NCBI GenBank assembly: GCA_023248635.1 | Contig: JAHFED010000041.1 | Coordinates: 1 to 57,963 of the forward strand | Direction of reading: 5' to 3' | Length of the DNA stretch: 57,963 nucleotides | Source: Myxococcales bacterium | Lineage (GTDB): Bacteria > Myxococcota > UBA727 > VGSZ01 | Shown here: piece after piece, positions 1 to 57,963 of the stretch | Layout of the letters: each line of letters opens with the position of its first letter | How positions within the stretch are numbered: position 1 is the stretch's first letter | The notes under the pieces: generated by a model | Databases searched by the model: none | Told to the model about the DNA's origin: nothing | The model's input: only the letters and a program-made list of their open reading frames with translations | Program-made: the position numbers and the translations under genes

Positions 1-1
1 A

Positions 2-117
2 GACGCGTCCTTGGGAGGGAGGCTCGTCGAGGCTTCGCCTCGACGAGGGAGGGTCTGGGACAGACCCTCCGGAAGTACAGCAGGGTGCGAAAAACGGAGT
101 TTTTCCGCACCCTGCTA
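2..117. repeat. Multi-hairpin intergenic repeat, family D, copy 1
   Basis: This stretch folds into three successive inverted repeats. The first is an 11-bp stem (CTCGTCGAGGC with a TTC loop), the second is formed by GGAGGGTCTG and CAGACCCTCC, and the third is a GCAGGGTGCG stem with an A-run/T-run extension. A second copy lies at 37994-38099; the first 57 or so bases are identical and the later part has small deletions. Both copies sit just beyond the 3' end of a minus-strand gene, so transcription termination or mRNA 3'-end protection is the likely role. That role is inferred. Confidence 0.8.
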
Positions 118-137
118 GAGGGCCTCCGTCGACGTCG

Positions 138-1409
138 CTACTGAAAGGTCACGTAGTAAAAGCCGAGGCACATCTCGTCGCCGGTGCCCTCGCCCCAGGC
201 GACGTCGTGGAGCTCGCTGGCATCGTCGGGCGGTTGGTGCTCCGCCGAGTTGTCGAAGGTGCAGCCGATGCCGATGGTGTCGCCGGGGTTCACGACCTTG
301 GGCTGCGCCAGCACGTAGGTGAGCTGCCAGTCGAAGTCCCAGCGGGGCACCTCGAGCACGCAGTCGCGGTCGCCGTTTTCGCGCTCGATCCACAGCGACT
401 CGCCGACGCCGCGGCGGTGCATGTGGGCGGTGACGTCGTAGATGACGAAGGGTTTGTCCACCATCAAGCTCACCGGCGCCCGGAAAATGTGGGTGACCTC
501 GGCGTCGCCGGCGGGGATGAGCATGCCGCGCCCCTCGGTCCAGGCTGGGTTCGTGACGGGGATGATCTCTGCTTCTTTTTCGACGGAGGGATCGAGCTTA
601 ATGACGACGCTGGTGGTGTCTTCGGCCGGGATGCCCTGCGCGTGGTAGTGGACCTCAAAGATCAAGGCGCTGCCCGCCGGCACCGAGATGCCCGTTCCAG
701 CGGGGTACTCGCGCGGGGGCGAGCCCGGCGCCCAGCCACCGAGCCCTGCGCTGGCCTCCTCCGGGCCGCCGAAGCAGCCCCAGCCCGGGCCGGGATCGAG
801 GTCGTCGCTGGCGCGCGCCGTGGGCACGTCTTCGGGGTGGACCACGTAGGTGATGACGTGGTGCACCACGCTGGTGTCGCCCGGCACCACGCCCAGGCCG
901 GTGACGAAGAGGTCTTGCTCCTCGGGCCAGTCGACGAGGAAACAGCGGTAGTCGTCGCTGAGATCCAAGCGCGGGGCGTAGGGCTCGGCCATGGCCAGCT
1001 CGAGATCCACCCGCGAAAGGGCCGAGGCCGTCGCCAGCGGGGCCGCCAACGTCGTCGTCGAGGGTGCTGTCGCCTCGCCCTCGGGAGCGCCGATCTCCAT
1101 CCAGTGTCGCAACAGAGCCTTCTCGGCGTCGCTCAAAGAGGGGTCGTCGGCGTAGTCCTCGCATCCGGCTTCCGCGAGCCAGGGGGGCATCACGCCTCCT
1201 TCGACGTCGGAGACAATGAGCTCTTTCATCGGGGCGACCTCGTCGTAGCGCTCCAAAGGGATGCCGGCGACGCCGCCTTCGGCGTGACAGCGCAGGCAAT
1301 GCTCCTCGAGCAGCGGCCGCACGTCGTGGCTGTAGGTGACGTCGGTGGGGCCGCAGCCGGCGAAGCCAGCGAAGAAGAAAGGGGAGCTGAAGAGGATCGC
1401 GTTGCGCAT
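138..1409 (-). CDS. c-type haem protein with copper type II monooxygenase-like domains
   Basis: The 423-residue protein begins with a hydrophobic signal sequence that ends in a possible lipobox (FAGFAGC). A CLRCH haem-attachment motif follows near residue 40, with the surrounding sequence of the planctomycete-type cytochrome domain. The rest resembles the two-domain fold of peptidylglycine/dopamine monooxygenases: HHVITYVV, then HYH, then AHMHRRG, with DNSAEHQPP and GDEMCLGFY near the C-terminus. The paired His motifs are the expected copper ligands. It should act in the periplasm or on the outer membrane; the substrate cannot be told. It is transcribed away from the OmpA gene on the other strand, and a multi-hairpin repeat follows its stop. 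Confidence 0.82.
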   Translation of the reverse strand: MRNAILFSSPFFFAGFAGCGPTDVTYSHDVRPLLEEHCLRCHAEGGVAGIPLERYDEVAPMKELIVSDVEGGVMPPWLAEAGCEDYADDPSLSDAEKALLRHWMEIGAPEGEATAPSTTTLAAPLATASALSRVDLELAMAEPYAPRLDLSDDYRCFLVDWPEEQDLFVTGLGVVPGDTSVVHHVITYVVHPEDVPTARASDDLDPGPGWGCFGGPEEASAGLGGWAPGSPPREYPAGTGISVPAGSALIFEVHYHAQGIPAEDTTSVVIKLDPSVEKEAEIIPVTNPAWTEGRGMLIPAGDAEVTHIFRAPVSLMVDKPFVIYDVTAHMHRRGVGESLWIERENGDRDCVLEVPRWDFDWQLTYVLAQPKVVNPGDTIGIGCTFDNSAEHQPPDDASELHDVAWGEGTGDEMCLGFYYVTFQ

Positions 1410-1537
1410 GGAGCACCACTAGCACGCAAAAAAACGCCATCCCTGGGGTGCGCGCATCAGCCCGTTGCCGGAGGCAGCAACGACGTCGGCGGGGCGTTGC
1501 TTTGACTTTGGCAGCAACAAGGACTGAACTGCGCCCC

Positions 1538-3421
1538 ATGAGCGTCAATTGTGTCCGCCTGGTCGTGCTCGCAGCTGCGCTGGCAGCGGGGGGGCTGCGC
1601 GCCGAAGAAGCCCGCTTCTCCGTCGAACGCTTTCGTCCGGCCATCGATGGACGCGGCCTGCTCGACGTCGACAGCGCGGCTTTGGGTGAGAGCTTCGAGG
1701 TCTCCGCGGGGGCCTTCCTTGGCTACGCGCTGAACCCGCTGGTGTTGCGCCAAGGCGGTGAGCGCGTGGGTGCCCTGGTGGCCCATCGGGTCGGCGGCGA
1801 CCTCGCGGCCTCGCTCTCGTTGTTCGATTGGGTGGAGCTGGGGGTCGATGTGCCCCTCATGGTGTTTCAGGCCAGAGACACCGCCGAGGCGCGCCAGGCC
1901 GTGCTCGACGCCGTCGATCTCTCGGCCATCGGTGTGGGCGACCTGCGGGTGTTGGCCAAGATTCGCCTCCTCCGCGCGCCCGATCAGATCGTCGACCTGG
2001 CTCTCATTCCCGCGTTGACGGTGCCCACGGGCTTCCCCGCTGGCGACAGCGGCAGCTACCTCGGCGAGGGGCAGGTCACCTTTGCGCCAGAGATCGCGGT
2101 ATCGCGGGCCTACCGCAACTCGGGCTGGCGCTGGGCTGCCAACCTCGGCTACCGGCTGCGGCCCGAAGAGCGCAAGGTCGTCAACGTCACCATCGGCCAC
2201 GAGCTGACCTACCGCGCCGGCGTCGGCTATCGCTTTGACGACGTCCCCGTGCAGCTCGATGTCAGCGCCAATGGCGGCACCTTTGCCTTCCAACCGTTCG
2301 TCAGCGGTTTCGAAGAAAACCCCCTCGAGGTGCTGGCCGGCGTCAGCTACGACGTGCTCCCCGTTGTGCGCATCACCGGCGGACTCGGCAAAGGCATTCT
2401 CTCGGGCTTCGGCACCCCCGACTTCCGCGCCTTCGTAGGCCTGCGCTTTGTGCCCTTCGACGACGATCGCGACAAAGACGGCATCAAGAACGCCGACGAC
2501 GTCTGCCCCGATGTCCCCGAGGACAAAGACGCCTTCGACGACGCCGACGGCTGCCCTGATCCCGACAACGATCACGATGGCATTCTCGACGTCGACGACC
2601 ACTGCCCGTTGGTGCCCGAAGACGACGACGACTTCCAAGATCTCGATGGCTGTCCCGATCCCGACAACGACGGCGACGGCGTGCTCGACGTCGACGACGC
2701 CTGTCCCCTCGAGCCCGGGCCCGCCGACACCAAGGGCTGCCCCTTGCCGGACCGCGATCATGACGGCGTGCTCGACCGGGTCGACGAGTGCCCCGATGTG
2801 CCAGGTCTGGTCGAGCTGCAGGGCTGCCCCGACCGCGACAAAGACGGGCTGCGCGACAGCCACGACCGCTGCCCCGACCAGCCCGGACCCCTGGCCGACC
2901 GAGGCTGCCCTGACACCGACGGCGACGGCATCGTGGATCCCGACGACAAGTGTCCCAGCGAGCCCGAGACGAAAAACGGCATCGACGACGACGACGGCTG
3001 CCCTGAGCGCCAAAGGACCTTGGTGAACGTCACCAAGTCGAAGATCGAGATCCTCGACAAGGTCTACTTCGACGTCGGCAAAGACGTGATTCAGGATCGC
3101 AGCTTCCCGCTCTTGGACCAGGTGGCCAAGGTGCTGCAAGGCAATGCCGAGCTTGCGCACGTGCGCGTCGAAGGCCACACCGACAGCGACGGCACCGACG
3201 CCAGCAACCTCGATCTCTCCAAGAGGCGGGCTGAGGCTGTGAAGCGCTATCTCGAGGGCCGCGGCATCGCCGCTGAACGCTTGGAGGCTGTCGGGTACGG
3301 TGAGACCCGTCCCGTGGTTCAGGGCTATTCGAAGGCCATCAAGGAACAGAACCGGCGCGTGGAATTCGTCATCGTGGAGACCGGCAAGGCCAGCTCCGCG
3401 GTCGAGGGTCAAGGGAAATGA
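1538..3421 (+). CDS. OmpA-family outer membrane protein with thrombospondin type 3 repeats
   Basis: The ATG at 1538 is chosen because it opens a classical signal peptide (RLVVLAAALAAGGLRA). The roughly 627-residue protein has an N-terminal beta-barrel-like region of about 290 residues. A calcium-binding stalk of DxDxDG thrombospondin type 3 repeats with regularly spaced Cys follows (about residues 305-490), then a C-terminal OmpA peptidoglycan-binding domain with VEGHTDSDG and the NRRVEF ending. It should anchor the outer membrane to peptidoglycan while presenting a calcium-stiffened rod. Its stop overlaps the start of the next gene (ATGA), so the two are translationally coupled and probably work together. 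An in-frame upstream start at 1448 would add a non-signal Arg-rich leader and is less likely. Confidence 0.9.
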   Translation: MSVNCVRLVVLAAALAAGGLRAEEARFSVERFRPAIDGRGLLDVDSAALGESFEVSAGAFLGYALNPLVLRQGGERVGALVAHRVGGDLAASLSLFDWVELGVDVPLMVFQARDTAEARQAVLDAVDLSAIGVGDLRVLAKIRLLRAPDQIVDLALIPALTVPTGFPAGDSGSYLGEGQVTFAPEIAVSRAYRNSGWRWAANLGYRLRPEERKVVNVTIGHELTYRAGVGYRFDDVPVQLDVSANGGTFAFQPFVSGFEENPLEVLAGVSYDVLPVVRITGGLGKGILSGFGTPDFRAFVGLRFVPFDDDRDKDGIKNADDVCPDVPEDKDAFDDADGCPDPDNDHDGILDVDDHCPLVPEDDDDFQDLDGCPDPDNDGDGVLDVDDACPLEPGPADTKGCPLPDRDHDGVLDRVDECPDVPGLVELQGCPDRDKDGLRDSHDRCPDQPGPLADRGCPDTDGDGIVDPDDKCPSEPETKNGIDDDDGCPERQRTLVNVTKSKIEILDKVYFDVGKDVIQDRSFPLLDQVAKVLQGNAELAHVRVEGHTDSDGTDASNLDLSKRRAEAVKRYLEGRGIAAERLEAVGYGETRPVVQGYSKAIKEQNRRVEFVIVETGKASSAVEGQGK

Positions 3422-6400
3422 ACATGCAGCATCGAGTGGCACACGGTGGCCTGGCCTGCACCCTCCTCCTCAGCGCCGTCGGCGCGCGGGCTGAAGGCAC
3501 GGCCGAGATGGGCGCCAACGGCCGGGTGCAAAAGAGCACCCAGCTGCGCATCGACATCGTCGACGCCGCCGTGGAGCGCATTGCTTGGCGGGGCGAGAGC
3601 ACGCTCGAAGTGCGGTCCCCGGTCGGCGCTGCTGTCGCCGTTCTCGCCAGTGGCACGCCGACTGGATCGCTGGCTGGCGTCGGCAACGGCACCTACCAGC
3701 TGGTGCTCGGCGACGATCAAGACATCGCCGATTTCGACATCGCCGTCGTCGACGCCGGCGGTGCTGTCTTGGACACCGGTCGCCTGTTCGCGGTGACCTG
3801 GAACCTGCGCTTGGGCGACCGCGACGAAAACAACGCCCTCGACAGCAGCTTCTTCGCGTTGGTCGATGGCGGCGCACCCGGCACCGACGCCCTGATCGAG
3901 GTCGACTTCGAAGGCCTCAACGGCAACAACCACAGCATCGGCATGAACCGCACCGGCGTCACCGGGCGCACCGATGGGCGATCGGCCGCCGCCGGATCGA
4001 GCTTCATCTCGGAGTTTCCCCTTTATCTGAACCCGCCGGCCGTGCGCCTGGGCGGGGTGCTGACGCCGACCTTGAGCAACCTCAGCTTTGGTTCCGACGA
4101 CGACACCCTCAGCTGTGACCTGGTGGAGCAGGGCGTGGGCGGTGTGTTCCGCTTCACCTCCGACGTCGTCGGCCGCGCTCACCTGGTGTGCGATCTCGAT
4201 CGCGACGGCGTGCTCGATGTGACCGACGCCGACGACCTCTCCCTCTCGGCCAACGCTGTGGTGGGCACCAACACTCTGGCTTGGGATGGGCGCAACAACC
4301 TCGGCGTCGTCGTGCCCGCCAACGACTACACCTGTGAGGTCTTCATCGTCACCGGCGAGCTGCACTTCCTCGGCAAAGACATCGAGACCAGCTTTCCCGG
4401 CCTGCGCATCTACGACGTCGGCGACAACGAAGCCGTGCGCACGCCCCTGTCGATGTTCTGGGACGACTCCCTCCTGCCCAACGCCGACGTCAACATGCCC
4501 GATCCGGCGGTTCCGGGTCTCGTGGCCTCGGGTTCCACCGGCATGCTGGGCAACGCCCGCAACCTCGAGCCCGTGCCCAACGTCAGCGGTCGCTCTTGGG
4601 GCAACTTCGTCAACAACGGCAAGCGCGGCAGCGAAGAAATCACCGACACCTGGACCTTCGCCCGCGGCTCGGTGCGCGAAGTGTTGAGCCTGCGCGTGGT
4701 GCAGGGCGACGCCGATGGCGACGGCCTCGACGACGTCGAAGAAGCTTGCGGCATCGGCACCGATCCCGATGACAAAGACACCGATGACGACGGCGTCGAA
4801 GATGGCGACGAAGACGGCGGCGGCACCGATCCCCTCGATGCCGACAGCGACAACGACGGACTGTTCGACGGCACCGAGCTCGGCATCGCTGTGGCCGGCG
4901 TCGATACCGATGTGGGCGAAGGCAAGTTCACCGCTGACGCCGATCCCGCCAGCACCACCGATCCCAGCGACGCCGACAGCGACAACGGCACCGTCAAAGA
5001 CGGCGACGAAGATGCCAATCACAACGGCGGCGTCGATGCCGGCGAGCGCGATCCCAACGACATTAACGACGACGTCGACGGCGACGGCGACGGCCTCGAC
5101 TTCGACGAAGAAGACGCCCTCGACACCGATCCCTTCGACGCCGACAGCGATGACGACGGCGTCGACGACGGCGACGAAGACAGCGGCGGCACCAGTCCCA
5201 AGGACGACGACAGCGACAACGACGGTCTCAAAGATGGCACCGAGCTCGGCGTCGCCGCACCACTGGTCGACACCAACGTCGGCGCCGGCGGCTTCGTGCC
5301 CGATCTCGATCCGGCCAGCACCACCGATCCCCGCGACGCCGACAGCGACGACGGCACCGTGAGCGACGGCGACGAAGACACCAACAAGAACGGCCGGGTC
5401 GACGACGGCGAGCGCAATCCCAACGACCCAGACGACGACGTTCCCGTGGTGGGTGAAGGTGAAGGCGAAGGAGAAGGTGAGGGAGAAGGTGAGGGAGAAG
5501 GTGAGGGAGAGGGAGAGGGAGAGGGAGAGGGAGAGGGAGACCGCGACGACGATGGCATCCCCGACACCGACGAAGTTCTCGCCGGCACCGATCCCGATGA
5601 CGCCGACAGCGACGACGACGGCGTTGACGACGGCGCCGAGCCGGATTTCGATCAAGACAGCGACGGCGATGGCGTCGTCAACGGCCTCGACCCCGACAGC
5701 GACGACGACGGCCTCTTTGACGGCACCGAGCTCGGTGTCACCGTTCCCGGTGCAGACACCGACCCCGCGGCCGGCCATTTCATCGCCGATGCCGATCCCA
5801 CCAGCACCACCGATCCCCTCGACGACGACAGCGACGACGGCGGCGTCGACGACGGCGCCGAAGACGGCGACCGCAACGGGCGGGTCGACCTCGGCGAGAG
5901 CGATCCTGACGTGGGCGGCGACGACGCAGGCCTGGTGGATGGCGACGGCGACGGGCTGCCCGACGCCACCGAAGCGCAGCTGGGCACCGATCCGGCGGAC
6001 CGCGACAGCGACGACGACGGCGTCATCGATGGCGATGAAAACGACCGCGCCACCGACACCGATCGCGACGGCAGCAGCAACGCCCTCGACGAAGACAGCG
6101 ACGGCGACGGCGTCAACGACGGCACCGAGCGCGGCCTGACCGTGCCCGACGCCGACACGGACGTGACCCAAGGCAACTTCGTCGCCGACGCCGATCCCGC
6201 GAGCACCACCAGCGCCGTGGACCCCGACAGCGACAACGGCGGCGTCAACGACGGCGACGAAGACCAAGACGGCAATGGCCGGGTCGACGCCGGCGAAACC
6301 GACCCCAGCCAGGGCGCCGATGACCTCGTCGACAGCGACGCCGACGGCATCGCCGACCTCATCGAGCTGGCCACTGGCACCGATCCCAACGACGACGACA

Positions 6401-6909
6401 GCGACGGCGATGGTGTCAGCGACGGCAACGAAGACCAAGACCGCGATGGCATCGTCGACGTCGGTGAGACCGATCCGCGCGAGGAGGACAGCGACGGCGA
6501 CACTCTTGTCGACGGCACCGAAGACGCCAACCAAGACGGCAACGTCGACGACGGCGAAACCGATCCCCGCGATCCCGACAGCGACGACGACGGCGTGTGC
6601 GATGCCCCGGCGATCACCATCGTCGACGTCTGCGAGCCGCCCCGTGCTGATGCCGACGGCGACGGCGTCATCGACACGCTCGACAACTGCCCCGACGTGG
6701 CCAACGCCGATCAAGGGGACGGCGACGACGACGACGACGGCGACGCCTGCGACGCCGACCAAGATGGCGACGGCTACGTCGACGACCTCTCGGTCGAAGG
6801 CGGTGGTCTCACCTCGTGCGGGCAGGGGCGCGCGCTCCCCTGGCCCCTGCTCCTCGCGCTGCTGGGCTTGGGATCCCGACGACGAACGCCAAGCTGCCGA
6901 CCGTCGTAG
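3418..6909 (+). CDS. Giant Asp-rich TSP3-repeat surface protein with MYXO-CTERM-like tail
   Basis: The 1163-residue secreted protein has a signal peptide, then about 420 residues of beta-rich non-repetitive sequence. It continues with some 650 residues of calcium-binding repeats of the DSDxDGVxDGxE type, in long periods that also contain TELGV and DADPASTTDP. A Gly-Glu tract of about 15 dipeptides interrupts the repeats near residues 679-708. The end (SCGQGR, a hydrophobic stretch, then SRRR) resembles the MYXO-CTERM sorting signal, in which a Cys is processed and the protein is held on the outer surface; a short tail after the Arg cluster is unusual. Coupling to the OmpA gene suggests a porin-plus-adhesin pair. 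The adhesive role is inferred. Confidence 0.85.
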   Translation: MNMQHRVAHGGLACTLLLSAVGARAEGTAEMGANGRVQKSTQLRIDIVDAAVERIAWRGESTLEVRSPVGAAVAVLASGTPTGSLAGVGNGTYQLVLGDDQDIADFDIAVVDAGGAVLDTGRLFAVTWNLRLGDRDENNALDSSFFALVDGGAPGTDALIEVDFEGLNGNNHSIGMNRTGVTGRTDGRSAAAGSSFISEFPLYLNPPAVRLGGVLTPTLSNLSFGSDDDTLSCDLVEQGVGGVFRFTSDVVGRAHLVCDLDRDGVLDVTDADDLSLSANAVVGTNTLAWDGRNNLGVVVPANDYTCEVFIVTGELHFLGKDIETSFPGLRIYDVGDNEAVRTPLSMFWDDSLLPNADVNMPDPAVPGLVASGSTGMLGNARNLEPVPNVSGRSWGNFVNNGKRGSEEITDTWTFARGSVREVLSLRVVQGDADGDGLDDVEEACGIGTDPDDKDTDDDGVEDGDEDGGGTDPLDADSDNDGLFDGTELGIAVAGVDTDVGEGKFTADADPASTTDPSDADSDNGTVKDGDEDANHNGGVDAGERDPNDINDDVDGDGDGLDFDEEDALDTDPFDADSDDDGVDDGDEDSGGTSPKDDDSDNDGLKDGTELGVAAPLVDTNVGAGGFVPDLDPASTTDPRDADSDDGTVSDGDEDTNKNGRVDDGERNPNDPDDDVPVVGEGEGEGEGEGEGEGEGEGEGEGEGEGEGDRDDDGIPDTDEVLAGTDPDDADSDDDGVDDGAEPDFDQDSDGDGVVNGLDPDSDDDGLFDGTELGVTVPGADTDPAAGHFIADADPTSTTDPLDDDSDDGGVDDGAEDGDRNGRVDLGESDPDVGGDDAGLVDGDGDGLPDATEAQLGTDPADRDSDDDGVIDGDENDRATDTDRDGSSNALDEDSDGDGVNDGTERGLTVPDADTDVTQGNFVADADPASTTSAVDPDSDNGGVNDGDEDQDGNGRVDAGETDPSQGADDLVDSDADGIADLIELATGTDPNDDDSDGDGVSDGNEDQDRDGIVDVGETDPREEDSDGDTLVDGTEDANQDGNVDDGETDPRDPDSDDDGVCDAPAITIVDVCEPPRADADGDGVIDTLDNCPDVANADQGDGDDDDDGDACDADQDGDGYVDDLSVEGGGLTSCGQGRALPWPLLLALLGLGSRRRTPSCRPS
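5448..5540 (+). repeat. In-frame hexanucleotide Gly-Glu tract, purine-rich
   Basis: The tract consists of tandem GGNGAR hexamers encoding (Gly-Glu)n inside the giant surface protein. It runs from varied copies (GGTGAAGGCGAAGGAGAAGG) to near-identical GAGGGA copies at the 3' end. The unit is six bases, so slippage would alter stalk length without breaking the frame. The nearly pure purine strand could also form a triplex. The homogenised 3' end suggests recent expansion. Confidence 0.9.
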
Positions 6910-6917
6910 AAAGGGGC

Positions 6918-8771
6918 ATGCGCGCTCTCCTCGCTCTCGGATTTGTTGCTTCCTGTGTCGCTTGCGCCGCTGCCCCGGCGACCCCCGCAGCGCCCGCCAA
7001 GGCGACGTCGTCGACGACGCCTCCCGCTCCTGGGGGCCCGGTGGTCTTTCGCCCCTGGGAGAAAGCCACCTTCGATCAGGCGGCGGCGGAGAAGCGGCTG
7101 CTGCTCGTCACCGTCGTCACCGAGTGGTGCCACTGGTGCCATGTCATGGACGAAAAGACCTGGGGGGATCCGGCCATCGCGGCGCTGGTGGCGAAGCGCT
7201 TCGTCGTCGTCCGCGTCGACGCCGACGCCCGTCCCGATGTGGCCGAGCGTTACGCCGATTGGGGGTGGCCGGCCCTGGCCTTGCTCACCCCCGACGCCCA
7301 GCCGGTGACGGAATGGAAGGGCTACCAAGAGCCACGCCGCTTCGAGGCGGAGTTGGTGGCCTATGTGAAGGCCCTCGACGCCGACGGGGTGCTGAGCCGA
7401 AAGATCGTGCTCGCTGAGCGCCGTACCGACGAAGGTGCATCGGCGCCCCTGGCCCACATTCGCGACTTCACGCGCACCCAGCTCGATGGCTTCTACGACG
7501 CCGAGGAAGGGGGTTGGGGCAAGCCGCAGAAGTACCCCTTGTGGGCGCCGGTGGCCCACGCGCTCTTGGTCTCCAGCGTCGACGGCGACGCGACCGCCCT
7601 GGCGCGCGCCCGCCAGACCCTCGACGGGGAGCTGCAGCTCATCGATGGCGTCGACGGGGGCATGTACCAATACTCCCTCGAGGGTGTGTGGACCGCCCCG
7701 CACTACGAGAAGCTGGCAGAGCTCAACGGCCTCGCTCTCGAGAACCTGGCTGACGCTTGGGGCGCCACGGGCGACGAGCGTTATTTGCGCGGCGCCCGCG
7801 ACCTCGCTCGCTACGCGCTCACGGTGCTCTTGCGCTCTGACGGCGCCTTCTTTGCCAACCAGGATGCCGACGTCGGCACCCGCGGTGAGCACGAGCACGT
7901 CTTGGGCAAGGACTACTACGCGCGCTCTGCTCCCGAGCGCCGCAAGCTGGGCACGCCCTTCGTCGATCGACACGTCTACGCCAGTCACAACGGCCGCCTG
8001 GTGGCCGGCCTCGCGCGTTTGGCAGCGCTCAGCGCTGACCCCGTGCTGGCAGCGGCGGCCGTGCGCGCTGTCGACGTCATCTTGAGCCACCACCGGGTCG
8101 GCGACGGTTTTCGGCACGATGAGGAGAGCAGCGCCGTCAACGACGACGTCGTGCTCTACCTTGCCGATCAGGTGGCCATGGGCCGGGCCCTGCTCATGGT
8201 CAACGAGCTCACGGGCCTGCCCCGCTACCGCGTCGAAGCCGGCAAGACGGCGCGGTTCCTGGTCGAGCACCTCCAAGATGCGCAGCGAGGTGGTTTCTAC
8301 GCGCACACCGCCACCAGCGACGACGTCGGCGTCTTCGCGGAGCGTCGCAAACCCTTTCAGCTCAACGGCGAAGCGGCGCGCTTGCTGATCAAGATCGGAC
8401 GACTGGAACAAGACGGGACCCTCGTGTCGGTGGGCGAGCGAGCGCTGCAGGCTTTCGCAGACGAAGGCGTGATCGGCGCGCAGTACCGCACCGTCGGCGA
8501 GGTGCTGCTGGCCCTCGAAGAGGATCTGCACGAACCGGTGCGTTTCTCGGTGGTCGGCGGCGACGACGACGCCACCCGGGCCTTGCTGGCGGCGGCGGTG
8601 AAGTTCTGGGCGCCCCACCGGCTCATCGATGTGCAGGCGCCCGGCAAGAAGTACCCAGACCAGGGCGAGCCCGCTCTCTACATCTGCACCTCGACGTCGT
8701 GCTCGCCGCCCATCACCGATCCCGCGCTCGTCGCCTCGAAGGCGGCGCGCTCCCTGAAACGCAAGTCCTGA
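6918..8771 (+). CDS. DUF255 / YyaL-type thioredoxin-fold lipoprotein
   Basis: The ATG at 6918 follows an AAAGGGG ribosome site and opens a lipoprotein signal (GFVASC). Residues about 45-150 form a thioredoxin-like domain with the WCHWCHVMDEKTW signature typical of DUF255/SPATA20 proteins, including both CxxC cysteines. The remaining 450 or so residues match the family's alpha/alpha toroid (GMYQYSLEGVW, HYEKLAELNGL, ASHNGRLVAGLARL). The family's reaction is unsettled; a redox or sugar-modifying role has been suggested. The mature protein would be attached to the outer or inner membrane, which is unusual because most homologues are cytosolic. At 617 residues it has normal length. It lies 8 bases after the surface protein gene. 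Confidence 0.88.
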   Translation: MRALLALGFVASCVACAAAPATPAAPAKATSSTTPPAPGGPVVFRPWEKATFDQAAAEKRLLLVTVVTEWCHWCHVMDEKTWGDPAIAALVAKRFVVVRVDADARPDVAERYADWGWPALALLTPDAQPVTEWKGYQEPRRFEAELVAYVKALDADGVLSRKIVLAERRTDEGASAPLAHIRDFTRTQLDGFYDAEEGGWGKPQKYPLWAPVAHALLVSSVDGDATALARARQTLDGELQLIDGVDGGMYQYSLEGVWTAPHYEKLAELNGLALENLADAWGATGDERYLRGARDLARYALTVLLRSDGAFFANQDADVGTRGEHEHVLGKDYYARSAPERRKLGTPFVDRHVYASHNGRLVAGLARLAALSADPVLAAAAVRAVDVILSHHRVGDGFRHDEESSAVNDDVVLYLADQVAMGRALLMVNELTGLPRYRVEAGKTARFLVEHLQDAQRGGFYAHTATSDDVGVFAERRKPFQLNGEAARLLIKIGRLEQDGTLVSVGERALQAFADEGVIGAQYRTVGEVLLALEEDLHEPVRFSVVGGDDDATRALLAAAVKFWAPHRLIDVQAPGKKYPDQGEPALYICTSTSCSPPITDPALVASKAARSLKRKS

Positions 8772-8827
8772 GGCAGCACCGAGGCGTCGGCCGTCGACGT
8801 CCTCGGGCGGCCATCGTAAGCGGGCGC

Positions 8828-9160
8828 GTGCCTTTCACGGCCATCCTCGAGACCCTCGTGGCGGCCCATGCCCCTGCCGTGCGCGCGGCCATCTTTTGTG
8901 ATCACCAAGGCGAAAAGGTGGCGTCCTGCAACGGTCGACTCTTGCCCTTCGACGTCGACGTCGTCGGCGCGAGCTTGGCCCATGCTGCGGGCTATTTGCA
9001 GGCCGGCAGCCGGATGCGCGTCATCGTCGGCGAGCTGGCGGTGTGGATCCTCGTCGTCGACCTCGGCTGCTACCTGGTTGTGTGGTGCGTGCCTGGGCTC
9101 GACTTGCGCTGCCAGAGCACCTTCCCCGGCGTCGCAGCCGCCCTGCTCGCGGCGCTGTGA
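8828..9160 (+). CDS. Roadblock/LC7-like small protein
   Basis: A GTG at 8828 gives a 110-residue protein whose pattern (VRAAIFCDHQGEKVAS, a variable loop, then LGCYLVVWCVPG and an amphipathic C-terminal helix) fits the roadblock/LC7 fold. Members of that family regulate small GTPases, as MglB does for MglA in myxobacteria. No GTPase gene is adjacent, so the partner is unknown. The assignment rests on pattern only. A longer reading frame begins at 8699 but would overlap the previous gene. Confidence 0.6.
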   Translation: MPFTAILETLVAAHAPAVRAAIFCDHQGEKVASCNGRLLPFDVDVVGASLAHAAGYLQAGSRMRVIVGELAVWILVVDLGCYLVVWCVPGLDLRCQSTFPGVAAALLAAL

Positions 9161-9180
9161 GCATCGGCTACATTGCCCCG

Positions 9181-10467
9181 ATGCGGGCTTTGGTCGTCGT
9201 GCTGCTGGCCTTGGGCGCCTGCCCCGCTCCCTTGCGGCAGGGCGACGGGGAGGGCGAAGGCGAAGGCGAACACCTCCCCCTCGACGACGAACAGGTTCGG
9301 CTCGGCAGTGCGCTGCGCGACGACGACGACGCCCCCTTGGTTGCCCTGACGGCCTTGCCGGTGCTGCCTGCCGGTGTGGCCCTCTTTGATTTGGGCAACC
9401 TCGCGGTCGACGTCGATGGGAGCACCGGCACGGTCTTGGTCGATGTCGATGAGCGCGTGCAGGGCCTGACCTTCGTCGTCTACGGCCGGACCGGAGAACA
9501 GGTCATCGTCACCCGGGTCGAAGATGGCGCCGGCGACGTCGTCGTCGACGACACCGCGGTTCCGTCGGATGCTCCAGGCTTTTCGCAGGTGAACGCGCTG
9601 TCCAACGGATTTCCTGCGCAGTTCTTGTCACCTGGGCGCGTGCTGCCGGCGCGCGAGGCGGGTGCGTTCGCCGTGCCCTCGTCGCCCGACATCGCGCTGG
9701 CCGCAGGGACCTGGAGCGTGCGCCTCGGCCATTTTCACCTCGACGTCGACGAGGGGGGCGATCCCGTGGTGTCGCCCGTGCCTTTTCCCGTGCGGGTGCT
9801 CGCTCTGGTGCGCACCGCTGACGTCGCACCCGGTCGGCTCGGGCTCGCGCTGCACTTCACGGGCGCCCGCGGCTTGACCGCCGCCGAGGCCGAGAGCGCG
9901 GTCTCCTTTCAGACGGCCCTGGGGCTGCTGCACGACACCTGGGGTGCCGTCGGCGTCGACGCCAGCGACGTCGTCTATCGGGACCTGCCCGACGGCGCCG
10001 ACTTTCGCACCGTGGTGCTCGACGAGCCGCGCTGCGATGGCGGCGACCTCGACACCTTGGTGCAAAAAGGTGTGCCCGATCGGGTGAACATCTTCTTTGT
10101 TGATGCCTTCGAGTGCGGGCCCTTTGGACCCTTCCTCCTCGGGCTGTCACCGGGCATCCCCGGGGTGCCGTACGCCACCGGCACCGCGCGCTCGGGCGTC
10201 GTCGTCGCTGGGCAGTTTCTGGCCAGCGATCCCGACGGTTTCGCCATTACCATCGCCCACGAGACCGCGCATTTTCTCGGGTTATTTCACACTCAGGAAA
10301 ACGATCGATTCGACGACGATCCAATATATGATAATATCGCTGATACCGGCGAGGCCCCCGCGTCGCGCCAGAACCTCATGTACTTCGACGTCTCGCGCAT
10401 TGGGGCCGAGGTGTTGAGCGCTGGGCAGGGGAGAGTGATGCAGCAGAGCCCGTGGGTGCAGCCGTGA
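9181..10467 (+). CDS. Metzincin-type zinc metalloprotease lipoprotein
   Basis: The signal peptide ends in a lipobox (LLALGAC), and the mature N-terminus continues with a short Gly-Glu spacer. Near residue 360 there is a complete metzincin zinc site, HETAHFLGLFH (HExxHxxGxxH), followed by a downstream Met-containing turn (QNLMYFDVSR). The middle of the protein is beta-rich and not recognised. It should be a surface-tethered endopeptidase; the target is unknown. The active-site codons lie in a conspicuous AT-richer patch (about 10270-10345), unlike the rest of the gene. It overlaps the next gene by 16 bases if that gene starts at 10452. Confidence 0.85.
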   Translation: MRALVVVLLALGACPAPLRQGDGEGEGEGEHLPLDDEQVRLGSALRDDDDAPLVALTALPVLPAGVALFDLGNLAVDVDGSTGTVLVDVDERVQGLTFVVYGRTGEQVIVTRVEDGAGDVVVDDTAVPSDAPGFSQVNALSNGFPAQFLSPGRVLPAREAGAFAVPSSPDIALAAGTWSVRLGHFHLDVDEGGDPVVSPVPFPVRVLALVRTADVAPGRLGLALHFTGARGLTAAEAESAVSFQTALGLLHDTWGAVGVDASDVVYRDLPDGADFRTVVLDEPRCDGGDLDTLVQKGVPDRVNIFFVDAFECGPFGPFLLGLSPGIPGVPYATGTARSGVVVAGQFLASDPDGFAITIAHETAHFLGLFHTQENDRFDDDPIYDNIADTGEAPASRQNLMYFDVSRIGAEVLSAGQGRVMQQSPWVQP

Positions 10468-10985
10468 TCTTCGCCGTCGTCTTGTGCTTGAGCGCCATCG
10501 ACCCCGCGCCGTTGCCGCCGGTGCTGCGGGGCATCGATCAGCTGCCGAGCCGCGCCCTGGTCGAGACCGCCGCCACCCGCGACCTGCTCGCCGTCGCCCT
10601 CGACGACAACGTCAAAGTCGTGCACCGCGCGCGCGCCATCCGCTTGCTGGGGGCCCGGCCTGACGTCGACCCTGGCCTCTCCGTTGCTTCGGCGTTGGTC
10701 ACCTTGAGGGCGAGCCCCATCCCTGAGCTCAGGGTGCACGCGGCCCTGGCCCAAGGAGCACGGGCCGCGCGGCAGGGGCAGGGCCTGCCTTTCGCCGCGG
10801 GGCTGCTGCACGACGAGGATGTCGAGCTCCGCCGCGCCGCTCTCACCCTCTTGTGGATCGATCGATCCGCCGCCGCCCGCGACGTCGTCTTCGCCCACGG
10901 CCGCAGCGAGCTTGACCCGGCGCTGCAGGAGCTGGTGCGCCATCGACTCCAGCAGTGGTCGGCGTCGTCGAAGCGCCGTCGCTGA
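10452..10985 (+). CDS. Secreted HEAT-like repeat protein
   Basis: This encodes about 177 residues with a hydrophobic N-terminus (VIFAVVLCLSAID) and then helical pairs such as VVHRARAIRLLGARPD, ELRVHAALAQGARAA and DVELRRAALTLLWID, which fit HEAT/PBS-lyase-like repeats. These usually serve as protein-binding scaffolds. The start may be GTG at 10452 or GTG at 10464; both overlap the metalloprotease stop, so coupling is likely. No catalytic residues are evident. Confidence 0.6.
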   Translation: MGAAVIFAVVLCLSAIDPAPLPPVLRGIDQLPSRALVETAATRDLLAVALDDNVKVVHRARAIRLLGARPDVDPGLSVASALVTLRASPIPELRVHAALAQGARAARQGQGLPFAAGLLHDEDVELRRAALTLLWIDRSAAARDVVFAHGRSELDPALQELVRHRLQQWSASSKRRR

Positions 10986-11030
10986 GCCCGCGCATGGCCG
11001 CTGCGGCCAGACCCTGCTAACCACGGGCTC

Positions 11031-11783
11031 ATGGCCTCCCTCCCCCTGCTGCAAGATGGCAGTTGTGGCATCCAGCACTCGTGCCTGTCGGCGCCGTCGT
11101 CGGTGCACGCCCAATGTCCGCAGTCGTTCAAATGCGGCACCTGCGTCGCCTGGTCCCCCCGCGAGAAGAACCGCTTCACGCGCAATTCGGGCCAGTGTCT
11201 GCTCGATCGATCGGCGACGCAGTTCTTGGACTGCAACGCTCCCATTTGCCCCTACTACCGGCCGCGCGCTGAGTCCGCGGCCTACGCCGAGTGGAACGCG
11301 CGCTCGACGGAAAAAGGCGGCAACCCCCGCCGCGCCGAGATCAAAGCCCGGACGCGCAAGATGACCCGCGAGGCGCCGCCGCCATCGGTGGACGCGCTGG
11401 CCCATGCCGCCTTCCGGGATCACGACGTCGACGTTGCCGCGGTGGGCGTGCCGGTGCTGGCCGGACAGCTCCATGGCGTCGAGCCGGTGCCGGCATTGCA
11501 GGAGCGCTTTCGGGGCGGGAGCGCGCGCCTGGCGTGTTCGCCAGCCAGCAAGGCAGCGGGCGAGCTGCGCGAAGTGCCCATCGAGGGCTTGTGGGCTCGG
11601 CTGGCGCTGTTGCGGCGCTCCATCGCCCGTCTCGACGCAGCGCTGTCGTCGTCGTCGCTCGACCCCGCCACCAAGGACAAGGTCGAAAAGGACCTCGCTG
11701 GCATCGCCGGCTCGATGACGACGTTCAACCTGCTCTTCGCCAAGAAGGACGACGGCTTCAAGGGCGCGGGCAAAGGCGAGTAG
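11031..11783 (+). CDS. Cys-rich protein of unknown function
   Basis: The protein has 250 residues and I do not recognise the family. The first 80 residues hold eight cysteines in pairs (GSCGIQHSC, QCPQSFKCGTC, GQC, LDCNAPIC), enough for two metal sites or for disulphides. No signal peptide is visible, so zinc or iron-sulphur ligation is more plausible. The middle is Pro/Ala-rich and the last 80 residues are helical (ALLRRSIARLDAAL). The next gene starts 13 bases downstream and encodes a zinc-ribbon protein, so the two may belong to one unit. Confidence 0.6.
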   Translation: MASLPLLQDGSCGIQHSCLSAPSSVHAQCPQSFKCGTCVAWSPREKNRFTRNSGQCLLDRSATQFLDCNAPICPYYRPRAESAAYAEWNARSTEKGGNPRRAEIKARTRKMTREAPPPSVDALAHAAFRDHDVDVAAVGVPVLAGQLHGVEPVPALQERFRGGSARLACSPASKAAGELREVPIEGLWARLALLRRSIARLDAALSSSSLDPATKDKVEKDLAGIAGSMTTFNLLFAKKDDGFKGAGKGE

Positions 11784-11796
11784 GATCTGCACAGAC

Positions 11797-12945
11797 ATGG
11801 CGGTGCAACGTTGTCCGAGCTGTGGTCGCGCCTGGGACGGCGCCCTCTGCTTTGCCTGCGGGCAGGAGGCTGGGGCCAGCCCGAAGGCCGCCGCAGCAGC
11901 ATCCCCCCCGACCTCCCCGCCCAGCGCACCCCTGCCCGTCTTCGGCGCCGGGCTGGCCGTGCCTGCGCCCCTTGTTCACCTTGCGCCCGTCGCAGCCGTC
12001 CTCCCCCCTGCACCGGTGCCGCCCTTGGTTCCGGTGGCGCCCCCGGCCCCCCCCGTCGCTGCTGTGGTTCCTGCCCCCGCCCCGCCGCCACCGCCCCGCA
12101 CGACGACGGCGACGACGACGACGGCGAGGACGGAGCCTTCTCCTTGGATCGAGGGCCCCGAAGATCTGGCCCAGCGCGCGGCCAGCACCCGCAAATTCAC
12201 CGGCACCATCGTGACGAAGCCGTCGACGCTGCTGCGGCTCTGGCGCAGTCCCACGGCCTTCGGCGCCGTCTTCGTCGCCGGCTTCGCCCTTGCGTTCGGC
12301 ATGGGAGCACTGGTGCTCTGGGGCCAGGCCGACATCGAGGGCATGTTGGCCAAAGGCCAGGTCGACGCCGCTCTCACCCTGCTCGAGAGCAAGAAGCAGC
12401 CGACGCTCCACGACGCGGTCTGGAAGGGCCACGCGCTCTTCCTCAAGGGCAACCGCGACGGCATGCTCAAGTCCTACCAGGCGGCGGGTACAGCCCGCGA
12501 TGAGCGCGCGCTGCAAAACACCCTCGATGCGCTGGGCGTCGACAAGGTCGCGAGCCTCGCCGTGAAAACGCTGGAGGATTGGCCTGGCGCCGACATCGAC
12601 GAACGCCTGATGAGCTTGACGAGCGACGGCAGCCTGCGACGACGTCATGCCGCCCTCGAGGCCTTGAACGTGCGCCCGAGCGCGGGTGCCAATCTTCGTT
12701 TGACCGGCGCGGTGCGCGTCGCCGTCGCCGATTTGCGCGCCGATGTGTGCGAGGCCAAGCAAGCAGGCCTGGTCGCCATCGCCGCCTTCGTCGTTCGTCC
12801 TGAGGCTGCGCCCTTGCTCAAAGCCGCGGGCGCGTGGAAGGCGCTCTACGAGCAAGACAGCGACGTCGTCTTCGCACAGCACCGCTGCCTCGACGCGGCC
12901 TTGGTGAAGCGCACCCTCGCGTCTTTGTCGGTCATCGAGCTCTGA
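11797..12945 (+). CDS. Zinc-ribbon membrane-anchored protein
   Basis: The 382-residue protein begins with a zinc ribbon (CPSCGRAWDGALCFACG). A Pro/Ala linker of about 110 residues follows, then one transmembrane helix near residues 152-172 (GAVFVAGFALAFGMGALVLW), then a helical C-terminal domain resembling TPR/HEAT hairpins (QVDAALTLLESK, GNRDGMLKSYQAAG). The layout, with a cytosolic ribbon and a tethered scaffold, is common among myxobacterial proteins of unknown role. The stop is 3 bases from the GTG of the WYL regulator, so co-transcription is likely. Confidence 0.65.
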   Translation: MAVQRCPSCGRAWDGALCFACGQEAGASPKAAAAASPPTSPPSAPLPVFGAGLAVPAPLVHLAPVAAVLPPAPVPPLVPVAPPAPPVAAVVPAPAPPPPPRTTTATTTTARTEPSPWIEGPEDLAQRAASTRKFTGTIVTKPSTLLRLWRSPTAFGAVFVAGFALAFGMGALVLWGQADIEGMLAKGQVDAALTLLESKKQPTLHDAVWKGHALFLKGNRDGMLKSYQAAGTARDERALQNTLDALGVDKVASLAVKTLEDWPGADIDERLMSLTSDGSLRRRHAALEALNVRPSAGANLRLTGAVRVAVADLRADVCEAKQAGLVAIAAFVVRPEAAPLLKAAGAWKALYEQDSDVVFAQHRCLDAALVKRTLASLSVIEL

Positions 12946-12948
12946 TCG

Positions 12949-14016
12949 GTGGCGAGAGCGAGGGCCGCGAAGCTCCCCAAAGACGTCGTCTTGCTGCAGC
13001 TGGCGCTGGTGCTCTTGCACGGCGGACGGCTCGACTACGACCGCCTCGCCGACGAATACGGCCTCGAGCGCCGCACCGCCGAGCGCTATCTCGCCTGCAT
13101 CAAAGCCGCTGGGCTGCCCGTGCACAGTGTGCGGGTCGGTCGCGACGCGGAGTTCGCGCTGCACCATCTGCGCTCGCGCCTCGACCTCGAGGCCGTCGAC
13201 GTCTCGCCCATGGCCGTGAAGTCTCTCTCGCTCCTGCTCGTGGCCGCGGCCCTCTTGCCGCGCAACCTGGGCGTGCGCGAGGCCGTCGACACCACCGTGC
13301 GCGCCGCCCTGCGTCTGCGGGGCCTGAAGATCGCCGGCGAGCTGCGCCGTCTCGAGGACGCCGTCGTCGTCCTCGAGAACGAGGCCAAGGACTACACCGG
13401 CCGCGAGGACATCTTCGAGGTGCTCTTCGATGCTGTGTTGGAGGGAAAGCTCGTCGAGATCGATTACACCTCGCCCCGCAGCGGCCCCGAGCGACGACGC
13501 CTCCATCCGGCCACCATCGGGCTGTACAAGGGCGGCCTCTATGTGCTCGGCGTCGACGTCGACGACGATGGCAGCCAGGCCCGCTGGTGGGCCATCGAGC
13601 GCATCGATCAAGTGCCGCTGGTGGTCGGTGATGCCTTACTGCCCACCGAGGTGCGTCTGCGGGCGTTGGCGAGCGCGGCGCGGCGCTGGGGTCCGGCGCG
13701 TCCGTCGTCGTCGTTGGGTGCGGAGCAGGTGGTGACGCTGCATTTTTCGCCGCAGGCCGCGCCCTACGTGCGGGCGCGCCCCTGGCACAGTGCCGTCGAC
13801 GCCGAGCCCTGGAGCGATGGCGGCTTGCGCGTGTCGGTGCGCCTCTCGGGCGAAACGCTGATGTTCGAGAGTTGGCTCCTGAGCTGGGGCGCGCAGGTGC
13901 AGGTCTTGAGACCCCTGGCCCTGGCCCGCCGCCTCGCTGACGAGCATGAGCGGGCCGCTGCCGGACACCGCGCCGCCGCCGCCGCCTTCGCCAAACACGT
14001 CCTCGACGAGCCTTGA
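12949..14016 (+). CDS. WYL-domain transcriptional regulator
   Basis: The gene starts with GTG and encodes 355 residues. Residues 15-60 form a winged helix (RLDYDRLADEYGLERRTAER) of the DeoR-like type found in WYL regulators. The WYL core lies near residues 160-215 (VEIDYTSP, then HPATIGLYKGGLYVLGVDV and WAIERID) and a WCX-like C-terminal domain follows. WYL domains bind ligands, often nucleic acids or nucleotides, and control DNA-damage or defence genes. No defence genes adjoin it, so its target is unclear. Confidence 0.85.
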   Translation: MARARAAKLPKDVVLLQLALVLLHGGRLDYDRLADEYGLERRTAERYLACIKAAGLPVHSVRVGRDAEFALHHLRSRLDLEAVDVSPMAVKSLSLLLVAAALLPRNLGVREAVDTTVRAALRLRGLKIAGELRRLEDAVVVLENEAKDYTGREDIFEVLFDAVLEGKLVEIDYTSPRSGPERRRLHPATIGLYKGGLYVLGVDVDDDGSQARWWAIERIDQVPLVVGDALLPTEVRLRALASAARRWGPARPSSSLGAEQVVTLHFSPQAAPYVRARPWHSAVDAEPWSDGGLRVSVRLSGETLMFESWLLSWGAQVQVLRPLALARRLADEHERAAAGHRAAAAAFAKHVLDEP

Positions 14017-14048
14017 CAGGACGTCGACGACGACACACACCGCCCGCC

Positions 14049-14444
14049 ATGACGAAGCGTGTCATCGCCAGCGACAAAGCCCCCAAAGCCATCGGTCCCT
14101 ACTCCCAGGCCATCGCGGTGAAGCCCGTCGAGCTGGTCTTTTGTTCGGGCCAGATTCCCCTCGATCCAGCCACCGGCCAGGTGGTCGAGGGCGGTATCGA
14201 AGAACAGACCCGGCGGGTGCTCGACAACATCGATGCGGTATTGACGGCAGCGGGCTGCTCCTTCGCCGACGTCGTCAAGGCCACCATCTTCCTGTCTGAC
14301 CTCTCGGACTTCGCCAAGGTCAACGAGCTTTACGCGACGCGTTTTTCGAGCGAGCAACCGTTCCCGGCGCGCAGCACCGTGCAGGTCGCCCGCTTGCCCC
14401 GCGATGTGCGCGTTGAGATCGAAGTCATCGCCGCCAAGCGCTGA
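14049..14444 (+). CDS. ridA: RidA family enamine/imine deaminase
   Basis: This 131-residue protein fits RidA (YjgF/YER057c/UK114) over its whole length: AIGPYSQAI near the N-terminus, FCSGQIPLDP, the central LDNIDAVLTAAG and VVKATIFL, and the closing PARSTVQVARLP with the Arg that binds the carboxylate. RidA hydrolyses reactive 2-aminoacrylate released by PLP enzymes such as threonine/serine dehydratase, and a threonine dehydratase is encoded at 26.0 kb. The start at 14049 was chosen over an in-frame upstream start because it begins just before the conserved core. Confidence 0.95.
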   Translation: MTKRVIASDKAPKAIGPYSQAIAVKPVELVFCSGQIPLDPATGQVVEGGIEEQTRRVLDNIDAVLTAAGCSFADVVKATIFLSDLSDFAKVNELYATRFSSEQPFPARSTVQVARLPRDVRVEIEVIAAKR

Positions 14445-14508
14445 GGAGTGAAAGGCGCCTTGCGCGTCCGCTCCTTCTCTCTGAGGGTCGCAGACCTTCT
14501 CCCGACGG

Positions 14509-15903
14509 GTGGAGCCCGATCGGGCCCTGTTCCCGGCTGACGAGGTCCGCGTGAAGAAAAAACCCCGCAAGAAGCCGCCGGCCAAGACCAAGGCCGCCGC
14601 CCCCAAAAAGGCCGCCAAGCCCACGGCGAAGACAAAGCGCTCGAAGACAAAGACCGCTGCCGCGCGGCCAGCGGCGCCGTCGAGGAAGAAGAAAGCGCCT
14701 GCCAAGAAGTCGGCGAAGAAGCACGCGTTGGCGAGCCTGCAGACGCCCCACAAGCCGTCGGCGTCCGAGCTTGCCGCTCTCGGCGTGATGGCCGAGATCA
14801 TCGGTGATGTCCCCGCGCTGGCGCCGAGCGCGCGCCCCGAGCCCGCGCGCACCTTTCAAGAGGTGATCTTGCGCCTGCAACGCTTCTGGGCTGATCGCGG
14901 CTGTATCATCGTACAACCCACCCGCACCGAAGTCGGCGCAGGCACGCTCAACAAGCACACCTTTCTGCGGGTGTTGGGACCCGAGCCCTGGAACGCCGCC
15001 TACGTCGAGCCGACCTCGCGCCCCACGGATGGACGCTATGGTGAAAACCCCAATCGACTGCAGCATTATTATCAGTTCCAAGTGATCTTGAAACCCAGTC
15101 CAAAAGACGTACAAGAGCAGTACCTCGAGTCGTTGCGCTCCCTGGGGATCGAGCCCGCCGACTTCGACGTCCGCTTCGTCGAAGACGACTGGGAGCACCC
15201 GGCCCTCGGCGCCGCCGGCCTCGGCTGGGAGGTGTGGGCCCAGGGCATGGAGGTCACGCAGTTCACCTATTTCCAACAATGTGGGGGCCTCGAGTTGCCG
15301 CGGGTAGCCTGTGAGCTGACCTATGGACTCGAGCGCCTTGCCATGTACCTGCAAAACGTCGAAAACGTCTACGATCTCGTCTGGGCGGTATTGCCCAATG
15401 GTCAGCACGTCAGCTACGGCGACATTCACAAGCAGGATGAGTTTGAGTGGTCTCACTATAACTTTAAACAGGCGAATACGGCTGCTCTTCTTCGTCATTT
15501 CGATGATTGCGAAAGCGAAGCAGCACGCCTGCTGGCGCTCAGCGATCCCCATCCCCTCGTGCTCCCGGCCTACGAGCACACCCTGAAGTGCTCCCACGCG
15601 TTCAATGTGCTGCAGGCCCGCGGCGTCGTCAGCCAGACCGAGCGGGCGGCCTACATCGGTCGCATCCGTGAGCTCGCCCGCGCTTGTGCCGAGGGCTGGT
15701 TGGCCAGCCGTGCGGCCAAAGGGTTCCCGATGCTGACGGGGCCCGACCGCGCTCATTTCGTGGCCGCTGCCGCCGCACCGGTGTTGAAGGGCTTGTTCGA
15801 GGATGTCGAGCTGACAGCCCTCGCCGGGGCAACGGCGTCGTCGACGTCGTCACCGGCGCCCAGCGCCGCGACCAGCGCCCCCCGCACCGCCACGGAGCAT
15901 TGA
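14509..15903 (+). CDS. glyQ: Glycyl-tRNA synthetase alpha subunit with basic N-terminal tail
   Basis: The catalytic core starts near residue 113 ([18 protein letters not shown]) and shows family signatures such as [30 protein letters not shown] and [18 protein letters not shown]. It charges tRNA-Gly as an alpha2beta2 enzyme with GlyS, which follows 1 base later. The usual alpha subunit is about 290-300 residues. Here about 110 extra residues precede the core, rich in Lys, Ala and Pro ([20 protein letters not shown]) like a histone H1 tail, and the C-terminus ends in a Ser/Ala/Thr tail. GTG at 14509 or GTG at 14551 could be the start; the tail is present either way. AT-richer codon islands occur at about 15055-15115 and 15440-15510. 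Confidence 0.95.
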
Positions 15904-15904
15904 G

Positions 15905-18067
15905 ATGCAAGGCACAGAACTGCTCCTCGAGATCGGTTGCGAAGAGTTGCCCGCGGGCTTCATCGACCCGGCCTTGGCCTTCTTGCAGGCCGAGTTGCCG
16001 CGTCTCTGCAAAGAGCAGCGCATCGCCTGCAGCGGCGTCGTCGTCGACGGCACCCCCCGCCGACTGGCGCTCATGGTCGACGCCCTCGCCGAGCGTCAAG
16101 AGGACCTCGAAGAAGAGATCACCGGTCCCCAGTGGTCGGTGGCCTTCGACGCCCACGGGCAGCCGACGCCGGCCGGCGCTGGGTTCTTGAACAAGAACAA
16201 GATCGATGCTTCTGCTGTCTACCAAAAGGACTCGAAGAAGGGCCCCGTGGTGGCGGGCAAGCGCAAGGAGCTCGGCCGGCCGACCTCGGAGGTTTTGCCA
16301 CATCTTCTCGAGTCCCTGCTGCCCAGCATCCCGTTTCCAAAGACGATGCGTTGGGGTGATCGACACATGACCAATGGTCAGGTGTTTGGCCGACCCGTGC
16401 AGTGGCTGCTGGCGCTCTTTCAGGGCCAACCCCTCTCGATCCGCTTCGCCGACGTCGTCTCTGGCACCACCACGCGCGGACATCGCTATCACGCGCCCGG
16501 CGAGGTCAAGGTCAATTCCATTGCGGCCTACAAACGCGCTCTGGTCCAGGGACAGGTGATGCTCTCGCGCCAAGAGCGGGCGGAGCTCATCGTCGCGCGC
16601 GTGAACGAGCTGGCGACGGCCGAGTCTGGTCGGCTGGTCGCTGATCCTGCGCTCGTCGATCTGGTGAAGAACCTGGTCGAAAAGCCCTTCCCTCTCTTGG
16701 GTCGCTTCGACAGCAAGTTCCTCGTGGTGCCCAAAGAGCTGCTCATCTCTGAAGCCCGCGAGCACCAGAAGTACTTCATGGTGGGCGGCGTCGACGGATC
16801 GTTGCTGCCCTGCTTCGTCGTCGTCGCCGGCGCCGACAGCCGGGACAAGGTTGCGTTGGCTGCCGGCAACGCCCGCGTGTTGCGAGCCCGCTTCGAAGAC
16901 GGCGCCTTCTATTTCCGCACCGACCGCGAGCGCACCCTGGCCTCGCGGGTGGCGGATCTCGACAAGCTCGTGTTTCACAAGGAGCTCGGGCACTACGGCG
17001 AAAAGGCCCGGCGCACCGTCGAGCTCGCCGACCGCATCGCCCAGCTGGTGTCGTCGTCGTTGCAGCGGCGCGGCCTCGATGTGCAGCACACCAGCGCCCA
17101 AGCAACGCGGGCAGCTCTGCTGGCCAAGGCCGACCTGACCTCGGGGGTGGTGAACGAATTCCCCGAGCTGCAGGGGGTCATGGGGCGCACCTATGCGCTG
17201 CACGATGAAGAGAGCGTCGACGTCGCCTGGGCCATCGAGGACCAGTACGCGCCGCGCCACGCCGGAGCCGCCCTGCCGCGCTCCGATATCGGCGCCATCG
17301 TGGGCCTCGCCGATCGCCTGGACACGCTGGTGGGCATCTTGGGCATCGGCAAGGCACCCACCGGAAGCGCCGATCCCTTTGCCCTGCGCCGGGCCGCCGT
17401 CGCCGTCGTCGGCCTCGCCGTCGAGTTCGGCTACTCCTTTTCTCTCGAGGCCTTGGCCCACAGCGCCGTCGACGCTTTTCAACGGCAGGGCAAGCTGGCC
17501 ACAGCCGACAAAGCGAAGCTCGTCGCCGAAGCCAAGGGGTTCATCGCGGGGCGCCTGCGCTCGGTGCTCATCGATCGTTGTGCGGCCAAGGGCTTCGTCG
17601 ACGTCGCGGACCTCGTCGACGCGGCCTGTTCCAAGGACGCCGCCGCGGGGCTCAGCCTCGACGACCTGCCCGACGTCGAAAAGCGCGTGCAGGCTTTGGC
17701 CGCCTTGCGCGCGGCCGGTCCCGCGGACTTCACGGGGGTCGCGGCCACCTTCAAGCGGGTGTCGAACATCGTGAAAAAGGCCCGTGACGAGGGCAACGTC
17801 GTCGGCGTCGTCGTTCCTGCTGCCGAAGAGCTCGAGCACCCGAGCGAACGCGGCTTGCGCGACGCGGTCGCCGAGCTCGTGGCGGGCAACTCCCACGACG
17901 AAACGCTGCGCCAGGTGGTGCAGCTCAAACTCGCGGTCGATCGCTTTTTCGACGACGTCATGGTGATGGCCGACGACGCGCGTTTGCGTTCGGCGCGCTT
18001 GGCCTTGCTCGGTGCCATCGTCGCCCGGCTCAGCGGCGTCGCCGATTTCACGCGGCTGCAAGGCTGA
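15905..18067 (+). CDS. glyS: Glycyl-tRNA synthetase beta subunit
   Basis: The 720 residues match the normal length of GlyS. Recognisable stretches are LLLEIGCEELPAGFI at the N-terminus, FPKTMRWGD, TRGHRY, HQKYF, ARVLRARFEDGAFYF, FPELQGVMGRTYA and DPFALRRAA. The C-terminal DALR-like region binds the anticodon. The enzyme forms the heterotetramer with GlyQ. It starts 1 base after glyQ and its stop overlaps pabB (TGATG), so glyQ-glyS-pabB form one operon. Confidence 0.97.
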   Translation: MQGTELLLEIGCEELPAGFIDPALAFLQAELPRLCKEQRIACSGVVVDGTPRRLALMVDALAERQEDLEEEITGPQWSVAFDAHGQPTPAGAGFLNKNKIDASAVYQKDSKKGPVVAGKRKELGRPTSEVLPHLLESLLPSIPFPKTMRWGDRHMTNGQVFGRPVQWLLALFQGQPLSIRFADVVSGTTTRGHRYHAPGEVKVNSIAAYKRALVQGQVMLSRQERAELIVARVNELATAESGRLVADPALVDLVKNLVEKPFPLLGRFDSKFLVVPKELLISEAREHQKYFMVGGVDGSLLPCFVVVAGADSRDKVALAAGNARVLRARFEDGAFYFRTDRERTLASRVADLDKLVFHKELGHYGEKARRTVELADRIAQLVSSSLQRRGLDVQHTSAQATRAALLAKADLTSGVVNEFPELQGVMGRTYALHDEESVDVAWAIEDQYAPRHAGAALPRSDIGAIVGLADRLDTLVGILGIGKAPTGSADPFALRRAAVAVVGLAVEFGYSFSLEALAHSAVDAFQRQGKLATADKAKLVAEAKGFIAGRLRSVLIDRCAAKGFVDVADLVDAACSKDAAAGLSLDDLPDVEKRVQALAALRAAGPADFTGVAATFKRVSNIVKKARDEGNVVGVVVPAAEELEHPSERGLRDAVAELVAGNSHDETLRQVVQLKLAVDRFFDDVMVMADDARLRSARLALLGAIVARLSGVADFTRLQG

Positions 18068-19149
18068 TGCGTCAGATCCCGCGGGGTCGCTGCCTTCTGC
18101 GCGGCGAGCACTTCGGAGGCGTGGTGCTCGATCGCGTGCAGACGCTCGACGGCATCGACGACGTCGACGCAGCCTGGGCCACCCTCGGCGACGACGAACG
18201 CATCTTGTTCCTGTGGGGCTATGAGGCCTCCCTCGGTCGCACCGGCGATGCCTCCTTGGGTCCCGACTGCTTCGTCTGGCGCTGCCGCGTCGTCGACGTC
18301 GACCTCGCCTCCGTCCCGGTACCCGCGGCGCGCTTGCCCTCTTTGTCGACCAAGGCTCGGGAGCACCAAGCTCACCTCGAGCGGGTGCGTCGTTGTCGTG
18401 AGCACCTGCTCGACGGCGTCATCTACCAGGCCAATTTGGCCCACCGCCTCGAGGTCGAGCCCCGCAGCCACGAAGAGGGTCTGGCCTTTTTCCTCGGTGT
18501 CGCTCGCCCACCGGTGTGCGCGGCCTTCGTCGACATCGAGGGCTTCGGCTCGTTGGTTTCCCTCTCGCCGGAGCGCTTTCTCGAGGTCGATCTGGCAGCG
18601 GGCACGGCCCGCACCTTCCCCATCAAGGGCACCCTGCCGCGTCACCTCGATCCCCAGCAGTTGAGGTCGTCGTCGAAGGATCAGGCCGAGCACGTCATGA
18701 TCGTCGACCTCCTGAGAAACGATCTCGGCAAGGTGGCCGTCGTCGGCGGCGTCACCGTCGAGAGCTTGATGCATCCGGTGACGACGACCTCGGTGCACCA
18801 CCTCGAGAGCACCATCAGCGCGCGCCTTCAGCCCGGCACCGGCATCGGCGACTTGCTCAAGGCTTGCGCGCCCGGGGGGAGCATCACGGGGGCCCCGAAG
18901 TCCTCCGCCGTCGACGTCATCGCTGCTCTCGAAGCGGGAGCGCGGGGGCCCTACTCGGGGGTGCTGGGGCTGGTGGACCGGGCCGGTGCCCTGCGCTCCT
19001 CCCTCTTGATTCGGACCTGGATCCGGCCGGACGCAGGCGCCGGATCCCTGCACGTCGGCGGCGGCATCGTCGTCGACAGCGACCCCGAGAGCGAGTGGAG
19101 CGAGACCCTCGACAAAGCCCGCACTTTCGGTCCGGTCAAGCTGGTGTGA
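18067..19149 (+). CDS. pabB: Chorismate-binding aminodeoxychorismate synthase component I
   Basis: The 360-residue protein is the chorismate-utilising domain: VIYQANLAHRLEV, SLSPERFLEVD, TFPIKGTLPR, the metal and ammonia site KDQAEHVMIVDLLRNDLGKV, and the C-terminal PGGSITGAPKSSA and GPYSGVLGLVDR. The PIKGT motif favours PabB over TrpE. It makes 4-amino-4-deoxychorismate for folate, using ammonia from a PabA amidotransferase. A PabA-like protein lies 31 kb away at 50658. At 360 residues it lacks most of the N-terminal region of full-length PabB, like other short bacterial forms. Confidence 0.88.
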   Translation: MRQIPRGRCLLRGEHFGGVVLDRVQTLDGIDDVDAAWATLGDDERILFLWGYEASLGRTGDASLGPDCFVWRCRVVDVDLASVPVPAARLPSLSTKAREHQAHLERVRRCREHLLDGVIYQANLAHRLEVEPRSHEEGLAFFLGVARPPVCAAFVDIEGFGSLVSLSPERFLEVDLAAGTARTFPIKGTLPRHLDPQQLRSSSKDQAEHVMIVDLLRNDLGKVAVVGGVTVESLMHPVTTTSVHHLESTISARLQPGTGIGDLLKACAPGGSITGAPKSSAVDVIAALEAGARGPYSGVLGLVDRAGALRSSLLIRTWIRPDAGAGSLHVGGGIVVDSDPESEWSETLDKARTFGPVKLV

Positions 19150-19161
19150 CGGGAGCAAGGG

Positions 19162-19187
19162 GCCTCAGGCGCGCGAGCAACTGAGGC
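19162..19187. terminator. Candidate bidirectional terminator hairpin
   Basis: A 7-bp inverted repeat, GCCTCAG and CTGAGGC with a 12-base loop, lies in the 47-base gap between the convergent pabB and exonuclease genes. No long T-run follows, so any termination activity is inferred from position. Confidence 0.45.
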
Positions 19188-19196
19188 ACGGAGCAC

Positions 19197-20093
19197 TCAA
19201 CAAGGCGTCGGCGTCTTGAGCCGCAACACGTTGTCGACCCGGGCAATGAGGCCGTCGTCGTCGAGCTCTTGGGCCATGGCGGCCAGCAACACCGGATCGG
19301 GGCCGCCCCAGCAGAGGTCGTCGACGGATTCGCGCAAGGGCACGTCACACACCAGCGTCGTCAGCTTCTTGTAGAGCGCGACTTCGAGCCGCGAGGCTCG
19401 CAGGGTGGCTGCGAGCCGGTCGCCGCCGCGCACGCCCGCGTCTTTGGGCCAGGGTCCGTCGGGAATCGCTTCGACGCTTCCATATTTTCGCAAGAGTGCG
19501 GCCGCGCTTTTTTCGCCGAAGCCGGGCAGCCCCGGAACCCCATCAGCGGTGTCGCCGGTGAGCGCCAACAGATCGGGGATGCACGACGGTGGAACCCCGA
19601 ATTTCGAGACGACGCCGTCTTCGTCGAGCGTGGTCTTGCGGATGCGATCGACGAGGACGACGCGGCCGTCGCGCACGCATTGGGCCAGGTCCTTGTCGGG
19701 AGAGCAGATGCAGACCCGGCTGACCCGCGCGTCGGCGGCGGCGCGGGTGGCCATGGTGGCGAGGGCGTCGTCGCACTCGTGATCGATCATCGACCAGGTC
19801 ACCAGACCCAAGGCACGGGTGGCCCTCTCGGCGAGGGGAAACTGCCGATGCAGGTTCGGATCGATGCCGTCACCGGTCTTGTAGCCGGCGAAGAGCTGGT
19901 TGCGGAAAGACTCGATGACGGTGTCGAAGGCGACGCCGACGTGGGTGACGCCGGGCTCCTTGAGCAGCGAGAGCAGTGTGGAGATGAGCCCGCGGGTGGC
20001 GCCGATCTCGACACCGTCTGAGCGCTGACGCGGCGGGGCTCCGAAAAAGCAGCGGAAGAGCTCAAAGGTGCCGTCGACGACGTGAACTTGCAC
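19197..20093 (-). CDS. FEN/PolA-type 5'-3' exonuclease
   Basis: The 298-residue stand-alone protein corresponds to the 5'-3' nuclease domain of DNA polymerase I. Visible metal-binding and helix-hairpin-helix motifs are VVDGTFELFR, VAFDTVIESFRN, DHECDDALATMA, CSPDKDLAQCV and TGDTADGVPGLPGFGEKSA. It would cut flaps or RNA primers during replication and repair. No polymerase domain is attached. The start is a GTG at 20093. It is divergent from the PolX-like gene across 153 bases in which no clear promoter was seen. Confidence 0.9.
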   Translation of the reverse strand: MQVHVVDGTFELFRCFFGAPPRQRSDGVEIGATRGLISTLLSLLKEPGVTHVGVAFDTVIESFRNQLFAGYKTGDGIDPNLHRQFPLAERATRALGLVTWSMIDHECDDALATMATRAAADARVSRVCICSPDKDLAQCVRDGRVVLVDRIRKTTLDEDGVVSKFGVPPSCIPDLLALTGDTADGVPGLPGFGEKSAAALLRKYGSVEAIPDGPWPKDAGVRGGDRLAATLRASRLEVALYKKLTTLVCDVPLRESVDDLCWGGPDPVLLAAMAQELDDDGLIARVDNVLRLKTPTPC

Positions 20094-20246
20094 GGATCAC
20101 CCCCGGGCCCAAACGCGCACTCGCACAGCAGGCCCTTTGGACTACAGGGCGCGGAGCAGATCAACGAGTGGCTCCGTCGTCGGGACCTCCCCGCGGTCGA
20201 CGGGACGAGATAGACCGCAGGACGGACCCGCACGCAGGAGCACTCC

Positions 20247-21872
20247 GTGGGACGCCGCGCCGTCGCTGACGCCTTGAATGAGCTGGCCTTCTGCGCCGAG
20301 CTGCTCCAGGACGCGCGGGTGGATCCCAAGGGCGCCACCGGCCTTGCCTGGGCGCTGCGCAGCCTCGAGGTCGACGGCCGCGACCTGTTGCAGGCCCTCC
20401 TGCCATTGCCTGAGATGACGCCGCGCTTGGCCGCCGTCGTTGACGACGCACTGGCTGAGCGGGCGTCCCCGTTCGTTCATGAGCTCAAGCGCCAGCTGCC
20501 TGCGGGCCTCTTTCAGCTGCGCCGCCTGAAGGGCCTGGGCCCCAAGAAGATCCAGCGCCTCTGGACGGAGCTTGGCATCGAGTCCCTCGGCGAGCTCGAA
20601 TACGCCTGCAAGGAGAACCGCCTCACCTCCCTCGAGGGCTTCGGCGACAAGACCCAAAGGGCCTTGCTCGAGCAGCTGGCCCGCGCCCAGGGAGAAGCGG
20701 AGCTGCTGCGGCGGGATCAAGCCGAGGATCTTGTTTCGTCTTTCCTGAAACTGTGCGTTTCGAAGGGCCTGCGGGCGGAGCTGGCGGGCGATCACCGGCG
20801 CGGCTGCGAGCTGGTGGGCGACGTCGTCGTCGTCACCGAGGCTGCTGCTCCAGCTGATCTCGATCCGCGCGTTCGATTCGTCGCTTCAGTAACTCCAGAG
20901 ATGTTCGGCTGCGCCCTGTTGCTCGCCACAGGCGGCGAAGCCCACATCGCGGCGCTCAAGGCCCACGCGCAAAAACGCTCCCTCGAATTGGATCAGATTG
21001 CAGCGCGCACCGAGGCAGACGTCTACGAGCGGCTCGGCTTGTGGCCTGCGGCCCCCGAGCAGCGAGAAGGCTCCGTCGTCGTCGAGAAAAGCAGCGGGCG
21101 GCCCCGGCTCCTTCAGCGCGGCGATGTGCGCGGCGCGCTGCACAACCACACCACCGCTTCCGACGGGGTCAACACGCTGGTCGAGATGGCCGCGGCGGCG
21201 GGGGCGTGGGGCCTGCAATGGATGGGCATCTCTGACCACAGCCAAAGCGCGGGCTATGCCCACGGACTGGATGCCGGCAGGCTGCGGGCCCAGCGCGCCG
21301 ACGTCGATGCTGTCAACGCCGCGCTCTTGCCCCAGCGGGTGCATGTGTTCTCGGGGGTCGAGAGCGACATCCTCAAAGACGGTGCCCTCGACTACGACGA
21401 CCAAGACCTCCTCGACCTCGACGTCGTCGTTGCCTCCATGCACCAGCGCTTCGGCATGAAGGGTCTGGCTTTGACCCAGCGCCTGATCCGGGCCGCCGAG
21501 CACCGAGCCGTCGACGTCGTCGGCCACCCCACGGGACGTCTCTTGCTCTCCCGGGCCGCAGCAGATTTCGACGTTTCTGCGTTGTTGGAAGCGTGCCAGC
21601 GCAGCGGCTGCGCCGTCGAGCTCAACGCCAATCCGGCGCGTCTCGATCTCGCCGAGCGCTGGCTGCGCGAAGCCAAAGAGCGGGGCGTGCTGGTCTCCAT
21701 CGCCGCCGACGCCCACGCCGTCGACGAATTCGAGAACCTCCACCATGGACTGGCCTTGGCGCGGCGGGCGGGGCTTGGGGCTGACGACGTCTTGAACAGC
21801 CGCTCCGTCGCTGAGCTGCAGGCCTGGGTGAAGGCTCGTCGTCAACGTCACGCTCTCACGGGTGCTGCATGA
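20247..21872 (+). CDS. PolX homologue with degenerate polymerase core and intact PHP nuclease domain
   Basis: A GTG start follows an AGGAG ribosome site. The 541 residues begin with PolX-like helix-hairpin-helix regions (LKGLGPKKIQRLWTELGI). The palm has AGDHRRGCELVGDVVVV where active PolX has AGSxRRG followed by GDID. Some 40 residues that normally separate the catalytic aspartates are missing, and the VDLRVV strand is replaced by RVRFVA. Polymerase activity is therefore unlikely. The C-terminal PHP domain is well preserved (ALHNHTTASDG, GISDHSQSAG, GVESDILKDG, ASMHQRFG, GHPTGR, AADAHAVDE), so the 3'-5' exonuclease or AP-endonuclease activity should remain. Its stop overlaps coaE (ATGA). Confidence 0.88.
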   Translation: MGRRAVADALNELAFCAELLQDARVDPKGATGLAWALRSLEVDGRDLLQALLPLPEMTPRLAAVVDDALAERASPFVHELKRQLPAGLFQLRRLKGLGPKKIQRLWTELGIESLGELEYACKENRLTSLEGFGDKTQRALLEQLARAQGEAELLRRDQAEDLVSSFLKLCVSKGLRAELAGDHRRGCELVGDVVVVTEAAAPADLDPRVRFVASVTPEMFGCALLLATGGEAHIAALKAHAQKRSLELDQIAARTEADVYERLGLWPAAPEQREGSVVVEKSSGRPRLLQRGDVRGALHNHTTASDGVNTLVEMAAAAGAWGLQWMGISDHSQSAGYAHGLDAGRLRAQRADVDAVNAALLPQRVHVFSGVESDILKDGALDYDDQDLLDLDVVVASMHQRFGMKGLALTQRLIRAAEHRAVDVVGHPTGRLLLSRAAADFDVSALLEACQRSGCAVELNANPARLDLAERWLREAKERGVLVSIAADAHAVDEFENLHHGLALARRAGLGADDVLNSRSVAELQAWVKARRQRHALTGAA

Positions 21873-22483
21873 AGCTCATTGGCCTCACCGGTGGCATCGC
21901 CTCGGGCAAGTCCACGGCCGGCAAGATGCTGGCGAAGGCCGGCGTCGCCGTCATCGACGCCGACGTGCTCGCCCGTGATGCCGTGGCCCCGGGGTCGCTG
22001 GGCCTCGCCGCCATCGTTGCGCGCTTTGGGCCCGACGTGCTGCTGCCCGAGGGTGGCCTCGATCGGAAAAAGCTTGGATCTATCGTTTTTCAAAATGATG
22101 AATCGAGACGAGCGCTCAATCACATCGTCCACCCCGAGGTCGCACGCCTTGCTGCGGCGCGCCTCGAAGAGCTGCGCGCCAAGGGAGCCGACGTCGCCGT
22201 CTACGAGGTGCCCCTGCTCTTCGAAAACGGCCTCGACGCCGCCATGGACGGGACCATCCTCATTGCCTGCGCCGACGACGTGCAGTTGCGCCGCACCATG
22301 GAGCGCGACGGCCTGCAAGAGGCTGCGGCCCGAGCGCGCGTGGCCGCTCAGATGCCCCTGTCGGAAAAAAGAAAGCGCGCCGCCGTCGTCGTCGAAAACG
22401 ATGGCTCGCGCGCCGATCTGGCCCAGGCCCTCGCCGCCGCTTTCGAGCAGGTGACCGGGCAGCGCTTGGCGTTGGCGCCGTGA
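21869..22483 (+). CDS. coaE: Dephospho-CoA kinase
   Basis: The 204-residue protein opens with the P-loop IGLTGGIASGKST and has VIDADVLARDAV, HIVHPEV and YEVPLLFENG, all standard for CoaE. It phosphorylates dephospho-CoA in the last step of CoA synthesis. The preceding enzyme, CoaD, is encoded as part of a fusion at 53666. The gene overlaps the PolX-like stop by four bases. A short AT-rich island at about 22071-22130 interrupts the usual codon choice. Confidence 0.96.
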   Translation: MKLIGLTGGIASGKSTAGKMLAKAGVAVIDADVLARDAVAPGSLGLAAIVARFGPDVLLPEGGLDRKKLGSIVFQNDESRRALNHIVHPEVARLAAARLEELRAKGADVAVYEVPLLFENGLDAAMDGTILIACADDVQLRRTMERDGLQEAAARARVAAQMPLSEKRKRAAVVVENDGSRADLAQALAAAFEQVTGQRLALAP

Positions 22484-22505
22484 GCCGCGTGCTAAGGAAG
22501 CCTCG

Positions 22506-22739
22506 ATGGCGACGAAGAAGAAGCCCGATCAGCCTCCCGAGAAGGTCTTTGCGGCCGGCCTCGTGAAAGACGAGGGCAGGTACCTCTATTACGTCGACAA
22601 ACGCTGCAACATCGTTCGCATGGAGCGCGGTGTGCCCAAAGCCAAGACCGAGGTCGTCGTCGTCACCGGTCTGCGGCGCGAGAAGGGCTTCGACTACTTC
22701 GTCGACGCCGACGGTGACCTGTCCCGTGAGCCCGAGTGA
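22506..22739 (+). CDS. Small conserved-looking protein of unknown function
   Basis: The 77-residue basic protein begins MATKKKPDQ after an AAGGAAG ribosome site and continues GRYLYYVDKRCNIVRMERG, ending in an acidic tail. No domain is recognised. The good ribosome site and position 22 bases after coaE support a real gene. Confidence 0.6.
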   Translation: MATKKKPDQPPEKVFAAGLVKDEGRYLYYVDKRCNIVRMERGVPKAKTEVVVVTGLRREKGFDYFVDADGDLSREPE

Positions 22740-22866
22740 TCCCGCGTCCCGTTGATGATCGAGCGCGAGCCGACGAGGTGCGGAACGAAGGCACGCCGCA
22801 TGCGAGAGTGAGCACCACAGACGGAGACAACGCCGCCGGCGCGATCGGACATCAAGGGGACGGGGG

Positions 22867-23193
22867 ATGACGCTGCTGCGGGTGCGGCTGCAACAAGCCT
22901 TCGACCTGTTGCGTCTGCAACACACAGCGGAGGCCCGCGACGTGTTGCAGAGCCTGGTCGACGACGAGCTGGCAGACGCCGTGGTGTGGGAGACCCTTGG
23001 CGACGTGCGCGACAAGCTCGGCGACTCCGAGGGCGCCGTCGAAGCCTGGAAGCAGGCCATCGATCTCTATCTCGCGCGCCAGATGATCAAGAGGGCCGAG
23101 GGCGTGCTCGAGCTGTTGCTGATCCTGCGCCCCGACGACGTCGATGCCCTGGCGACTCTCGCGGGCCTCAAAGCCTCAGCGGTCGACAGCTGA
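22867..23193 (+). CDS. Short TPR-like protein
   Basis: The 108 residues are entirely helical, with two to three TPR-like hairpins (AVVWETLGDVRDKLGDSEGA and AVEAWKQAIDLYLARQMIKR). It is probably a small scaffold. The 127-base gap before it has no other recognisable feature beyond a G-rich ribosome site (AAGGGGACGGGGG). Its 3' end overlaps the convergent NuoD-like gene by 18 bases. Confidence 0.6.
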   Translation: MTLLRVRLQQAFDLLRLQHTAEARDVLQSLVDDELADAVVWETLGDVRDKLGDSEGAVEAWKQAIDLYLARQMIKRAEGVLELLLILRPDDVDALATLAGLKASAVDS

Positions 23194-24408
23194 AGCGCGA
23201 ATGCCGAAGGAGGCGACGACGGCGGCGACGTCTTCGAGCGTCACGTCGACGAGAGCGGGAGGCAGCGCGGCCACCAGCGCCAGATCGGGGGGGCGCAAAC
23301 GCAGGCGTTGCACCCGCTGGCCGGCGATGGCCACGAGCGCTGCCGTGGTGCCCGCGGGGCCGCGCACCTGGGCGGTGCCGATGCCATCGGCGACGTCGTG
23401 GAGGGTGGGGGGCTCGGCCTCGGGGTCGGGGAGGGCTTGCAAGCGCGTTCGCAGGCGAGCCGCTGCGTCGACTGCGTCGGCATGGCGCACGCGCAGGCGC
23501 GACCAGGCACAGCCCCGCAGTCCCTTGCCTTCGATGACCAAAGGTGGGGCAGCTTCGAGATCGATGCCGGGAGTGTCGTCGACGTCGCCGCTGGCGCGCA
23601 GCGCCGGTCCGTCGACGCCCAGCCTGCGGGCGATGGCCGGGCCCAGGCGCCCCACGCCCTCGAGCCAGGAAAACGCGCGCGCGGGATCGAGGGCCAAGAG
23701 CGGCTCCTCGACATCGCTGAGGAGGCGCAAGAGCATCTCGGCTTCCTCGGCGGGCAAGGGCCGGCGCACGCCAAAAGGAGCGTGAAAGACGTCGTCGGCG
23801 CACAACCCGTCCAGCAGTCCAGCGGCGGCGCGCCAGGCTGTGCGCGCGAGGGTGCGAGGTCCCAAACGCCCCCCAGCCGCGCGCAGCGCAGGGCAGGCCA
23901 GCAGACGCATGTTCTCGACGATGATCAAAAGATCGAGGGCGATGCGCCGGTGGGCCGTCGTCGACGCCGAGGGCCGGCGCGTTTTGTCGTCACGGCCCCC
24001 GAGCCGCTCGACGGCGCAGGCCACCGCCAGGGCGCTCTGCAATCCCGGCTCGGCCCGAGCGATGAGAGCAAAGAGGCCGACGTCGACGGCGCGCCCCTGC
24101 GACCGGCGCTCGAGCGCTTGGTGCGTGAAACCCATGTCGACGGCGACGTCGGTGACGCGGATGCCTTCGAGAGAGAGGCGCAGACCCAGGGGCAGGGGCA
24201 GGCTGCGATCGAGGGGGCCGATGCTGTGCGAGGTATGCCGCGACAGGGGACTCCGGCGACCGCGGGCGACCTCGCGAGGCAGCTCGTCTTCGACCGTGGG
24301 TCGCACGAGATCGTCGTCGACGACGTCGCGCTCGACGCCCGGATCTTCGCTCTCCTTTTGCAGGTCGGGCATCAAGGCGCCTGGCAGCTCCTCGAGGATG
24401 GTTCTCAT
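23176..24408 (-). CDS. NuoD / hydrogenase large-subunit-like protein, divergent
   Basis: The 410-residue protein aligns by eye with NuoD (49-kDa complex I subunit) and group 4 hydrogenase large subunits. Matches are MGFTHQALERRSQGRAVD for GxxHRGxEKL, GPALRASGDVDD for GPxLRASGxxxD, and a NuoD-like C-terminus (RLRLRPPDLALVAALPPAL, then FGIRASAVDR like xxGEVDR). It has none of the CxxC pairs that bind NiFe in hydrogenases. The N-terminal HPSTH loop of NuoD, which contributes to the quinone site, reads GPLDRSLP and lacks both His. It is the last of four overlapping genes (ATGA with the NuoC-like gene). A redox role is doubtful; a structural role is possible. Confidence 0.75.
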   Translation of the reverse strand: MRTILEELPGALMPDLQKESEDPGVERDVVDDDLVRPTVEDELPREVARGRRSPLSRHTSHSIGPLDRSLPLPLGLRLSLEGIRVTDVAVDMGFTHQALERRSQGRAVDVGLFALIARAEPGLQSALAVACAVERLGGRDDKTRRPSASTTAHRRIALDLLIIVENMRLLACPALRAAGGRLGPRTLARTAWRAAAGLLDGLCADDVFHAPFGVRRPLPAEEAEMLLRLLSDVEEPLLALDPARAFSWLEGVGRLGPAIARRLGVDGPALRASGDVDDTPGIDLEAAPPLVIEGKGLRGCAWSRLRVRHADAVDAAARLRTRLQALPDPEAEPPTLHDVADGIGTAQVRGPAGTTAALVAIAGQRVQRLRLRPPDLALVAALPPALVDVTLEDVAAVVASFGIRASAVDR

Positions 24409-24911
24409 TTGGGGCGCCGGGGGACCGGGCCGCTCACGATGCGCGCGGGTCGGGCCGTGGGGACCTGGGGCTGCGCCTTTTGGATGCGGTAGCTGTTGAG
24501 CAGCGGGTGCCCCGCGAAGCCCTCGGGCAGCAAGGCCCGGCGCAACGAAGGATGACCGGTCGGCGTCACGCCGAACATCTCCCAGAGCTCGCGCTCCGCT
24601 GACCAGGCGGCGCGCCAGATGCCGGTCAGCGAGGGGAAAGCGGGTTCGTCGTCGTCGAGGGCGGCTCGGATCTGAACGCGACTGCCGTGGGCCCGAGAAG
24701 CCAGACACACCACCAACAACAGGGCAGCGGATTGCACGACGGTGACGTCGACGAAGGTGTCGAAGGCCGCGTCGCGATCGGTGTGCAGAAAACGCGCGAG
24801 CGGGCGCAGGTCGCCTGGGGTGGTGGTGAAGACGACGACGTCAGCTTCGACGCACGAGGTGAACGACAGCGTCGGCAAGCGGGCCCGCACCAGGGCGACG
24901 ACGCCCATCAT
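24405..24911 (-). CDS. NuoC-like (30-kDa subunit) protein
   Basis: The 168 residues contain the NuoC/HycE-N signature ERELWEMFGVTPTGHPSLRR followed by GFAGHPLLNSY, where the canonical form has GHPxLRRIL and GHPLRKD. The N-terminal alpha/beta part (FDTFVDVTVVQSAALLLVVC) also fits the family. In complex I this subunit supports NuoB and NuoD at the quinone end. It overlaps the genes on both sides by four bases, so the set is one operon. The family carries no cofactor, so it gives no test of activity. Confidence 0.78.
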   Translation of the reverse strand: MMGVVALVRARLPTLSFTSCVEADVVVFTTTPGDLRPLARFLHTDRDAAFDTFVDVTVVQSAALLLVVCLASRAHGSRVQIRAALDDDEPAFPSLTGIWRAAWSAERELWEMFGVTPTGHPSLRRALLPEGFAGHPLLNSYRIQKAQPQVPTARPARIVSGPVPRRPK

Positions 24912-25327
24912 GGGGCAACCCCCGCATCGGCGAAGAGGGCCTGAAGGGCACGCGCCAGGGTCTCATCGTCAGGAGGCATGCCCGGCACCAACACATCGAC
25001 GTCGACGATGGCATCGGCGCGCGCCACCGCGTAATGGACGTCGTCGTCGTCGTCGAAGGCCAGGACGCGGGCACCGGCGGGCAGGGCGCCGTGCAGGGAC
25101 AGCAGGGCGGGGGCGAGCTTGTGAGAGATGCGCCCGATGATCACCAGCACGTCGGCCTGGGCGGGGTCTCGGGCATCGGTGGGCAGGGGGAGGGCGTCGC
25201 CGTCGGTGACCCGCTCAGCGAAGGCGCGGGCGGCTGGGCTCGACAAGGCTCCGACGACGACGAGGGCACAGCGCCCGCGCAAGGCCGCCCAGCGTTGCAG
25301 CTGCACGGGGCTCAGGTGCTCAGCCAC
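24908..25327 (-). CDS. NuoB-like protein lacking all iron-sulphur cysteines
   Basis: The GTG at 25327 overlaps the stop of the upstream membrane-protein gene and gives 139 residues. The central and C-terminal parts follow NuoB closely: ADVLVIIGRISHKLAPALLS for ADxMxVAGTxxxKMAP, and DVDVLVPGMPPDDETLARAL for PVDxYxPGCPPxxEAL. All cysteines that hold cluster N2 in NuoB are gone: the CC pair region reads RCALVVVG, the GSCA loop has become DDDDDV, and PGCPP is PGMPP. The protein therefore cannot bind the cluster in the known way. This is divergence rather than decay, since the frame and the hydrophobic core are kept. Confidence 0.75.
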   Translation of the reverse strand: MAEHLSPVQLQRWAALRGRCALVVVGALSSPAARAFAERVTDGDALPLPTDARDPAQADVLVIIGRISHKLAPALLSLHGALPAGARVLAFDDDDDVHYAVARADAIVDVDVLVPGMPPDDETLARALQALFADAGVAP

Positions 25328-25676
25328 GGGGCTCCCGCATCCTCGCGCTGTGGCCGCTGCTTTCGCGCGCGGGAGTGCGATCAGCCAGTGCCATGAAGCT
25401 GCCCCGCCACCACATCCACAGCAGGCCGACGACGAGGGCGGCGACGCCGATCTGCACCTCGGCATCGAGGTTCCACGCCGAGATCCCTGCCAGGGCGATG
25501 GCCGCGACGCCGGCAAGGACGGCTCGCTCGAGGCCGCGGGCTGGAAAACGACCGCGCCCGCTCAGCTCTCCCGAAGGGTGGGGGGCCCCACGCGCCACCA
25601 GCAAGGCGACGACGACGCCGACGACGCCGAAGGCCGATCCCGCTGCCGCCAGGGCCGCTGCCTGCTCGCTCAACAT
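25320..25676 (-). CDS. Three-helix membrane protein in the NuoA position
   Basis: The 118 residues contain three predicted transmembrane helices (FGVVGVVVALLVA, VLAGVAAIALAGI, VQIGVAALVVGLLWMWW) and a polar basic tail. Length and helix number equal NuoA, and it is the first gene of a run whose other members are NuoB-, C- and D-like, but I see none of NuoA's conserved residues. It could anchor the other three proteins to the membrane. The stop overlaps the next gene. The array of palindromic repeats lies upstream of its start. Confidence 0.65.
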   Translation of the reverse strand: MLSEQAAALAAAGSAFGVVGVVVALLVARGAPHPSGELSGRGRFPARGLERAVLAGVAAIALAGISAWNLDAEVQIGVAALVVGLLWMWWRGSFMALADRTPARESSGHSARMREPRG

Positions 25677-25800
25677 GGCCAGGCGCTAACACGGCGCGCA
25701 CCGGAGGGCACGTCGCGACGTTGGGAACCCCGACCAGATTTGGGGTGCGGCTTCGTCTCATCGCCGTCCAGGATTCGCTGTTTTGAGGTTCAAAACGACG

Positions 25801-26018
25801 AGGCGCGCAGCGTCTTGGAGTTTGGACGTTCAAGACGCTGGCGCGTCTTGGAGTTTGGACGTTCAAGACGCTGGCGCGTCTTGAAGTTTGGACGTTCAAG
25901 ACGCTGGCGCGTCTTGAAGTTCTGATGATTCAAGACGCTGGCGCGTCTTGGAGTTTGGACGTTCAAGACGCTGGCGCGTCTTGAAGTTCTGATGATTCAA
26001 GACGCTGGCGCGCCTTGA
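25801..26018. repeat. Tandem palindromic repeat array, family A (TGGC loop)
   Basis: Six copies of the perfect palindrome CAAGACGC-TGGC-GCGTCTTG begin at 25831, 25864, 25897, 25931, 25964 and 25998. Their period is 33-34 bases and the spacers come in two types (GAGTTTGGACGTT-like and AAGTTCTGATGATT-like). The last copy has one change (CGCCTTG), and a degenerate copy precedes the first. The 343-base gap 25677-26019 holds little else, apart from a GTTTTGA/TCAAAAC hairpin near 25783. Single or paired copies recur at 31689 and 51396-51449. The spacers are near-identical and no cas genes are present, so this is not CRISPR. Confidence 0.92.
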
Positions 26019-26019
26019 A

Positions 26020-27297
26020 ATGCGGCACAGTACGCCCGTGCTCACCCTCGCCGACGTCATCGCTGCCCGTTCGCGCCTGAACGGTTTCGTCGTTCGCACC
26101 CCGCTGGCGCCTTCGTCGGCTCTCTCGACGCTGGCCGGTGGCGAGGTGAGGCTCAAGCTCGAGAACCTGCAGGTCACCGGATCCTTCAAGGCCCGCGGCG
26201 CGCTCAACCGGCTGGTGACCCTCAGCGACGACGACAAGAAGCGCGGCGTGATCGCGGCCTCGGCGGGCAACCACGCCCAGGGCGTCGCGGCCCACGCCAC
26301 CCGCTTGGGCATCAAGAGCGTGATCGTGATGCCGGTGTCGACCCCGCTCATCAAGGTCAGCCGCACCCAGAATTACGGCGCCGAGGTGGTGCTGTACGGC
26401 GAAAACTACGACGACGCCTTCGCCAAAGCGACGGAGCTCGCCGCCCAGCACGGCTACGTCTACGTCCACGCCTACGACGACGATCACGTCATGGCGGGGC
26501 AGGGCACCATTGGCCTCGAGATCCTCGAAGACTTCGCCGACGTCGACGACGTGGTCGTGCCGGTGGGCGGCGGCGGCCTGATCGCGGGCATCGGGGTGGC
26601 CATCAAGGCCCAGCGTCCTCAGGTGCGTCTCATCGGCGTCGAGCCCAGCGTGCTGCCGTCGATGACCAGGGCCCTGGCCGCGGGCCAGCCGGTGCAGCTG
26701 CCGGCGGCGCGCACCCTGGCCGAGGGGATCGCCGTGCGCCTGGTGGGCCAAAAGAACGTCGACGTCTGCAAGCTCGTCGTCGACGACATCGTCACCGTCG
26801 AAGACGATCAGATCGCGCGGGCCATCTTGTTCCTGCTCGAGAGCGAAAAGACCGTGGCCGAAGGAGCAGGAGCCGCCGCCGTCGCCGCCTTGCTTGCCGG
26901 GCGTTTGCAGACCAAGGGCAGAAAGGTCGCGCTGCTGGTGTGTGGCGGCAACATCGACGTCGGCGTGCTCTCGCGCATCATCGAGCGCGGGTTGGTCGAG
27001 AGCGGCCGGCTCACGCGCTTGGAGGTGTTGGTGCCCGACCGACCTGGGGCCCTGGCCGAGGCCCTGACCGAGGTCGCCCGCACGCGCGCCAACGTCATCG
27101 AGGTGCACCACGAGCGGGCCTTCTTGAGCGGCAGCCTGGGGCAGGTGCGCGTCGACCTCGTCGTCGAGACGCGCGGTCCGGAGCATGTGCGGGATCTCAT
27201 CGAAGCGCTCCGCGCCCGCGGCTTTGAGCCCTCCTTCGACCCCCGTGACGCCAAGAGCTCGACGACCCGCATGGACGGGTCGACGCCAGGTGGCTAG
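26020..27297 (+). CDS. ilvA: Threonine dehydratase (PLP) with C-terminal ACT domain
   Basis: The PLP lysine is in [13 protein letters not shown], the glycine-rich phosphate loop is [13 protein letters not shown], and [13 protein letters not shown] binds the substrate carboxylate. Residues from about 330 form an ACT domain ([20 protein letters not shown]) expected to sense an amino acid. The length of 425 residues fits the single-ACT form. It deaminates threonine (and serine) to the 2-oxo acid. The ATG at 26020 comes right after the last palindrome of the repeat array; GTG at 26038 is a good alternative because conserved sequence begins there. RidA, which clears the enzyme's by-product, is encoded at 14.0 kb. 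Confidence 0.93.
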
Positions 27298-27333
27298 CTA
27301 GAGGTGCGCACCTCCCACCACCCCGGAAAGATC

Positions 27334-28494
27334 ATGATCACCCGCTCCTTGAACTTTGTCCTCGCCGGGCGCCGCCCCCACTCCGTGTGGTCCCCCCAGG
27401 GCGCCCGGCTGCGGAAGAGCTTGGGCACCTCCTTGTTCATCGCCCTCCTCGGCGTCGCTGGCTGCCCGGCTGCGTCGGGTCCGTCGTCGGTGGGTGCAAA
27501 GACGACCTGCTCGGCTGCCTCCCTGGCCCTGGCCGATGACGCCGTCGTTGGCGTCTTCGACGGCAAGACCTTGACCTACCAAGACCTCGGCCCCGAGGTG
27601 AAACGCGCTGAAGAAAAGGCCCTGCGCCAATACTGCGACGCCGTCTCCGGGGTCCGCCGCGTGGCCTTTGACAACCACGTCACTGAAGCCCTGGTCGGCG
27701 CCGAAGCGAAAAAGGCCGGCAAGACCAACGAGGAGTGGGTCCGTGGCGAGGTCGACAAGCGCGTGCCCGAGCCCGCAGACGCCGACGTTCAGGCCTTCTA
27801 CGACAAGCAAAAGACGGCCATGGGCGATCAGCTCCCGCCCCTCGACGTCGTCAAGCCGCAGGTCGTGGGGTTCTTGAAGCGTGAAAAGAGCGAGGCCGCC
27901 GTCGAGGAGGTCATCAGCGGCCTGTTGAAGTCGGCATCGGTGCAAAAGAAGCTCCCCGACGTCCGCAGCCCCCCCCTGGAGTTCCCGGTCGGCAAGAACA
28001 CCGCCGTCAAGGGCAAGGCCGGCAGCAAGGTCGTCGTCGTCGAATTCGCCGATTTCCAGTGCCCCTACTGCAGCAAGGCCGGCGACAACGTCAAAGAGCT
28101 CGTCACCAAATACGGCGACCGCGTCGAGTTCCAGTACCGCAACTTCCCGCTGCGCCAGATGCACCCCAACGCCCAGCGCGCCGGCGAGATCGCCCAGTGC
28201 GCGGGCGAGCAGGGCAAGTTCTGGGCGGTGCACGACACGTTCTATGCAAACCAGAGCAGCCTCGAAGAAGAGAACGCCAAGAAGCTCGCCAAAGAAGCCG
28301 GCGTCGACGACACCAAGCTCAACGAATGCCTGGCTGCGGGCCGCGGTGCTGCCCAGGTCGACGAAGATGTGGCCAAGGGCGAGCTCGCTGGCATCGAAGG
28401 AACGCCGAGCTTCTTCATCAACGGCCGCTCCTACACCGGCAACCCCACGGTCGCCGGCCTGGCCCAAGCCCTCGAGGAAGAGCTCAAGCTCTGA
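27334..28494 (+). CDS. DsbA-like thiol oxidoreductase lipoprotein with SurA-like N-terminal region
   Basis: The ATG at 27334 is preceded by GGAAAG at good spacing. A Tat-like or long Sec leader ends in the lipobox LLGVAGC. Residues about 60-190 are helical and resemble the N-terminal region of SurA/PpiC chaperones. From about residue 225 there is a thioredoxin-fold domain with FADFQCPYCSKAG (CPYC active site), the DsbA-type helical insert, and IEGTPSFFINGRSYTG with the cis-Pro. The protein should catalyse or isomerise disulphides in the periplasm while tethered to a membrane. Confidence 0.88.
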   Translation: MITRSLNFVLAGRRPHSVWSPQGARLRKSLGTSLFIALLGVAGCPAASGPSSVGAKTTCSAASLALADDAVVGVFDGKTLTYQDLGPEVKRAEEKALRQYCDAVSGVRRVAFDNHVTEALVGAEAKKAGKTNEEWVRGEVDKRVPEPADADVQAFYDKQKTAMGDQLPPLDVVKPQVVGFLKREKSEAAVEEVISGLLKSASVQKKLPDVRSPPLEFPVGKNTAVKGKAGSKVVVVEFADFQCPYCSKAGDNVKELVTKYGDRVEFQYRNFPLRQMHPNAQRAGEIAQCAGEQGKFWAVHDTFYANQSSLEEENAKKLAKEAGVDDTKLNECLAAGRGAAQVDEDVAKGELAGIEGTPSFFINGRSYTGNPTVAGLAQALEEELKL

Positions 28495-28600
28495 GCGACG
28501 CTGGGCGAGCGACGCGGATGCCGACGTCGACAACGTCATCATCCGCGCCTCTCGTCTCGGTGCGCTCGCCGTGGAGCCGCGGAGTCAAGATCCACCTCGG

Positions 28601-30688
28601 ATGATTCACCCCCTTCCCCCTGCGACCACAGCCGCCCTGGAGCGCGTCGACGACGTCGATGTGCCTTTTCGGCGTCGGGTGTCGCGGCGTCTGGCCTCCT
28701 GGGCGGCCGGGACGGCCTTGGTGCTGGGCGCCGTGGGCTTCGCCTTGCTCGCCCCCTACCAAAACCTGGAGGCCGAACGTGTGGCCGCCGACCACATCGG
28801 CCTCTTGGCCGAGGCCGTGGCCGCCACCTACGAGCAAGACGAACCGGGCCAGCAGAAAAAACCCGCCGTCGACGACGACATCGAGCGCGAGGCCGCCGAC
28901 CCCGCCGACGTCGAGCGCGAACACATTCACCGTGCGCGCGAGATTCTGGTGCAGCTGCAGCGCGCCGACGGCATCATCGCCATCGACGTCGCCGACCACC
29001 AGGGCAAGGTGAAGCAATCCACCAAAGCGGCACGATTGGGCTTGAGCCAGCCCGCCCCCGACCGGCTGCGCCAATCCCACGTCGACGGCGACACCTTGAC
29101 CGTCAGCTATGCCATTCCGTTCACGCGCCGCTGCGCCGCCTGCCACGACAGCAGCCAAGACCCAGTAGGCGCCGTCCACGTCGTCGTCGACAAAGCCGCG
29201 GCGTTCTCCTCCCTCGATCGCTACCGCACCGTCATGGGCTTGGTGCTGATCGGGACCTACGTGATCCTGGTGCTGCTCATCGTGGTCTTTGCCGATCGCC
29301 TCGTGGGCAAGCCGGTCTTTGCTCTCGCGCGGCTGATGAAGCGAGCCGAGCGCGGTGATTTCCTGGTGCGCGCGCGCGTGGCCGGCGACGACGAATTGGG
29401 TGCCTTGGCCATGGCCTTCAACCGCATGCTCCGCGCCATCACCTCGATGAAAGCCGATGAGCTCGAGCGCGAGCGCAAGCTGAATGCCGCCGAGCTCGAG
29501 CTCTCGATGAAGCAAGAGCTCGCCGTCGTCGCCGAGCGGCTGCAGCAGAGCAATGCCGCCCTCGAGCGCCGCGTGCGAGCGCAGGAGCTCTTGATGGAGG
29601 CCGCCCACCGCCTCGGCTCCACCCTCGACAAAGCCGCCCTGCTCGAGCGCTTGAGCCGCGTCATCCGCGAGAAGCTCGGACGGCCAGATTTCTTGATCTA
29701 CCTCGTCGTCGAAGCCGAAGACCGCGAGGCCCGCCTCGAGGTGGTGCGGGCTTCGGGTCTGCTCGATCGCGACGACGTCCGTGGCCGGCGCTTTCGGGTC
29801 GGCGAGGGCATCACGGGACTGGTCGCCGAGACCGGGGCGCCGCTGCTCGTGCACGACCTGCGCGACCCTTTCGCGCGCACGGCAACGCCGCCCACGGTGC
29901 AGACGCCGCCGCTCATCGAAGAAGGATCCCTGGTGGCCGTGCCCATGCTGCACAAGGGCCGCGTCGTCGGCGTCTTCGAATTCTACGACCCGCGCATCGG
30001 GGCCTTCGACGACGACGACGGCAAGCTGCTGGAGGCCCTCGGAGCCCAGGCCGCCATGGCCGTCGTCAACGCCGACCTCTACCAGACCACCCTGGAGCTT
30101 TCGGTCACCGACAGTCTCACCAAGCTGATGAACCGCCGGGCGCTCAACCGGCTGCTCGACGCCGAGCTTGAACGGGCCCGCCGTTTCAACACGCCCCTCG
30201 CGGTGCTCATGCTCGATGTCGATCACTTCAAGCAATACAACGATCGCATGGGCCATCTGCTCGGCGACGACGCCCTCAAGGGAGTGGCGGTGGCCCTGGC
30301 TCAATCCGTGCGCAAGGTCGACGCCGTGGCCCGCTTCGGGGGCGAGGAATTCTGTGTGGTGCTGCCGCGCACCGACGAGGTGGCCGGTCTCGAGGTCGCC
30401 GACAAGCTGCTCAAGGCGGTGCGCGCCCTCGAGCTCCCGGGGGGCAGCTCCCAACCCTTGGGACGCATGAGCATCTCCGTCGGCGTCGCCGTCTACCCCG
30501 ACGACATGCCTCCCGCCTTCGACGAGCCGCCCATCAAGGTGCTGGTCGACGTCGCCGACCAGGCCGCCTACGAGGCCAAGCGCCGGGGCCGCGATCGCAT
30601 CGTCGCCGCCGGAGAAACGCGTCCCAAGAAGCCCAAACTGCACGAACCGGTCACCGGGCCACTGAAAAAAGAGCCACCGTCGGCCTAG
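28601..30688 (+). CDS. Haem-binding sensor diguanylate cyclase (HAMP-GAF-GGDEF)
   Basis: The 695-residue protein has TM1 at about residues 33-52, a periplasmic domain with a CAACH haem c motif at residues 178-182, and TM2 at about 212-232. HAMP and coiled-coil segments follow, then a GAF domain (about 335-480), then a GGDEF domain. The catalytic motif is intact (RFGGEEF) and an inhibitory RKVD site lies five residues before it. It should make cyclic di-GMP in response to a periplasmic redox or gas signal sensed by the haem. The periplasmic domain resembles DUF3365-type haem sensors. The 106-base leader contains a degenerate copy of a sequence also seen at 37908-37956. Confidence 0.9.
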   Translation: MIHPLPPATTAALERVDDVDVPFRRRVSRRLASWAAGTALVLGAVGFALLAPYQNLEAERVAADHIGLLAEAVAATYEQDEPGQQKKPAVDDDIEREAADPADVEREHIHRAREILVQLQRADGIIAIDVADHQGKVKQSTKAARLGLSQPAPDRLRQSHVDGDTLTVSYAIPFTRRCAACHDSSQDPVGAVHVVVDKAAAFSSLDRYRTVMGLVLIGTYVILVLLIVVFADRLVGKPVFALARLMKRAERGDFLVRARVAGDDELGALAMAFNRMLRAITSMKADELERERKLNAAELELSMKQELAVVAERLQQSNAALERRVRAQELLMEAAHRLGSTLDKAALLERLSRVIREKLGRPDFLIYLVVEAEDREARLEVVRASGLLDRDDVRGRRFRVGEGITGLVAETGAPLLVHDLRDPFARTATPPTVQTPPLIEEGSLVAVPMLHKGRVVGVFEFYDPRIGAFDDDDGKLLEALGAQAAMAVVNADLYQTTLELSVTDSLTKLMNRRALNRLLDAELERARRFNTPLAVLMLDVDHFKQYNDRMGHLLGDDALKGVAVALAQSVRKVDAVARFGGEEFCVVLPRTDEVAGLEVADKLLKAVRALELPGGSSQPLGRMSISVGVAVYPDDMPPAFDEPPIKVLVDVADQAAYEAKRRGRDRIVAAGETRPKKPKLHEPVTGPLKKEPPSA

Positions 30689-30777
30689 GCCGTCCGTGCT
30701 GTGACGCCGCTCGAAGCGCGGGCGCTCAGGCTGAGGAACCCGTGGCCGGATGCACGCGCAGGTCGTAGGCTGCCCCT

Positions 30778-31635
30778 ATGGATCCAGTGATTGCAGTGGT
30801 GATGGTCGTCGTCGCTGGCACCGTCGCCGTCTACGGGCCCATTGCGGCCGGGTCGTGGCTCATGCGCAAAGGGCGGCTGCGCGAAGCGTGGCGTGTGGAG
30901 CCGAACCTGCTCCCCCCGCGCCGCCGCACCCAGATGGCCCGACTGCTCTTTCAGGAGGCCGTGCGTGCGCACCAGGCGGGCGACCACAACAAGGCAGCCG
31001 AGACCTGCCGCCGGGTGCTTCGCTTCGAATCCGAGGATCAACAGGCGAGCCGCCTCCTGGTCGCCAGCCTCTTCGCCGGCGGCCGCTTCGACGAAGCCCG
31101 CCAGGCCCTCGAGCGCCACCTGCAGGCGAACCCCACCGATGAAGCGGCCAAATTGGTGCCCGCTGCAATCTATTGTGAAAGAGGCGATCTCCCCTCGGCG
31201 CGCCAAGCCCTGGATGCCATCGACCCGGCCAAGCTTCCGACGGCCGACCGCGCGCTGTGGTACAATAATTACGCCTTCACACTGTCAGGTCTTGGTAGCG
31301 ATCTCGATCTCGCAAAAGAGTACGGTGAAAAGGCACTCCAGTTGGCATCACAGGCCGACCGACAGTTCGCGCTGCGCACCCTGGGCGTGGTGCATCTCGC
31401 GCGCAAAGAGCCCGAGGCTGCCATCGAGAGGCTCGACGCGGCCCTGAAGGAGCGCCAGCACCTGCGCCCCGGCGACATCGAATTTACGCGCTACCACCTC
31501 GCCACGGCCTATTTCGAGCTTGGGCGCGATCGCGAAGCCCGGGCGCAGCTGCAGCTCATCGAAAGCGGCCGTACCGTCTACGCCGAAAAAGCCCGCGACC
31601 TCTCGCGCAAGATGACGGTCCCCCAAGCAGCCTGA
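30778..31635 (+). CDS. Membrane-anchored TPR protein
   Basis: An N-terminal transmembrane helix (IAVVMVVVAGTVAVYGPIAA) is followed by about six TPR-like helical pairs (QEAVRAHQAGDHNKAAETCR, DEARQALERHLQANP, LRTLGVVHLARKEPEAAIER). It is 285 residues long with the repeats probably cytosolic. It is a scaffold of unknown partner. An AT-richer island at about 31165-31350 stands out from the neighbouring codon use. Confidence 0.75.
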   Translation: MDPVIAVVMVVVAGTVAVYGPIAAGSWLMRKGRLREAWRVEPNLLPPRRRTQMARLLFQEAVRAHQAGDHNKAAETCRRVLRFESEDQQASRLLVASLFAGGRFDEARQALERHLQANPTDEAAKLVPAAIYCERGDLPSARQALDAIDPAKLPTADRALWYNNYAFTLSGLGSDLDLAKEYGEKALQLASQADRQFALRTLGVVHLARKEPEAAIERLDAALKERQHLRPGDIEFTRYHLATAYFELGRDREARAQLQLIESGRTVYAEKARDLSRKMTVPQAA

Positions 31636-31688
31636 CGCCGGCGGCTGGACGTGTTCTTCGCGAAGCGACAGCTTGACGTCTTGATGTT

Positions 31689-31708
31689 CAAGACGCTGGC
31701 GCGTCTCG
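31689..31708. repeat. Single family A palindrome
   Basis: CAAGACGC-TGGC-GCGTCTCG is one copy of the family A palindrome with one mismatch in the stem. It lies in the 78-base gap between the convergent TPR gene and the following minus-strand gene, 5 bases beyond the latter's stop. A terminator role is possible. Confidence 0.85.
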
Positions 31709-31713
31709 AAGGG

Positions 31714-32280
31714 CTAAGGCAGATCGGAGTAGCCGATGAGCGCGCGGTCGTAGGCGTCGCCCCGGGCGAGCTCGACGATGGAGACGAAGAAGTCGGCGCT
31801 TTTGTCGTCGCCTTCGCGACGGGCGAGCACGATGCGCTCGATGTGTCCTTCTTTGACGTCGAGGATGATCCCACAGCGATCGGGGGTGAAGTTGAACCGA
31901 CCCCGATCTTCCCAATCAAAGAAACAAGCCATGCCGGCGACGGCTTCGGGTCGGCTGCCGCGCGGCACGTAGAAGCCCGCGCGTTTGAGGTAGTGGATCA
32001 GGTTCCCCGATGAGCGGAAAAAATAGGCCTGACCCGGCGTGTTCGCGCCACCACCGATCTTTCGGTAGCCCGCTTCGTCTTTGGCGAAATCGCGCTCGAG
32101 TCCATCCTGCAGCCACGGTGATCCCGCGACCATGACGACGTCGATGGCGCACAAGGCGGAGCGAGCAGCGTTGAAGTCGTCGGGTGCGCGGGCTTTCACC
32201 AGCGCGCTCGCCGCCTCGACGATGTGGGCCCGCCGCGCCAATCGCGCGGGACTCGCCACCATGTCGCTCGGATGCACCAT
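31714..32280 (-). CDS. DUF1287-like putative cysteine amidase/hydrolase
   Basis: Starting at the ATG at 32280 the protein has 188 residues. The pattern SALCAIDVVMVAG, LQDGLERDF, SSGNLIHYLKRAGFYVPRG, AGMACFFDW and DRCGIILDV recalls DUF1287/NlpC-P60-like proteins, in which the first Cys would be the nucleophile and a later His completes the site. The usual His of the HxGIV segment reads DRCGIIL here, so activity is uncertain. No clear signal peptide is visible. The assignment is tentative. Confidence 0.55.
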   Translation of the reverse strand: MVHPSDMVASPARLARRAHIVEAASALVKARAPDDFNAARSALCAIDVVMVAGSPWLQDGLERDFAKDEAGYRKIGGGANTPGQAYFFRSSGNLIHYLKRAGFYVPRGSRPEAVAGMACFFDWEDRGRFNFTPDRCGIILDVKEGHIERIVLARREGDDKSADFFVSIVELARGDAYDRALIGYSDLP

Positions 32281-32361
32281 TGCGCGGGAGTATCGAGGGT
32301 TCTGCTTGCGAAGCAAGTCGACGGAGGAGATGATGCACCTCGACTCTGGGGACTCTGCTGT

Positions 32362-32438
32362 CGGGGCGTAGCTCAGCTTGGTAGAGCGCCAGTTTTGGGA
32401 ACTGGAAGTCGCACGTTCGAATCGTGTCGCCCCGACCA
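32362..32438 (+). tRNA. tRNA-Pro(UGG)
   Basis: The cloverleaf is complete: acceptor CGGGGCG/CGCCCCG, D arm GCTC...GAGC, anticodon stem CCAGT/ACTGG around the loop TTTGGGA (anticodon TGG), and T arm GCACG-TTCGAAT-CGTGT. Discriminator A is followed by CCA in the DNA. Confidence 0.96.
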
Positions 32439-32483
32439 CCCGCCCTCCCGCCGGTCCAGCGGCTGGTGGGTACGGCCGCCTGC

Positions 32484-32557
<74 letters not shown>

Positions 32558-32587
32558 ATTTTTCTCCGTCTTTGGTCCAACGACGCC

Positions 32588-33679
32588 GTGACCCACCTGA
32601 CCAACCCAGACGGGGTCGACGTCGTCGTCATCGGCGGCGGCGTCGTCGGGTGTGCCGTCGCCGAGGCCCTGTCTCGCAGGTCCTTGAGCGTCTTCCTGCT
32701 CGAGAGCGAGCGCGGCCTTGGGTTGAGGGGCTCGAGCCGCAACAGCGGCGTCGTGCACTCTGGCCTCTACTACCCACCGGCCTCCCTCAAAGCGGGCAGC
32801 TGCGTCGACGGCAACCAGCGGCTCTACGCCTGGTGCGAGCAAGCCGGCGTCGCCTTCCGCAAGACGGGCAAGCTGGTCCTCGCGCGCACCGTGGAGGAGC
32901 TGCCGCATCTCCAGCGCTTGTTCGACAACGCCCAGGCGAGCGGCGCGCCGGGGCTCTCCCTCGTCGACGGAGCCGCCATCGCGCGCTTGGAGCCACAAGT
33001 GCACGGGCTGTGCGCCCTGCACTGCGAGCAATCAGGCATCGTCGACGCTGTGGGGTTCACGCGCTCGCTGGCCAGCGCAGCAGCGTCCCGGGGCGCCCAC
33101 GTCGTCGTCGGCGCGCGGGTGCTGGGGGCCGCCCCGGTCGGTGGTGACCATCTCCTGGATACGACGCTGGGCCCCCTCCGGGCGGCGCGCATCGTCAACG
33201 CGGGGGGCTTTGGGGCTCCAGCCATCGCGGGCTTCTTCGGCGTCCACCACTGGCGTCATTGGGCCTGCCGCGGCGACTACTTCCGTCTGCGCTCGAGCGC
33301 CGCCTACCGACGCCTGGTGTACCCGGTGAAGGTGCCGGGGGATCCGGGGCTGGGCATCCACCTGACCCTCGGCCTCGACGGCAGCGCGCGCCTGGGTCCC
33401 GACGCCCGCTACGTCGACGACGCCGACGACGTCACGCCCGCGGAGCACCTGCGGTCGACCTTCGCGGCCGCGGCGAGCCGTCTGCTCGGGCCCGTGGCCG
33501 CAGAAGACCTCATCTACGACGGCTGCGGCGTGCGCTCGAAGCTGGCCGGCCCCGGCGCCGCCGACGTCGACTTCGTCCTTCACGAGGAGCCTGCGGGCGT
33601 GATCCACCTCGTGGGCATCGAATCGCCGGGGCTGACCGCCAGCCTGTCCCTCGCCGCCGACGTCAGCCAGCGGGTCTGA
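32588..33679 (+). CDS. lhgO: L-2-hydroxyglutarate oxidase-type FAD oxidoreductase
   Basis: The GTG at 32588 is chosen because an in-frame upstream start would lie inside tRNA-Arg. The 363 residues have the FAD dinucleotide fold (VVVIGGGVVGCAVAEAL), the family mark NSGVVHSGLYYPPASLKA, and CRGDYFRL and YPVKVPGDPGLGIHLT further on. Such enzymes oxidise L-2-hydroxyglutarate to 2-oxoglutarate and pass electrons to the quinone pool. It is slightly shorter than typical (about 395-420). Confidence 0.88.
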   Translation: MTHLTNPDGVDVVVIGGGVVGCAVAEALSRRSLSVFLLESERGLGLRGSSRNSGVVHSGLYYPPASLKAGSCVDGNQRLYAWCEQAGVAFRKTGKLVLARTVEELPHLQRLFDNAQASGAPGLSLVDGAAIARLEPQVHGLCALHCEQSGIVDAVGFTRSLASAAASRGAHVVVGARVLGAAPVGGDHLLDTTLGPLRAARIVNAGGFGAPAIAGFFGVHHWRHWACRGDYFRLRSSAAYRRLVYPVKVPGDPGLGIHLTLGLDGSARLGPDARYVDDADDVTPAEHLRSTFAAAASRLLGPVAAEDLIYDGCGVRSKLAGPGAADVDFVLHEEPAGVIHLVGIESPGLTASLSLAADVSQRV

Positions 33680-33765
33680 GGCTGAGACCCTACGGGTCCA
33701 GATCTGCACGAAAAAGCAGGCGAGCTGCGCAGGGAAGTACGCAGTGGGCGCTGCGGCGCGTTACA

Positions 33766-33780
33766 TTGGGGAAGCCCCAA
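33766..33780 (+). promoter_or_regulatory. Hairpin abutting the rel start codon
   Basis: TTGGGG-AAG-CCCCAA forms a 6-bp stem that ends two bases before the ATG at 33783 and takes up the position of the ribosome site. No other Shine-Dalgarno sequence is visible, so folding could restrict translation of Rel. Regulation is inferred. Confidence 0.45.
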
Positions 33781-33782
33781 AT

Positions 33783-35969
33783 ATGCAGTCCGCCCTTCGC
33801 CTCAACGACATCCTCGACGCAGTCGCCGCCTACCACCCGCGGGCCGACGTCGACCTGATCAAGAAGGCCTACGTCTACTGCGCGAAAGTGCACGCCGGTC
33901 AGGTGCGAAAAACCGGCGAGCCCTATCTCATTCACCCCCTCGCTGTCGCCGGCATCCTGAGCCAGCTCAAGCTCGACGACGCCAGCATCTGCGCCGGGCT
34001 GCTGCACGACACCGTCGAAGACACCCTGGCCACCCTCGAAGAGGTGCAGGAGCTCTTTGGCAAAGACATCGCCGACATCGTCGACGGCGTCACCAAGCTG
34101 GGCCAGGTGAAATTCCAGACCAGCGAAGAAAAGCTGGCCGAGAATTTCCGCAAGATGCTCGTGGCGATGAGCAAGGATATTCGTGTTCTCTTGGTCAAGT
34201 TGGCTGATCGCGTTCACAATATGAGAACGCTCGAGCACATGAAGCCAGATCGGCAGGTTGCTATCGCCCGAGAGACGATGGATATCTATGCGCCATTGGC
34301 CAATCGTCTCGGGCTTTCATGGGTGAAAATTGAGCTCGAAGATCTGAGTTTCCGTTACCTAAATCCGCGGGACTGGGACGCCTTGACCGAGGCCCTTGGC
34401 AAGACCGAAAAAGACCGCAAGCGCTTCATCGACACCGTCGTCGGAGACATCTCGGGCGTGCTCAAGAAGAGCGGCATGGAGGGCTTCGAGGTGCTCGGGC
34501 GGCCCAAGCACCTGTGGTCCATCCACAAGAAAATGACCTCCAAGGGCATTCCCCTCGAAGAAGTCTATGACCTGATCGCATTCCGCGTCGTCGTCGACAG
34601 CATTGGGCAGTGCTACGAGACGCTCGGGCATATTCATGGGCTGTGGCGTCCGATTCCAGGGCGGTTCAAAGACTATATCTCGCTACCGAAACCAAACGGT
34701 TACAAGAGTCTGCACACCACGGTGATCGGTCCGCGCGCCGAGCGCATCGAGCTGCAGATCCGCACACCCGAGATGCACCTCGTCGCCGAAGAAGGCATCG
34801 CGGCCCACTGGAAATACAAAGAGAAGGGATCGGTCGAGACCAAGGCCAACGACGGCGAACACGGTTTTCGTTGGTTGCGCCAGCTCATGGACTGGCAGCG
34901 CGATCTCAAGGATCCCAACGAGTTCCTGGACTCGGTGAAGTTCGAGCTCTTCTCCGACGAGGTCTACGTCTTCACGCCCAACGGCGACGTGCTCGAGCTG
35001 CCCCGCGGCGCCTCCGCCGTCGACTTCGCCTTCGCCGTCCACTCCGATGTCGGCATGCACTGCGCCGGGGCCAAGGTGAACGGGCGCATCGTGCCGTTGC
35101 GCTATGAGTTCCGCAACGGTGACACCTGCGAAATCATCACCAGCAAGACACAAAAACCCAACAAAGATTGGCTGGACTTCGTCAAGACGTCACGGGCGCG
35201 CACCAAGATCCGTGCAGTGCTGCGCGCCGCCGAGCACGAGCGCGCCACCCAGATCGGCCGCGAGTTGCTCGAGCGTGAGTTCAAGCGCTTTGGCGAGAGC
35301 GCACAAAAATACATTAAATCCGAAGCCATTCTAGAGGCTTTCAAGTCGGAGAAATACCACTCCGTCGACGACGTCCTGGTGGCGGTGGGCTTTGGGAAGC
35401 TGCAGCCTGGGGTCGTCGTCGAAAAGGTCCTGCCCGAAGAAGTGCGCGAGAAACCGCAGCAGCCGGTGGCGCAGAAGTCGCGGCTCTCCCAGCTCATCGA
35501 TCGCGTGGCACGGCGGGCTCCCTCTGGTGTGCGCATCGAGGGCATCGAGGACATGCTCGTGCACTACGCGCGCTGCTGCTCGCCGGTGAAGGGCGATCCC
35601 ATCGCGGGCTTCGTCTCTCGGGGTCGTGGGCTGATCGTGCACCGCCGAGACTGCGCGAAGATCATGGAGCTCGATCCCGAGCGCCGCATCGACGTCTCCT
35701 GGGACGCAAACTCGACCTTCGCCCGGCCGATCCATTTGCGGGTGCTCACCGACGATCGCGAGGGCATGCTGGCCGATCTCTCGGGCGTGTTCTCGAAGAA
35801 CTCGGTGAACATCAGCGAGGCCAACTGCAAGGTGACCAACGACGGCACCGCCGTGAACACGTTCAAATGCGGCATCAGCGACCTCGAACAGCTGCGTCGC
35901 ATCGTGAAGGCTCTCGAAGGCGTGAAGGGCGTCCACGCCGTCGAACGCGCTCGCGCCCTCGACGTTTGA
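33783..35969 (+). CDS. rel: Bifunctional (p)ppGpp synthetase/hydrolase
   Basis: The 728-residue protein has the full Rel/SpoT layout. An HD hydrolase domain carries HDTVED near residues 75-80; the synthetase has GRFKDYISLPKPNGYKSLH with the RFKD loop of bifunctional enzymes; a TGS domain lies near residues 395-460; a zinc-finger-like region has HYARCCSPVKGD and VHRRDC; and the C-terminus is an ACT domain. It should both make and degrade (p)ppGpp in response to starved ribosomes. Several AT-richer islands (about 34170-34365, 34610-34700, 35300-35360) interrupt the GC-rich coding. Convergent with the next gene at 14 bases distance. Confidence 0.97.
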   Translation: MQSALRLNDILDAVAAYHPRADVDLIKKAYVYCAKVHAGQVRKTGEPYLIHPLAVAGILSQLKLDDASICAGLLHDTVEDTLATLEEVQELFGKDIADIVDGVTKLGQVKFQTSEEKLAENFRKMLVAMSKDIRVLLVKLADRVHNMRTLEHMKPDRQVAIARETMDIYAPLANRLGLSWVKIELEDLSFRYLNPRDWDALTEALGKTEKDRKRFIDTVVGDISGVLKKSGMEGFEVLGRPKHLWSIHKKMTSKGIPLEEVYDLIAFRVVVDSIGQCYETLGHIHGLWRPIPGRFKDYISLPKPNGYKSLHTTVIGPRAERIELQIRTPEMHLVAEEGIAAHWKYKEKGSVETKANDGEHGFRWLRQLMDWQRDLKDPNEFLDSVKFELFSDEVYVFTPNGDVLELPRGASAVDFAFAVHSDVGMHCAGAKVNGRIVPLRYEFRNGDTCEIITSKTQKPNKDWLDFVKTSRARTKIRAVLRAAEHERATQIGRELLEREFKRFGESAQKYIKSEAILEAFKSEKYHSVDDVLVAVGFGKLQPGVVVEKVLPEEVREKPQQPVAQKSRLSQLIDRVARRAPSGVRIEGIEDMLVHYARCCSPVKGDPIAGFVSRGRGLIVHRRDCAKIMELDPERRIDVSWDANSTFARPIHLRVLTDDREGMLADLSGVFSKNSVNISEANCKVTNDGTAVNTFKCGISDLEQLRRIVKALEGVKGVHAVERARALDV

Positions 35970-35983
35970 GCCCCGGGTCTCCT

Positions 35984-37405
35984 TCACAACGCGCGGCGGG
36001 TGGCTTTCTCGAGGTCCAGGGCAGCAGCCCACTCCTGCGCGGACCAGCCGAGCCCTTCGTAGTCGGCCCGGGTGTCGGTGGGCAGCGCGCTCCAGCTCTT
36101 GCCCCGCGCGAGCTCGGGTGGCGCGTCGAAGAAGCCGACCTCGCTCGTCGACACGAAGGCGTCGGCGTCGTCGTTGCTCACCCCTTGGAGCCCGACGAAG
36201 GCACCCAGCTCGAGCTTGATGCCGCCGAGCTCGTTTTTCGCTTCCATCTCCTTGGCAACGCCGAACTCCATGCTGTCGCCGTTGAAGGCCGCTTTCACCG
36301 TGGTCGCCGCCGCCGTGGCGGACAGCTTCACGCCTTTGTTGCCCAGCACCACCGAGCCACCGTTGCCATCGATCAAGACCTCCGCACCCGCGTCTTTGGG
36401 GCCGCTCAGCGCTTTGGCCTTCACCCGGTCGATCTCGGCTGTGACAGCGAAGACGTCATCGGTGGCCTTGATGGTGACGCCGTCGACCTTCACCTGCACC
36501 GCAGGCGTTCCCTTCGCCTCGGTGCGGCCGTCGGCGGTGCGACGCAGGGAGCCCTCGGCACCGACGCCGACCTTGGCCAGCGTGACCATCACCTTGGCCT
36601 CGACGCCGACGGAGACGCCAGCCACCGGCCGCCCTGTGAGCGCGCGGGCCTGGTCGGCGACGACGACGGCGGTCCTAACGTCCGCGCTGTTCGATCCGCG
36701 CAATCTTTCGTATTTGATGCTGCTTGGATCGTCATAGGACAAGCCAGGTGCATGTTCCGGCGTCTGCGGCGCGCTGATCGGGCCAAGGGCGCGCAGCTCA
36801 CCGATGCTCTTGGTGTTCTGGGCCGCTTCTTGGTAGCAGGCCCGGTAGGCGGCGTAGTCGTCGTTGTATTGTCTTACGGCCGTTGAGTTGCGGATAAAAA
36901 TGACATCACGCAGCGGCTGAGCGAGGTGGGGATCATCGCGCAAGATAGGCGGCGACGAAGGCGGCGTCGGCGCGCGAGGCGACGCAGGAGGCGGGGGACG
37001 TGCGAGCTCGAAGCCAACCACGCCCTTGCGGGCGAGCAAGTCGACGAAGGTGGTCTGCTCGCTTGGGCGCAGCGCGCGGTAGACCCGCTCGAGGTGGGGA
37101 GCGCGGGACATCTCGTCGATCACGTTTCTGAAGTCGGCGACGGGCAGGCCGGCCAGCACGCCGACGACGTCAAAGGCCTGGTCGTTGGTGAGCACGCTCG
37201 GAACGAGCGAGAGCCTGAGGCTGGCGCGAGCGTGGTTGAGGGCGTCGAGCGAAAGATGTCGGGCGGGGGCGGCCGGGGGGCGGGCGAGGTCTTCGGCGTC
37301 GGTCGGTGCCGGCTTGGCGGTGGACGCCGTCGTCGCCACCGTCGCCGTGGGCGTGGCGCAGGTGCTTTTGGTGGGCTTCAGGCTGGGATCGTTTCTGACG
37401 GGCAT
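35984..37405 (-). CDS. Unknown 473-residue protein with C-terminal LGW...W motif
   Basis: The start at 37405 follows CGGAG. The protein has a Thr/Ala/Pro-rich N-terminal 60 residues, a helical part (HARASLRLSLVPSVLTNDQA), a Pro-rich linker, and a Gly/Val/Lys beta-rich stretch of about 180 residues (VSVGVEAKVMVTLAKVGVGA, VKVDGVTIKATDDVFAVTAE). It closes with WSALPTDTRADYEGLGWSAQ and then EWAAAL. No signal peptide is seen. The beta region with alternating Lys/Val could be an autotransported or toxin-like domain, but nothing identifies it. Two AT-richer patches occur (36680-36740, 36840-36920). Confidence 0.6.
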   Translation of the reverse strand: MPVRNDPSLKPTKSTCATPTATVATTASTAKPAPTDAEDLARPPAAPARHLSLDALNHARASLRLSLVPSVLTNDQAFDVVGVLAGLPVADFRNVIDEMSRAPHLERVYRALRPSEQTTFVDLLARKGVVGFELARPPPPASPRAPTPPSSPPILRDDPHLAQPLRDVIFIRNSTAVRQYNDDYAAYRACYQEAAQNTKSIGELRALGPISAPQTPEHAPGLSYDDPSSIKYERLRGSNSADVRTAVVVADQARALTGRPVAGVSVGVEAKVMVTLAKVGVGAEGSLRRTADGRTEAKGTPAVQVKVDGVTIKATDDVFAVTAEIDRVKAKALSGPKDAGAEVLIDGNGGSVVLGNKGVKLSATAAATTVKAAFNGDSMEFGVAKEMEAKNELGGIKLELGAFVGLQGVSNDDADAFVSTSEVGFFDAPPELARGKSWSALPTDTRADYEGLGWSAQEWAAALDLEKATRRAL

Positions 37406-37547
37406 GTTCGACTCCGTGGATGCAGCTGCCCATAGACAGCGCCGTGCCAGCCCTTGGAGGGCTCTCGCATGCGCTTTCCTGGGTGGGGCTCGTTCCGGGT
37501 GGAACAGGGGCTGGAACGACGATACAAGAAGCCGTCCGGAGGTCTGC

Positions 37548-37820
37548 ATGCGACGCGCATTGGTTCTTGCCCTCTTTGCCGCCTTGTCCGTGCCCGCGCT
37601 CTATGGGCCGGTGGCGCTGGCCCAGGACTCCGTCGAGGCCGACAAGACTGTCTATTCGAAGAAGACCGTCATCGACTTCTCCGACGTCAACATCGAGGGC
37701 GAGCTGACCAAGCCGGAGGGCAGCTACATCAAGAACCGCAAAAAGACGCGCTTTCGCAACTTGATCGAGCTGCGCGGCAACTTCCGACCGGAGCTCGCCC
37801 GCTCGGTCTCGAAGCTCTGA
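37548..37820 (+). CDS. Small secreted protein, unknown
   Basis: The 90-residue protein starts at the ATG at 37548, with a signal peptide (LVLALFAALSVPALYGPVALA) and a mature part VIDFSDVNIEGELTKPEGSY, then KKTRFRNLIELRGNFRPELA. The pattern of an acidic strand, IEGEL, Lys/Arg and then F..LI.LR.NF..EL looks conserved and recalls short periplasmic proteins in myxobacteria, but I cannot name it. The A of its stop codon is the first base of a 27-bp perfect hairpin. Confidence 0.65.
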   Translation: MRRALVLALFAALSVPALYGPVALAQDSVEADKTVYSKKTVIDFSDVNIEGELTKPEGSYIKNRKKTRFRNLIELRGNFRPELARSVSKL

Positions 37821-37876
37821 TTCCGGAGCCGGGTGATGCAGTCGGCTGCGCCGACTGCATCACCCGGCTCCGGAAT
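37820..37876. terminator. Perfect 27-bp stem hairpin
   Basis: The arm that starts ATTCCGGAGCCGGGTGATGC at 37820 and ends GTCGGC at 37846 is the exact complement of 37850-37876, with loop TGC. It begins inside the preceding stop codon. Such a long perfect stem is a strong mRNA 3' structure; no T-run follows directly. The remaining gap to 37993 holds a small GCCC/GGGC hairpin, a sequence similar to the leader of the diguanylate cyclase gene, and GCAGGCTGCTGAAAAA. Confidence 0.85.
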
Positions 37877-37993
37877 ATTCCTGCCCTTGCGGGCGCACTT
37901 CTTCCGCTGCGCTCCGCTCGCGTGAAGCCCCGAAATCAAGATCCAGCTGGGGTGAGCAGGCTTAGCAGGCTGCTGAAAAACGAGGTCTTGAGG

Positions 37994-38099
37994 CAGACGC
38001 GTCCTTGGGAGGGAGGCTCGTCGAGGCTTCGCCTCGACGAGGGAGGGTCTGGGACCCTCCGGAGGTACAGCAGGGTGCGGAGTTTTCCGCACCCTGTTA
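37994..38099. repeat. Multi-hairpin intergenic repeat, family D, copy 2
   Basis: This is the second copy of the element at 2-117. The first part, including the CTCGTCGAGGC-TTC-GCCTCGACGAG hairpin, is identical. The later GGGTCTG...CCC and GCAGGGTGCG stems carry small deletions. Its end (CCTGTTAG) supplies the stop codon of the minus-strand M23 peptidase gene. Confidence 0.88.
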
Positions 38100-39083
38100 G
38101 GGCGACGTCGACGTCGATGTCGCGACCTGGTCCTCGAGGGACGCAAAAGGCACGTCGAGGACGGCGATGGGATCCAAGAACACCCCTAGCTGGTCGGTCA
38201 CCGCGAAATGCAGGTGCGGACCGGTGCTGCGGCCGGTGCTGCCGACGTAGCCGACGACGTCGCCTTCGATGACCAGGGTGCCCAGCGCAACGTTGATCTC
38301 CGAGAGGTGAGCGTAGTGGGTGCGGACGCCGTCGCCGTGGTCCAAGACGACGTAGCGCCCGTAGCCACCTTGGGACCCGGCGTAGACAATGATTCCCGAT
38401 GCCGAGGCAAAGACAGGAGCGCCCTTCGGGGCGTCGAGATCGACGCCGGCGTGGTAGCGGACGCCGCCGTCGAAGGGATCGTGACGACGTCCGAAGGGGG
38501 AGCTCACGACCATCGACGACAAGGGCGCCCGCAGCACGAGGTCACCATCGTCGAGGCGTGGCATGGGGGCCAGGGTGGTGCCCGGGGCGTTGGCGGCGCG
38601 CAGCTCCTGCACGCTCTCGTCGACCAGGGTGAGTGAGCTCTGCACGCGATGGGGAATCCAAGCGGGGAGGGTCGCGCCGCCCTCGAGATCGCGCTGCAGT
38701 TCGACCTCGAGGGTGACGCGGGCGCGCACGAACGCGCCGAGGTCCGAGGCCAGGGGAGCCCGCGTGACAGCGTCGTCGATGGCATCCAGGCAATCGATCC
38801 ACGCCGTCGACCACAGCGTGCTCAGGGGGCCCTGCGAACGCGCGTGAGCCCGCTTGGCGTTCATGTCGACCAGAGCGGCGTCGATGAGCGCCCCCGACGA
38901 AGTAGAACGGGTCTTCGCCGTCAGGCTGGCGACGCGCGTGGTGCCGACGGCGCCGACGCTCTCAGGGCTCGCTCGTGTCACCGGCTCCACCGGGAGATCC
39001 TCCCAGGTGGGCGGACGCGCCACGGCGCAAGCCACCACGGGCCCAAGGACGAGGACGACGACGAAGCGCACGACCCCAGTCAT
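38097..39083 (-). CDS. M23-family metallopeptidase lipoprotein (LytM)
   Basis: The 328-residue protein begins with a lipoprotein-type signal (VVLVLGPVVAC). About 170 residues of helical sequence follow, then a LytM domain: SSPFGRRHDPFDGGVRYHAG, VDLDAPKGAPV, GRYVVLDHG, THYAHLS and GPHLHFAV, with all zinc and catalytic His/Asp present. It should cut peptidoglycan cross-links or, if inactive on its own, activate amidases. The stop codon TAA lies in the end of the family D repeat. Confidence 0.9.
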   Translation of the reverse strand: MTGVVRFVVVLVLGPVVACAVARPPTWEDLPVEPVTRASPESVGAVGTTRVASLTAKTRSTSSGALIDAALVDMNAKRAHARSQGPLSTLWSTAWIDCLDAIDDAVTRAPLASDLGAFVRARVTLEVELQRDLEGGATLPAWIPHRVQSSLTLVDESVQELRAANAPGTTLAPMPRLDDGDLVLRAPLSSMVVSSPFGRRHDPFDGGVRYHAGVDLDAPKGAPVFASASGIIVYAGSQGGYGRYVVLDHGDGVRTHYAHLSEINVALGTLVIEGDVVGYVGSTGRSTGPHLHFAVTDQLGVFLDPIAVLDVPFASLEDQVATSTSTSP

Positions 39084-39222
39084 AGCGCGCTCAGGGGCAG
39101 CCGTTGTCTGCCTACACCCCAGGTGGCGAAGCTGCGGACAGGTCGTGTGATCCGCTGTGTCGCCGTTGCACGTCGAGGCGCGGGTTGCGTTTGACGGTGT
39201 CGTCCGGAGAGACTGGCGGTGC

Positions 39223-39630
39223 ATGCGCGCCCTCATCGTCGACGATTCGTCCACAGCTCGGGCCCACGCCCGGGTCGCGCTCGAGGAGGCCATGGCCGAG
39301 CTGCACCTGGTGCTCGACGTCGACGAAGCAGGCGGCGGGGTCGAAGCGCTGCGGGTGCTGGCTTGCGAAGACGTCGCGGTCTTGATCGTCGACCTGCACA
39401 TGCCCGATGTGCACGGGCTCGAGGTGCTGGCGTTCTGGCGCTCGCGCGTGCAGCAGGACGGTGGTCGTTGTGCCGTCATCGTCAGCACCGAGGTCTCGCC
39501 GCGGGATCGGGAACGAGCGCTCGAGCGCGGCGCCGTCGTGTTCATCGAAAAACCCATCTCGACCCAGGCGCTGGTGGCAGCCTTGGCCGGACTGTCGTCG
39601 ACGCCGCTGCCGCCGCCGTCGGGGGCGTGA
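39223..39630 (+). CDS. Single-domain response regulator receiver
   Basis: The ATG at 39223 gives a 135-residue receiver with IVDDSSTAR, the phosphorylated Asp in LIVDLHMPDVHG, IVSTE and FIEKPIS, so all active residues are present. It is the first gene of the chemosensory operon; its stop shares one base with the ATG of cheA. It is a likely phosphate acceptor from CheA, separate from the CheY at 48760. Confidence 0.88.
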   Translation: MRALIVDDSSTARAHARVALEEAMAELHLVLDVDEAGGGVEALRVLACEDVAVLIVDLHMPDVHGLEVLAFWRSRVQQDGGRCAVIVSTEVSPRDRERALERGAVVFIEKPISTQALVAALAGLSSTPLPPPSGA

Positions 39631-41711
39631 TGGGTCCCGATCGATCCCTGCGCGAGTTCATCGCCGAAGCCACAGAGATCGTCGAGCACCTCGAGCAGGG
39701 TCTCGCCGTCATCCACGACGAGAAAAAGCGCGGCAAGAGCGCGCCGGCGATGCTCAACGAAGTGTTTCGGCACGCCCACTCGCTCAAGGGTCTCGCCGGC
39801 ATGTTCGGCGTCGACAGCATGGGCAAGCTCGCCCACCAGATGGAGAGCCTGCTCGACGGGCTGAGGCTGGGCAAGCTGGCCCTCGACGACGAATTGCTCG
39901 AGGTGCTTTACGCCTGCGCCGACACCTTTTCGACGCTGCTGGCCGCGGTCAGCGAAGGCAAGACCGGCGACGCTGCCGTCGTCGACGCCCTGGTCCGTCG
40001 CATCGCGCGCAAAGCGGGGGAGGCGCCGACGGCCACCCCGGTACCAGGGCCCGAGCTGCAGCTGCCGGCTGAAGCACTGTCGTCGCTCACCGAGTACGAG
40101 GAGCACCGGCTCAAGGACAATCTGCGCAATGGCGTCCCCCTCTTTCGCGTGCACGCCCCGCTGCCGATGGCCTCGTTTGAGAGCGATCTGGGTGCGTTGA
40201 CGTCGGCGGTGCAGGGCGTCGGCGAGCTCATCACCAGCCTGCCGTCAACGGAGCCCACCGGCCGCTTCCTGGTGTTCGATCTCCTGATCGCCACGGCCGC
40301 TGAGCCGGCGGCGCTCGACACTCTCCTCAGCCCCTTGGGGGCGGCCAGCGTCGAGCGCATCGACAAGGGTCGCAAGAGCCCGGCCCCGGAAGCCGCCCTT
40401 CCCGCCGACGACGGCGACGAAGACGTCGCGGTCTCCACCATGCGACAGGTCGCCGAGACGGTGCGCGTGGACATCAAGAAGCTCGATGAGCTGATGGGCA
40501 TCGTCGGCGAGCTAGTGCTGGCGCGGGGCGGTCTCACCCGAGTGACCAACGAGCTGAAGTCCGACATGGGATTTCGCGGCGTCGCCGTCGACCTGCACCG
40601 CCTCGTGCGCACCATCGAACGGCGCATCGTCGACCTGCAGCTGGCCATCATGCAGGTGCGCATGGTGCCGCTGGGGCAGGTGTTCGAACGCCTCGCCCGG
40701 GCGGTGAAGCGCACGGCTCAGAGCTTGGGAAAAGAGGTCGACCTCGTCGTCGGCGGCGAAGAGACCGAGCTGGACAAGCTGATCGTCGAGGACCTCGTCG
40801 ACCCCCTCATGCACTTGGTCCGCAACGCCATCGATCACGGGCTCGAGACGCCTGAAGCCCGCACAGCCTCCGGCAAGTCCAAGCGCGGCACTCTCGAGCT
40901 GCGTGCCTATCCGCGTGGCAACCAGGTCGTCATCGACATCGTCGACGACGGTCGCGGCATCGATGAGGTGGCGGTCAAGCGGACGGCCCTGGATCGCGGC
41001 CTCGTCGACGACGAGCACATCGGGCAGCTCTCGCGCCGCGAAGTCTGGAATCTGATTTTTCTCCCGGGGTTCTCGACGCGCAAAGAGGTCTCGGCCACGA
41101 GCGGGCGGGGCGTCGGCCTCGACGTCGTCAAGACCAACATCTCACGCCTCTCTGGTCTGGTCGATGTCGACAGCGCCAACGGCAAGGGCACCCGCTTCAC
41201 CATCACGCTGCCGATGACCCTGGCCATCATCCAAGCGGTCATCGTCAAGAGCGCCCACCGCGTCTACGCCTTGCCCCTCGCCAGCGTGCTCGAGATGGTG
41301 GCCGTTACCAAGAGAGACCTCTGCACCGTCGAGGGACGCGAGATGATCACCCTGCGCGGGCAAACCCTGCCACTGCTGCGCCTCGATCGCGTCTTTCACC
41401 CCGATCACCGCCCGAGGGCGACAGCCATCAACGACGACGAAGTCGGCTACGCTGCGGTGGTCGGCCTCGTGCAGCACCGGGCCGCCTTGCTCATTGACGA
41501 CGTGCTCGGGCAGCAGGACATCGTCATCAAGACTCTAGGCGCCTACCTGCAGGGCGTGCGAGGCATCGCGGGGGCGACCCACCTGGGCGATCACGAGACG
41601 ATTTTGGTCCTCGACGTCAGCGCCTTGATGGACGACCTCATCGAGGGCGACGGCGCGCTGAGCATCGCCTCGCTGCGCTCTCACGCCGACGGTCCCGCGG
41701 TGTTGCCCTGA
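39630..41711 (+). CDS. cheA: Chemotaxis histidine kinase CheA
   Basis: The 693-residue kinase has an Hpt domain with phospho-His in FRHAHSLKG (His50), a second short domain, a dimerisation segment (VRVDIKKLDELMGIVGELVL), the ATPase with HLVRNAIDHGLE, DIVDDGRGID and GVGLDVVK, and a C-terminal CheW-like domain. It phosphorylates the receivers of the cluster. It overlaps the preceding receiver and the following ATPase gene by one base each. No receptor gene accompanies it here. Confidence 0.96.
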   Translation: MGPDRSLREFIAEATEIVEHLEQGLAVIHDEKKRGKSAPAMLNEVFRHAHSLKGLAGMFGVDSMGKLAHQMESLLDGLRLGKLALDDELLEVLYACADTFSTLLAAVSEGKTGDAAVVDALVRRIARKAGEAPTATPVPGPELQLPAEALSSLTEYEEHRLKDNLRNGVPLFRVHAPLPMASFESDLGALTSAVQGVGELITSLPSTEPTGRFLVFDLLIATAAEPAALDTLLSPLGAASVERIDKGRKSPAPEAALPADDGDEDVAVSTMRQVAETVRVDIKKLDELMGIVGELVLARGGLTRVTNELKSDMGFRGVAVDLHRLVRTIERRIVDLQLAIMQVRMVPLGQVFERLARAVKRTAQSLGKEVDLVVGGEETELDKLIVEDLVDPLMHLVRNAIDHGLETPEARTASGKSKRGTLELRAYPRGNQVVIDIVDDGRGIDEVAVKRTALDRGLVDDEHIGQLSRREVWNLIFLPGFSTRKEVSATSGRGVGLDVVKTNISRLSGLVDVDSANGKGTRFTITLPMTLAIIQAVIVKSAHRVYALPLASVLEMVAVTKRDLCTVEGREMITLRGQTLPLLRLDRVFHPDHRPRATAINDDEVGYAAVVGLVQHRAALLIDDVLGQQDIVIKTLGAYLQGVRGIAGATHLGDHETILVLDVSALMDDLIEGDGALSIASLRSHADGPAVLP

Positions 41712-42553
41712 TGTACGAGTCCTTCTACGGCTTGAACGCTCGGCCCTTTGGCAAGTCGCCCGACCCGGCTTTCTTGTTTCACAGCCCGGCCCACGCTGAG
41801 GCCCTGGCCCGCATCGTCACGGCCGCCGAGGATCGCGATCTCGCCGTGCTCACCGGCGTCGTCGGCGCCGGCAAGACCACGCTCACCCGCGCTCTCGTCG
41901 ACCGGCTGGCCGATGCCTTTGGTGAGCGGGCCCGCGTGGTGTTGTTGGTGAACCCACGCTTGTCCCCCAACGAGCTGCTCGGCGTGTTCGCGGATCGCCT
42001 CGGCATCGAAGGTGGGCGCAAGACCAAGACGAAGCTGCTCGATGCCTTGTTGGGCCGGCTCTTCGAGATCCACCAAAGCGGTGGCTTGACCCTGCTCGTC
42101 GTCGACGAAGCCCACCTCATCCCTTCGCGGGGCGTCTTTGAGGAGCTGCGGCTGCTCTTGAACCTCACCCTCGACGACAGCGCGCTGCTGGGTTTGTTGC
42201 TCGTGGGCCAAGACGAGCTGCGCACCCGCCTCGCCAAGAAAGACCTGCGCAGCTTCGCCCAGCGCATTGGCGTGGCCTTTCACCTCGAAGCCTTGGGCAG
42301 CGCCGACGTCGGCGCCTACATCGAGCACCGCCTCGCCGTCGCAGGACGCGCGGAGCCGCTCTTCAGCGCTGATGCCGTCGAGCTGGTCCACGAGGCCAGC
42401 GGCGGCGTTCCCCGTCGCATCAACGTGCTCTGCCAGGCGGCGCTGCTGGTGGGCTACGGACTCGAAGCCCGCCGCATCAACAAGGCCATCGTCGACGACG
42501 TGTGGCGCGACCTCCGCACCCACCTCGGTGTCGCCTTCGAAGGAGTGGGCTGA
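41711..42553 (+). CDS. ExeA/GspA-type AAA ATPase
   Basis: The 280-residue protein begins MYESFYGLNARPFGKSPDP, a signature of the ExeA family, and has Walker A GVVGAGKTT (about residues 50-58), Walker B LLVVDEAHLI (about 128-137) and the C-terminal lid (GGVPRRINVLCQAALL). ExeA proteins help assemble secretion pores or other envelope machines using ATP. Its place between cheA and cheW, overlapping both by one base, is unusual and suggests that it is an effector or positioning factor of this pathway. It lacks the peptidoglycan-binding domain of ExeA itself. Confidence 0.88.
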   Translation: MYESFYGLNARPFGKSPDPAFLFHSPAHAEALARIVTAAEDRDLAVLTGVVGAGKTTLTRALVDRLADAFGERARVVLLVNPRLSPNELLGVFADRLGIEGGRKTKTKLLDALLGRLFEIHQSGGLTLLVVDEAHLIPSRGVFEELRLLLNLTLDDSALLGLLLVGQDELRTRLAKKDLRSFAQRIGVAFHLEALGSADVGAYIEHRLAVAGRAEPLFSADAVELVHEASGGVPRRINVLCQAALLVGYGLEARRINKAIVDDVWRDLRTHLGVAFEGVG

Positions 42554-43356
42554 TGGACATCCTGTCGATCCGCAAGAAAGCGCGGCGCGCCGATCAGCCG
42601 ATCGCGGTCTCCTCGCACCAAACGGAAGGCGCGTCGTCGTCGACGTCGGACACGCTGATCCCGACGGAAGCAGCCACGGCGCTGCCCACCGACAATGATG
42701 GAGCCCCGCTGCGCACCGAAGCGCCCGCGCCGCCACCCCGCCGATCAGCGCGGCCGGAAAGCCTGGAGCCAGAATCGGCAGCCGGCGCCGACGATCCTTT
42801 GCAGGGCTTCTTGGCTCGTTACGACCTCGACGACCGCAGCGAGGATCGCTCGGCTCCTCTTGCCTTTCACGGCGGCAGCGACGCCACGCGCCGCTTCCTC
42901 AGCTTTCGGCTGGCGGACGAGGACTACGCTGCCAGCATCATGGACATTCGCGAGATCTTGACGATCCGCAGCCTGACCGAGGTGCCGCGCGCCCCCAAAG
43001 AGGTGCTCGGCGTGCTGAGCAAGCGCGGCGTGGTGTTGCCGGTGATCGACCTCGCCACCAGCCTCGGACTGCGCGCGGCCGAGCGGCGGCTGCGGGCAGC
43101 GCAGCGGGTGCTCGTCGTTGGGGACGGCGATCGGGTGTGCGGCTTGCGAGTCGACGCCATCTCGGAGGTGATCAAGCTGCAGCACACGCAGATCGAAGCG
43201 GTCCCCGCGAGCCTGGGTCAGAAAAACGCGGGGCTGCTGGTGGGTCTGGGGCGCGTGCAGGCGACCCTGTACATCCTCCTCGACATCAATGCCGTTCTCG
43301 ATGCCTTCGCCATCGCCATGGGTGTGACCCCGACGCCTCGACCGGAGGTTGGATGA
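42553..43356 (+). CDS. cheW: CheW coupling protein with disordered N-terminal extension
   Basis: The 267-residue protein has about 110 residues of Pro/Ala/Ser-rich linker followed by a CheW domain: FLSFRLADEDYAASIMDIRE, EVPRAPKEVLGVLSKRG, VVLPVIDL and the C-terminal LLVGLGRVQATLYILLDI. CheW links CheA to receptors. The long tail may reach another partner such as the ATPase encoded just upstream. It overlaps the genes on both sides. Confidence 0.93.
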   Translation: MDILSIRKKARRADQPIAVSSHQTEGASSSTSDTLIPTEAATALPTDNDGAPLRTEAPAPPPRRSARPESLEPESAAGADDPLQGFLARYDLDDRSEDRSAPLAFHGGSDATRRFLSFRLADEDYAASIMDIREILTIRSLTEVPRAPKEVLGVLSKRGVVLPVIDLATSLGLRAAERRLRAAQRVLVVGDGDRVCGLRVDAISEVIKLQHTQIEAVPASLGQKNAGLLVGLGRVQATLYILLDINAVLDAFAIAMGVTPTPRPEVG

Positions 43357-43883
43357 GCCCTCCGGATCCCAACGAAGCGCTCCGCTTGGCCACCTTCGCC
43401 GTCGGCGCCGACCTCTTCGCTGTCGACATCATGCGCATCCGAGAGATCGCCCGACCGCTGCCCATCACCCCGGTGCCGCGCGCACCCCACGGCATGGTCG
43501 GCGTCATCGACTTGCGGGGCGTGGTCTTGCCCCTCTTCGACCTCCGTGAGCGCTTCGATCTCCCCGCGCGCTCCGCCGCCGAAGCGCTGACGATCCGTCA
43601 CCTCATCGTGAAGCTCGACGGGCGCACCTTCGGCATCGTCGTCGACGCGATGCATGACGTCATCGGCATCACGCGCGCGCAGATGCGCGTCGGTCCAGGT
43701 GTGCTGGTGGGGGAGGCCGCCGAGGTCTTCTTCGGCGTCGTTCCCGCCGGCGAGCGGCTCGCGTTGCTCTTGAATCTGCGGCGCGTGATCACCCGGCACG
43801 ATCGCCTCGCCCTCAACGAGTTGTTGGGACCGTCGTCGGCGCTCGCGCCCCAGACTCCCCCGCGCGCCCAGAGGTCCCCGTGA
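43353..43883 (+). CDS. cheW: Second CheW coupling protein
   Basis: This is a compact CheW of 176 residues: LATFAVGADLFAVDIMRIRE, VPRAPHGMVGVIDLRGVVLP and LALLLNLRRVI. It overlaps the first cheW by ATGA and the next gene by four bases. Two CheW proteins in one operon allow two kinds of arrays or receptors, or one could act as an adaptor for the odd components. Confidence 0.93.
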   Translation: MSPPDPNEALRLATFAVGADLFAVDIMRIREIARPLPITPVPRAPHGMVGVIDLRGVVLPLFDLRERFDLPARSAAEALTIRHLIVKLDGRTFGIVVDAMHDVIGITRAQMRVGPGVLVGEAAEVFFGVVPAGERLALLLNLRRVITRHDRLALNELLGPSSALAPQTPPRAQRSP

Positions 43884-44749
43884 CGAGCGCCGACGCCGAG
43901 GAAGCAAACGTCGAACAGGTGGTGTTCTGCCCCGCCTGCAGCGCTCGTTATGTCAGCGAGAGCAGGATTCTCTCAGCGCCCGACGTCGTCCTGCTCTGCA
44001 CCAGCTGCGGGAAAGGATCGAGACTGAGTGACGTCGAGCGCCTCGAACAGAGCGCCCTCGATGAGGCGCTGGACGCCATCGACGAGGCGCTGCGCCCCCG
44101 CGTCGTCGTCGGACATGAAGTGCCGGCCGCCGCGCGCTCCATCGCCGACACCCTGCGGCGCGGCGGCTACGCGCCGGTCTGCGTGCGCAGCGGTGATCAA
44201 GTGCTCGCGGCCTGCGATCCCGCGATGCCGGCACCCGCAGTCGCCGTCATTCTCGACGTCGGCATTCCAGATGTGCTCGCTTTCGAGGTCGTCGAAGTCC
44301 TGCGGGCCCAGCCGGCGACGTCCTCGCTGCCGGTGATCTTGCTGGCCTCGGTGTTCGAGCGAACGCGTTACAAGCGCAGCCCCAACCGCCTGTACGGCGC
44401 CGACGCCTACATCGAGTTGCACCACGTGCCCGATCGCCTGGTCGACGTCGTCAAATCGCTGCTGAAGCACGACGACAGCCCGGCTGCCCCAGTCGACGAG
44501 GGCCGCGCGGCCCAAGACGCAGCCGGCAGCCGCGCGCTCGCGCGTCGCCTCATCTCCGACGTCGCCCTCCACCATGGCGACGAGCTCGCTGTGGGTTTGC
44601 GGGCGGGCGATCCCTTCGGACGAGTGCCCGATGCCTTGGCCGCGGGGCGCGATCTCCATGCCCGGGCCGGAGGAGCTCAGAGCGACTTCGACGATGAGCT
44701 GCAGGCCTTCTCGCGCCGTTTGCTCGAACGCGGCGGCCGGCGTGGCTGA
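43880..44749 (+). CDS. Zinc-ribbon plus pseudo-receiver protein
   Basis: It starts with GTG. Residues 13-37 form a zinc ribbon (CPAC...CTSC). Residues about 74-195 have the receiver fold, but the acidic pair reads VVVGHEV instead of DD and the conserved Lys is absent (ELHHVPDR). The Asp in LDVGIPD is kept. Phosphorylation is therefore unlikely to work normally. The C-terminal 80 residues are helical. It may act as a phosphorylation-independent adaptor of the CheA array. Its end overlaps the CheR gene by eight bases. Confidence 0.82.
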   Translation: MTSADAEEANVEQVVFCPACSARYVSESRILSAPDVVLLCTSCGKGSRLSDVERLEQSALDEALDAIDEALRPRVVVGHEVPAAARSIADTLRRGGYAPVCVRSGDQVLAACDPAMPAPAVAVILDVGIPDVLAFEVVEVLRAQPATSSLPVILLASVFERTRYKRSPNRLYGADAYIELHHVPDRLVDVVKSLLKHDDSPAAPVDEGRAAQDAAGSRALARRLISDVALHHGDELAVGLRAGDPFGRVPDALAAGRDLHARAGGAQSDFDDELQAFSRRLLERGGRRG

Positions 44750-46673
44750 GTCCCTCGTCGTCCTGCGCGCCCTCGCGGAGCGGGACGTGCCGCGGCGCCG
44801 TCTTTTGGTGCGCACGGTTCAGATGGCGGCTCCCTCAACCATTGGCGTCGAGGTGGAGCAGCGTCTCGAAGGAGCGTTGCGCGCGGGCGACATCGATGCC
44901 CGCCTCGCCGCCACGGAGGTGCTGGCCGCGCTCGGCGACGCCGCCCTGCCGTTGTTGCGCCGTTTGCTGGGTGATCCCAGCAACGGCGTCCGCCGCCTCG
45001 TCGTCGACGCTCTGGGCGCCATGGCGGGGGAGCCGGCCCTCATCGAGCTTCAGCGCGCCGCAGGCGATGAGAGCGTGGCGGTGCGATCTGCGGCCCTCGA
45101 CAGCATCACGCGCATCGGCGGGCCTTTGGCGGAGGCCGCCCTGCAGCGGCAGCTCCTCGACGACGATTTGCCAGCCTCGGTGGCATTGGCCGCGCTGTTG
45201 GGCCTGGAGCAGCTGGGCAGTGTGTCGCCGCCAGTGGGCGATGCCCCGACCTCTCCCTCGCGGCTGCGGCGTTGGCTCGAGGACCCGCTGACCGCCGGGG
45301 CTGCGTTGCGGTTGCTGGGCCGCGTGGGTGACATCGACGCCATCCTGCCTTCGCTCACGTCGGCGTCCACGACCCGCCAACGCGCCGCCGCCCTGGGTTT
45401 GGTCGAGGCCCTCGAGCGCGGTGCTCCGGTGCCCTCGGGTCTGGCCCAGCCCATGATCAAGGACGTGCTGCTGCACCACGTCGTCAAGGGCGACTGGATC
45501 GTGGCGTCCGCCGCCCTCGTGCTGCTGGGTCACACCGGTGATTTGTCGGCCTTGGTGGTGGCGGTGACGCGCGATGATCGCGGACGTTTGATGCCGGCGT
45601 TGCACCGCGTCGTCGAGCTTTGTGGCAAGGCCGAGGCGGTGGCCCCGCGGCTGCATTCCTTGGCGGCGGTTCATCCCGATGCTGCTGACGAGCTGCTGGA
45701 GCTGGCGTCGTCGGCGGGTCGACAGGCGGGTGGCCTGCCTCGCACCATCACGGGGAGTCGGCGGCCGGCACGGGCGGTGTTGGGCGAGGCCGAATTCTTG
45801 CGCCTGTCGAGGTGGTTCGAACGCGTTGCGGGCCTGCTGCTCACGTCGGAGGCGCGGGCGCGCGTCGAGGCCCGCCTGGCCGCACGGCTCGAGGTGACCC
45901 GACGGCCCGACTTCAACCGCTACATCGCCCTGCTCGAGTCCGGCGACGTCGATGAGCGCGCTGCAGCCATCGAGAGCGTGACCGTCCACGAGACCTACTT
46001 CTTTCGCGAGCCTGCCAGCCTCGACGGCTTCCGCGACGAGCTGGTGCCCACCCTCGCCGATCGCACCCGACCCTTTCGCGTTTGGTCGGCGGGCTGCTCG
46101 ACCGGCGAAGAAGCCTTCACGCTGGCGATCTTGCTCGAAGGGCTCCGCAGCCGCGGCGTCGTCGCCAACTACGAGGTCTGGGGCACTGACGTCTCCACGG
46201 GTGTGGTGGCGCGCGCGCGCGAAGCTGTCTACCAACCCCGCAGCTTTCGCCGTCCCCTCCAAGCAGAGGAGGCAACCTGGTTCGTCGTCGTCGAGGCTGC
46301 GGCTGCTGGCGTGGCTGGGCATTCACCGCTGGCCCGTCTGCAAAAGCAGGTGCGCTTCGAAACTGTGAACCTCATCGACGCCGCCGCTGTCGCCGCTCTG
46401 CCCGTCTTCGACGTCATCTTCTGTCGCAACGTGTTGATCTACATCTCGCCCGCGGCCCGCGCGCGCGCCGTCGACGCCTTCCACGATCGACTGCGTCCCG
46501 GCGGAGCGCTGGTGCTCGGCCATTCGGAGTCGTTGCTGCACGTCGAGAACCCCTTCACGCCGTGGCCGATGCAGCGCGGGCTGGCCTACCGTCGCAGCCT
46601 CGATGGATCGGTGGGGCAAGAAGGAATCCGGACGCCTTCGGGTCGCTTCAGCGTTTCGCGAGGTGCTCGATGA
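44742..46673 (+). CDS. cheR: HEAT-repeat/CheR fusion methyltransferase
   Basis: A GTG at 44742 inside the end of the previous gene gives 643 residues. The first 330 or so form HEAT-like repeats (ALRAGDIDARLAATEVLAAL, NGVRRLVVDALGAMAGEP, VAVRSAALDSITRIGGP). The C-terminal part is a full CheR: ETYFFREP, VWSAGCSTGEEAFTLAI near residue 447 for SAM binding, EVWGTDVSTG and DVIFCRNVLIYIS. CheR methylates receptor glutamates. The HEAT region replaces the usual short N-terminal domain and probably selects the target. Confidence 0.93.
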   Translation: MAESLVVLRALAERDVPRRRLLVRTVQMAAPSTIGVEVEQRLEGALRAGDIDARLAATEVLAALGDAALPLLRRLLGDPSNGVRRLVVDALGAMAGEPALIELQRAAGDESVAVRSAALDSITRIGGPLAEAALQRQLLDDDLPASVALAALLGLEQLGSVSPPVGDAPTSPSRLRRWLEDPLTAGAALRLLGRVGDIDAILPSLTSASTTRQRAAALGLVEALERGAPVPSGLAQPMIKDVLLHHVVKGDWIVASAALVLLGHTGDLSALVVAVTRDDRGRLMPALHRVVELCGKAEAVAPRLHSLAAVHPDAADELLELASSAGRQAGGLPRTITGSRRPARAVLGEAEFLRLSRWFERVAGLLLTSEARARVEARLAARLEVTRRPDFNRYIALLESGDVDERAAAIESVTVHETYFFREPASLDGFRDELVPTLADRTRPFRVWSAGCSTGEEAFTLAILLEGLRSRGVVANYEVWGTDVSTGVVARAREAVYQPRSFRRPLQAEEATWFVVVEAAAAGVAGHSPLARLQKQVRFETVNLIDAAAVAALPVFDVIFCRNVLIYISPAARARAVDAFHDRLRPGGALVLGHSESLLHVENPFTPWPMQRGLAYRRSLDGSVGQEGIRTPSGRFSVSRGAR

Positions 46674-47758
46674 GCGACCCTCGCGACGAGCCAGCGGCCG
46701 CATACCGCCCGAGGGTGCTCGTCGTCGACGACAGCGCCCCCCAGCGCGGGGCCATCGCCCAGTTTCTCGAAGACGGCGGCTGCGACGTCGTCGGCCGGGC
46801 CATGGACGGCGTGGCCGCGCTGAGCATGGTCGACGAGCTGAACCCCGACGTCATCACCTGTGATCTCGAGATGCCGCGGATGGACGGGTTCACCTTCTTG
46901 CGCGTCTTGTCGAAGCTGCGCGCGACACCGGTGATCGTGATCACCTGCGACGCGCGGCCCGAGTCGGCGCTGATGGCTCTCGAGCTGGGTGCCCGCGACT
47001 TCGTCGTCAAGCCCGCGCGCGTGTCGGATTTGCACCAAATGGAGCAGCAGCTGATCGCGCGCATTCGCGGACTCGTCTTGCCCCACGTCGATGACGGGCG
47101 CGCGCTGTCACGGAGCGCACCCGCCATGCCCCTGCACTGCAGCGTCGTCGTCATCGGCGCGTCGACGGGCGGGCCCAAGGCGCTGCGCGACATCTTTGGC
47201 CAGGTGAAATCGCCGCCGATCATGCCCGTGCTGATCGCTCAGCACATGCCGCCGCGTTTCACCGAGGCCTTCGCCGACCGACTGCGCAAGGCGAGCCACC
47301 TCGAGATCAAGGAAGCAGTCGCAGGCGAGATCGTTCGGCCCGGCCATATCCGCGTCGCTCCCGGCGGCAAGCACCTGCGGGTCGAAGGCTTCGTCGACGA
47401 CGCCGTGAAAGTGGGCATCCTCGAGGCGCAGGCGCAGGATCGATGGATCCCCAGCGTCGACATCTTGCTGCGATCGGCCGCCGCCTTTGCGCGCGACAAG
47501 CTGCTCGGCGTCGTGCTCACCGGCATGGGCAAAGACGGCACCGAGGGCGCGCGGGCACTGAGAGACGTCGGCGCTCCCCTGTGGACGGAGTCGTCGATCT
47601 CCGCGGCCATTGACGGCATGCCCCAATCGGCAGCCGCTGCGCACGGAGCCGCCGACCGCATCCCTCTGCAAGAGATGGCCACGCATTTGGCGAGGGTCTT
47701 TCGCGGCGAAGGCCGTACGGCACCTGCTGTGCTTCAGCCCGGCCGCTCAATTGTGTGA
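46670..47758 (+). CDS. cheB: Chemotaxis methylesterase CheB
   Basis: The 362-residue enzyme has an intact receiver (VVDDSAPQR, Asp65 in TCDLEMPRMDG, Lys114 in VVKPA) and an esterase domain with GASTGGP (Ser165), AQHMPPRFTEAFADRL (His192) and TGMGKDGTEGA (Asp289). It removes methyl groups from receptors when phosphorylated by CheA. It overlaps cheR by ATGA. CheR and CheB imply that a receptor exists elsewhere in the genome. Confidence 0.96.
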   Translation: MSDPRDEPAAAYRPRVLVVDDSAPQRGAIAQFLEDGGCDVVGRAMDGVAALSMVDELNPDVITCDLEMPRMDGFTFLRVLSKLRATPVIVITCDARPESALMALELGARDFVVKPARVSDLHQMEQQLIARIRGLVLPHVDDGRALSRSAPAMPLHCSVVVIGASTGGPKALRDIFGQVKSPPIMPVLIAQHMPPRFTEAFADRLRKASHLEIKEAVAGEIVRPGHIRVAPGGKHLRVEGFVDDAVKVGILEAQAQDRWIPSVDILLRSAAAFARDKLLGVVLTGMGKDGTEGARALRDVGAPLWTESSISAAIDGMPQSAAAAHGAADRIPLQEMATHLARVFRGEGRTAPAVLQPGRSIV

Positions 47759-47791
47759 CATTGCTGAGGTTGCGATGACAGGAGCGACGCG

Positions 47792-48613
47792 ATGACGATG
47801 AAGACCGACGCCGACGGCCATGAGGAGTTCGTCAACCTTTTCGAAAAGGGCCTCAGCTTCACCAAAGAGATCCTCGCCGAGAACGAGCGCCTGCGCTTCC
47901 GCATGGCCACCCTCGAAGCCGAAGTCGAGCTCGCTCGTCGCCAGTCCGGCACGGCGGGTCCCGCCGGTGATCCCCTGGTCGATTCGTTGAGGCGCCAGCT
48001 CGCCGAGCTCGAAGCAGAGCGCACGCGGCTCTTGTCCTCGTTTCGCGAGGTCGAGACGCTGAACCGCGACTACCAACAGCGTTACTCGGAGATCGAAAAC
48101 GAGCACAACAATCTCGCCCACCTCTACATCGCCAGCTATCAGCTCCACTCGACGCTGAGCTTCCGCGAGGTGGTGCAGGTCGTCTCTGAGATCGTCATCA
48201 ATCTCATCGGCGTCGCGCGCTTTGCCCTGTACCTCTTCGACGGCAAATCGGAGCTGCTGGAGCCCATCGCGGCCGAGGGCGTCGAGCTCTCCGCGCTGCG
48301 GCCCATCGATCTCAAGGACCCGATCGTTGGCAAAGCGGCCCGCACCAAAGAGCGCTATCTGCGCGACGCGGCGGCGCCGGCGACGGGACCGGTGGCGGTG
48401 GTGCCCTTGGCGACGTTGGAGTCGTTGGTCGGCGCCATCGTCATCGACAAGCTGCTGGTGCAAAAAGCCGAGCTCTCGCCCGTCGACTTCGAGCTCTTCA
48501 ACTTGCTCGGGGTGCACGCAGCGACGGCGTTGTCGTCGGCGCTCTTGCGCGAACAGACGGGGCCCGAGGGTCAAAGCCTGCACCTCTCTCGTGCCCGTGC
48601 CTTGCTCGCCTGA
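47792..48613 (+). CDS. Coiled-coil GAF-domain protein
   Basis: An AGGAG site precedes the ATG at 47792. The 273 residues start with about 110 of coiled coil (NERLRFRMATLEAEVELA, SLRRQLAELEAERTRLL), followed by a GAF domain (about 125-255: TLSFREVVQVVSEIVINLIG, FALYLFDGKSE, VAVVPLATLES). It could serve as a soluble sensor feeding into CheA, taking the place of a receptor, but it has no receptor hairpin signature. Position 33 bases after cheB supports membership of the operon. Confidence 0.78.
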   Translation: MTMKTDADGHEEFVNLFEKGLSFTKEILAENERLRFRMATLEAEVELARRQSGTAGPAGDPLVDSLRRQLAELEAERTRLLSSFREVETLNRDYQQRYSEIENEHNNLAHLYIASYQLHSTLSFREVVQVVSEIVINLIGVARFALYLFDGKSELLEPIAAEGVELSALRPIDLKDPIVGKAARTKERYLRDAAAPATGPVAVVPLATLESLVGAIVIDKLLVQKAELSPVDFELFNLLGVHAATALSSALLREQTGPEGQSLHLSRARALLA

Positions 48614-48759
48614 CGCTCAACGGGACATCAGGCTGGCGACGACGGCGGATTTTTGCTTTTCTTTCTGCCTTGGGCGATGCCATCTGAGGTCGCCGCGTAG
48701 AATTTGCCTCGGCACTTCGGGTCGCAGCGACCCAGCGCGCCAGTTTCGAGAAGGTAGTC

Positions 48760-49143
48760 ATGGCCGATACGCAGCTCCATGCACTCGTGGTCGAAGACTC
48801 CCCGACGATGAGGCAGCTCATCGTCTTCGCCTTATCGCGGGTGAAGGCGCTGAAGGTGGTCGAAGCCGACGACGGCGTGGATGCGCTCAAGAAGCTCTCG
48901 CAGCAGCACTTCGACGTCCTCATCACTGACATCAATATGCCGATGATGGATGGGCTGAAGCTCGTTTCGATGGTTCGTAAAGATGAGGTCCACAAGGACA
49001 TTCCGATCATTATTATCACGACGGAAGGCGCCCAAGAGGATCGGCAACGTGCGCTTTCCCTCGGCGCAAACGCCTATATCACCAAGCCCATCCAGGCGCC
49101 TCAGGTCATCTCGAAGGTGAAAGAGCTCCTCAAGCTCACGTGA
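48760..49143 (+). CDS. cheY: CheY-type response regulator
   Basis: GAGAAGG precedes the ATG. The 127-residue receiver has VVEDSPTMRQ, VLITDINMPMMDGLKLV, IIITTEG and YITKPIQA, so it is fully active in appearance. The 146-base gap before it is T-rich at its start (TTTTTGCTTTTCTTTC) and contains a TAGAAT that could be a -10 element, so it may have its own promoter; this is weak. An AT-rich codon island covers the phosphorylation site region (48930-49080). Its end overlaps the convergent GNAT gene by eight bases. Confidence 0.93.
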   Translation: MADTQLHALVVEDSPTMRQLIVFALSRVKALKVVEADDGVDALKKLSQQHFDVLITDINMPMMDGLKLVSMVRKDEVHKDIPIIIITTEGAQEDRQRALSLGANAYITKPIQAPQVISKVKELLKLT

Positions 49144-49744
49144 GGGGCGGCGTCGGCGTCTGGGTCCACTCCCGCGCGAGCACCGACATCCGAACCATGT
49201 CGCGGTGGCGGTCCTCGTGCAGGTACTCCTCGCGCAGGATGCCCTCCTCGACGAAACCGATGCGCCCATACATCCGTCGGGCCCGCTCGTTCTCGCGGAA
49301 ACACATCAACCACATCTTGTGCAGGCCCTCGCCCCCCGGCGCAGGAGTGAAGGCGATGTCGAGCAGCCGCGCCAGCGCCGCTGAACCGATGCCCCGTCCC
49401 ATGTCGGCACGGTCGGCGACGATGAGGGAGGCGCGGGCGAGACCACTGCGGCGAAAGATTTGGTGGATGCCGCACTGCCCCAGATATCGGCGTTCCTCTT
49501 TCGTGCCTTCTGTCGTCGGCGAGAAGATTGAAAAGACACGATCGTCCTTCGAGGCGATCATTTTTTCGATGTATTGGAGCTCGTCGTCGCGGGTGAATGG
49601 TTTGCCGGAAAAGGCGGCAAGATTGCCCACGATCTCCCGATCGTTCACCCAGCTCATGATGTGGTCGACGTGGGCGGTCTCGAGGGGAACCAGCTCGACC
49701 AGCGCGCGTTGGGGAACGAAGTTCTCGACGGCGGGCAGGCTCAC
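49136..49744 (-). CDS. GNAT acetyltransferase (RimJ/RimL type)
   Basis: The 202-residue protein follows the RimJ/RimL pattern: VELVPLETAHVDHIMSWVND, LGQCGIH, ADRADMGRGIGSAALARLLD (acetyl-CoA binding loop) and NERARRMYGRIGFVEEGILR. It transfers an acetyl group to a small molecule or a protein N-terminus. It overlaps the upstream MaoC gene by four bases, so the two form a minus-strand operon. Confidence 0.88.
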   Translation of the reverse strand: MSLPAVENFVPQRALVELVPLETAHVDHIMSWVNDREIVGNLAAFSGKPFTRDDELQYIEKMIASKDDRVFSIFSPTTEGTKEERRYLGQCGIHQIFRRSGLARASLIVADRADMGRGIGSAALARLLDIAFTPAPGGEGLHKMWLMCFRENERARRMYGRIGFVEEGILREEYLHEDRHRDMVRMSVLAREWTQTPTPPLT

Positions 49745-50589
49745 GCGATCTCCGCCTGACCGGCCTTGAGTACGACGACGCCGTCTTGGTTTCTCATCTG
49801 GAACGCGAGCCGCTGCGCACTACCCCGCGCCTCGATGGTGAGTCGATCGCCCATCAAGACGGGCCGGTTGAAGCGGACAGCGAGGCGCCTCACGCACAGG
49901 GGATCGGGGCCGAAGCGCCGCACCAGCGCGTCGTGAACAAAGGCCATGGTGCACAGACCGTGGAGGATGATCGATGGTAGCCCAGCCATCTTGGCGACGT
50001 CGTCGTCGAGGTGGATGGGGTTGTGATCGCCCGAGGCGGCGGCGTAGCGCTTGGATTGATCGGCGGCGACGACGACGACCTCTTCGAAGAGCCGGGGCAG
50101 CGCTTGCCACTCCGCTTCTTCGCGCGCCTTCTCCGCCTGTTCGCCTTCGAGGTGCTCCTTCTTGCGGGGCCCACGGATGAAGAGCGCGCTCTTGGCCTCG
50201 AGCACGATCTCGCCGCGTTGGTTCTGGGAGGTGATGGCGACGACGAGGAGCTCACCGCTGGTCTTTGGCTCGATGGCAAAGACGCTGCTCTTGGAGGTGA
50301 TGACGTCGCCCGGCCGTACCGCCTTCACAAAGCGCATCTCCTGCTCGCCGTGCACCAGACGCATCATCTCGACGCCGAGCTCGGGGTCTAGGATGGGCGC
50401 CCCCAGGGCTCCAAAGGAGTAGGCGACGCCGTACATGGGGGGAGCCACGGATCCGTCGACGTAGGCCGTGAGGGTCTGCCCTCCGACGCCCACGGTGGCG
50501 GCGGCGTAGGCGAGGGCGGCTTCCGTGCTGACCGTGATCGACTCGGCCTGGGTATAGGTCTTTCCGATCAGGCTCTGGTTCATGGGCAT
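49741..50589 (-). CDS. Two-hotdog MaoC-type enoyl hydratase
   Basis: The 282-residue protein has an N-terminal FAS1-type hotdog domain and a C-terminal MaoC domain with the hydratase motif YAAASGDHNPIHLDDDVAKM (catalytic Asp and His), followed by ILHGLCTMAFVHDAL. It should hydrate trans-2-enoyl-CoA or act as a dehydratase in fatty-acid metabolism. The first Met or the Met two codons later could be the start. It is divergent from pabA across 68 bases. Confidence 0.88.
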   Translation of the reverse strand: MPMNQSLIGKTYTQAESITVSTEAALAYAAATVGVGGQTLTAYVDGSVAPPMYGVAYSFGALGAPILDPELGVEMMRLVHGEQEMRFVKAVRPGDVITSKSSVFAIEPKTSGELLVVAITSQNQRGEIVLEAKSALFIRGPRKKEHLEGEQAEKAREEAEWQALPRLFEEVVVVAADQSKRYAAASGDHNPIHLDDDVAKMAGLPSIILHGLCTMAFVHDALVRRFGPDPLCVRRLAVRFNRPVLMGDRLTIEARGSAQRLAFQMRNQDGVVVLKAGQAEIA

Positions 50590-50657
50590 GAGCCGGTATA
50601 GGCCGAGGGCATGTCCGTCGTCGACGAGCTGCCCGAGCCGCCAGAGGAGGCTGCGCT

Positions 50658-51416
50658 GTGAGCGCAGTCACCCCGCGCCGAATGCCGTGGGCGCAGCACA
50701 GCGTCTGTCTCGACGTGCACTCCTTCCCCGGCCCCTCACTCGACGTGTTGTTGCTCGACAACCGCGACTCCTTCACCTTCAACCTGGCCCAGGCCCTCGG
50801 CGAGATGGGCTGTTCCGTCGACGTCGTCGACAGCGGTCTGGTCACTGCCGCCCAGATCGTCGTCGCGCGCGAAACCGGGCTCGGGCCGCGCATCGTCGTC
50901 GTCGGTCCTGGGCCCCGCGGACCCGCGGACCTGCCGCAGCTCGTCGGGTTGGTACAAGAGCTCGACGGCGTCGTACCCCTCTTTGGCGTCTGCTTGGGAT
51001 TGCAGGTCGTGGTGCGCGCCAGGGGCGGCCAGATCGGCCGGGCCCGTGCCGCCGTGCATGGCAAGCGTGACTGCATCAGGCACGACGGCCGAGGTTGCTT
51101 TGGCGCTCTTCCCTCACCGCTGTGGGTCATGCGTTATCACTCGCTCACCGCCACCGAAGTGCCGGCCTCGTTGACCGTGACCGCCACCGACGCCGACGGG
51201 CAGGTGATGGCCGTGCGCGATCCCAAGAGTCGTATCGAGGCTGTGCAATTTCATCCCGAGTCCATTGGCACCGCCGGGGGGCTCGAGCTACTGCGCAACG
51301 TCGTCGTCGGCGCTGGCATCGACGTCGGAGCTTTGGCACATCGAGCAGGCAGCGTGCCGGCAGCGACGTCGGCTGGACCAGGGTTCGGTTATGTTCAAGG
51401 CGCGCCAGCGTCTTGA
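50658..51416 (+). CDS. pabA: Aminodeoxychorismate synthase amidotransferase component
   Basis: The GTG at 50658 follows AGGAGG at ideal spacing and gives 252 residues; a GTG at 50745 starts exactly at the conserved N-terminus (LLLDNRDSFTFNLAQAL) and is the alternative. The glutamine amidotransferase triad is present: Cys in FGVCLGLQVV, and His and Glu in VQFHPESIGT. It would supply ammonia to PabB at 18.1 kb or to an anthranilate synthase. The last codons (YVQGAPAS) and the stop lie inside a family A palindrome, so the repeat has rewritten the C-terminus. Confidence 0.88.
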   Translation: MSAVTPRRMPWAQHSVCLDVHSFPGPSLDVLLLDNRDSFTFNLAQALGEMGCSVDVVDSGLVTAAQIVVARETGLGPRIVVVGPGPRGPADLPQLVGLVQELDGVVPLFGVCLGLQVVVRARGGQIGRARAAVHGKRDCIRHDGRGCFGALPSPLWVMRYHSLTATEVPASLTVTATDADGQVMAVRDPKSRIEAVQFHPESIGTAGGLELLRNVVVGAGIDVGALAHRAGSVPAATSAGPGFGYVQGAPAS

Positions 51417-51449
51417 CCCAGCAGACCTTCAAGGCGCGCCAGCGTCTTG
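51396..51449. repeat. Two family A palindromes, inverted orientation
   Basis: CAAGGCGCGCCAGCGTCTTG occurs at 51396-51415 and again at 51430-51449, 34 bases apart, the same period as the array at 25.8 kb. The loop reads GCCA, the complement of TGGC. The first copy supplies the end of pabA including its TGA. Confidence 0.9.
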
Positions 51450-51489
51450 AACCATCGGAAGTTGGCGACGTCCGGAGCGCGAGGTGAGC

Positions 51490-52326
51490 ATGAGACGACG
51501 AGATGTGCTGCAGACCGGTCTTCTCACCACCGCAGCCTTGTCGACGACAGGCTGCGCGACCTTGCTGGACGTACTCTGCGGCCTGGTGAAGACCCCCGAG
51601 ATGTCGTTGAAGAGCTTCAAGGTCAAAAAGATGACCTTGACGTCGCTGCAGGTGGACATCGTCGCCCTGATCAAGAATCCCAATCCCTTCGGCTTCAACC
51701 TCGCGGGGCTGGATTGGGCCGTTTCCCTGGCGGGGGGCCAGACGGCCCAGGGCAAGGCGCCGCGCGGCATCAACTTGAAGGCAAAAGGTACGGAGGAAAC
51801 CGAGATCGATCTCGATTTCAACCTGGCAAAAACAGCCGAAGCAATCCTCGAGCTCCTCGATAAGAAAAGCGTGCCCTTGAAGATCGATGCGGTCGGGCAC
51901 CTGCGCGCCAACAAATACAAATTCGACATCCCTGCGCAGTTCGAAAGCAAGTTGCCGTTGCCGGTCATCCCCCGCTTCGACGTGCCGACGTTCAAGGTGA
52001 AAAACGCCAACCTCTCGGGCATCACCTTCCTGGTCGAGCCCCTGGTTACGAACTCCAACGGTTTCGACATCAACATCGACGCCTTCGACTTCGACGTGAA
52101 GCTCGATGGCAAGCAGGTGTTGAAGAACAAGAACGCCAAGAAGATCAAGCTCGAGTCCAAGGGGCACGAGCGGGTGCCCTTTCAGTTCGACGTCGGCCTC
52201 GCCGAGATCGGCATGACCTTGGCGAAGCTCGCCCAAAACCCGCGCCTCGATTGGGAGCTGGCCGCGAACCTGAAAAGCGGCATCTTGAACATGCCCTTCA
52301 AACAAAAGGGCCGGGTCACGCTGTGA
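51490..52326 (+). CDS. LEA14/WHy-domain lipoprotein with twin-arginine leader
   Basis: GAGGTG precedes the ATG at 51490. The leader MRRRDVLQTGLLTTAALSTT, followed by the lipobox Cys, combines a twin-arginine motif with a lipoprotein signal. The mature part has two LEA14-like (WHy) domains: VDIVALIKNPNPFGFNLAGL and NANLSGITFLVEPLVTNSNG, followed by FDINIDAFDFDVKLDG. LEA14 proteins are beta-sandwich desiccation-related proteins. Length is 278 residues. Downstream lies the family B repeat array. Confidence 0.87.
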   Translation: MRRRDVLQTGLLTTAALSTTGCATLLDVLCGLVKTPEMSLKSFKVKKMTLTSLQVDIVALIKNPNPFGFNLAGLDWAVSLAGGQTAQGKAPRGINLKAKGTEETEIDLDFNLAKTAEAILELLDKKSVPLKIDAVGHLRANKYKFDIPAQFESKLPLPVIPRFDVPTFKVKNANLSGITFLVEPLVTNSNGFDINIDAFDFDVKLDGKQVLKNKNAKKIKLESKGHERVPFQFDVGLAEIGMTLAKLAQNPRLDWELAANLKSGILNMPFKQKGRVTL

Positions 52327-52340
52327 AAAGCCCCGAGCGA

Positions 52341-52561
52341 AATTCACCGACAGCGCTTCGCGTGTCGGTGAATTCACCGACAGCGCTTCGCGTGTCGGTG
52401 AATTGTCTGCAGGTTCATCGCCTGGCGGCGATGAATTCACCGACAGCGCTTCGCGTGTCGGTGAATTGTCTACAGGTTCATCGCCTGGCGGCGATGAATT
52501 CACCGACAGCGCTTCGCGTGTCGGTGAATTGTCTACAGGTTCATCGCCTGGCGGCGATGAA
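52341..52561. repeat. Alternating palindrome array, family B (B1 and B2)
   Basis: Four copies of palindrome B1 (arms AATTCACCGACA and TGTCGGTGAATT around GCGCTTCGCG) lie at 52341-52374, 52371-52404, 52434-52467 and 52497-52530. Three copies of palindrome B2 (TTCATCGCC-TGGC-GGCGATGAA) lie at 52414-52435, 52477-52498 and 52540-52561. They alternate with a 63-64-base period after an initial B1-B1 pair that shares its AATT. Short GTCTGCAGG or GTCTACAGG linkers separate them. Both strands are free of stops in some frames, but the array is not a gene. Confidence 0.93.
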
Positions 52562-52590
52562 TGGGCGAGCTGTACTTGAATTGGTGCACC

Positions 52591-52836
52591 ATGGGTGAGC
52601 GCGGTCTGACGGCTTTCATCGTCACTCTCCACACGCCGTCGGCAACCCTGGCGTTGGCCATCGGCCTGTTGGCATCGGCGGTGGCGATGATCGTCGCCCG
52701 CGGACGGCCGCTGCCCCTGCGGGCCTGGATCAGCGCCCTGTGGTTCGTCGGCGTCGGCGTCGGCGGCTACGCCGGCATCACGCATCTCCTGGACGTCCGT
52801 GGCTTTGACGCCGAGCAGATCTCGATCCTGCCATGA
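52591..52836 (+). CDS. Small two-helix membrane protein
   Basis: The ATG at 52591 gives 81 residues with two transmembrane helices (TLALAIGLLASAVAMIVA and LWFVGVGVGGYAGITHLL). No family recognised. An earlier in-frame ATG at 52561 is the last base pair of the repeat array and would add ten residues. The stop overlaps the next gene by four bases. Confidence 0.6.
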   Translation: MGERGLTAFIVTLHTPSATLALAIGLLASAVAMIVARGRPLPLRAWISALWFVGVGVGGYAGITHLLDVRGFDAEQISILP

Positions 52837-53669
52837 GCCCGGTGTTTGCTCGCTTCGTGCCGGACTCGGGCCGGGGCCTCATCGACGACGACGGCCCGGC
52901 GCTGCTCTCGGGTCAACTGCTGTCGCGTTACGCCGCGCGCATCTGTGGGCCCGTGCTCGAGATGACCGCGACCAAGGCCAGTGCGTTGGTCGGTTTCCTG
53001 CGGGCGTGCCGGCACGAAGAAGCCCTCGTCGTCGTCGCCGTCACGGGCGAAGTCCGCGCTCGCTCCCCGCGCGCAGCGGAGTTGGCGCGCGCAGGCGTGC
53101 TCCATGCTGCGTTGCTGGCCGGCTACGGCGGACCCCTGGTGCTGGTGGCCCGGGCCGTCGTCGACGCTGCTGGGCCTGACGCCGACACGCGTCTGCGAGA
53201 ACGCATCGCACGCGACATCGATGCCGGCTACACGTCCATCGGCATTTCGGCGCGAGCGCTGAACGACGCCGACGAGTGGGCCCGGGTGGCGCCGATGTTG
53301 GGCGAGCTCGACCTCGGCATCGAGCTCGAGGTCGGCGCCAGCGAAGAAGCGGCCCTCTTGTTGGCCCAGGTCGATGACCTTGGGCTGCCGATTTCCGCGG
53401 TGCGGGGCGCCGGACTCTTTGACGAGATCGGCGCCGCCGTACGCGTCGTCGACGCCGCCGACCTGCCGCCCGATGGTCGCGACAGCGACGTGCCTCTGCC
53501 GCTGCGGGTGTGCATCGACGGCCTGCTGCGCGTCGGGGGCGACGACGACAGCGTCGAGGCGCGGGCCTGGATGGCGACCACGCGTCTGCTGGCCCGTCTC
53601 GGGGGCAGAGACACTGCCGTGCGCCTCGAGGAAGCCCTCGCGGCTGTGCTCGCCGAGGTCCCGGGATGA
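52833..53669 (+). CDS. Possible TIM-barrel protein, unknown
   Basis: The 278 residues alternate strands and helices: EEALVVVAVTGEVRARSP, GGPLVLVARAVVDAAG, DAGYTSIGISARAL, LGIELEVGASEEAALLL, PLRVCIDGLL. This order and the DAGYTSIGISA segment recall aldolase-type TIM barrels such as tagatose-bisphosphate aldolase, but catalytic residues cannot be placed. It overlaps both neighbours by four bases, so it belongs to the operon that continues with the RsmD-CoaD fusion. Confidence 0.6.
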   Translation: MSPVFARFVPDSGRGLIDDDGPALLSGQLLSRYAARICGPVLEMTATKASALVGFLRACRHEEALVVVAVTGEVRARSPRAAELARAGVLHAALLAGYGGPLVLVARAVVDAAGPDADTRLRERIARDIDAGYTSIGISARALNDADEWARVAPMLGELDLGIELEVGASEEAALLLAQVDDLGLPISAVRGAGLFDEIGAAVRVVDAADLPPDGRDSDVPLPLRVCIDGLLRVGGDDDSVEARAWMATTRLLARLGGRDTAVRLEEALAAVLAEVPG

Positions 53670-54772
53670 GCGGGCGCCTGCGCATCACCGGTGGGATCCT
53701 GGTGCGCCGCCTCATCGACGTACCTGCCGCAGCGGATCGAGGTGTGCTGCGCCCCACGTCGGACAAAGTGCGCCAAGCCGTGTTTGGATCGCTGCAAAGT
53801 CGTTTCGACCTCGAGGATCGCCACGTCGTCGACGTCTGCTGCGGTTCGGGCGCCCTGGGTTTCGAGGCCCTGTCGCGGGGGGCTCGCTCCTGCGTCTTCG
53901 TGGACACGGACAAAAAGACCCTGAGCACGGTGCAGCACAATGCCCAGCAGCTCGGCGTGCGGGATCACTGCCGCTTCGTCGTCGACGACGCTGTCCGCTT
54001 TCTCTTTTCGACCGCGGAGCGCTTCGATCTCGTGCTCATCGACCCGCCTTATGCCCGTGCCTTTGACCCCGAGCTCGTGCAGGGGATCGGGCGGGTGTGC
54101 CGACCCGGTGCCATCGTCGTCGTCGAACGCGCCGCCCGCAGCCCGGATCTCGTTGCCGATGGCCTTTCCCGTTGCGACCAGCGCCGCTATGGCGATACCC
54201 GCGTCGACGTCTTCGTCTGCGACGCGCCGGGAGATTCTGTGACGGTGAAGCCACGCAACCAAAGTGCCGCGATCTACCCGGGCAGCTTCGATCCCCTCAC
54301 CAACGGCCACGTCGACATCGTCAAGCGCGGGCTGAAGATGTTCGATCGGGTCATCATCGCCATCACCAACAACCCGCAAAAGACCCATTTCTTCTCCGCC
54401 GCCGAACGCATCGCTTTGTGCAAGCAATCCATCGGCGACCACGAGGGGCTGGAGTACGAGGCCTTCGAGGGGCTCATCGTCGACTTCGCCAAGAGCAAGA
54501 ACGTGCACGTGCTGATGCGCGGCGTGCGGGCGGTCTCGGACTTCGAATACGAGTTCCAGCTCGCCGGCATGAACCGCAAGCTCAGCGGCGTCGAGACGGT
54601 GTTCATGGTGACCAGCGAAGACAGCTTCTACGTCGCGTCGCGTTTGGTGCGGGAGGTCGCCAGCTACGGCGGTGACGTGTCGTCGATGGTGCCGCCGCCG
54701 GTGCTCGCCGCTCTGAGCCAGCGCTACCAGGATGCCCAAAAGGCCAAGGCCACAGCGACGGTGAAGCTCTGA
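53666..54772 (+). CDS. RsmD-CoaD fusion: 16S rRNA guanine methyltransferase plus phosphopantetheine adenylyltransferase
   Basis: One uninterrupted frame of 368 residues contains two full enzymes. Residues 1-190 are RsmD, the 16S rRNA m2G966 methyltransferase (LRITGGILVRR, RPTSDKVRQAVFGSL, VVDVCCGSGALGFEALSRGA, VLIDPPYAR). Residues about 194-368 are CoaD, which makes dephospho-CoA (AIYPGSFDPLTNGHVDIVKR with TxGH, RGVRAVSDFEYEFQLAGMNR, and YVASRLVREVA). rsmD and coaD are neighbours in many genomes, but normally with a stop between them. GTG codons at 54239 and 54245 could start a separate CoaD. The stop overlaps the aminotransferase ATG by one base. Confidence 0.9.
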   Translation: MSGRLRITGGILVRRLIDVPAAADRGVLRPTSDKVRQAVFGSLQSRFDLEDRHVVDVCCGSGALGFEALSRGARSCVFVDTDKKTLSTVQHNAQQLGVRDHCRFVVDDAVRFLFSTAERFDLVLIDPPYARAFDPELVQGIGRVCRPGAIVVVERAARSPDLVADGLSRCDQRRYGDTRVDVFVCDAPGDSVTVKPRNQSAAIYPGSFDPLTNGHVDIVKRGLKMFDRVIIAITNNPQKTHFFSAAERIALCKQSIGDHEGLEYEAFEGLIVDFAKSKNVHVLMRGVRAVSDFEYEFQLAGMNRKLSGVETVFMVTSEDSFYVASRLVREVASYGGDVSSMVPPPVLAALSQRYQDAQKAKATATVKL

Positions 54773-56010
54773 TGCCGCTGCGCTTGAACGAAGTGCGCAT
54801 GAGCGCAGTGAAACCCTCGGCGACGCTGGCGATGGCGGCGAAGGCCAAGGCCCTCATCAAAGCCGGTGTGCCGGTGATGAACCTCTCCGCCGGGGAGCCC
54901 GATTTTCCGACGCCGGCCTGCATCGTCGAAGCAGCGCGCGCGGCCATTGGTCTGCGCTCGTCCCACGCCTATACCAATCCCCGAGGCACCGACGAGCTGA
55001 TCGCAGCGATGCAGCAGAAGCTGAGCCGCGAGCAGGGCGTCGACTACAAAGACAATGAAGTCATTGCCACGGTGGGAACCAAGGGTGCATTGATGTTGGC
55101 CCTCGATGCCCTGGTGGGCCCGGGTGACGAGGTCGTGCTCTTTGCTCCCTATTGGGTGACGTACGCCGATCTCGTGCGTCTTGCTGGTGCACGACCCGTC
55201 GTCGTCTCCACCGATCGCGAGCGCGGCTACCAACCCAGCATGCAGGAATTCGAAGCGGCCCTGTCCCCGTCGACGAAGCTGGTGGTGCTCAATTCTCCCA
55301 ACAACCCCACGGGAGCGGGCTGGCCGGAGTCCATGCTGCGCGCCATCCTCGAGCGGGTCCGCGGCACCGGCATCTGGGTGATCTCCGACGAGATCTACGA
55401 AAAGCTGGTCTACGGCGACTTCAAGCACGTTTCGCCCGCGTCCTTCGACGACGACGCGCGGGGCCGCACTCTCTTTGTGGGTGGGGTCGCCAAGGCCTAT
55501 GCCATGACGGGGTGGCGCGTCGGCGTCGCCGCGGGTCCCAAGCTCGTCATCGATGCGCTGATGACCCTGCAAGGACAGCGCACCACCTGTGCGACGGCGG
55601 TGGCCCAGGTCGCTGCGGCCTATGCCTTGCGCGAAGGTCCCGATGTGCAGGCGGCGGTGGCCGAGATGCGGGCGGCCTACACCAAGAGGCGCGCGCTGGT
55701 GCTCGAGCGCGCCCGCGCCATTCCTGGCGTGAAAGTGCACGATCCCGAGGGCGCCTTCTACGTATTTCTCGACGTCAACGAGCGCATTCCCGCCCGCCGG
55801 GCTCTTCCGGCGGGCGGCGGGGGCAGCGTCATCGCCGACGATGTGGTGCTGGCCAACCGCCTGCTCGAGGAATCCAACGTCGCCACCGTCATGGGGTCGG
55901 CGTTTCAAGGGCCAGGCTGTTTGCGGGTGAGCTATGCGGCCAGCGAAGACACGCTCAACCAGGGCTTCGATCGCATCGCCGCCTTCTTCGCGTCGACGAC
56001 GTCGGCCTAG
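54772..56010 (+). CDS. Class I/II aminotransferase (aspartate aminotransferase type)
   Basis: The 412-residue PLP enzyme has LSAGEPDFPTPA, YTNPRGTDELI, VLNSPNNPTGAGWP, ISDEIYEKLVYG and the PLP lysine in VGGVAKAYAMTGWRVG, followed by CLRVSYAASED. It is closest to the bacterial aspartate aminotransferase Ib group and moves amino groups between aspartate and 2-oxoglutarate. It has a Gly-rich insertion (PAGGGGSVIA) near residue 350. Confidence 0.9.
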   Translation: MPLRLNEVRMSAVKPSATLAMAAKAKALIKAGVPVMNLSAGEPDFPTPACIVEAARAAIGLRSSHAYTNPRGTDELIAAMQQKLSREQGVDYKDNEVIATVGTKGALMLALDALVGPGDEVVLFAPYWVTYADLVRLAGARPVVVSTDRERGYQPSMQEFEAALSPSTKLVVLNSPNNPTGAGWPESMLRAILERVRGTGIWVISDEIYEKLVYGDFKHVSPASFDDDARGRTLFVGGVAKAYAMTGWRVGVAAGPKLVIDALMTLQGQRTTCATAVAQVAAAYALREGPDVQAAVAEMRAAYTKRRALVLERARAIPGVKVHDPEGAFYVFLDVNERIPARRALPAGGGGSVIADDVVLANRLLEESNVATVMGSAFQGPGCLRVSYAASEDTLNQGFDRIAAFFASTTSA

Positions 56011-56039
56011 TCCTTTTCGTGTTGCCTGCAGGAGTCGCC

Positions 56040-57200
56040 ATGCGTGAAGTCGCCATCGTCGCCGCCGTTCGCACGCCCATCGCTCGCGCTGGTCGGGGCA
56101 CTCTCAAGGACACCCGCCCCGACACTCTCGCCGCTCACGTCATGAAGGCCGCGCTGGCACGCTCCAAGCTCAGCGGCGCCGACATCGAAGACATCATCTT
56201 CGGCTGCGCCATGCCCGAGGCCGAGCAGGGCATGAACGTGGCGCGCATCGCGGCCTTGTTGGCGGGACTGCCCCACACGACGTCGGCGGCCACGGTGAAC
56301 CGCTTTTGCAGCTCCGGGCTGCACGCTGTGGCCGACGTCGCCAAGGCCATCGCCGTGGGTGAGATCGACATCGGCATCGGCGGCGGCGTCGAGAGCATGT
56401 CGCTGGTGCCCATGGGGGGCCACAAGCCCTCGGCCAACCCCGAGCTCATGCACATGAACCCCGCGGCTTACGCGCCCATGGGCATCACCGCCGAAAATGT
56501 CGCTCAGAAATATAAGATTTCTCGCGAAGACCAAGACACCTTTGCTTACGAGAGCCACAAGAAGGCCGTCGCCGCCATCGACGCGGGTCGCTTCAACGAC
56601 GAGATCGTGGCTCTCGATGTCAATGTGTACGATGACGCGGGCAAAAAAATGGTCAATTTTGTAACCGACGAAGGTCCGCGCCGCGATACCTCGATGGAGG
56701 GCCTAAAGAAGCTCAAGCCGGTGTTCGACAAAGACGGCACCGTCACCGCCGGCAACGCCAGCCCCATCAACGACGGCGCCGCAGCCGTGATTCTCGTCGA
56801 GGGTGCGCGCGCGAAGGCGCTCGGTCTGCCGGTGCTCGGCTTCTTCCGCTCCTTCGCCACCGCGGGCGTCCCGCCGGAGCTCATGGGCATCGGTCCCATC
56901 CCGGCCATCACCAAGCTGCTGCAGAAGGCCGGCAAGAGCGTCGGCGACGTCGACGTCTACGAGCTCAACGAGGCCTTTGCGGCCCAAGCGTTGGCCTGCG
57001 TGCGCGAGCTCAAGCTCGATGCTGCGCGCGTGAACCCCAACGGCGGCGCCATTGCTCTGGGGCATCCGCTCGGCTGCACGGGGGCGCGCCAGGTGGCCAC
57101 GCTCTTGCCCGAGCTCGGCCGTCGCAATGCGCGTTGGGGGGTCATCTCGATGTGCGTCGGCGGCGGCATGGGTGCTGCGGGCCTGATCGAGCGCGTGTAG
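56040..57200 (+). CDS. Acetyl-CoA C-acyltransferase (thiolase)
   Basis: An AGGAG ribosome site precedes the ATG. The 386-residue protein has the acylated Cys in [34 protein letters not shown], the base [11 protein letters not shown] and [10 protein letters not shown], so both catalytic Cys and the His are present. It cleaves 3-ketoacyl-CoA or condenses acetyl-CoA; the choice between degradative and biosynthetic thiolase cannot be made by eye. AT-richer islands occur at about 56500-56540 and 56625-56665. Confidence 0.93.
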
Positions 57201-57205
57201 CTTTC

Positions 57206-57856
57206 ATGCGCGGGGTTCTCTTCGCCGGCCTGCTGGTGTGCTGCGCTCCCCCCGTCGTCGACGTCGACGCTGACGGCTGCGATCCCTTCGTCGTCGACGT
57301 CGTCTCTTTTTTGCCCGGATCTGGTGCCGGTTTCGGTGCCGATCAAATGCCCGAGATTGTGCGGGGGCCTCCTGCGTCCGAGAAGGACAGCCAGGGCTCC
57401 TTTGACGTCGTCAGCCTGGGTTCGGGCGGGGTGATCACGCTTGAGCTTGGTTGTCCGATCATCGATGGCGAGGGTGTGGATTTCATCGTCTACGAAAACG
57501 CCTTCTTCGTCGCCGTGCCGACGGAGGACAACGGACTGGCCGAAGCCGTGGTCTTCAGCGAGCCCGGCGAGGTCGCCGTCTCTGCCGATGGCGAGGAGTT
57601 CGTGGCTTTTCCCTGCACGCCGAGCGGACAGCGCGACGACGGCGTCAACGGCTGCGCGGGCACGGCACCCGTGCGGGCCAACGCGCGCAACGGCTTGGCC
57701 GGCGACTTCGAAGACGGCGGCGGCGACGGCTTCGATCTGGCGGCCCTCGACGTCGACCAAGCGCGCTTCGTGCGCATCACCGATCGCTCCGCAGGCGGCG
57801 GCGGCGACAACGCCGGCTTCGACCTCGACGCCGTGGCGGTCGTATCGCGCTTTTGA
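57206..57856 (+). CDS. Surface lipoprotein of the DGxGxDFxVxENxF family
   Basis: The 216-residue protein has a short lipoprotein signal ([11 protein letters not shown]). The mature domain contains [56 protein letters not shown] and [20 protein letters not shown], a pattern seen in secreted bacterial cell-surface proteins with a beta-sandwich of unknown ligand. The TGA stop lies inside the first unit of the family C palindrome array. Confidence 0.78.
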
Positions 57857-57963
57857 GCCGTGCCAACGGCTCAAAGCAGGAAGCACTTTGAGCCGTGCCA
57901 ACGGCTCAAAGCAGGAAGCACTTTGAGCCGTGCCAACGGCTCAAAGCAGGAAGCACTTTGAGC
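57852..57963. repeat. Tandem palindrome array, family C (GCCA loop), cut by window end
   Basis: TTTGAGCCGT-GCCA-ACGGCTCAAA followed by the spacer GCAGGAAGCAC repeats with a 35-base period from 57852, 57887 and 57922, with a fourth unit starting at 57957 and running off the end. The units are identical. The loop GCCA is TGGC on the other strand. The first unit contains the stop codon of the lipoprotein gene. Confidence 0.93.

What the first reader, a model, noticed from the sequence alone, without database searches (positions are those of the whole stretch)
23176..25676. Complex I-like ABCD module whose NuoB homologue has lost all iron-sulphur ligands
Four minus-strand genes overlap end to end in the order three-helix membrane protein, NuoB-like, NuoC-like, NuoD-like, which is the order of nuoA-B-C-D. 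The NuoB-like protein keeps the fold signature (ADVLVIIG...HKLAP, DVDVLVPGMPP) but every cluster N2 cysteine is replaced (DDDDDV for the GSCA loop, PGMPP for PGCPP). The NuoD-like protein lacks the HPSTH quinone loop and has no NiFe CxxC pairs. No other nuo genes are near. Frame and core are kept, so this looks like a repurposed assembly with a non-redox task rather than a decaying pseudogene.
Basis: partly seen in the sequence, partly recalled or inferred. Interest (0 to 1): 0.82.

Follow-up and report, generated by a model that had tools for sequence, protein, structure and literature searches.

The report
A dead copy of respiratory complex I
Bacteria of one lineage of Myxococcota carry a second, nearly whole set of respiratory complex I genes in which the iron-sulphur ligands and nearly all the proton-path residues checked are gone but the protein folds are kept, which suggests that the largest machine of the respiratory chain was turned into something that neither moves electrons nor pumps protons.

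Summary
Window genes A-B-C-D (minus strand, 25676-23176) are homologues of NuoA-B-C-D; B has no cluster-N2 cysteine in any of five genomes, although its profile and predicted fold are clearly NuoB. Elsewhere in the same genome (contig C6) lies the missing membrane arm: a tightly overlapping J-K-L-M-N set, equally degenerate, with the channel Glu/Lys of K, L, M and N lost. Both sets co-occur in five genomes of two families, and in a third, genome-reduced family (1.8 Mb) as A-C-D plus J-K-M-N, with B and L worn to remnants. A degenerate H exists in two genomes. The window's genome also has a normal NuoB (all Cys), NuoD, NuoH and JKLN; one relative (G005) has only the degenerate set. All frames are open; dN/dS is about 0.4-0.5, against 0.19 for normal NuoH. 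Among 195 genomes of the phylum the D-like family scores 542-588 bits in five and at most 168 elsewhere. This is an ancient paralogue of complex I, redox-dead and very probably proton-pump-dead, kept by selection. That it is a non-redox membrane scaffold or signalling assembly is inference; the partner and task are unknown.

The parts
25320..25676 (-). NuoA-like, 118 aa, three hydrophobic segments, C-terminal W-x-x-RG motif (like WAWKKG of NuoA)
   Evidence: (top PDB hit Nqo7, E 0.028, weak); position before B
24908..25327 (-). NuoB-like without any N2 cysteine ligand, 139 aa, GTG start
   Evidence: (6e-19 to Nqo6)
24405..24911 (-). NuoC-like, 168 aa, best preserved of the four (ERELWEMFG..GHPSLRR..GHP)
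   Evidence: (6e-29)
23176..24408 (-). NuoD-like, 410 aa: new acidic N-terminal extension (DDDLVRP..E-E/D-x-L), HQxxE instead of HRGxE, DRxDY (quinone Tyr) and HPSTH lost
   Evidence: (5e-43)
26020..27297 (+). Neighbour, divergent: threonine dehydratase-like (PALP + ACT); conserved next to ABCD in G000-G003 and G005, not claimed as part of the assembly
28484..30688 (+). Neighbour: HAMP-GAF-GGDEF protein; same neighbour in G003, G005 and, directly next to A, in the reduced genomes G009/G015; possible functional partner

Best explanation
The window holds the Q-module half (A-B-C-D) of a second, catalytically dead complex I ('pseudo-complex I'); its membrane arm (J-K-L-M-N) is encoded elsewhere in the same genome. 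Shown by sequence: homology of B, C, D, H, K, L, M and N to the named subunits (A weak; J by position and topology), loss of the N2 ligands and of nearly all catalytic residues checked in D, H, K, L, M and N, co-occurrence of the two sets, open frames and moderate purifying selection. Inferred: the proteins still assemble into a complex-I-shaped particle; it carries no electrons and cannot pump protons by the known Glu/Lys relay; it serves as a non-redox membrane assembly that takes a new input at the cytosolic C/D face, probably through the new conserved N-terminal motif of D, and passes it on structurally (scaffold, or conformational gate for a partner). The task is inferred only from what is kept and what is lost; a role in envelope or ion signalling is a guess from gene neighbours.
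For: B profile 6e-19 to Nqo6, D 5e-43, N 1e-20 (best to NuoN/NdhB), H 3e-19, K 2e-6; AlphaFold models of B (pLDDT 81) and D (63) match NuoB and NuoD chains at the top of Foldseek. Residue audit: N2 Cys lost 5/5; NuoK E36 and E72 lost 5/5; NuoL TM5 Glu and TM12 Lys lost 5/5, TM7 Lys becomes Arg; NuoM TM5 Glu and TM8 Lys lost; NuoN TM5 Glu and TM7/TM8 Lys lost; the Glu-rich loop of H lost in 2/2; NuoD DRxDY lost, HRGxE becomes HQ[GA]xE in all 7 pseudo-D. HRGxE is needed for N2, and N2 for quinone reduction, while mutant enzyme still assembles native-like (PMC8042128). Co-occurrence: ABCD and JKLMN in G000-G003 and G005, and the reduced versions in G009. G005 lacks canonical NuoD, L and H, so the set is not an accessory of normal complex I there. 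Kept in a 1.8-Mb genome.
Against: No physical assembly is shown; the sets are on separate contigs and no H was found in the window's genus. dN/dS is raised compared with canonical NuoH, and B and L have decayed in one family, so ongoing slow loss is possible. A conserved Arg at the NuoL TM7 position and the E..K pair of N leave residual ion conduction open. A and J rest mainly on position and topology. All genomes are MAGs. The neighbour genes do not point to one function.
Confidence: 0.55

Rival explanations
1. Redox-free ion transporter: the membrane arm still conducts or exchanges an ion through other residues (Mrp-like), and ABCD is a regulatory cap instead of a redox motor.
For: Antiporter fold kept in L, M and N; Arg kept at the NuoL TM7-Lys position, E..K pair kept in N; in G003 and G005 D is followed by an MscS-like channel protein and a CPA-like membrane protein.
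Against: The buried Glu-Lys pairs and the terminal Lys/Glu that are essential in ND4 (PMC9802314) are gone in 5/5; NuoK's two Glu are gone; no compensating conserved acidic residue in K.
Confidence: 0.2
2. Regulator or decoy of the normal complex I: the dead copy mixes with or helps to assemble the canonical enzyme.
For: Canonical NuoB, D, H, J, K, L and N coexist in the window's genome, dispersed on several contigs; paralogous assembly factors exist in other systems (general knowledge).
Against: G005 has no canonical NuoD, NuoL or NuoH but keeps the degenerate set.
Confidence: 0.1
3. Slowly decaying relic of a second complex I without function.
For: dN/dS about 0.4-0.5, higher than canonical NuoH at 0.19; B and L reduced to remnants in the small-genome family; H not found in the window's genus.
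Against: All nine genes have open frames with 4-8 bp overlaps in five MAGs at 25-60% identity; new conserved motifs appear in D (acidic N-terminus, HQ[GA]xE) and persist even in the 270-aa D of G009/G015; A, C, D, J, K, M and N are kept in a 1.8-Mb genome.
Confidence: 0.12
4. Artefact: misassembly, frameshifts or a chance resemblance.
For: All genomes are metagenome-assembled.
Against: Five independent MAGs with the same order and synteny; profile and fold E-values down to 1e-43.
Confidence: 0.01

Closest known systems
Respiratory complex I (NDH-1; NuoA-N), Q-module plus membrane arm
   Same: Order A-B-C-D and J-K-L-M-N; homologous folds of B, C, D, H, K, L, M and N; overlapping genes; D ends in ..DR as NuoD does
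   Different: No N2 ligands, no HRGxE, no quinone Tyr, no channel Glu/Lys; E, F, G and I genes not found with either set; evolves faster; limited to one order as far as searched
Energy-converting group 4 [NiFe] hydrogenases and the related Ehr complexes
   Same: Homologous D (large subunit) and B (small subunit) with antiporter-like subunits; some lost the NiFe site
   Different: They keep the proximal Fe-S cluster in the B-like subunit (general knowledge); a separate hyf-like cluster with intact Cys exists in this genome (contig C57); the present B and D score best with NuoB/NuoD
Mrp-type cation/H+ antiporters
   Same: Antiporter-like subunits without redox centres
   Different: Mrp has no A, B, C, D or H homologues and keeps the Glu/Lys relay (general knowledge); here that relay is lost and ABCD is present
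MBS/MBH (archaeal complex I relatives)
   Same: Complex-I-shaped relatives with altered chemistry; MBS has been solved (PMC7684303, listed)
   Different: Those are redox-active with Fe-S clusters in the B-like subunit (general knowledge)

Membership tests
Respiratory complex I (NDH-1) | Homologous NuoB, NuoC and NuoD folds | tested here: met
Respiratory complex I (NDH-1) | Four Cys ligands of cluster N2 in NuoB | tested here: not met
   0 of 4 in 5/5 orthologues; canonical NuoB of the same genome has them
Respiratory complex I (NDH-1) | Quinone-site residues of NuoD (His of HPSTH, Tyr of DRxDY) and HRGxE | tested here: not met
   Tyr lost 5/5, HPSTH lost 5/5 (one His kept in G003 and G005), HRGxE becomes HQ[GA]xE in 7/7. 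T. thermophilus has Thr at the Arg position, so that change alone is not decisive
Respiratory complex I (NDH-1) | Buried Glu/Lys relay in NuoK, L, M and N | tested here: not met
   K E36/E72, L TM5 Glu and TM12 Lys, M TM5 Glu and TM8 Lys, N TM5 Glu and TM7/8 Lys lost; L TM7 Lys becomes Arg
Respiratory complex I (NDH-1) | NADH module (NuoE, F, G) and NuoI belonging to this copy | not tested
   None adjacent to either set in any genome; the genome was not searched for extra copies
Respiratory complex I (NDH-1) | NuoH subunit | tested here: inconclusive
   Degenerate H in G003 and G005; not found in G000-G002
Group 4 [NiFe] hydrogenase / Ehr | NiFe-binding CxxC pairs in the large subunit and proximal Fe-S Cys in the small subunit | tested here: not met
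Mrp antiporter | Antiporter subunits without ABCD homologues, Glu/Lys relay kept | tested here: not met
Pseudogene | Broken frames, dN/dS near 1 | tested here: not met
   All frames open in five genomes; dN/dS about 0.4-0.5, dS near saturation; only the B and L remnants of the small-genome family look decayed

The most novel reading that the evidence does not exclude
A nearly complete complex I was duplicated, lost its electron chain and its proton relay, and became a non-redox, non-pumping membrane machine with a new conserved input face on NuoD, kept across an order of Myxococcota, in one genome instead of normal complex I and in reduced genomes after the cluster subunit itself was lost.
Probability: 0.5. 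Interest if true: 0.92.

Novelty: new variant of a known kind. Interest (0 to 1): 0.82.

Why it matters
Known members of the complex I superfamily that contain a NuoB homologue keep a proximal iron-sulphur cluster there (general knowledge). Here both the cluster and the proton relay are gone while the architecture is conserved, so selection acts on the shape or on conformational coupling alone. That gives a natural 'dead' complex I: it could show which contacts hold the particle together, whether the long-range coupling has uses other than pumping, and how a respiratory enzyme is recruited for another task. No report of such an assembly was found in the held library; subscription journals and most preprints are not covered.

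Tried and rejected
Search of viral contigs with C: no relatives. tblastn of D against plasmids: none. Pfam Oxidored_q6 search of the own genome misses the window B at the default threshold, so Pfam-based surveys would overlook it. The idea that the C57 NuoH-like protein is the missing pseudo-H was dropped: it belongs to a hyf-like cluster with intact Cys. A lone pseudo-H at the kamA locus of the window's genus was sought by synteny: kamA is there, H is not; the profile search found only canonical H. The D tree puts the degenerate copies and G015 together (99/100), apart from canonical NuoD of the phylum, but long branches and skewed composition make its placement unsafe; it is not used for origin. 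hhalign of A and J against single canonical sequences gave only short matches. PDB searches with the L and M profiles were run only at very strict cut-offs and gave nothing there; L and M rest on Pfam and on matches to canonical subunits. Promoter, terminator and Rfam scans of the locus: nothing.

Full report
1. What is there. On the minus strand four genes overlap end to end: A 25676-25320, B 25327-24908, C 24911-24405 and D 24408-23176. The overlaps (8, 4 and 4 bp) are those of a translationally coupled operon. The 510-aa ORF that contains D starts inside C; the conserved D starts at 24408.

2. Homology. Single sequences: C matches Complex1_30kDa (6e-29), D Complex1_49kDa (2e-6) and B Oxidored_q6 (2.5e-4, below the curated cut-off); NCBIfam agrees. 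Profiles of five orthologues against the PDB: B 6e-19 (Thermus Nqo6), D 5e-43 (NuoD), A 0.028 with Thermus Nqo7 (NuoA) as best hit. AlphaFold models: B, mean pLDDT 81, and every one of the 50 best Foldseek hits listed comes from a complex I (NDH-1) entry; D, pLDDT 63 with a disordered N-terminus, and the top hits are NuoD/49-kDa chains.

3. Loss of the redox site. In all five B orthologues the CC pair, the GxCA Cys and the PGCPP Cys are replaced; apart from one non-conserved Cys in the window protein there is none. In D the HPSTH loop and the Tyr of DRxDY are gone, and HRGxE is HQ[GA]xE. The Arg of HRGxE lies 3.7 A from N2; [quoted passage not shown] This Arg is Thr in Thermus, so it is supporting rather than decisive evidence.

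4. The rest of the complex. A search of the own genome for Proton_antipo_M found, besides canonical nuoL/N (C56) and a hyf-like cluster (C57), a weak pair on C6. That locus reads J-K-L-M-N with short overlaps: K PF00420 1.7e-6, L and M PF00361 2e-11 and 5e-11; the N profile hits NuoN/NdhB at 1e-20, K hits Nqo11 at 2e-6; J has five hydrophobic segments but no sequence hit. Orthologues: G002 (L055), G001 (L056), G003 (L057), G005 (L108).

5. Loss of the proton relay. Aligned with canonical subunits of the same genomes: both Glu of K lost in 5/5; L lost the TM5 Glu and the TM12 Lys, and the TM7 Lys is Arg; M lost the TM5 Glu and the TM8 Lys; N lost the TM5 Glu and the TM7/TM8 Lys. The numbering of these residues in E. 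coli is from general knowledge. The Glu-Lys pair and the terminal residue are essential in ND4 (PMC9802314).

6. H. Two relatives carry a lone degenerate NuoH (G005 C10, G003 C6; 37% identical to each other; profile 3e-19 to NuoH) at the same place next to a kamA-like gene. The window's genus has the kamA locus without H.

7. Distribution. The D profile was run on 195 genomes of the phylum: G000-G003 and G005 score 542-588 bits, everything else at most 168. A named scan of 84,980 species genomes with one motif found the same four relatives, all MAGs, plus a distant fifth. That fifth (G015) and G009, both 1.7-1.8 Mb genomes of another family of the order, carry a 270-aa D, a C-like protein and an A-like protein beside the same HAMP-GAF-GGDEF gene as in the window; B is a remnant (VSxKLAPFL). 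In G009 a J-K-(L remnant)-M-N set was found on C2 after scanning about 1.2 Mb. The two halves therefore co-occur in all six genomes where both were examined.

8. Canonical complex I. The window's genome has NuoB with all Cys, NuoD with HPSTH, NuoH and JKLN. G005 has none of canonical NuoD, NuoL and NuoH although it is 96% complete. The degenerate set can therefore not be merely a helper of canonical complex I there.

9. Selection. dN/dS (Nei-Gojobori; dS 0.9-1.7 and close to saturation, so the ratio is rough) is about 0.3-0.6 for B-D and J-N, 0.5-0.9 for A; canonical NuoH in the same species pairs gives 0.19-0.26. Constraint is real but relaxed. New conserved features exist: D has an acidic N-terminal segment, of which an E[ED]xL core persists in the reduced D, and HQ[GA]xE.

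10. Mechanism. Shown: homology, loss of catalytic residues, co-occurrence, constraint. Inferred: assembly into a complex-I-shaped particle, no electron transfer, no canonical proton pumping, a structural or signalling task. Clues for the task are weak: the HAMP-GAF-GGDEF neighbour across three families, MscS-like and CPA-like genes after D in G003 and G005, and a SycD-like TPR gene with a protein of unknown family next to H in G003/G005, the latter also next to JKMN in G009.

11. Verdict. Observation confirmed; interpretation supported and extended from four genes to a nearly whole dead complex I. Main gaps: all genomes are MAGs, no H in the window's genus, no biochemical evidence, and E, F, G and I copies not searched.

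Noticed in passing
window 25810-26019: Array of about six 33-bp units between A and the divergent threonine dehydratase; each unit is a palindrome-like GCGTCTTGAA..TTCAAGACGC.
   Followed up: no
L126 4017-5916, L116 3803-6084, L181 13089-13937: A protein family without Pfam hit plus a SycD/LcrH-like TPR protein next to pseudo-H in G003/G005; the same family is next to the degenerate J-K-M-N of G009. Possible link to a type III-like system.
   Followed up: partly
L016 10233-12979, L017 10395-15264: In G003 and G005 D is followed by an MscS-like protein and a CPA-like membrane protein, in G005 also a Kef-type antiporter.
   Followed up: partly
L018, L029, L030, L118 (contigs C54, C62, C56, C4 of the own genome): Canonical nuo genes are dispersed: lone nuoB, lone nuoD, lone nuoH, and J-K-L-N; no canonical NuoM was among the six Proton_antipo_M hits.
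   Followed up: no
L019 (contig C57 of the own genome): Group-4-hydrogenase/hyf-like cluster with Cys-bearing small subunit and ferredoxin.
   Followed up: no
L064 1231-1830, L009 2000-2620: Remnant of NuoB (VSxKLAPFL) between A and C in the reduced genomes: the cluster subunit decays while A, C and D stay.
   Followed up: partly
L055 6755-7309: Pseudo-J of G002 carries an inserted (GIGQ)n repeat.
   Followed up: no
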